DNA from: a virus
Reading direction: 5' to 3' (one strand)
DNA length: 24,489 bases
IMG/VR virus record: IMGVR_UViG_3300003885_000039
Span: 1 to 24,489 of that record
Shown: in pieces, positions 1-24,489 of the stretch
How positions within the stretch are numbered: position 1 is the first letter of the stretch
Layout: each line of letters begins with the position of its first letter
Translations under genes and position numbers: made by a program
Notes under the pieces: generated by a model
Seen by the model: the letters and a program-made list of their open reading frames with translations, nothing else
Told to the model about the DNA's origin: nothing
Database searches by the model: none

Positions 1-1357
1 AGTATCCAGGAAATGCTGGTACAGGTATACCTTCTGCAGCAAGTTTATCATGAGATAGCCAGTCAGCTGTCATACGTTGATTGCAGTTAGCAAATATAAT
101 ATCACTGCCTGCTATGTTGATAATAACATTTGGTATGTCATATAATTCATCAGAATAGTAAACCTCGTTAATTATATCATCTGCTGAAGTGTCTGCACTA
201 GCTGCAATCTCAACATGATTAATGTTATCTTGAAACAGCGCTACTTCACCATTTACAGTCATATAACCCAACTGCTCTTTTTGAAACCCGCTGCCATCTC
301 CTACAATATCTATGTCAAAAAACCCTTTATGCAGACTGTTAAACATGCCCCATTCACCTCGGGGTAAATAACTAACCATTGCAAACTCGAATACCTTACT
401 AGAACTATTAGAGGTTATGGAGACAAAAAACCAATTTCTTTCTTTACTATAGTGTACCTGTATTTGCCCATTGATATCCTGTATTAATCTGGGTATCACC
501 TTTAGCTTTAATTCCTCACTAATCAATGGCTGCCACTTTTCAAACTGACCACCGTTAGTTAAATAAAACCCTTGTGCAGTTAGGAATACTATATCATCAG
601 TTTCCAATACAGCAAAGCACCAAGGATTTAACGCAATTCGTTTTGTATCAATAACTCTATGTCTAAACTGTATAATGCTATCTATCTTAGTAGACTTCAT
701 TATTCCTTGACGCATGAATACTAGAAACCCATCTGCAACCTTTTGAAGCCCTCTATAATCAAAGTCATTTTCAGGGAAGCCTATCAAACTTAATGATTGA
801 AAACCTGCACCAGTTACAGTGCTAGGAACAAAATCGTTTGCGTCATCAATGGCACTCCATGCAGCAATACCATCTGCAACTGCAATACAACGACCTGCTG
901 ATTCTGTAATGTAAAACGTATTGGTGGGGAAGTTAACAGTTACATCTCTCCATACATTGGTTACTGGGTTTCTTTCAAGTACCCCCCAACCTCTGTTAGC
1001 AAAGTACTGCAATCCGCCTACTAACGCATGAGTTGATTTATATGTTATATACTCAGCCGCAAATGGGCTTGATAAGATATACTCATATTGCCTTTTAACC
1101 CAATTGAATTGAAATACAGCTAATATATTAGATATACTATCCCTTAAAAAGTGGTATGTTTCCAGCCCTACAGTAAAGCTTTCAGGAAACGTATCAAAAC
1201 TTGTATTCCTGCCAGATTTACTATGAGCAAATGCACTTCTTGGTCCATCCAAATCTATAAGGAAGTTTTTACCTTCCACAGTAACTACCTTATCAACAGT
1301 CTTTCTGTCGATAGCGAATGTTATTCCTGCAATAGTCTGTGGGGATATTCTTGCCAT
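1..1357 (-). CDS. Putative tail nozzle / packaged-DNA stabilisation protein, C-terminus cut by window edge
   Basis: The frame from the ATG at 1357 is open to the left edge (452 codons, no stop), so the C-terminus lies outside. The protein begins MARISPQTIAGITFAIDRKT and is built of short beta-type segments rich in aromatic and Gly residues. Its middle runs through GRCIAVADGIAAWSAIDDA, GLQKVADGFLVFMRQGI and DIVFLTAQGFYLTNGG. That succession of wS-iddp, gllvf and vyFLt-qGfY blocks resembles beta-propeller nozzle proteins of the P22 gp10 type, which close the lower tail of podoviruses. The assignment comes from pattern memory, not a search. It is the last visible gene of the head-to-tail connector series, which fits a nozzle or hub. 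It starts 4 nt after the stop of the upstream gene (1362). A different tail hub or tail-tube protein cannot be excluded. Confidence 0.55.
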   Translation of the reverse strand, partial: MARISPQTIAGITFAIDRKTVDKVVTVEGKNFLIDLDGPRSAFAHSKSGRNTSFDTFPESFTVGLETYHFLRDSISNILAVFQFNWVKRQYEYILSSPFAAEYITYKSTHALVGGLQYFANRGWGVLERNPVTNVWRDVTVNFPTNTFYITESAGRCIAVADGIAAWSAIDDANDFVPSTVTGAGFQSLSLIGFPENDFDYRGLQKVADGFLVFMRQGIMKSTKIDSIIQFRHRVIDTKRIALNPWCFAVLETDDIVFLTAQGFYLTNGGQFEKWQPLISEELKLKVIPRLIQDINGQIQVHYSKERNWFFVSITSNSSSKVFEFAMVSYLPRGEWGMFNSLHKGFFDIDIVGDGSGFQKEQLGYMTVNGEVALFQDNINHVEIAASADTSADDIINEVYYSDELYDIPNVIINIAGSDIIFANCNQRMTADWLSHDKLAAEGIPVPAFPGY

Positions 1358-1361
1358 CAGA

Positions 1362-1832
1362 TTATCCTGTATACATCCTGTATGCTACTAACACTGACTG
1401 GCCAGTTAATACTGTAGTAGGTGAGTCAATAGGTGAGGAGTAAGATACCAATTCTGCACCTTGCTCTACTAACATAAATCTGGAATATGGGCGAGAAAAA
1501 TCAGCTCCAGTTGCTGTAAAAGTAACAGTTGCACTTGTTACCCTGCCCTCACTATTGATGGTATCCACAGTCCAGTTTGCAGTATCTGCCAATAATGGCT
1601 GTCTTGCATACCCACCTTGCACTGTAGGTTCAGTAGTTATTGCGGCAATTAAACCCAGATAACTTGGCACTTCATCAATTAGTGCTATCTCCATAGTGCC
1701 CATAGGCATGCCAACAGAAGCGTTGTTAAAAACTGATTGGTATATCCTTAACTGCCCTTGTTGCACAACAGTGTTTGGTATGATGTCTTTTACCAACCCA
1801 CCTTTATTATATACTAAGTATTCACCGCGCAT
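1362..1832 (-). CDS. Hypothetical beta-rich structural protein (connector/tail region)
   Basis: A 156-aa protein that I do not recognise. It has alternating hydrophobic and Thr/Val/Gly-rich stretches (for example GRVTSATVTFTATGADFSRP near residues 95-115), no membrane segment and no cysteine. This suggests a small beta-sandwich protein. Its ATG shares one base with the upstream stop (TAATG at 1832), indicating translational coupling with the 80-aa gene, and it ends 4 nt before the nozzle candidate. Position between the connector candidate and the nozzle suggests a head-tail interface or tail accessory role. That is inference from context only. Confidence 0.7.
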   Translation of the reverse strand: MRGEYLVYNKGGLVKDIIPNTVVQQGQLRIYQSVFNNASVGMPMGTMEIALIDEVPSYLGLIAAITTEPTVQGGYARQPLLADTANWTVDTINSEGRVTSATVTFTATGADFSRPYSRFMLVEQGAELVSYSSPIDSPTTVLTGQSVLVAYRMYTG

Positions 1833-2074
1833 TAGTTTGCCACCTTTAATCTTCTAAATCCAATGCTATCTGAATCAGCAGCACCAACTAAAATTCTTTG
1901 GAACTGCCCACTGTCTACGTCAAATAAAAGAAAGTTTGTTTCACCTGCTATTAAAGTATCTGCAAAATGGGCTGATAGAATCTCCCTTATAATGCGGAAG
2001 TTTCTTTCCAAATGCAATTCGAGTCTATCTTTATCAACCTCGAAATCAACATCTATATCATTTGCATTAGCCAT
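1832..2074 (-). CDS. Hypothetical small protein of the head-tail connector cluster
   Basis: An 80-aa acidic protein, MANANDIDVDFEVDKDRLELHLERNF at its start (given here in part), with an N-terminal charged helix and a predicted beta-rich C-terminal half around LLFDVDSGQFQRILVG. No family recognised. It begins 6 nt after the stop of the 232-aa connector candidate and its own TAA overlaps the next ATG by one base, so it is translated as part of the same tightly packed unit. Conserved packing and in-frame coupling are the main reasons for calling it. Function unknown; a small head-completion or tail-assembly factor is possible. Confidence 0.7.
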   Translation of the reverse strand: MANANDIDVDFEVDKDRLELHLERNFRIIREILSAHFADTLIAGETNFLLFDVDSGQFQRILVGAADSDSIGFRRLKVAN

Positions 2075-2080
2075 ACTACG

Positions 2081-2779
2081 CTACTCTATATCACCTTGGT
2101 AAAATATATTACTGCTTTCACCTTTAATCAAATCTTGTTGTTGCTGTTTATACAATGCATAGCTGGACTTTTGACGTTCATCTGCCACTGTCTTATACAG
2201 CTTTGCCAATGTACCTTCCATAATTAAATCGTACCAATTGAACAACATCCAATTGGTAACTTTGTCTTGACCTGCCTGATTGAGTGCATCATTACCCATG
2301 TACTCAGGAAGGTATGTCCATAATTCAGTTTCTAAATCATAAGTTGCAGGTCTATTTGCGGCAGTATAATATGCCAATTTGGGCAGATAGGCTTGATATG
2401 CAAATGTTATCTTTGCGCCAATCTCCAGACCGTTGAATATAAAACTGTCTCCTGACCTGTAAAACCAGTTTACATCAAACGTATCTTGCAATTTGCCGGG
2501 AGGTCTTTCTTTTGCGAATACCAATCCGCCTTGACGGTTTAATGCAGGATACTTAATTGCAACCCATACCCTAAAATTAACCGGTCGTTTAAATATGAAA
2601 GGTATTGCATCTGCTACAGCAACACCTTCTACTAAATTCTGATCAAACATTGAAAGCACAGTACATTCACGCATTGAAGTTCTAGCGTATGATATAATAT
2701 CAGCGGTTCTATCTACCCTGCCAGAACGCACTCTAACATCATCCACTAATGCGGAGAATGTACCGGTTTCAGTTCCCAT
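2081..2779 (-). CDS. Putative head-tail connector / adaptor protein
   Basis: A 232-aa protein. The N-terminal part is helical (LVDDVRVRSGR, then ADIISYARTSMRECTVLSMF around residues 11-45), followed by a beta-rich middle with many aromatic residues, and a helical C-terminus ending in a Gln/Lys-rich helix (YALYKQQQQDLIKGE). An N-terminal helical bundle, a beta insertion and a C-terminal helix is the general architecture of adaptors that sit under the portal in podovirus and SU10-like phages. The match is to that general pattern and to gene order (two genes after the capsid, upstream of the nozzle candidate), not to a diagnostic motif. The ATG overlaps the upstream stop by one base (TAATG). Confidence 0.6.
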   Translation of the reverse strand: MGTETGTFSALVDDVRVRSGRVDRTADIISYARTSMRECTVLSMFDQNLVEGVAVADAIPFIFKRPVNFRVWVAIKYPALNRQGGLVFAKERPPGKLQDTFDVNWFYRSGDSFIFNGLEIGAKITFAYQAYLPKLAYYTAANRPATYDLETELWTYLPEYMGNDALNQAGQDKVTNWMLFNWYDLIMEGTLAKLYKTVADERQKSSYALYKQQQQDLIKGESSNIFYQGDIE

Positions 2780-3243
2780 TACTCAGGCGTACCTATAGGA
2801 GATGGGTTTAAGTTTAAACCTAAAGATGGATTTGCAGGGGCAGCAGGTTTTGGTTGAACAACGTTATGCGTAACCATTAGATTTTCTTCCTTCGCCAACT
2901 GTTCTGCAACTGCCTGAACATCATCAGATGCAACCTTATTAATCATCATCTTCATACTTTCAGTTGTTGCACCACCTTTTATTGCTGAGTTTGAGCTGCC
3001 TTCCATATGAGCTCTTGCAATAGCAATTCCAGCTTCTAAATCAACCTTCTGTATGTTCTGTGTAAAATCAGGTTTACCCATTAGTTTTGCAATCTGTTCT
3101 GCATGTGCTGGAGTAGGGCACTCATAACGGTTGTTTTTAAAGCTTACCAGTACAGGCTCTTTATCAATCTCAATCCAAAAAGAAAACCCATCCGGTCTGC
3201 CTTTTCTGATAACATACACATCGGGTTTAAGTAAATCACTCAT
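2779..3243 (-). CDS. Hypothetical structural-region protein with Pro/Asn-rich tail
   Basis: A 154-aa protein of unknown family. Residues 1-60 look like a compact alpha/beta fold (VYVIRKGRPDGFSFWIEIDK, then a helix containing PAHAEQIAKLMG). A long helical stretch follows, and the last 25 residues are low-complexity, rich in Pro and Asn. The start is supported by AGGAG 6 nt before ATG. The stop overlaps the next ATG (TAATG at 2779). It lies between the small post-capsid gene and the adaptor candidate, so a virion or assembly role is likely but unproven. Confidence 0.7.
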   Translation of the reverse strand: MSDLLKPDVYVIRKGRPDGFSFWIEIDKEPVLVSFKNNRYECPTPAHAEQIAKLMGKPDFTQNIQKVDLEAGIAIARAHMEGSSNSAIKGGATTESMKMMINKVASDDVQAVAEQLAKEENLMVTHNVVQPKPAAPANPSLGLNLNPSPIGTPE

Positions 3244-3284
3244 TTTGTTCTCCTGTTTAATTAAATGATAACTGTGGTTAATTA

Positions 3285-3539
3285 TTAAACTACTGGCATT
3301 GCATCGATTTTAATCTTAATGTCATCGATTTCTGCCTGCAATTTCTCTTTAAAGTGTCGGTTGATTTCCATGAATTCTGGAGATGCAGCTGAACTTTCTG
3401 AAGACAAAACACCACCAACAATAACAGGCATCAATGCCATAAACTGATCAAGTATAACTAATATCTCTGCTTGACCAGTTGCATCACATACACCTGTAGG
3501 TTGAACATATGCACCAAACGGTGCTCTAACTAAAGCCAT
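3285..3539 (-). CDS. Small protein directly downstream of major capsid (hypothetical)
   Basis: The start is set at 3539 (84 aa, MALVRAPFGAYVQPTG at the N-terminus) because GAGGT lies 7 nt upstream of this ATG. The longer in-frame version to 3581 would read through the base of a GTGCCC/GGGCAC hairpin (3560-3579) and has no visible SD. The C-terminal half is a charged amphipathic helix (FKEKLQAEIDDIKIKIDAM). No family recognised. Being the first gene after the capsid, a decoration, head-completion or assembly protein is conceivable; the sequence gives no direct proof. Confidence 0.65.
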   Translation of the reverse strand: MALVRAPFGAYVQPTGVCDATGQAEILVILDQFMALMPVIVGGVLSSESSAASPEFMEINRHFKEKLQAEIDDIKIKIDAMPVV

Positions 3540-3559
3540 GATAAATACCTCATTTGAAA

Positions 3560-3579
3560 GTGCCCGTATTGCAGGGCAC
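3560..3579 (-). terminator. Post-capsid hairpin (possible partial terminator or mRNA stabiliser)
   Basis: A perfect 6-bp stem GTGCCC/GGGCAC with an 8-nt loop lies between the capsid stop (3608) and the next start (3539). On the minus strand it is followed by only TTTC, so it is a weak terminator at best. Such a hairpin after the capsid gene could raise capsid mRNA relative to downstream genes, which is inference. Confidence 0.45.
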
Positions 3580-3607
3580 ATAAATTAAATTAAACCAATT
3601 AAGCCAA

Positions 3608-4774
3608 TTAAGCCGGTGTATCAATACCAGTAAAATAACCTGCCGTTTGTTGTGCTCGATACTCCATACACATTTCAGTAGTTAATACACCAAAATCTGC
3701 ATCAACACCTGCACGTGAACCTGACTTATCATAATCGTCATTGAATGTACGACGTAGATAACGAGTACGCATAGCGCCCGGATGCAAGACTAATAAATTC
3801 TTAGTCCACAAAGGAGACTCATTAAACAACGGATGGGTCATTAATGAAACATCGCCGTACGGTGTAATCCATTTAGTCACTTTCAGACCAAATTCCGTAT
3901 GACCAGTTTCAATTTCGATTCTACCATTGATTTGTGCTAGCTTATTAACAACACGTATTACGGTATTACCACAGAATGCAATACGTTCGTTAGGTTTGCC
4001 TTTGATGTTCTTTTCAAAAATGGCTTGCAAGAAGGCATCAAAAATATCCCAAGTAAAGTTAGCGCCTTGAGATTGCACATTGGTAGTTAATTGATTAACA
4101 ATACCATGCATTGTACGGAACGGTTTATTGTTATTGATGGCAATACTTCTAATGCCAAATATCATTGAACGTTCCATATCTTCAGCATGTATAATAGCCG
4201 CATCTGCACGGTTTTTACTTTTAATGTCACCAGTTCGATAATCAACTGCTTCTGCAGTACCGGTTACATCCCATGAATTACGGAAGATTTGCATGTAATT
4301 GAATACAGGAAAGCCTAGATTAGCAATAGAAACAGGTTTGGAGCTACCTTCTTCATGCGCTGTACCTATCTTTTGAGCTGGCTGTGGAGTACCACTACCA
4401 TCAATTGCAGTAACTGTTGTACCGCCCAATCCACGAGTGACTGTTAAAGTTAACCCTGCAACTGCATCAACAAACACATACTCACCGGATGCTTCGACTA
4501 AAACCACCGCACCGGGAACTATCTGGGAAGCGTCTGCAATTATGAGTGAAGTACCCACTCCTGCATTGTTAGTAATAGAAATACGACCTGCCATATGATT
4601 TTCTTCAAACCATGTAACTACCGTATCACTTGCGTTTATTGACTCCATCCCAGATGTCAATGCTAACATAGGAGCACTGCCAGTTGGTTGTGTCATTAAG
4701 ATTGCATCGGCGAAATCACCGCGCTTGCCGCCCTGAATACCAGAGTCAGATGCAAATACACCTTTTACAGCCAT
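3608..4774 (-). CDS. Major capsid protein, SU10 / DUF5309 type
   Basis: A 388-aa protein forming the icosahedral shell, of usual length for HK97-fold capsids. The region VFNYMQIFRNSWDVTGTAEA (about residues 156-175), followed by helices rich in Asp/Glu and Ala with AEDMERSMIFG, is the pattern I associate with the SU10 major head protein / DUF5309 family. Residues 60-140 contain a Gly/Thr/Val-rich insertion (VGTSLIIADASQIVPGAVV and a VTRGLGGTTVTA stretch) that looks like an extra beta domain, as in many family members. Its position immediately after the scaffold supports the call. SD GAGGT lies 8 nt before ATG. A strong GATC-free, A/T-ending codon use matches its neighbours. Confidence 0.85.
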   Translation of the reverse strand: MAVKGVFASDSGIQGGKRGDFADAILMTQPTGSAPMLALTSGMESINASDTVVTWFEENHMAGRISITNNAGVGTSLIIADASQIVPGAVVLVEASGEYVFVDAVAGLTLTVTRGLGGTTVTAIDGSGTPQPAQKIGTAHEEGSSKPVSIANLGFPVFNYMQIFRNSWDVTGTAEAVDYRTGDIKSKNRADAAIIHAEDMERSMIFGIRSIAINNNKPFRTMHGIVNQLTTNVQSQGANFTWDIFDAFLQAIFEKNIKGKPNERIAFCGNTVIRVVNKLAQINGRIEIETGHTEFGLKVTKWITPYGDVSLMTHPLFNESPLWTKNLLVLHPGAMRTRYLRRTFNDDYDKSGSRAGVDADFGVLTTEMCMEYRAQQTAGYFTGIDTPA

Positions 4775-4787
4775 AATTAAATACCTC

Positions 4788-5528
4788 TTATTTTGGTTTT
4801 GCAGACATAAAACTCATCCAGTCTTCTGGGTCTGCGTTACCAGAGTTGGAGTCATTAGTGTTTTGATTACCGGCAAATGGTCTTCCACCACGGCCGCTGT
4901 TTGGTACTACTGGCAATGAGCTAGTAACATCATTGCTAATTTGCTGAAAATATTTACCTACCAATTCAACTGCTTCAGGTAAGCTCTTGCCAGCTGATAA
5001 AAAATTAGCCAGAGCATTTTCTGCAACTGGTCTATACTCAGCCTTTGATGTATATGGTAATGCTTTATTCATAACACCAATCTGTTCGTTTCCTTTCATC
5101 GTATCTGCGGTTGACTGCATCATCTCAGTACGCATAGTTTCCATACGTTGGTCAATGATGTTATTAGCATCCCGCATTGAGGATGAATATATATTAGCTG
5201 CAAGTTTATCCAATTCAACTTGCGCAGTTTCAGGATTTGCCAATGCTTGCATATCAACTCCACCAGTTAATTCTAAACCTGTAATATGGGCGCTAAGTTT
5301 TTGCTGTGGTGTCAATTCCTGTTCAGCAGGTTGATTTACAATATGAACCTGTTGAACTGGCTCGCCTTCATTGCCAGTCGGATTACTACTATTATGCCAT
5401 AAATTACTGAAATCGTCTATGTTATTTGCGGTGTTATCTTTCCCCCCCTCATTGGCAGGAGGAGTACCTTGATTATCCCCAGTAGTTTCGTCTTGACGTC
5501 TGTATTTAATTAGATTCATGAATTTCAT
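4788..5528 (-). CDS. Putative capsid scaffolding protein
   Basis: About 246 aa, rich in Asn, Gln, Glu and Asp. The first 85 residues look disordered (EGGKDNTANNIDDFSNLWHN). A long helical centre follows (IIDQRMETMRTEMMQSTADT region), then a disordered Gly/Asn-rich linker and a short C-terminal motif DPEDWMSFMSAKPK. A helical core with a short basic or aromatic end is typical of scaffolds, which bind the inside of the procapsid. It is encoded directly upstream of the capsid gene (13-nt gap). The start at 5528 is preferred because AGGAA lies 6 nt upstream; the alternative ATG at 5534 is one base from the SD. It overlaps the preceding gene by 23 nt. Confidence 0.75.
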   Translation of the reverse strand: MKFMNLIKYRRQDETTGDNQGTPPANEGGKDNTANNIDDFSNLWHNSSNPTGNEGEPVQQVHIVNQPAEQELTPQQKLSAHITGLELTGGVDMQALANPETAQVELDKLAANIYSSSMRDANNIIDQRMETMRTEMMQSTADTMKGNEQIGVMNKALPYTSKAEYRPVAENALANFLSAGKSLPEAVELVGKYFQQISNDVTSSLPVVPNSGRGGRPFAGNQNTNDSNSGNADPEDWMSFMSAKPK

Positions 5529-5778
5529 TTGCATTTCCTTTTCTTATTTGGTTGATTAAGTATAGTATATCTTCATATACCATTATTGACTTCTTAGCTA
5601 TTGTGTACGCAGATTTAAAGTCTTCTGCAGACTTTTTAATATCCATCTCCTGTAGTTTTGTGATCTCTTGTTGCATAGCATCATAGAACAATATATGCAC
5701 AGATTCCGTAGCTAATGAACCTGCAATTATCTGTTTATGTGCTGAGGGTAAGTTCTCATATACACTGTTTATATTCAT
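5506..5778 (-). CDS. Hypothetical small helical protein between holin and scaffold
   Basis: A 90-aa, almost entirely helical protein. It has no membrane segment and no recognised family. The central part is charged (MQQEITKLQEMDIKKSAEDF). Its start overlaps the holin stop as ATGA, and its 3' end overlaps the scaffold start, so expression is coupled to both. This placement would fit either a lysis regulator (antiholin-like) or a small assembly factor. The sequence does not decide between them. Confidence 0.65.
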   Translation of the reverse strand: MNINSVYENLPSAHKQIIAGSLATESVHILFYDAMQQEITKLQEMDIKKSAEDFKSAYTIAKKSIMVYEDILYLINQIRKGNANEIHESN

Positions 5779-6332
5779 AATAATCTACCTGCCTTATCTG
5801 ATAGTTTTTCCTTCCCTCTAGTCCAAGATGTAATGCCTAATATTGCACCCCATGCTATAAGTACAAATTCAGGAATAAACCCAATAGGTACTGTACGTAC
5901 TACCTCTTTAAACATCATACCATCTGGAGTTAAATCCGTAATGTGAAATAATGCAAGTACTATATTTGCAAGTGAGGGTATTACATAGTTTAAGAACAGA
6001 GTTGTACCAAACAAGTAACCATTGAAGGGTCTCCAACTCCACTGCATCCAATGTTCTGATTTACTTTCAGATTGCATAGTTTGATTGACTGCTTGCAACC
6101 TTTTAGTATCCTCCTTTGCCATTTGAAGTTGATGACTCATGATAGCTTTTTGAAGTTTTGCTATTTCAGGTGAAGTTATTTGATCAAGATTGGGCATCCC
6201 AACACCTAATACACCCTCAGCTATTGCAATTACTTTTTCAGCCTTCTTTACATCACCTTCATCACCTGTGAACCATCCTATCAAACTGGGGACATACTTT
6301 GCAAGTCCCATCGCAATACTAATTGCTCCCAT
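5775..6332 (-). CDS. Holin, GTA_holin_3TM-like
   Basis: A 185-aa inner-membrane protein. A hydrophobic N-terminal segment is followed by a charged cytoplasm-type region (residues 24-95). Then comes the signature WSWRPFNGY (98-106), leading directly into a hydrophobic segment (107-130), and a further hydrophobic segment (about 150-168) precedes a basic tail. The W-RP-nGY motif before a membrane helix is what I recognise from the GTA_holin_3TM family (holins of gene transfer agents and many phages). Holins form membrane lesions that time lysis. SD GAGGAG lies 6 nt upstream. It overlaps the spanin-like gene by 14 nt. No endolysin is visible in this window. Confidence 0.75.
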   Translation of the reverse strand: MGAISIAMGLAKYVPSLIGWFTGDEGDVKKAEKVIAIAEGVLGVGMPNLDQITSPEIAKLQKAIMSHQLQMAKEDTKRLQAVNQTMQSESKSEHWMQWSWRPFNGYLFGTTLFLNYVIPSLANIVLALFHITDLTPDGMMFKEVVRTVPIGFIPEFVLIAWGAILGITSWTRGKEKLSDKAGRLL

Positions 6333-6693
6333 AACTATCTCCTCTAGTCTGCAACTTATTTAATTGGTCTATAATTATATTCAATTTCTTTTCCCTTCTA
6401 TCCCCATCTTTTTGAAGTGCCTTTTGACGCTCTTCAATTCTAGCCTGAGTTATCTTATCAAGCTGTAACTTTTCAATTGCATCACTAGTTTTATCTTCGC
6501 GCGATAAATCCATTTCATCATGTTTTGCTATGGTAATATTGACAGTATCTATATGTTCTTTCAAGCTGTCTCTTAATCTGCCATCTGCCTCTGCAAGATT
6601 AATTAATGTATTCTTTGAGTCATACCAACCCCCAATTACTACTGCAAACATCATAACCACTGGCAACCATTGTAGAATAGCTTTTACATTCAT
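6319..6693 (-). CDS. Putative inner-membrane spanin-like protein (N-terminal TM plus coiled coil)
   Basis: A 124-aa protein with one N-terminal membrane segment (WLPVVMMFAVVIGGW, about residues 9-23), then a long, highly charged, probably coiled-coil domain (IEKLQLDKITQARIEERQKA region). This is the topology of i-spanins, whose periplasmic coiled coil bridges to an outer-membrane lipoprotein during lysis. Adjacency to the holin (overlapping ORFs) supports a lysis role. No o-spanin lipoprotein was found nested or next to it, so it might instead be a membrane-anchored holin partner. SD AGGAG lies 10 nt before ATG. Confidence 0.55.
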   Translation of the reverse strand: MNVKAILQWLPVVMMFAVVIGGWYDSKNTLINLAEADGRLRDSLKEHIDTVNITIAKHDEMDLSREDKTSDAIEKLQLDKITQARIEERQKALQKDGDRREKKLNIIIDQLNKLQTRGDSYGSN

Positions 6694-6745
6694 TGTTTAT
6701 TAACTCCTGTTATATTTAAGTTTATTAAATCGAAAAACCAAATTG

Positions 6746-6839
6746 ACATGGGACCCTACTTCACATGCCTACAAAGCGCTTAGTTCCGTCCGCTGCGCTA
6801 CCGAAACACGCTGAAGCTTTGGCATGCTCGTACCCATGT
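6746..6839 (-). ncRNA. Candidate structured RNA element between portal and lysis genes
   Basis: A GC-richer patch in an otherwise AT-rich spacer of about 160 bp. It contains nested inverted repeats: ACATGGG (6746-6752) pairs with CCCATGT (6833-6839). Inside, CATGCC plus AAAGC (6764-6769, 6773-6777, 3-nt bulge) pairs with GCTTT plus GGCATG (6816-6826). A further inner stem GTTTC/GGAAC pairs with a G-U on the minus-strand RNA, whereas the plus strand would have a C-A mismatch. This favours the minus strand, the direction of transcription here, as the folded molecule. It is not a tRNA that I can fit, and no U-tract makes it a standard terminator. Confidence 0.4.
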
Positions 6840-6855
6840 GCAATTGGCTGTTTTC

Positions 6856-8790
6856 TCATTGAGGGGGTGCACCTTCTTGTTCTTGAGCTTGCATTGCTTT
6901 CTGTAGCAATTGGAATGCCATTTCTTTTTGTTCAGGAGTCAATGCATCGAATTGGTTTTCAAACTTAAACTGATTCAGGTCTGTATAGTCACCCATAGAT
7001 GTCGTCATGAAGTTCATTAATGCAACTGTGTCTATTTGCTGAGATGCAGTTGGAGATTGCAGGATTGCAAATAGGATTTCCTTCATGGTTTCCTGTATTA
7101 CCAATTTATCTAATCCCCGCAAACCATTGCTTATTAGGAATTCAAATTTGCCAGCTCTTAAATCCTTGGGTTCAATTTCAATTTCCTTACCTTCATTATC
7201 AACTACCTTTATAAACTTTTGGTATTGGAGTATATTATAAAGCTGCATTCTTCTCCCTACCATCAATGATTGCTCGTCAATAAGTACTGCAAGGAATAGA
7301 TTTCTCTTATTGCCTGCTTGAACTGTTGCAGCAGCTTGGTATTTGGTTGCTCGTTCTAAACTGGCAACTTGCTGTGCTTGTTGAGTTGGCAGAGTTTTCT
7401 GCATAAGGTCATCCATGTTTTGAATGTCTGCAAGGGTGTTATCTGTATCTGGCGCATCGAATACTTGGTAGATGGCTTTTCTTATATCAAAATCAGGGTC
7501 ATTACTATCAAATGGTATTTTGCCTGATGCATCTATATTGCCAAATGTGGGAAAGATTCTCTGGTTGAAAAACGTCAAGCCATACAATTTCTTGCGTTGT
7601 GCATGTTGATGCACGTTCATTTGAAAACTAGAGAACCGTTGATAAGGAAATAACATCTCTGCAAATCCTTGAGTTTGTCTTGAGAAGTTATCATCCCATG
7701 GCATTGTAATCATAATAGGCAACAGTCCATGGGCATTTGGAAGTGGTTCTGCAGATACAATAACTGATGCATTTGCAATAACAACTATCCAAATCTGATA
7801 ACCTTTGCTGTCTTCGTTTCCTTTTGTGCCCTTAAATTTTGGGCCAAATGCATCTACTGGCAACCAGATTCTAACTGTGACAAACTCAATGGCATCCTGC
7901 AATAGCACATTACTTGATTCATTTACTGAAAACCAACTCAACCAATCCTGTGTTTGCCCTGCACCTTTAACTGCATCTCCTAATATATCTGGTTTCTCTT
8001 GATAATAGGTAGTTGCAGTTCTGTCTTTTTTACGTCTTTCCAGATTGTAATATATGCCTTGAGCTTCCAATCTCTTTGCACGAAACTCAGTTGTAACTTC
8101 TACCGTAGCAAAGAATTCTCCTTTTTCGTTCAATTCAGTTGGATGCACACTGGGGTCTAATATAGTATTGTATGGGTCTAAATAATTAACACTGTTCCCT
8201 TCACTTATAACTACATCTTTGGTTTCTTTAAATTGCCCTGCATCATCACTTCCAACCTCACTACCACGTTTTATTTCCCAATCAACACTCCACATTCCTA
8301 TGTTATATTTCATGGCATCATATAAACCTTTTGCAGTGGCTGTATAATGCTTGTATTCTTGTGCATGTTGGTTCATCAATACAGATAAACCTTTTGCAAC
8401 TGATTGATTTGCCTTACTTGACGTGGCAGCATATGGACCTTCTGGTGGGAAGTAAACTCCCAATAGGAATGTAATGCTTTCGTGCAATTGAGTTCTCACA
8501 GTCTGCAAACTGATATCGTAAGGTTTCGGCCCAATACCCTTTTCTACATCATCCTTTCTTCTCTTCTCTGCGTCTTCTAATATGATAAACCCTGCAATCT
8601 CTTTATCTATACTGGTATATCTAGTATACACTTTATGGTGTACGTCATAACCTGCATTTACACGTTCGATTATATAACGCACCATATGGGAATGTTCTTT
8701 AGGACTCAACTCCAATTCGGCATTAATCCTGAACGGCTTTTTGTTGAATTCATCTGGGACTGCTTTTTGTTTTATTGCTATATTGGCCAT
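6856..8790 (-). CDS. Portal protein (large, podovirus type)
   Basis: A 644-aa protein encoded directly after TerL (18-nt gap), the usual place of the portal, the dodecameric ring through which DNA is packaged. It has a helical N-terminal region (HSHMVRYIIERVNAGYDVHH), a middle with YLDPYNTILDPSVHPTELNE (about residues 210-230), the stretch LPIMITMPWDDNFSRQTQGFAEML, and a long helical stem ending in a Gln/Ala-rich C-terminus (KEMAFQLLQKAMQAQEQ). The DPYN-ildP element and the late Q-rich helices are features I associate with long podovirus portals. Length is typical for that group (600-750 aa). Weak SD AAGGT lies 8-9 nt upstream. Confidence 0.75.
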   Translation of the reverse strand: MANIAIKQKAVPDEFNKKPFRINAELELSPKEHSHMVRYIIERVNAGYDVHHKVYTRYTSIDKEIAGFIILEDAEKRRKDDVEKGIGPKPYDISLQTVRTQLHESITFLLGVYFPPEGPYAATSSKANQSVAKGLSVLMNQHAQEYKHYTATAKGLYDAMKYNIGMWSVDWEIKRGSEVGSDDAGQFKETKDVVISEGNSVNYLDPYNTILDPSVHPTELNEKGEFFATVEVTTEFRAKRLEAQGIYYNLERRKKDRTATTYYQEKPDILGDAVKGAGQTQDWLSWFSVNESSNVLLQDAIEFVTVRIWLPVDAFGPKFKGTKGNEDSKGYQIWIVVIANASVIVSAEPLPNAHGLLPIMITMPWDDNFSRQTQGFAEMLFPYQRFSSFQMNVHQHAQRKKLYGLTFFNQRIFPTFGNIDASGKIPFDSNDPDFDIRKAIYQVFDAPDTDNTLADIQNMDDLMQKTLPTQQAQQVASLERATKYQAAATVQAGNKRNLFLAVLIDEQSLMVGRRMQLYNILQYQKFIKVVDNEGKEIEIEPKDLRAGKFEFLISNGLRGLDKLVIQETMKEILFAILQSPTASQQIDTVALMNFMTTSMGDYTDLNQFKFENQFDALTPEQKEMAFQLLQKAMQAQEQEGAPPQ

Positions 8791-8808
8791 CGGGTTTTAC
8801 CTTAAAGG

Positions 8809-10281
8809 TTAAAATTTACTTATGTCATAACTACTCAGCTTTTCAATAGGCTTCTGTAGCTTTCTTTGTTTTTGACTTAATATCTCATACATCATGTTCT
8901 TTATCATCCAACTGCCATGTGCACAGGCATCAATGATATCATCTACGTTCTCTTTCTTTTTAGGATTATATGCAAGTAGTTGTTGAGTAACTGCAAAGTC
9001 TCCCTCAGTAAGTCTGTAACTTTTATCTTTCAACATGCCTGCCCATACGATTATACGAAGAAACTTTTGCGCTCTTGCAGGTATTAACACAAACTTCATA
9101 TCAAATATATTATGCTCTAATGCCATATGGTCCCATATAGGTTTAACTACAGCTTGGTATGATACGGCTTCAATACCTACAATATAGATTCCCCAGTTTT
9201 CACACATACGTATCATGTGTGGAAACAATGCAACTGGATCCATTCCTTTAAACGATCTGGTTTCTACTATCTGAAAGAACTCTCCCTCGTCATCATATGC
9301 ATGAGCTGCAAGAACTGTTTCGTGTGCCCATGTTTCCATACTACTTGCCAAATCAACTGTGATGAATCCCAAATTGTGTTCACCCATTTCCTTTCTAGGA
9401 GAGTAGGTTATTTCCTCTGCAAGGATGATTCCATCAACTCCTGCCATTGGCATGTTCATCATCTCTGCAAACCATACATCTGCCATTCCCGCTTCTAGGA
9501 ACTCTGCATAATCTTGTTTTAATTTCTCCAATGACCATAGAGCTGGCCAAAGTGGTTCACCATTTTCCTTTATGCAGCCATACAATCTACTGTGCCAATA
9601 CTCACTTTTGATGTTCTCATACAACATACTTTGTTCTGAGATTAAATTGCCTATCCAAATCCATTTATTATTAAACTCGTCAACGCACTTTTTAAACGGC
9701 CCGTAGAACCATCGTTTTAATTTATCAAATAATTCCTTAGTTGCAATGTTATCATTATCTTCCAAATCGTCAACGATTATTAACTGCGGTCTTGTATTAT
9801 GTATGTTCGTTCCCCGAACTTGTTGACCTGCTGAGAAAGCTTTTAGTATGCAAATCTTACCATTTGGTAATATGAATCTGTATATTCCTTTACCTTCCTG
9901 CTTTGTTAAGTATGTAATCTCACCAAATACAGCCTTGAAGTTATCGCTCTCCAAGAAGCCTATTATATCATTCACTGCAGGAATACTCACACTAGCCGTA
10001 TTACTCATGTACAGTATATACGAATAGCTTGTAAATAATAAATAATAAACCGCAGATAGCTTTGCTATAGTTGTTTTGGCAAATCCCCTTGGAACTGCCA
10101 ATATCAATTGTATTATATCCAATCTTGTCATCAAACTAAATAATTCTGGGTGCAGCTCAGGTACTTCATGTGTTAGCAAATCGCTCATGAAGAAGTTGAT
10201 AAAGAAGTCGGGATCAAACTCCAATGCCTTTTTGATATCCTCAATCGATAATGATAATGGCTCCATAACATTAGATGCCAT
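8809..10281 (-). CDS. Terminase large subunit (TerL)
   Basis: A 490-aa DNA packaging motor. The N-terminal ATPase has Walker A VPRGFAKTT (63-71), Walker B LIIVDDLED (167-175, with the acidic pair at D171/D172) and a probable coupling motif around WIWIGNLISE (207-216). The C-terminal RNase-H-like nuclease shows GFITVDLASS (catalytic D310), VGIEAVSYQ (E371) and NVDDIIDACAHGSW (D447/D448, D451), the three expected acidic sites. Residues 146-165 (KAFSAGQQVRGTNIHNTRPQ) match the usual G-qvRG block before Walker B. Its ATG overlaps the stop of the small upstream ORF (TAATG at 10281). The gene sits after the tail-fibre block rather than next to the TerS candidate. Confidence 0.9.
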   Translation of the reverse strand: MASNVMEPLSLSIEDIKKALEFDPDFFINFFMSDLLTHEVPELHPELFSLMTRLDIIQLILAVPRGFAKTTIAKLSAVYYLLFTSYSYILYMSNTASVSIPAVNDIIGFLESDNFKAVFGEITYLTKQEGKGIYRFILPNGKICILKAFSAGQQVRGTNIHNTRPQLIIVDDLEDNDNIATKELFDKLKRWFYGPFKKCVDEFNNKWIWIGNLISEQSMLYENIKSEYWHSRLYGCIKENGEPLWPALWSLEKLKQDYAEFLEAGMADVWFAEMMNMPMAGVDGIILAEEITYSPRKEMGEHNLGFITVDLASSMETWAHETVLAAHAYDDEGEFFQIVETRSFKGMDPVALFPHMIRMCENWGIYIVGIEAVSYQAVVKPIWDHMALEHNIFDMKFVLIPARAQKFLRIIVWAGMLKDKSYRLTEGDFAVTQQLLAYNPKKKENVDDIIDACAHGSWMIKNMMYEILSQKQRKLQKPIEKLSSYDISKF

Positions 10282-10451
10282 TAGTAGTTTCTCACTATAT
10301 TACCAATGACATTCCGTACAATGTCCCCAATAACTATACCAAAAATCGGCGGTATAATAATACCTCCCAATCTCCTTCCTATTCCACCTGTGAGGAAGTT
10401 CTTATGTTGTCCGTTTGCAGTATCCCTACCTATCCCACCTAGATTCATCAT
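10281..10451 (-). CDS. Small Gly/Ile-rich ORF between fibre gene and TerL (56 aa)
   Basis: Read from the sequence. ATG ATG AAT at 10451 continues to TAA at 10283-10281, giving 56 residues: MMNLGGIGRDTANGQHKNF, then a Gly-Arg segment and a hydrophobic tail with GGIIIPPIFGIVIGDIV. It is coupled at both ends: its start overlaps the fibre stop as ATGA (10448-10451) and its stop overlaps the TerL ATG as TAATG. This fills the gap exactly, which is strong evidence of translation. The hydrophobic C-terminal half could be a membrane helix or an amphipathic structural peptide. Function unknown. Confidence 0.7.
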   Translation of the reverse strand: MMNLGGIGRDTANGQHKNFLTGGIGRRLGGIIIPPIFGIVIGDIVRNVIGNIVRNY

Positions 10452-11716
10452 GGAGCCATCAACCTGTTAACTCTGTCATATCCTTGTCCACGATAAGTTT
10501 GCAATCCACCTATATCTTCAAATGCAGTACCACTGAACAACACATCTAAATTGTTATCATCCAATATAGTTACATCCCCTGTTACAGGGTCTATAGTTTT
10601 TCTGTTTAAAAGTACCTTTCTAACTTGAGTTAATATACCGTATGTTGTTTTATCTATTATAGTGCAATTTGGCCCTGAGTTGTCTACAACTTCCATTGCA
10701 CCGAACACTACAAAAACTCCCTCAGTTACAGTGCTATCAAACTCAACTTTGCCTATACCTGAAATGAAATTGGTTAGTGTTGTTAAACTATCCGTATAAT
10801 TGATTATCTTTATAAACCCTTCGTAACTGGTCATTGTAATGGTCTGCCCAACACCACCCATATCTATAATTGGGGGAGTGCTATCCGTATTATGATCGAA
10901 GCAGTTTTGAAAGCTGCCATTGTTTCCTCCACCTAATACTATTGTACTAGTCAATACACAGTAATTCATAAACCCTTGGAAGAAACTCAAATTACCAATG
11001 ATGCATTGATCCACGCTGCAATCACTGTCTAACGCTCCAGCCAATGTCAATCTAAAGAAGTTGCAATTATCAACTATTGCCGCAGCTGATAGTTGAAATA
11101 CACTTGTCAATGGGGCATCACCAACAAACCTATAACCAGATGAGAAATCTAGCGTATTCGTAGTCAGTGAATTATTCCCAACTAAAAACAACTCTTTAAT
11201 CCCCCTTAAATCTGCTATAAATTTAGCATCTGCAAAGTTGTTACTTGCAAACCCAGTTAATGGTGTTCCTATAGGATAAGCTTGCCCAGTTACCCCAGTT
11301 AATTGATTTATTGTAATCTTGTTATTGAATATTATTTGTTCTATTTCTAATACTTGAACTAATCCTGCACTGTTGTTTGGGCGTATACTAACCTGATTGA
11401 CATTAGTTACATCACCCAAGTTAGTATTTGCACCGTTAAAATTAACCGCATATTGACCGTCTTCAAACGTAACTGTAAATCCATTTATCATAATGAATAC
11501 AGGGGCTAATTGCACCCCTGATACAGTTTGACTTGGGAACCAAGCATGTGAATCATCATACGTAATACCAATTTCATTATCAGTCAACGCTTTCATCTCT
11601 ACACGAAGAGCTGGCAAATTCAATCTGTAAACGAACGTAGGTACACTCTGTAATAAGGTTAAATCTGCCCTTAATATAGTGAATACCTTAGTTTGATGAT
11701 TAACGGTTAATGCCAT
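10448..11716 (-). CDS. Tail fibre / tailspike-like protein with beta-helix character
   Basis: A 422-aa protein. The N-terminus contains LTVNHQTKVFTILRADL and TFEDGQYAVNFNGANTNLGD (about residues 80-99), blocks I recall from N-terminal regions of phage tail/fibre proteins that attach to the tail. The centre (about 200-330) is a succession of short hydrophobic strands with Asn and Cys at regular turns (DNCNFFRL, DCSVDQCIIGNLSF, NYCVLTSTIVLGG, NGSFQNCFDHN), typical of a right-handed parallel beta-helix. The C-terminus carries VLLNRKTIDPVTGDVTILDD and YDRVNRLMAP. A receptor-binding or baseplate role is likely; no enzymatic motif was identified. Confidence 0.65.
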   Translation of the reverse strand: MALTVNHQTKVFTILRADLTLLQSVPTFVYRLNLPALRVEMKALTDNEIGITYDDSHAWFPSQTVSGVQLAPVFIMINGFTVTFEDGQYAVNFNGANTNLGDVTNVNQVSIRPNNSAGLVQVLEIEQIIFNNKITINQLTGVTGQAYPIGTPLTGFASNNFADAKFIADLRGIKELFLVGNNSLTTNTLDFSSGYRFVGDAPLTSVFQLSAAAIVDNCNFFRLTLAGALDSDCSVDQCIIGNLSFFQGFMNYCVLTSTIVLGGGNNGSFQNCFDHNTDSTPPIIDMGGVGQTITMTSYEGFIKIINYTDSLTTLTNFISGIGKVEFDSTVTEGVFVVFGAMEVVDNSGPNCTIIDKTTYGILTQVRKVLLNRKTIDPVTGDVTILDDNNLDVLFSGTAFEDIGGLQTYRGQGYDRVNRLMAP

Positions 11717-11726
11717 TTGGTTTTTA

Positions 11727-12062
11727 TTATCCTAAACTATCAGGTAAGGTTTCAGGTGTTGTTCTTCCGTTACCTTGCAACATTGCTAATCGGCTATTCA
11801 TCATCCCTTGTTGAATTGCCATTGCGTTTACTTGTGCCATTAAGCTATTGATGTTCTTCATTACTTGCTGCAATTGTTCTGCATGATTCATTTGTACATC
11901 ATCAAGTGTCTGTGCAAGTGCTTTTTGGTTCTTCAATAGGCACTCTTCTACGTAGTCCATTTCACGGGAGACTATAGGATTTTTGGCTTCGGTTTCGGCA
12001 TTGGTTTCTTTTTCTTGCTGTGTTTCATTTTCTTCACCTTCTTTGTTTATGTTTAATTGCAT
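11727..12062 (-). CDS. Coiled-coil protein in the fibre gene cluster (hypothetical)
   Basis: A 111-aa protein with a Glu/Thr/Asn-rich, disordered first 30 residues (EGEENETQQEKETNAETEA), then a long amphipathic helix with heptad-like spacing (about residues 35-95, Gln/Met/Leu-rich, VMKNINSLMAQVNAMAIQQG), and a short Pro-containing tail. SD AGGAG lies 6 nt before ATG. Placed between two tail/fibre genes with gaps of 10-20 nt, it could be a trimerisation or assembly helper for fibres. That is context inference; no family was recognised. Confidence 0.7.
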   Translation of the reverse strand: MQLNINKEGEENETQQEKETNAETEAKNPIVSREMDYVEECLLKNQKALAQTLDDVQMNHAEQLQQVMKNINSLMAQVNAMAIQQGMMNSRLAMLQGNGRTTPETLPDSLG

Positions 12063-12082
12063 TTCGTTCTCCTGTTTTAATT

Positions 12083-13969
12083 TTATTCGTCTGGTATCAT
12101 TTTTATATTATTAAACAACCCATTGGCACTGGATATCGGGCCGATTAATTGAGCTGATTGAAATAGTGGGCTGCCATTTGCTTTCCTAACATCCCCTTCT
12201 ATTGTTTGATTTGCACCATATACTCTGCTTGCACTTATTTCCCCGTTCACATCTGTTAAACCGTTCAGTGCAACAAAGGTTGCTGTAGTTGGCCCTGTAG
12301 GACCAGATGCAGGACTGGAAGTTAGATTATACGTATAGTTGTTAACGCCTGTAACTGTAATTACTGCCACTATATTATATATTATCTGCACTGTAGCTCT
12401 AAACTTGACCTTATCACCACTTATCATACCATGACCTGTATGTGTTACTGTAACCAGTGTACCTACTACTGATAATGTAACACTGTCATATGCTGGTAAT
12501 ACACCTCCAATTGCAGCCTCCATATGAACTGCTGCATTTGGTAAGACCACATTCAGATTATCCAGTACTCTAACTCTTACTATAACTGCTCCTGCAACTA
12601 TGGTTGTACTTGCGCCAACTCCATTACGTACTGTAGGGGTATCACCACCATTGCCTATATTAAGGGTAATTGCGCCACCAGAATTATTATAAAATGCAGC
12701 ACTTGTTGTACCATTTGCTCCATATCCTGTATGTGTATTGCCATTATATGCATATGACCCAATGGTAGTTGCTTCCACAGCATGTCCTACACCGCCAGTG
12801 TTATTAAAGCTGTGTACACTTATCTTTGCAGGGCTGTCAGTTAGTACAAATGCAATTCCAGCAACTGTACTATGTAGGTTTGTACTTCCACCTGTGATTG
12901 CATCGTTTGCAGTTGTTAATGTAACCCTGTCACTGTTATTAAATCCTGCATTGGTTAATGGGATTCCATTTGGTACTATGTTTACGCAGTCATTAAACAC
13001 AGGCCTTAATTTAGTTGTCTGCAATCCAAATGTAATCGTACTGAAGAAGTTAAACGTTTCATCTGGGCAATCGTGTGTATCACCAACTCCCAATGCACTT
13101 GTATCATAACTCCATGGAATTAATCTACTAACACCTTTCCATGTCAGCTTTGTAACACGAAAATCTGTAATGCCCGTTGTACCGTCATTGAATACTAGCT
13201 TATAATAGTCGTTTGCAACTGGTAAATCCGCCGCATTAACTGTTACAGCATCATCCTGCAAATACATTGTACTTGCCGCATTACCAAAATGCCATTCACC
13301 GCCTGCAAATATATTACCCCGCGAAACCTCTGCAATTCCGGTTCTCAACGTTTCATCACCAATGGGTAAATCACCAAACAGCAATCTATCCCCAGTAGTC
13401 CCGCCAACTATTCTTATTCCGTTCTGTCCGCTGCCGTTTTCTTTCCGTATTGCATCAAAGAAAAATGGGTACAATATATCAGCACCTTTGGTAGCACTTA
13501 TATTATATCCCCCACCAATCTCAGTTATATTGGCTAGATTTGGAGTACCACTTGAGATATCAAATGCTCTACTGCAATCAATTACCCCATGCAGCCAATC
13601 ACCTGAATAACCCAAATCACTACCAGATATAAACCACATACCTGTATTGCCGCCGTTATCGCTTACATATATAGCTAATCCACCTAATGCCTTTGACCTT
13701 AAAGGGTACATACCTCTCAGCCATACATGCAAATGCAATCCAGTTAAATTCTGCGTAACTGTCCAAGAACTTCCGCAGTATTGGTTTGGGTTTGTAGGGT
13801 TAGTTGCAGGGCCAAGAGTTCCATCATGCCCATTACTGCCACAAGTAGTCCCCATTCTGTTTAGAATGTCCTCAGAGAACTCTGAATTTGAGGTTCCAAA
13901 ACCAGTAGGGGGACTTGCATTGTTTAACAATATATCAGTTAATAATGCTGTTATTGCCGCAGTTGCCAT
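12083..13969 (-). CDS. Large tail/virion structural protein (fibre-like)
   Basis: A 628-aa protein rich in Gly, Asn, Thr and Val, with few charged helices, typical of secreted beta-structured virion proteins. The N-terminal 250 residues look like a lectin-like jelly-roll (GLHLHVWLRGMYPLRS, GGLAIYVSDNGGNTGMWFI). The middle carries repetitive beta strands with Asn-Gly turns. Near the C-terminus, VTVTHTGHGMISGDKVKFRA (about residues 510-530) resembles the small H-G-ls-GD domain repeated in many phage tail proteins. It starts 6 nt after the preceding structural gene. The exact part (fibre, spike or baseplate protein) cannot be told. Confidence 0.65.
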   Translation of the reverse strand: MATAAITALLTDILLNNASPPTGFGTSNSEFSEDILNRMGTTCGSNGHDGTLGPATNPTNPNQYCGSSWTVTQNLTGLHLHVWLRGMYPLRSKALGGLAIYVSDNGGNTGMWFISGSDLGYSGDWLHGVIDCSRAFDISSGTPNLANITEIGGGYNISATKGADILYPFFFDAIRKENGSGQNGIRIVGGTTGDRLLFGDLPIGDETLRTGIAEVSRGNIFAGGEWHFGNAASTMYLQDDAVTVNAADLPVANDYYKLVFNDGTTGITDFRVTKLTWKGVSRLIPWSYDTSALGVGDTHDCPDETFNFFSTITFGLQTTKLRPVFNDCVNIVPNGIPLTNAGFNNSDRVTLTTANDAITGGSTNLHSTVAGIAFVLTDSPAKISVHSFNNTGGVGHAVEATTIGSYAYNGNTHTGYGANGTTSAAFYNNSGGAITLNIGNGGDTPTVRNGVGASTTIVAGAVIVRVRVLDNLNVVLPNAAVHMEAAIGGVLPAYDSVTLSVVGTLVTVTHTGHGMISGDKVKFRATVQIIYNIVAVITVTGVNNYTYNLTSSPASGPTGPTTATFVALNGLTDVNGEISASRVYGANQTIEGDVRKANGSPLFQSAQLIGPISSANGLFNNIKMIPDE

Positions 13970-13975
13970 CAGGGG

Positions 13976-15637
13976 TTACGCATCCGGTGTACGAATTACT
14001 GTAACACTTCCGCCGTTTGCTGTCATTGCAGAAGTAGTTTGGTATGTTTGAATTGGAGTACCTCCGCCATCTCTTACTCTGATAAACAATGGTCTATCTG
14101 CATTGTAAACCCAAGTTACATTCTCTCCTACACTTGTTGCGAGCTTATCAATATAACCAAAGTATGCATTAGGGCTGTTAATACTAGATGCAGGGTCAGC
14201 TGAGAAATCCTTACTTGGAATGGTAAATGTACTTCCTGCAAAACTGGTATAAGGAACTAGTATATCTATTCCTGCATCGGATACGATTCTGATAGTTCCT
14301 GCACTAGGGGAGTCGGATGGTATTGCAGCTGTCATTACTGCACTTGTTTCAGCAATACCACTTAACGTCACACTCAAAGTGAACTGCGCAAAGTCTATTC
14401 CACCAGCTGCTTCACTAGTTACCAATACTCTATCTTCCCCAATCACTAAACCATTGACTGCAAAAGCTGTATTGTTTGGTGGTGCAATTGGTGTATCTGT
14501 AAGGTCGGTTAATTTATCTGATACAGCTAAGTCAGCCGCTTCAATGCCAACTCCATATGCACCATTCACCGCTGTTCCTGTACTAATCCCCAAAAACGTA
14601 GGGGTTACAGTTCTACTTGTGATGGTCAAGTTCATAGCAGCACTTGCAGTACTTGTTCCACCAGTAATGACCAACCCATCGATTGGAATAACCCCGGTTA
14701 ATATTTGTATCCACATTTTTGTACCAGTACTTACATTATTGATTGCAAGCATTTGCCCAGTACCGGCTGTTGCGCCAGTTCCCCAGCTCACCGGTTCTAC
14801 CGCATTAAATATACCTATGTTTGTATCTATATCAATTTCATGGGTTATACCTCTAAATATCCCCCCAGTCAATCCATATAATGTACTAACACTGCCACGT
14901 CTTTGCAACCACTTTGCACGTTCTGTTAATTGATTGATTGTAAAGACATCTCTATTCCATTCGCTGTAATAGTTTTCAGGACTTCCGTTTGCATCTACAT
15001 CTATTGATCTATACCCTTCTTGATTGGTTATAGATACCCAAGTTGCAATAGTTGCTTCGGCTGTTTGGTTGTTCAAATCTGGCAACTGTGTCAACGCAAG
15101 TACATTATTCCCAGTTGCTGTACCATTGATTGGGAACTCACCATATGAAAACCCAATCTCTCTATTCAATCCTAACAACCTTCTGCCATCAATATCAGCA
15201 CCAGCTGTACGAGTTTTAACAAGGAATCTATGTGATATTCCTTGAGCTGCATCTGCATTTAATCCTGTAGTCCAAAAGTTCGTCAGCAATGCTCCGTTTT
15301 GCATTACATCTATATATATGCCTGCAATACCATAATTCACAATGCCATCATATCTATCTGCACCAGCATTTTGAATGATTGTTCCGTCGTATAATTTTTG
15401 ACTCAATGCATCATCAATATTATAACTGTTGATAAAGTTGATAAAGTTATCTGTTGCTCTTGCAGTTGGGGTATTACTGGTTATATCAAGTAGGTCATCC
15501 CCACTTGCTTGGCCTTCATATGCAAGTAGTTGCAATTCTCTGTGTAACTCCAATACTGTATAATTTGGGTCACCTCCAAACGGTACATATCTTACATCCC
15601 CATTTCGTGCTACACTTATATTATCTCGAATTGCCAT
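13976..15637 (-). CDS. Tail structural protein (hypothetical, beta-rich)
   Basis: A 553-aa protein, MAIRDNISVARNGDVRYVPF at the start. The N-terminus is partly helical (TVLELHRELQLLAYEGQASG; NFINFINSYNIDDALSQKLY, residues 28-86), followed by an extended beta-rich, Ala/Thr/Ser/Gly-rich body with no Cys motifs and no enzymatic signature. The helical head could be the attachment domain and the remainder the exposed structural domain. SD GGGGAG lies 10 nt before ATG. It sits between the 115-aa gene (gap 3 nt) and the 628-aa gene (gap 6 nt), and a shared structural assembly is inferred. Confidence 0.65.
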   Translation of the reverse strand: MAIRDNISVARNGDVRYVPFGGDPNYTVLELHRELQLLAYEGQASGDDLLDITSNTPTARATDNFINFINSYNIDDALSQKLYDGTIIQNAGADRYDGIVNYGIAGIYIDVMQNGALLTNFWTTGLNADAAQGISHRFLVKTRTAGADIDGRRLLGLNREIGFSYGEFPINGTATGNNVLALTQLPDLNNQTAEATIATWVSITNQEGYRSIDVDANGSPENYYSEWNRDVFTINQLTERAKWLQRRGSVSTLYGLTGGIFRGITHEIDIDTNIGIFNAVEPVSWGTGATAGTGQMLAINNVSTGTKMWIQILTGVIPIDGLVITGGTSTASAAMNLTITSRTVTPTFLGISTGTAVNGAYGVGIEAADLAVSDKLTDLTDTPIAPPNNTAFAVNGLVIGEDRVLVTSEAAGGIDFAQFTLSVTLSGIAETSAVMTAAIPSDSPSAGTIRIVSDAGIDILVPYTSFAGSTFTIPSKDFSADPASSINSPNAYFGYIDKLATSVGENVTWVYNADRPLFIRVRDGGGTPIQTYQTTSAMTANGGSVTVIRTPDA

Positions 15638-15640
15638 TAG

Positions 15641-15988
15641 TTAATTTCTCCCCGCGTATGCAATATAAAAGTTATTGCCTGAACTAGTAACACCTACCGC
15701 ATTACATAAAATAACAACTCCGTATCCATGTTTTATTGTTTTACTTATACTAAAATTACCATTAGGAAAAGGTATAAACCCTCCATCATGTCCTGCAATA
15801 CCAAATGTCAACTCTCCATTTGGAGTATCTCCACTAAAGTATATTGTACCTTCATCGCTAGTAACCATTTGCCGTCTAACCGTACTAACGTTGTTTGCAA
15901 TATTCTGTTTATGGGGCACACCACCAGATATCTGATGTACCCCGTCTACATTAATCCTCACCCAATAAATGTCAATGCCATCTGCCAT
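15641..15988 (-). CDS. Small beta-rich structural-region protein (hypothetical)
   Basis: A 115-aa protein, MADGIDIYWVRINVDGVHQI at the start, with alternating strands and a Gly/Asn-rich pattern (GELTFGIAGHDGGFIPFPNG; VGVTSSGNNFYIAYAGRN at the end). No family recognised. Compactness and beta character suggest a small virion domain, such as a fibre tip, decoration or chaperone. It lies 6 nt downstream of the TerS candidate and 3 nt upstream of the 553-aa structural gene, so it belongs to the late operon. No good SD is visible within 12 nt, so reinitiation after the upstream gene is likely. Confidence 0.65.
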   Translation of the reverse strand: MADGIDIYWVRINVDGVHQISGGVPHKQNIANNVSTVRRQMVTSDEGTIYFSGDTPNGELTFGIAGHDGGFIPFPNGNFSISKTIKHGYGVVILCNAVGVTSSGNNFYIAYAGRN

Positions 15989-15994
15989 GATTGA

Positions 15995-16558
15995 TTACAA
16001 AAACGCCTCAGGGTTTATTGCCCCGATTTCGTCTAATACCAATCCATGGTTTTCTCCATCCGTTAGTAATTCCTTTACCATTTTTGGGTTCATTGCATTG
16101 ACTACTTTCTTAGGCAATTCCCTCTCACGCACATCTTCAACTAAATAATGCTCTTGCAATGTCTTTGCAAAAACCGGCTGCACATGAATAATTGCCTGCA
16201 TGTTTTGATTGATCTGAATCATATTGTTTTGTTTATTTCCCATTCCGTTCATACCATTTCTCCTTATTGCCTTATTGGCCATACCTGCCGCCTTCAATGC
16301 AAAGTCAGGATCTGGAGCATTCATCAGTACATCAAGTACACTACTCACTGCATACTCTTCAATCCCTTCCCATCCTTTGTCTAATATTGCAGCCTTTGTA
16401 AATGATTCCTCTGTGATGATTGCCATCTCAGTTTTATAATCATCCGTTTTAATCAATTGGGATATTTGTTCCTCATCCACATTAAATACAGCAGCCATTG
16501 CTTTCATGCTTGCACCACTGTATGCCAATTTGGCTAATTTGTTTATATGCTTTTTCAT
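15995..16558 (-). CDS. Putative small terminase subunit / HTH DNA-binding protein, first gene of the late block
   Basis: A 187-aa protein. Residues 1-45 contain a helix-turn-helix-like stretch (LAKLAYSGASMKAMAAVF followed by NVDEEQISQLI), then helices (TEESFTKAAILDKGWEGIEE; DVLMNAPDPDFALKAAGMAN), an Asn/Met/Gly-rich linker and a C-terminal acidic region. An N-terminal HTH with a helical oligomerisation core and a variable C-terminus is the usual plan of TerS, which recognises the packaging site. First position in the late operon agrees with this. No specific family motif was recognised, and a transcription regulator is an alternative. The start is certain: AGGAGG lies 6 nt upstream. Confidence 0.5.
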   Translation of the reverse strand: MKKHINKLAKLAYSGASMKAMAAVFNVDEEQISQLIKTDDYKTEMAIITEESFTKAAILDKGWEGIEEYAVSSVLDVLMNAPDPDFALKAAGMANKAIRRNGMNGMGNKQNNMIQINQNMQAIIHVQPVFAKTLQEHYLVEDVRERELPKKVVNAMNPKMVKELLTDGENHGLVLDEIGAINPEAFL

Positions 16559-16564
16559 TTTTAG

Positions 16565-16570
16565 CCTCCT
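16565..16570 (-). promoter_or_regulatory. Strong Shine-Dalgarno (AGGAGG) of the first late gene
   Basis: The minus strand reads AGGAGG followed by 6 nt (CTAAAA) and ATG at 16558, the best match to the SD consensus in the window. Confidence 0.85.
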
Positions 16571-16589
16571 ATGGCTGGTTATGGTTATA

Positions 16590-16617
16590 ATTATAGAATA
16601 GATTTGATTTTATGCAA
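16590..16617 (-). promoter_or_regulatory. Putative sigma70-type promoter for the late block
   Basis: The minus strand has TTGCAT (16617-16612), a 16-nt spacer and TATAAT (16595-16590). Predicted transcription would start about 25 nt before the ATG at 16558. It lies downstream of the G6/C6 terminator at 16830-16847, so the late block needs its own promoter, and this is the best candidate. The -35 deviates from TTGACA, which may imply an activator. Confidence 0.65.
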
Positions 16618-16672
16618 GGTATTGTTGGTAATTTTGTGTGTAATTTACAGGTTTTCCTTGCATTGAGTTCTC

Positions 16673-16721
16673 TACAGTTCATCTATTAGGTTTTATCTGC
16701 ATCAGGTTTTATACAGTTCAT
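16673..16721. repeat. Repeated motif cluster upstream of late promoter (A-B-B-A)
   Basis: On the plus strand, TACAGTTCAT occurs at 16673-16682 and 16712-16721. Between them lie two near-identical copies TTAGGTTTTAT (16686-16696) and TCAGGTTTTAT (16702-16712), spaced 16 bp apart. The cluster is 55-105 bp upstream of the late -35. Such arrangement suggests binding sites of a regulator; the protein is unknown. Confidence 0.5.
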
Positions 16722-16735
16722 TGTATTCTTATATG

Positions 16736-16769
16736 TATTTCCCTACATTGATACGATTTTAGGGAAATA
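16736..16769. repeat. Perfect 10-bp hairpin with plus-strand T run
   Basis: TATTTCCCTA (16736-16745) and TAGGGAAATA (16760-16769) are perfect inverted copies around a 14-nt loop. On the plus strand five T residues follow, giving a terminator-like shape for plus-strand transcription. No plus-strand gene ends here, so an operator or a block against antisense transcription into the early units is possible. Confidence 0.5.
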
Positions 16770-16825
16770 TTTTTGGTCAGAGAGAGTTGGAGGGTGAGTT
16801 TTTATAAGCAAAGCGCCAGTTTTAA

Positions 16826-16847
16826 AAATGGGGGGCATATACCCCCC
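16826..16847 (-). terminator. Rho-independent terminator after the small-protein cassette
   Basis: The minus strand carries GGGGGG (16847-16842), a 6-nt loop TATATG and CCCCCC (16835-16830), followed by an A and a T-rich tract. It lies 28 nt after the stop of the 45-aa gene, which matches the end of that unit. Confidence 0.75.
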
Positions 16848-16874
16848 TCATTGTAATCGAACTTATATAATCAA

Positions 16875-17012
16875 TTAATCATCTAAGGCATAAAATAATA
16901 CTGCAATAGTGATGATGGTAACCACTGCAAGGATGATGGATAATCCCCATTGCATTATGGATGGATTTGCCCCAAGTACCATATAAACTATATCTGCATT
17001 CATTGTAATCAT
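16875..17012 (-). CDS. Small membrane protein (45 aa)
   Basis: Read directly: ATG ATT ACA ATG AAT GCA from 17012 to TAA at 16877-16875, 45 residues. The N-terminal part is MITMNADIVYMVLGANPSIM, then one strong membrane helix (WGLSIILAVVTIITIAVLFY) and the acidic end ALDD. AGGAG lies 13 nt before the first ATG; the second in-frame ATG (17003) is 9 nt further and less well placed. It is followed by a strong terminator. No family can be assigned to such a short protein. A single-helix early phage protein may act on host membrane functions, which is speculation. Confidence 0.65.
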   Translation of the reverse strand: MITMNADIVYMVLGANPSIMQWGLSIILAVVTIITIAVLFYALDD

Positions 17013-17063
17013 AATAGGTAATAAACTCCTGTGATATAAGTGATATAAATGTTATTGCAAGGC

Positions 17064-17130
17064 TCATTGCAGGTGAGATGTGGAGAAAAGAGCAACCTAC
17101 CGTAATCCCCTCAACTCTCACCTGCAATGA
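17064..17130. repeat. 15-bp perfect inverted repeat with 37-bp spacer
   Basis: TCATTGCAGGTGAGA (17064-17078) and its exact reverse complement (17116-17130) flank a 37-bp purine/pyrimidine-skewed spacer. The stem extends by two more pairs on minus-strand RNA if a G-U is allowed. No T tract follows on either side, so it is not an ordinary terminator. It occupies most of the gap between the 56-aa and 45-aa genes. Confidence 0.6.
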
Positions 17131-17132
17131 AC

Positions 17133-17164
17133 TAACTACCTAACTACCTAACTACCTAACTACC
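17133..17164. repeat. Tandem repeat, 4 copies of an 8-bp unit
   Basis: TAACTACC is repeated four times without change (17133-17164). On the minus strand (GGTAGTTA)4 covers the stop codon of the 56-aa ORF (TAG at 17162-17160). Because the period is 8, stops appear in every frame, so read-through products would end quickly. Confidence 0.85.
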
Positions 17165-17330
17165 TTAACTGTTCACGTCTGATAGTGTTAAAGTATACAA
17201 CTGCAATACATGATAGATGTGCACTGTTTGTGCAATTTAATACAGCACGGCGTACAGTTTCTACATTTATGTTTGGGCGTTGTTTTATGCAATACAATAC
17301 GCCACTAAGTACTAATGTATCCTTAGTCAT
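17160..17330 (-). CDS. Hypothetical 56-aa protein, translationally coupled
   Basis: Read from ATG at 17330 to TAG at 17162-17160. The protein begins MTKDTLVLSGVLYCIKQRP and continues with NVETVRRAVLNCTNS and a C-terminal FNTIRREQLR. It has three cysteines (residues 14, 33, 41) and a basic end. The ATG shares one base with the stop of the 99-aa gene (TAATG), the same coupling used elsewhere in this genome, and there is no separate SD. Two short helices look possible. No family was recognised; a small DNA- or protein-binding factor is a guess. Confidence 0.6.
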   Translation of the reverse strand: MTKDTLVLSGVLYCIKQRPNINVETVRRAVLNCTNSAHLSCIAVVYFNTIRREQLR

Positions 17331-17629
17331 TAGTTGAATACCGATACAATACGACCGTTCATAATGCGGTTGAATTGCAAAGCTGTAGTAAGTGAATTGA
17401 AATGGGTTGCGCTAGATACTTCATAGGATACTAGATTGTCATCAACATAGTATGCTAGACCACTAGGGGTTGGTTGGTTGTTAAGTTCGATTGCAAATTG
17501 CTCTGTTAGTTTTGGTGATAATGAGGATGAGGATGAGGATGAGGATGATGGTAACCAATGAGTTTTACCTATTCCTGTTGATGGATTTAATTTATTTGAT
17601 GGATTTGATGTATTTGATGTATTTGGCAT
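17330..17629 (-). CDS. Hypothetical protein with poly-Ser tract (99 aa)
   Basis: The first 40 residues are low-complexity: Thr/Asn/Ser repeats (MPNTSNTSNPSNKLNPST) and a run of nine Ser encoded by alternating TCA/TCC codons (a 6-bp tandem repeat near 17519-17545). The C-terminal 55 residues look folded (LAYYVDDNLVSYEVSSATHF; TALQFNRIMNGRIVSVF). The start is supported by the AAAAGGAT box exactly 8 nt upstream of ATG, shared with four other early-side genes. It lies 18 nt downstream of the 32-aa membrane ORF and is coupled to the next gene. Function unknown. Confidence 0.65.
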   Translation of the reverse strand: MPNTSNTSNPSNKLNPSTGIGKTHWLPSSSSSSSSSLSPKLTEQFAIELNNQPTPSGLAYYVDDNLVSYEVSSATHFNSLTTALQFNRIMNGRIVSVFN

Positions 17630-17647
17630 GATGTTTAATCCTTTTAA

Positions 17648-17746
17648 TTATAAGTAGATTTGGTTAATGAAGTTTGCAATCAATAAGATTACGGATAGTA
17701 CCATTAGTATCTCTAAGAAGATGTAAGTACGTTTGAATATTTTCAT
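17648..17746 (-). CDS. Very small membrane protein (32 aa)
   Basis: ATG at 17746 to TAA at 17650-17648: MKIFKRTYIFLEILMVLSVI for the first 20 residues, then LLIANFINQIYL. It has a basic N-terminus and a single hydrophobic helix over almost the whole length, as in phage micropeptides or holin-like regulators. AAGGAC lies 7 nt before ATG. It is the first gene of a four-gene unit that ends at the terminator near 16830-16847, and the preceding unit ends at 17848. The SD, the operon position and the clean hydrophobic design support translation. Its role is unknown. Confidence 0.6.
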   Translation of the reverse strand: MKIFKRTYIFLEILMVLSVILLIANFINQIYL

Positions 17747-17795
17747 TTGATTAGTCCTTGTTGGTTGTTGTTTTATGTTTTATATAAGATAGTAA

Positions 17796-17824
17796 AAGAT
17801 TAGCATAGGATAGGATAGAATGCA
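17796..17824 (-). promoter_or_regulatory. Possible promoter for the small-protein cassette
   Basis: Minus strand: TTGCAT, a 17-nt spacer built of CTATC repeats, then TAATCT as a weak -10. It lies just after the terminator of the upstream unit and about 50 nt before the 32-aa ORF, so some promoter is expected here. The -10 match is poor. Confidence 0.35.
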
Positions 17825-17828
17825 AGGA

Positions 17829-17843
17829 GATAAAACCTGATAG
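17829..17843. promoter_or_regulatory. Copy of recurring ATAAAACCYGAT motif
   Basis: GATAAAACCTGATAG lies between the terminator (17848-17882) and the cassette promoter, a few nt from its -35. Related copies occur at 16686-16712 (two, opposite strand) and 19382-19396. Confidence 0.35.
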
Positions 17844-17847
17844 GCAT

Positions 17848-17882
17848 AAAAAAGCCCCATGCAATGAGATATCACACAGGGC
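17848..17882 (-). terminator. Rho-independent terminator after the 269-aa gene
   Basis: On the minus strand GCCCTGTG (17882-17875) pairs with CATGGGGC (17861-17854) over 8 positions, two of them G-U, with a 13-nt loop, followed by six T. The G-U pairs exist only in minus-strand RNA, which fixes the orientation. It lies 29 nt after the stop at 17911. Confidence 0.75.
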
Positions 17883-17910
17883 AAATAGAACAAAGAAAAC
17901 CGGGGGGAGA

Positions 17911-18720
17911 TTAACTGATAACTAAATCCATCAAATCATCTACAACAATTTCTGCTTCTTCTGGCATTCCGGCAGTATCACGAGTTTTAACCCAATCTTC
18001 TAACATGCCAACTACAATGCCATCGGCTACTGCTAATTTGCCCATACCATTGATAATGTTCAGCCATACTTCTTGTGGTACGTTGGGGAATGTAGAGTTT
18101 GCAAATGCAGTTGATTGTAAAACTTGACGGAAGGTTGCATCGGTAAGGTCTTTGAATCCTTTTGATTTAAGAACTTTGATGTATTTAGGTGCATATTTAC
18201 GGTATGCAAGAAGAACACCTTCAGCACGATTAGACGTAATAAAGTCTACAACTTCATAAGGTAGAGTAGTTGATATTTCGTCGTTTGCATTTGGTCGTGC
18301 TGAATTCGCAAGTTTAACTACAATGGAATTGTTGACGATATCACGGATGTACTTCATTCCATCATCAGTAGTAGATAGAATTTCATACGTTGGGATTGCA
18401 CCAACTGTCACACCGACTACGAAACTTTTACCTGTTTTCTTATCACGTTGTTTGATAGGGTTGATGATGATTGAATAGCCATCGTGAATATCACCTTTTG
18501 CAGGGTCGAAATTATAGACTATTTTACCTTTTGCATTTGATACGATAGTTGATGCGGCGGTGATGGCTGTACCTGCTACGTCTAATTGGTCAGGGGAGAA
18601 AAACTGTGAACGCATATCTTGCATTGCTTTTGATTGGTCTTGAATAGTTTTAATTTGTTCATCAGTAAGAGTTGGCATAGGTGCTTCTTGAACATTAGGG
18701 TTTGCATCTAAATCTGACAT
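17911..18720 (-). CDS. Hypothetical 269-aa early protein with acidic C-terminus
   Basis: No recognised family. It has an acidic N-terminal tail (residues 1-35), then a helical segment, then a probable beta domain around residues 60-130 (GKIVYNFDPAKGDIHDGYSI; GKSFVVGVTVGAIPTYEILS), then helices (LLAYRKYAPKYIKVLKSKGF). The C-terminus is strongly acidic and hydrophobic at its end (PEEAEIVVDDLMDLVIS). An acidic tail is a habit of phage single-strand DNA-binding proteins, but no OB-fold motif can be claimed. It is a monocistronic unit with its own promoter (18846-18873), a repeat-filled leader and a terminator, suggesting high, separately controlled expression. The AAAAAGGAT box is 8 nt before ATG. 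Confidence 0.75.
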   Translation of the reverse strand: MSDLDANPNVQEAPMPTLTDEQIKTIQDQSKAMQDMRSQFFSPDQLDVAGTAITAASTIVSNAKGKIVYNFDPAKGDIHDGYSIIINPIKQRDKKTGKSFVVGVTVGAIPTYEILSTTDDGMKYIRDIVNNSIVVKLANSARPNANDEISTTLPYEVVDFITSNRAEGVLLAYRKYAPKYIKVLKSKGFKDLTDATFRQVLQSTAFANSTFPNVPQEVWLNIINGMGKLAVADGIVVGMLEDWVKTRDTAGMPEEAEIVVDDLMDLVIS

Positions 18721-18740
18721 GGAATGTTATCCTTTTTGGT

Positions 18741-18800
18741 TAATGAATAAATGAATAAATGAATAAATGAATAAATGAATAAATGAATAAATGAATAAAT
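18741..18800. repeat. Tandem repeat, about 7.5 copies of an 8-bp unit, in the leader of the 269-aa gene
   Basis: ATGAATAA is repeated seven times without change from 18743 to 18798, with partial units on both sides. It lies between the predicted promoter (18846) and the SD of the 269-aa gene, so minus-strand mRNA would carry (UUAUUCAU)7. It may be an iteron-like site, an unstructured translation enhancer or a length-variable leader. Confidence 0.9.
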
Positions 18801-18845
18801 GGTTAAAAGTTAAAAGTTATATTATATCTCTAACTTACAATATAG

Positions 18846-18873
18846 AGTATAGAGGTTATTTTGTTAATTGCAA
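18846..18873 (-). promoter_or_regulatory. Putative promoter of the 269-aa gene
   Basis: Minus strand: TTGCAA (18873-18868), a 16-nt spacer, TATACT (18851-18846). Predicted leader is about 115 nt and contains the period-8 repeat. It has the same TTGCA-type -35 and 16-nt spacer as the late promoter. Confidence 0.55.
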
Positions 18874-18920
18874 GAAAATAACTGAATATGGGTGAGATTA
18901 GTTAAAATTACATTACTGGT

Positions 18921-19276
18921 CACATCACAGATTACAAGCGAAAATGATAGGTCGCCCCCTCCGGCTAAATCTATACTTAGTGCAAAACCCCTATATATTG
19001 CCAATGAGTTTATGTATATGTATTGCAAGGTATGTATATAGTAGATATATGTATATAAGGGGTATATAGGGTCTCTATATAGAATTAATAATTTTATAAG
19101 ACCCCTATTTATATAGCCTAACAGAGATACTGCAAGTACCGTAGAGAAGGGAGAATATGGAATAGTACATTGCAGGGACGTAGAACAGGTGGATGCAGAA
19201 ATAGACGGGTTTTGACACAAGTATAGATTTAATGGGGAGGGGCGACGTCGATTTTTTCGATGTAATCTGTGATGTG
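18921..19276. repeat. Long inverted repeat (71-bp arms) around a 214-bp AT-rich core; candidate origin or control element
   Basis: The left arm (18921-18991) and right arm (19206-19276) align as reverse complements over 71 bp without gaps. By hand count 52 of 71 positions match, in blocks: 15 bp containing GTAATCTGTGATGTG is identical, as are AAGTATAGATTTA and a GGGG-CGAC block. Similarity continues outward (GTAATTTT). The core (18992-19205) is very AT-rich, with repeated TATAT and with three CCCCTAT or ATAGGGG elements in both orientations. It lies between the two divergent transcription units. No transposase or convincing ORF is inside, so an origin, a partition/regulatory site or a MITE-like remnant are the options. 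Confidence 0.6.
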
Positions 19277-19663
19277 ATTGTGATTGTGATTGTAATTTTG
19301 TTAATTTAATCCTATATAGACCGGAAAACCCTTCGTAGATACATAGAGAACTTGAGGAGGAGGTGAGATTATTAGCGGACGTATAAAACCCGATAGATAA
19401 TCAATAGTAAGAGGTAAAACCGGCGGAGATATGAGCTTAGAAGGGATGTAAGGAGGCGCAAAAAGTGGTGAAATTGAAATCTCATTGTAAAACCCTTTCT
19501 TACACGATATTGCAATGAACCTTTGTAAAATTTGGCCATCAGGCCACTTATTATATAAACTGTACCAAGTATCAAATACCATACACAGGACACAGGACAG
19601 TAATATTCTCTCATTGCAGGATGAAAATAAATAAAATTAATCACTTGCAGGAAGGTTATCTAC
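19277..19663. other. Non-coding stretch rich in purines, no convincing gene
   Basis: This part of the central gap starts with a period-6 repeat (GTGATT, to about 19290). It then holds purine-rich tracts on the plus strand (AGGAGGAGGTGAGA near 19354, AAGGAGG near 19450), the motif TATAAAACCCGATAG (19382-19396) and a TGGCC-ATCA-GGCCA mini-hairpin near 19531-19544. ORFs in it are short, low-complexity and lack a sensible SD-start pair. A regulatory or replication role, or an untranslated RNA, is possible. Confidence 0.4.
19290..19318 (+). promoter_or_regulatory. Possible second rightward promoter
   Basis: TTGTAA (19290-19295), a 17-nt spacer, TATATA (19313-19318), just outside the right arm of the inverted repeat. 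It would transcribe the 19320-19660 stretch, which has no convincing gene. Weak evidence in AT-rich DNA. Confidence 0.3.
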
Positions 19664-19692
19664 TTGACAAAATAATAGATATAGACTACAAT
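19664..19692 (+). promoter_or_regulatory. Strong sigma70-type early promoter
   Basis: TTGACA (19664-19669), an exact 17-nt spacer, TACAAT (19687-19692). The -35 is perfect and the -10 has one deviation. Transcription would start about 35 nt before the ATG at 19733 and drive the rightward operon. It is the best promoter match in the window. A small AGGG-ATA-CCCT palindrome (19718-19728) overlaps the SD region. Confidence 0.8.
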
Positions 19693-19732
19693 TAGTAAGA
19701 ATACATTAGAAATTACAAGGGATACCCTGAAA

Positions 19733-20668
19733 ATGAATAATAAACCTGATAATAAACCTGATAATATAGATAGTACCGATAATACCGATAATACGGATAT
19801 ATTAATAGATTCTATCAATCATATAGAAATGTTCTATACTGACAAATCAAACGATTTCAACCGTTATTGCATGAAAACCGGCAAATCACTCCTACCCATT
19901 CCATATAATGAAGTAAAAAACCTAATAGCTATTCATGGTTTTGAACGTAGCAAAATGGTAATTGCCAAATTGCAGCAAAGTATTGCATTAGAATGGATAT
20001 TAACTGATGATATCGCGTTGCAAAGACTAGTAGATAAACAGCCGGTAGAATATTTAATATATGCAATGAGTTGTTTATTAGTATCCCCAAAAATAGATAA
20101 TACTATTGATATGTTGGAAGATTTCAATATTAAAATCAAATGTAACACCTTCCTACATAGTCTACCATGGGAACAAATAGTAATATGCGCAGAAGCAATA
20201 CGTAAATTACTAGCAAGTAATCGTCCAATTGCAATACAGGAAATGATAGACAATTGCAAGATGGAACAAATATGTTCATCACAAGAATCCCTTTTTAAAT
20301 TCCAATTAACCTTAACTGAATGCATAAAGATGATTGCAGACGGGCATTATGACCAAAGTTTAATTGATGCAAAAAACCGGCAAAAGAGAGTTTTATTTGA
20401 ACGGCAAAAACAATTAACCAGTTTATCTACATTGGAACAGGAGATATCCGATTCATTGCCCAACTTTGATGAAATTGAATTGCCAATTAGTGAATTGAAA
20501 AGATTGATTATGAAAACAACTAATCATAAGATGGAACGAATTAAAACACAAGAACGGCAAGAACGGATGAAAATCATAAACAAAATGGGGAAGAAAACAC
20601 CCTTTATATCCAATTTTGAAAATAAACCATTTGCAGGGTTTAGTATTAAAAAGGATAGCAAATCATGA
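19733..20668 (+). CDS. Hypothetical early protein, first gene of rightward operon (311 aa)
   Basis: No recognised family. The first 25 residues are a low-complexity Asn/Asp/Thr/Pro stretch encoded by 12-bp and 9-bp tandem repeats (NKPDNKPDN, then DNTDNTD). The remainder is mainly helical with Leu/Ile-rich helices (NEVKNLIAIHGFERSKMVIA; VEYLIYAMSCLLVSPKIDN). The C-terminal quarter is basic and coiled-coil-like (MERIKTQERQERMKIINKMG), followed by FAGFSIKKD. As the first gene behind the strongest promoter it may be a replication initiator, loader or regulator, but no motif proves it. SD AAGGGA lies 10 nt upstream. Its end overlaps the next start as ATGA. Confidence 0.75.
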   Translation: MNNKPDNKPDNIDSTDNTDNTDILIDSINHIEMFYTDKSNDFNRYCMKTGKSLLPIPYNEVKNLIAIHGFERSKMVIAKLQQSIALEWILTDDIALQRLVDKQPVEYLIYAMSCLLVSPKIDNTIDMLEDFNIKIKCNTFLHSLPWEQIVICAEAIRKLLASNRPIAIQEMIDNCKMEQICSSQESLFKFQLTLTECIKMIADGHYDQSLIDAKNRQKRVLFERQKQLTSLSTLEQEISDSLPNFDEIELPISELKRLIMKTTNHKMERIKTQERQERMKIINKMGKKTPFISNFENKPFAGFSIKKDSKS

Positions 20669-20967
20669 ATTGCAATAAATTAAAAATATCCATTAGGCAA
20701 TATGATGTAGATAAGATAACTATAGACGATATCTCTATTACATATATATGGTGTAAATTAACTATTCATGCAGATAAGAATAAATCAACTCATAACATAA
20801 GAATAACTTATAATAAAAACCTTAATGGGTTTAAAAATACTATTTGTGATGAGATAGAAAACCTATCCGCAACTAATGAACTCAACGAATTAATGCAACG
20901 TGCTATATTGCAAATCAAAACTGGAAAACCTTTTGGTGTTGATACTTTTATGATTTGGAGAAAATAA
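20665..20967 (+). CDS. Hypothetical early protein (100 aa)
   Basis: A 100-aa protein of unknown family, with a predicted beta-rich first half (LKISIRQYDVDKITIDDISI) and a helical second half (LNELMQRAILQIKTGKPF). Its ATG overlaps the stop of the 311-aa gene (ATGA) and it has the AAAAAGGAT box exactly 8 nt upstream, so it is both coupled and independently initiated. Followed by another small gene after 2 nt. No membrane segment and no metal motif. Function unknown. Confidence 0.7.
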   Translation: MNCNKLKISIRQYDVDKITIDDISITYIWCKLTIHADKNKSTHNIRITYNKNLNGFKNTICDEIENLSATNELNELMQRAILQIKTGKPFGVDTFMIWRK

Positions 20968-20969
20968 CC

Positions 20970-21212
20970 ATGGATGAACAATATAAACGATATAAACGAT
21001 TTACACCATTTAACCCTTACCGTTCAGTATTAAATATTGAATTGGGAGATATATCTATCATGCGCAGTTATTCAAATAAGTTACACATAATGACAATAGA
21101 TATGTTAAGACCAGAAGTTAAACGAAGCTATTTGATAGAATGTGAATCAAAAGCAGTATTAATAGCTAATGCTTTTATTACTTCCATGTTGTATATAAAT
21201 AATAGCAAATAG
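20970..21212 (+). CDS. Hypothetical early protein (80 aa)
   Basis: The ATG at 20970 is preferred: GGAG lies 9 nt upstream and the preceding stop is only 2 nt before it. A TTG at 20955 would extend it by five residues into the preceding gene without SD. The N-terminus is Tyr/Lys/Arg-rich (MDEQYKRYKRFTPFNPYRS, coded partly by a repeated ATAAACGAT unit), then beta-type strands (LNIELGDISIMRSYSNKLHI) and a helix at the end. Unknown family. Confidence 0.65.
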   Translation: MDEQYKRYKRFTPFNPYRSVLNIELGDISIMRSYSNKLHIMTIDMLRPEVKRSYLIECESKAVLIANAFITSMLYINNSK

Positions 21213-21230
21213 CAAATAGCAAATAATAAG
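21198..21230 (+). repeat. Short period-7 tandem repeat at a gene junction
   Basis: About three copies of the 7-bp unit AGCAAAT end the 80-aa gene and fill the gap before the SD of the DUF6011 gene. Confidence 0.7.
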
Positions 21231-21241
21231 GATAACTAACC

Positions 21242-21754
21242 ATGTATAACAAATTATTATCTATACTCATTCATCATCCAAAAGCATGGCCAAAACTAGT
21301 ATTACGTAACAAGTTTGGACAAGAGATTGCATTTGGTTTAAACAGAATCACTAACGAAATTTGGGTTACCAATAACAAATTAAAATCAAATGGCAAAGTA
21401 TGTTATGCAAAGATTGAATTTATACCAACACGAAAACCAATTGCACAATATTTCAGATCCTGCACACGTAATACTCAAATAGGCATTAGATATTTATTAG
21501 GTTTGTATTTAGAATCCCCATCTAAGTATGCTAAAAAATTCGGCGATACAAATCATAAATGCATGTATTGCGAACGAAAATTATCACATCCTGAAAGTAT
21601 TCTACATGGATATGGTAAAATATGTGCTGCAAACTACTCCCTACCATGGGGATACAGTATCAATCAAGCAAAGAAAGCAATTAAAACATCAATTGCCATT
21701 AAGAATAAAAACAGCCTTCCACATCTGCCAGTTCAATTAGAAATGGATATATGA
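21242..21754 (+). CDS. DUF6011-type zinc-binding protein
   Basis: A 170-aa protein. The first 95 residues form a predicted beta-rich domain (LVLRNKFGQEIAFGLNRITN; AKIEFIPTRKPIAQYFRS). The second part has the signature HKCMYCERKLSHPESILHGYG followed by KICAANYSLPWG: C107-x2-C110, then HGYG-x2-C128, ending in LPWG. This is the C-x2-C-rkL-p-S---GYG--Ca---glpWG pattern I recognise from DUF6011 domains of phage and plasmid proteins, probably one zinc ion bound by Cys/His. Its position before the helicase suggests a nucleic-acid function, but the family has no proven activity that I can state. SD box AAGGAT lies 8 nt upstream. Confidence 0.7.
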   Translation: MYNKLLSILIHHPKAWPKLVLRNKFGQEIAFGLNRITNEIWVTNNKLKSNGKVCYAKIEFIPTRKPIAQYFRSCTRNTQIGIRYLLGLYLESPSKYAKKFGDTNHKCMYCERKLSHPESILHGYGKICAANYSLPWGYSINQAKKAIKTSIAIKNKNSLPHLPVQLEMDI

Positions 21755-21755
21755 T

Positions 21756-23528
21756 ATGAAAATAAAAATCGCACCAGTAATCAAATTAAACCCTAAAAAC
21801 CCTGTATCGTCTGCATCATCCTCACGTGATATACTTTACGGAACCGGTTTAACAAAGGCAGTTGTAAAAAAGGCTAACAGACTAGATTTATCATCCCCCG
21901 CATTATCTGCATCTACAACTAGTGAAGAGATTGATGTTAAAAACCAATTAACCAGTTCCCAATCTTTAACTACTGTACTTCCATCATCTCTTATGTCTAA
22001 TGATATCATTCTTGATCCAGATCAAATAGCTGCAAAATTAGGAATGATTAATCAAAAGTATTCCATATTAATAGGCAGTGCAGGTACAGGTAAAACAACT
22101 ACCCTAAAAGCACTCATTATAGAAATTGAACCGTATCTACCTTATATACTAGCTGCATCAGGGGATAAAATACCTTCAATTGCCTTTGTTGCATTTATGG
22201 GTAAAGCAGTACAGCAAATGAAACGCGCATTACCTAGAAATTATCACAGCTTATGTAGTACTATTCATGTACTACTAGAATTTAAACCTGTATATGAAGA
22301 TGTATTTGATAAAGCTACAGGGGAAATGAAATCCAAAATGCAATTTCTACCAGAGCGTAATGCTAATAACAAATTAGAACTTGATTGCATATTCATTGAT
22401 GAATGTGGTACTTTAGGTGTCCCATTATGGCATTACTTATTAGATGCCCTACCTAGTACTTGCAGAATTATCCTACTTGGAGATTTGAATCAATTAGTTC
22501 CAGTTGCAGGACATAGTATTCTTGGCTTTGCAATGTTAGCATGGCCAACCTATGAACTGACTAAATTACATCGAAATGCGGGCCCGATTGCAGAAAACGC
22601 CCATAGAGTCATAGAAGGCAAGAAGCCCTTAACTGATGAAACTAAGAAAGTAATAGTTAAAAAAATGGATGATGGAAGTATAGGCGCAAGAAAGGAATTA
22701 CTTGGAACCATTCAATATCTATACAAAGCAGGTAAATTTGATCCAATGCAAGATGCTGTTATTGTGCCTCAAAACGTAGATGTATTAGGACAGATACAAC
22801 TAAACGAAGTATTAGTAAACCTATTCAACCCAAAAGCTAACCGTATTGCAATCAAAGCAGGCACAGAAATAAAAGTATTGGCAGTTGGGGATAAGATTAT
22901 GGTGTTAAAAAACATGGCACAGAGAAGGTTAACAAATGGAATGCAAGGGGTTATCACATCAATAGCCACAAACAATTCCTTTAAGGGTTCACATAATGCA
23001 ACCCAAAAAGCTAACGCTCTTGTTACAATTGATTTGCAGGACTTCGATAAAGCCTTTGATGCAATTGAAGATTTAGACGAAGATTCAAATTTATCTGAGG
23101 GAGAACGACAAGGTTCTCATGTAATCACTATACAGTTTCAAGATGTAGAAGGGGAAACCACATTTTCTACAGTAGGAGAATTGCAAGCCATTACCCTATC
23201 TTATGTATTCACATGCCATAAAGCTCAAGGTAGCGAGTATAGATTTGTAATTGTACTCTGCCATAGTGCTAATCATCGCATGTTATGTAGAGAATGGTTA
23301 TACACAGCTATGACCAGAGCAAAAAGCAATCTACTTGTTATGTGTAATAACAGAGGATTAACTCAAGCTGTAAAAGTGCAAAGGATAAAAGGTATCACCA
23401 TGAAAGATAAAGCTGAAAAGTTCATTGCATTAACTAAGTTATCTCCTAATGAACCACCCGCAGTAATACCAAAAGCGGAAAAGTTAATTACTAAAACTAA
23501 TCTACAGTTTAATATTAAAAAGGATTAA
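21756..23528 (+). CDS. SF1 DNA helicase, RecD/Dda-like
   Basis: A 590-aa ATP-dependent helicase for phage replication or recombination. After a disordered Ser-rich N-terminus (1-85) come motif Q-like DPDQ (87-90), Walker A IGSAGTGKTT (106-115), motif Ia FVAFMGKAVQQMKR (144-157), Walker B FIDECG (213-218), motif III LGDLNQL (241-247), motif IV region LTKLHRNAGPIAENAHRV (268-285), the NGMQGVI element (394-400) of the SH3-like domain, motif V TCHKAQGSEY (486-495) and motif VI WLYTAMTRAKSNLLV (514-528). The set and order fit SF1B RecD2/Dda helicases. A 60-residue acidic insertion (about 405-465) is unusual. The basic C-terminal tail contributes the SD of the next gene. One nt separates it from the DUF6011 gene. 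Confidence 0.88.
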   Translation: MKIKIAPVIKLNPKNPVSSASSSRDILYGTGLTKAVVKKANRLDLSSPALSASTTSEEIDVKNQLTSSQSLTTVLPSSLMSNDIILDPDQIAAKLGMINQKYSILIGSAGTGKTTTLKALIIEIEPYLPYILAASGDKIPSIAFVAFMGKAVQQMKRALPRNYHSLCSTIHVLLEFKPVYEDVFDKATGEMKSKMQFLPERNANNKLELDCIFIDECGTLGVPLWHYLLDALPSTCRIILLGDLNQLVPVAGHSILGFAMLAWPTYELTKLHRNAGPIAENAHRVIEGKKPLTDETKKVIVKKMDDGSIGARKELLGTIQYLYKAGKFDPMQDAVIVPQNVDVLGQIQLNEVLVNLFNPKANRIAIKAGTEIKVLAVGDKIMVLKNMAQRRLTNGMQGVITSIATNNSFKGSHNATQKANALVTIDLQDFDKAFDAIEDLDEDSNLSEGERQGSHVITIQFQDVEGETTFSTVGELQAITLSYVFTCHKAQGSEYRFVIVLCHSANHRMLCREWLYTAMTRAKSNLLVMCNNRGLTQAVKVQRIKGITMKDKAEKFIALTKLSPNEPPAVIPKAEKLITKTNLQFNIKKD

Positions 23529-23533
23529 ATATA

Positions 23534-24295
23534 ATGAAAAAGAAAATTAACATCATATCTTTAGCAGAAACTATAGATACCATAGCGTATATTCGTACTA
23601 AAGAATCAACATCCAAATTGGTATTTGATAGATTAACCGAATTAGAATTAAGGTTGCGCATCTCATATGAAAGACAGGTAAAAAATGTAGGCAAATGGTG
23701 TCCTGCATCAGTCTGCATAGGTTTCATATTAGGTGCTGCAACTGCGCTGTTCGCATTCCCTCAAAATCTACATGCAGATTCATTAGTGGTAAACCTAACA
23801 TCTATTCATGCAGATAAAACCTATAAATACAATAGTGCAAATACAGGTTTTGGTTTATTAATGGATGTAAACCGCCATGTTGAAATAGAAGCAGGGTTTT
23901 ACAATAACAGTTACGGTAAAACATCCCTATATACACTGATTAATTTAAAGCATGAAATGAATGGGTGGAACTGGGGCATTGCAGGAGGTCTTGTAACTGG
24001 TTATAACGATATTGAAGATAAAACACAGATGCAATCGAGATTTTCAAATGGAAGAAAAAATGGCTCTCTTAGACCGCACCACAACCCTAAACTAAACAAA
24101 TCTGCATCAAAGTATAAGGTGAAAGATGCCCCTCATAGCCACCCTAAGAATGTCAATGCAATACAGTTCATGGTACTCCCCAACGTAACTTGGAAGATTA
24201 CCAAAGAACATGCATTGAATCTTATAGTAGTTCCTGCATTTAGTAAAAATACCTTTGCATTTGCAGGTTTGAAGTATAGATATAAATTCGATTAA
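23534..24295 (+). CDS. Probable outer-membrane beta-barrel protein with unusual N-terminal extension
   Basis: A 253-aa protein. Residues 1-53 are a charged, helical, cytoplasm-type segment. Residues 54-81 look like a signal sequence or anchor (WCPASVCIGFILGAATALF, then a possible cleavage site NLHA/DS). The rest is beta-rich: SIHADKTYKYNSANTGFGLL, VEIEAGFYNNSYGKTSLYT, WNWGIAGGLVTGYND and a final FAFAGLKYRYKFD ending on Phe plus Asp. The S-H-----yN--N-G-G plus aG-Y-NSyg--S-Y pattern is one I associate with phage- and PagP-like outer-membrane barrels. Residues 165-205 form a basic His/Pro/Lys-rich loop. A role in surface change or superinfection exclusion is speculation. The AAAAAGGAT box is 8 nt upstream; a shorter start lacks a good SD. 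Confidence 0.65.
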   Translation: MKKKINIISLAETIDTIAYIRTKESTSKLVFDRLTELELRLRISYERQVKNVGKWCPASVCIGFILGAATALFAFPQNLHADSLVVNLTSIHADKTYKYNSANTGFGLLMDVNRHVEIEAGFYNNSYGKTSLYTLINLKHEMNGWNWGIAGGLVTGYNDIEDKTQMQSRFSNGRKNGSLRPHHNPKLNKSASKYKVKDAPHSHPKNVNAIQFMVLPNVTWKITKEHALNLIVVPAFSKNTFAFAGLKYRYKFD

Positions 24296-24323
24296 TTAAC
24301 TAACCTACAATGGAGTAAATCTA

Positions 24324-24489
24324 ATGCCAGTATCAAGTAAAAGAAAGGGTGCAGACATAAAGCACATTAGTAAAACAGGTAGATGTAAAACCCTTAAAGG
24401 GAAGCAAATACAGAATGGTGATTTTCACATACCAAATAGTACTAGTATTTCTGATGGTATGAGTTTATTACCTACAAGACGACAAATGA
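24324..24489 (+). CDS. Hypothetical protein, cut by right window edge
   Basis: ATG at 24324 with TGGAG upstream; 55 codons are open to the window edge. The N-terminus is basic (MPVSSKRKGADIKHISKTGR) followed by CKTLKGKQIQNGDFHIPNST. It lies 28 nt after the barrel gene on the same strand, so it continues the early operon. Too little is visible to name it. Confidence 0.55.
   Translation, partial: MPVSSKRKGADIKHISKTGRCKTLKGKQIQNGDFHIPNSTSISDGMSLLPTRRQM

Follow-up and report, generated by a model that had tools for sequence, protein, structure and literature searches.

Genome context of the locus

Which function does a long, imperfect inverted repeat serve that lies between two divergent transcription arms of a phage genome? 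The question is raised by the window, i.e. the whole stretch of 24,489 nucleotides analysed here, a 24.5-kb viral record that represents a fragment of an uncultured podovirus. An earlier note on this DNA had considered four options: a replication origin with symmetric initiator sites, a symmetric operator set for the divergent promoters, a partition or centromere-like site and a MITE-like insertion. Of these, the replication origin is the best supported.

The leftward genes of the window encode portal, terminase and an SU10-type major capsid protein. Within the rightward operon an SF1 helicase of the Dda/RecD2 type is found (21756–23528, plus strand). Terminase and helicase tie the window distantly to Polaromonas phage Tiera, EBPR podovirus 3 and the Fredfastierviridae PaMx41 and PaP2, the terminase sharing just 25–30% identity with those of PaMx41 and Tiera. 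The early arm of a relative, G001, encodes a family A DNA polymerase, a DUF3987-type primase, an SF1 helicase and an exonuclease. The product of 23534–24295, which matches a PHROG annotated as PagP-like lipid A acylation, has a homologue in G001.

The first leftward gene (17911–18720, minus strand) codes for 269 aa with a short acidic C-terminal tail and is kept in 40 of the 55 records searched (11/13 near relatives, 29/42 others). The first rightward gene (19733–20668, plus strand) codes for a fast-evolving protein of 311 aa with a YCxKTG motif; by its position only, this product is a candidate initiator. Neither product matched recognised families or folds. Their AlphaFold models (pLDDT 70 and 84) showed no confident fold, and the best Z scores obtained with VIA-align, 3.4 and 2.8, are at noise level. 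In the comparison of the left protein the phage single-strand DNA-binding protein Enc34 ranked second (E 0.17). This rank and the acidic tail may hint at a single-strand-binding role, which is a guess. A provirus scan of the genome contigs for the left gene found none, and phage records searched with the left proteins of two relatives gave no match.

An intrinsic terminator (GGGGGGTATATGCCCCCC-ATTTTT, 16830–16847, minus strand) stands after the left gene. Hence, the left gene presumably belongs to a short separate leftward operon that ends here, and its assignment as a virion gene was dropped. The terminator is a G6-loop-C6 hairpin, and similar G6/C6 hairpins occur at the corresponding spot in most close relatives. 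The GC-skew minimum of the window (16568) lies just past it. A putative small-terminase gene was assigned to 15995–16558 from its position only. A perfect 8-bp tandem repeat, AATGAATA, present in 7.5 copies (18742–18801), lies in the left gene's leader; its length could vary.

Geometry of the inverted repeat and its core

The arms described in the earlier note, 71 bp long and gapless with 52 matches, were confirmed exactly (18921–18991 and 19206–19276, 52/71). The highest-scoring 71-mer pair, 18920–18990 and 19207–19277, has 53 matches, compared with 39/71 for the runner-up among inverted pairs up to 700 bp apart in the whole window. A gapped local alignment of 18920–18996 (left arm, plus strand) with 19201–19277 (the inverted copy, minus strand) reached a score of 71, far above 1000 dinucleotide shuffles (mean 20.1, sd 2.5, maximum 32). 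The inverted repeat is thus beyond chance. Its similarity also continues outward, as had been claimed: it amounts to 71% across 95 nt and, with gaps allowed, extends over 18886–19001 and 19195–19317.

The left arm contains CACATCACAGATTACA, a C-rich tract CGCCCCCTCC and TAAATCTATACTT, and the words ATCACA/ATTACA are present in it. At its outer end, the right arm carries a TGTGAT tandem array (19268–19297, plus strand; 6 bp in 5.2 copies). A 118-codon frame spans the region in the window, and no gene counterpart was observed in relatives.

Between the arms lies an AT-rich core (18997–19200) with the dyad centre at about 19098. Counted as 214 bp, the core is 67% AT and contains nine TATAT elements, in agreement with the earlier description; the CCCCTAT element also listed there occurs once (19102), but ATAGGGG is absent and only the related AAGGGG (19057) and ATAGGG (19066) were found. 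The central element ATTAATAATTTTATAAGACCCCTATTTATATAG (19085–19117) is the positional counterpart of the AT-run with G/C-run that occurs at the dyad of most relatives. It has a C4 run only and therefore failed the G5/C5 pattern described below. Within 250 bp of the dyad centre, the melting energy of the window falls among the easiest 0.24% of the 50-bp windows of the contig, but the window and G001 are both AT-rich throughout (34–37% GC), which makes the melting argument weak for these two.

Predicted sigma70 promoters on both sides face outward. On the left, two candidates that match the consensus (TTAACA-17-TATATT and TTGCAA-16-TATACT, 18839–18873, minus strand) are located 47–53 bp beyond the arm. 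On the right, the consensus match TTGACA-17-TACAAT (19664–19692, plus strand) contains a TTGACA that recurs in most relatives. Immediately upstream of this promoter a 32-bp element (19622–19653) is 91% identical to G001, unlike the intergenic remainder, which is diverged between the two.

The same locus in relatives

Several dozen related contigs were gathered by terminase, capsid and left-gene searches, and 27 divergent intergenic regions (the window and 26 relatives) were compared. In 22 of them the inverted repeat exceeded all 100 shuffles (z 5–25). No significant inverted repeat was found in L173 (G024), L178 (G029), L061, L182 and L180, where the contig end cuts the region. In 14 of 19 long contigs the repeat at this site is the top inverted repeat of the contig. 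The cultured phage Tiera also has its top inverted repeat here (43613–44085), a weak one with a score of 31. In PaMx41 no inverted repeat was detected, and opposed arrays at two places were not above shuffles.

The earlier note had suggested that blocks of sequence were kept while spacers drifted. Between relatives such conserved blocks were not found; only the symmetric architecture is conserved. In an all-against-all BLAST, inverted matches occurred nearly all within one genome and almost none between genomes. Consequently, the symmetry is maintained as the sequence is replaced. The sharing of inverted 6-mers is well above shuffles in most regions, including L061 (z 5.4), despite its lack of an alignable inverted repeat, and in most regions inverted sharing exceeds direct sharing.

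From outside to inside, each half is composed of an outward predicted promoter (often with TTGACA), the repeat arm, a C-rich tract (e.g. CCCCTCC) and the AT-rich centre, which is often AATTTTTTG-like and is followed by a G-run; the mirror image lies beyond. Repeats within the arms are spaced by about 5–7 bp and their word is phage-specific: ATCACA/ATTACA in the window, ATAACA in L060, CTAACA in L176, TGACGC in L181, TCTAGT in L188 and TCTTAT in L187. Arms are up to 190 bp long and 65–80% alike. A central AT-run with G/C5 is present in 20 of the 27 regions (shuffles: mean 6.6, maximum 13), and the stricter ATTTT..G5 form in 13 (mean 1.0, maximum 4). A search of all viral contigs with AATTTTTTG-nn-GGGGGG-T returned six other matches, none of which lies inside an inverted repeat (scores 17–22). 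Therefore, the core alone is not diagnostic.

In Tiera (L251) a segment of about 70 bp, taken from one of the arm regions, occurs twice in head-to-tail order at about 43900–44080. The otherwise diverged relatives L186, L190 and L191 share a GCGACGAACCGAGTGATTCCTGCGACGAACCGA-like element of 34–37 bp outside the inverted repeat, 88–92% identical.

Melting, GC skew and map position

In all 19 contigs a 50-bp window close to the dyad ranks within about the easiest-melting 1% of the contig. In G043, G046 and G038 the easiest-melting 50-bp window of the whole contig is in the vicinity of the dyad, and in Tiera that of the genome (43821) is at the dyad (43849). The low stability is most striking in GC-rich members.

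The earlier note had proposed to look for a GC-skew switch at the site. A switch is near the site in most genomes, but usually 2–2.5 kb aside. In 15 of 19 contigs the detrended minimum is no more than 3.5 kb away from the dyad, typically 2–2.5 kb toward the left-gene side. It coincides exactly with the dyad in G008 and G030 alone, and lies far from it in G009, G024, G029 and G035. A binomial value of 1e-8 for this proximity is overstated, since the relatives share history and are not independent. In most near-complete contigs the maximum is roughly opposite. This is the pattern that an origin would give; it is support rather than proof, and the minimum coincides with the change of gene direction, so that it is not attributable to replication alone. 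The position of the dyad varies among the near-complete contigs, from close to one end to close to the opposite one. Such scatter resembles circular permutation of the map, which requires an internal origin.

In the window, G001, G024, G027, G035, G038, G041, G042, G043 and G046, one short word that differs between groups is over-represented throughout the genome, both inside and outside coding sequence wherever the two were compared. TGCAA reaches about five times its zero-order expectation in the window (261 versus 52) and in G001 (574 versus 103), and TGCCA is the over-represented word in G024 and G027. In six GC-rich relatives GACTC and/or GAATC (GANTC) are over-represented and fairly evenly spread. 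The strand preference of GACTC flips near the inverted repeat in several genomes, which may follow gene direction.

A putative replication origin

We propose, with moderate confidence, that the element is a cis-acting DNA site and most likely a phage replication origin, probably bidirectional, with symmetric arrays for the binding of an initiator. A phage-coded initiator would bind the arrays of both arms, and the centre, as the unwinding element, would open. Helicase and primase could then be loaded onto both strands, and two forks would run apart, each in the direction in which the operon on its side is transcribed (the early operon on the right, the leftward operon on the left). Two features of theta-type origins were found: an easily melted AT-rich segment (in the 19 contigs and in Tiera) and, as judged from sequence only, short words resembling binding sites beside it (inverted 6-mers, the TGTGAT array). 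Each phage has a private repeat word in both of its arms, which is what co-evolution of the sites and a specific binding protein would produce. The replication genes in the early arm of G001 and the episomal persistence reported for Shea, of the Fredfastierviridae (PMC13348215), also speak for an origin.

Several known origins resemble this layout. The oriL and oriS of the herpesviruses HSV-1 and pseudorabies virus (PRV) are palindromes in which inverted initiator sites accompany an AT-rich centre, a layout like that of the element studied here, without homology to it. The genes on either side of oriL are divergent in HSV-1, and one of them encodes the single-strand DNA-binding protein. The arms of herpesvirus origins are near-perfect and the initiator is UL9, whereas the arms of the window group are 65–80% alike, array-like and turn over between relatives. 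The palindrome of PRV oriL is named in PMC4487798. The origin of the PLE satellite, which works with a RepA_N protein, likewise has repeats in a noncoding region (PMC7145576). There, iteron half-sites converge on a poly-A tract, and the origin was located by read depth (PMC7145576). PLE iterons are repeated in direct orientation and bound by a recognised RepA; in contrast, the window has two opposed arrays and no recognised initiator. In the oriV of RSF1010 (IncQ) the inverted strand-specific priming signals ssiA and ssiB stand beside an AT-rich segment, an inverted arrangement like that of the window. The ssi sites, however, are conserved 40-mers read by RepB', and the iterons lie to one side.

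Closer to the window, a weak inverted repeat is located at the corresponding divergent site of Tiera, together with the 50-bp window that melts most easily in this genome, in contrast to PaMx41 of the Fredfastierviridae, which is without an inverted repeat. By analogy, the layout may work like herpesvirus oriL/oriS and less closely like iteron origins; it is homologous to none of them. Because the architecture persists without conserved letters and the initiator is missing, we regard it as a variant of known origin layouts and not as a new kind. Only tentatively can a novel origin/initiator pair be suggested, in which an initiator without a known fold, possibly encoded by the right-hand gene, would recognise a symmetric origin, with fast turnover of the words, co-changing arms and a private code in each phage. 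Neither PMC13348215 nor the matched text of PMC9959647, both on related phages, describes an origin; the search mostly covered literature outside subscription.

Alternative functions

The main rival of the origin is a set of symmetric operator or upstream activating sites, at which one regulator on both arms would control both divergent early promoters. For several relatives, promoters are predicted just beyond the arms and almost equally far out on the two sides (L060 36/49 bp, L063 74/77 and L181 71/65). Short tandem repeats at roughly half-turn spacing would suit a repressor or an activator; the ribbon-helix-helix protein omega, for example, binds 7-bp arrays (PMC9499535). Tiera forms turbid plaques at 4 C (PMC9959647). 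The right promoter of the window, however, is 387 bp distant and no regulator was recognised. An operator alone also leaves unexplained the very unstable dyad centre, with its AT-run and G-run, and arms of such length. As the only function we therefore consider an operator somewhat unlikely, but it is compatible with the proposed origin, and it is possible that both are true. The corresponding option of the earlier note survives to this extent.

A centromere-like partition site serving an episomal state would agree with the report that Shea, a phage of the Fredfastierviridae, persists as an episome (PMC13348215). The short-repeat arrays resemble the parS/omega heptads of pSM19035 (PMC9499535), contiguous short non-palindromic repeats, direct and inverted, that lie over promoters as in the window, and the word ATCAC is common to both. 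The unit of pSM19035, however, is the 7-bp WATCACW in contiguous copies, while the array of the window has a period of 6 bp and relatives use other words (TAACA, TGACGC, TCTAGT, TCTTAT). No ParA/ParB-type family was found in the subset of genes scanned. Consequently, this suggestion of the earlier note is weak and a partition function very unlikely.

A long structured RNA transcribed from the region could account for the fact that both strands fold far better than shuffles (mean z about -7). An excess of G-U type over A-C type mismatches on the plus strand (126 versus 78) pointed in the same direction, but it is confounded by strand composition bias and the count was set aside. Folding favours no strand (z -7.7 for plus, -7.1 for minus), the predicted promoters face away, and an Rfam scan gave no family match and merely sub-threshold miRNA noise outside the repeat. 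A strand-specific RNA was rejected on account of the absent strand preference and the absent Rfam match. Since the strands fold equally against shuffles, the promoters point outward and RNA families do not match, the symmetry is best regarded as a property of the DNA, and the structured RNA is a very improbable explanation.

A packaging (pac) or genome-end site could be imagined, as the region is noncoding and 2.4 kb from the putative small-terminase gene. The site lies outside that gene, however, and the dyads range from end to end in near-complete contigs, which argues against ends fixed here; a fixed genome end was rejected for this reason, and the pac reading is extremely unlikely.

The MITE-like insertion, to which terminal inverted repeats and the missing coding core would conform, is contradicted and has practically no probability left, since the element is single-copy in the window, matches nothing among 50,697 phage records, occupies the same locus in most relatives and has far too diverged arms.

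Biological meaning

If the reading as a replication origin is true, sequence alone would have located the origin for a group of podoviruses that are mostly uncultured. The locus is a clear case of a cis element with conserved symmetry and unconserved letters. The cultured phage Tiera and an episomal relative, Shea, offer a means to test the proposed origin. Should one of the flanking proteins turn out to be the initiator, this initiator would lack a recognised fold.
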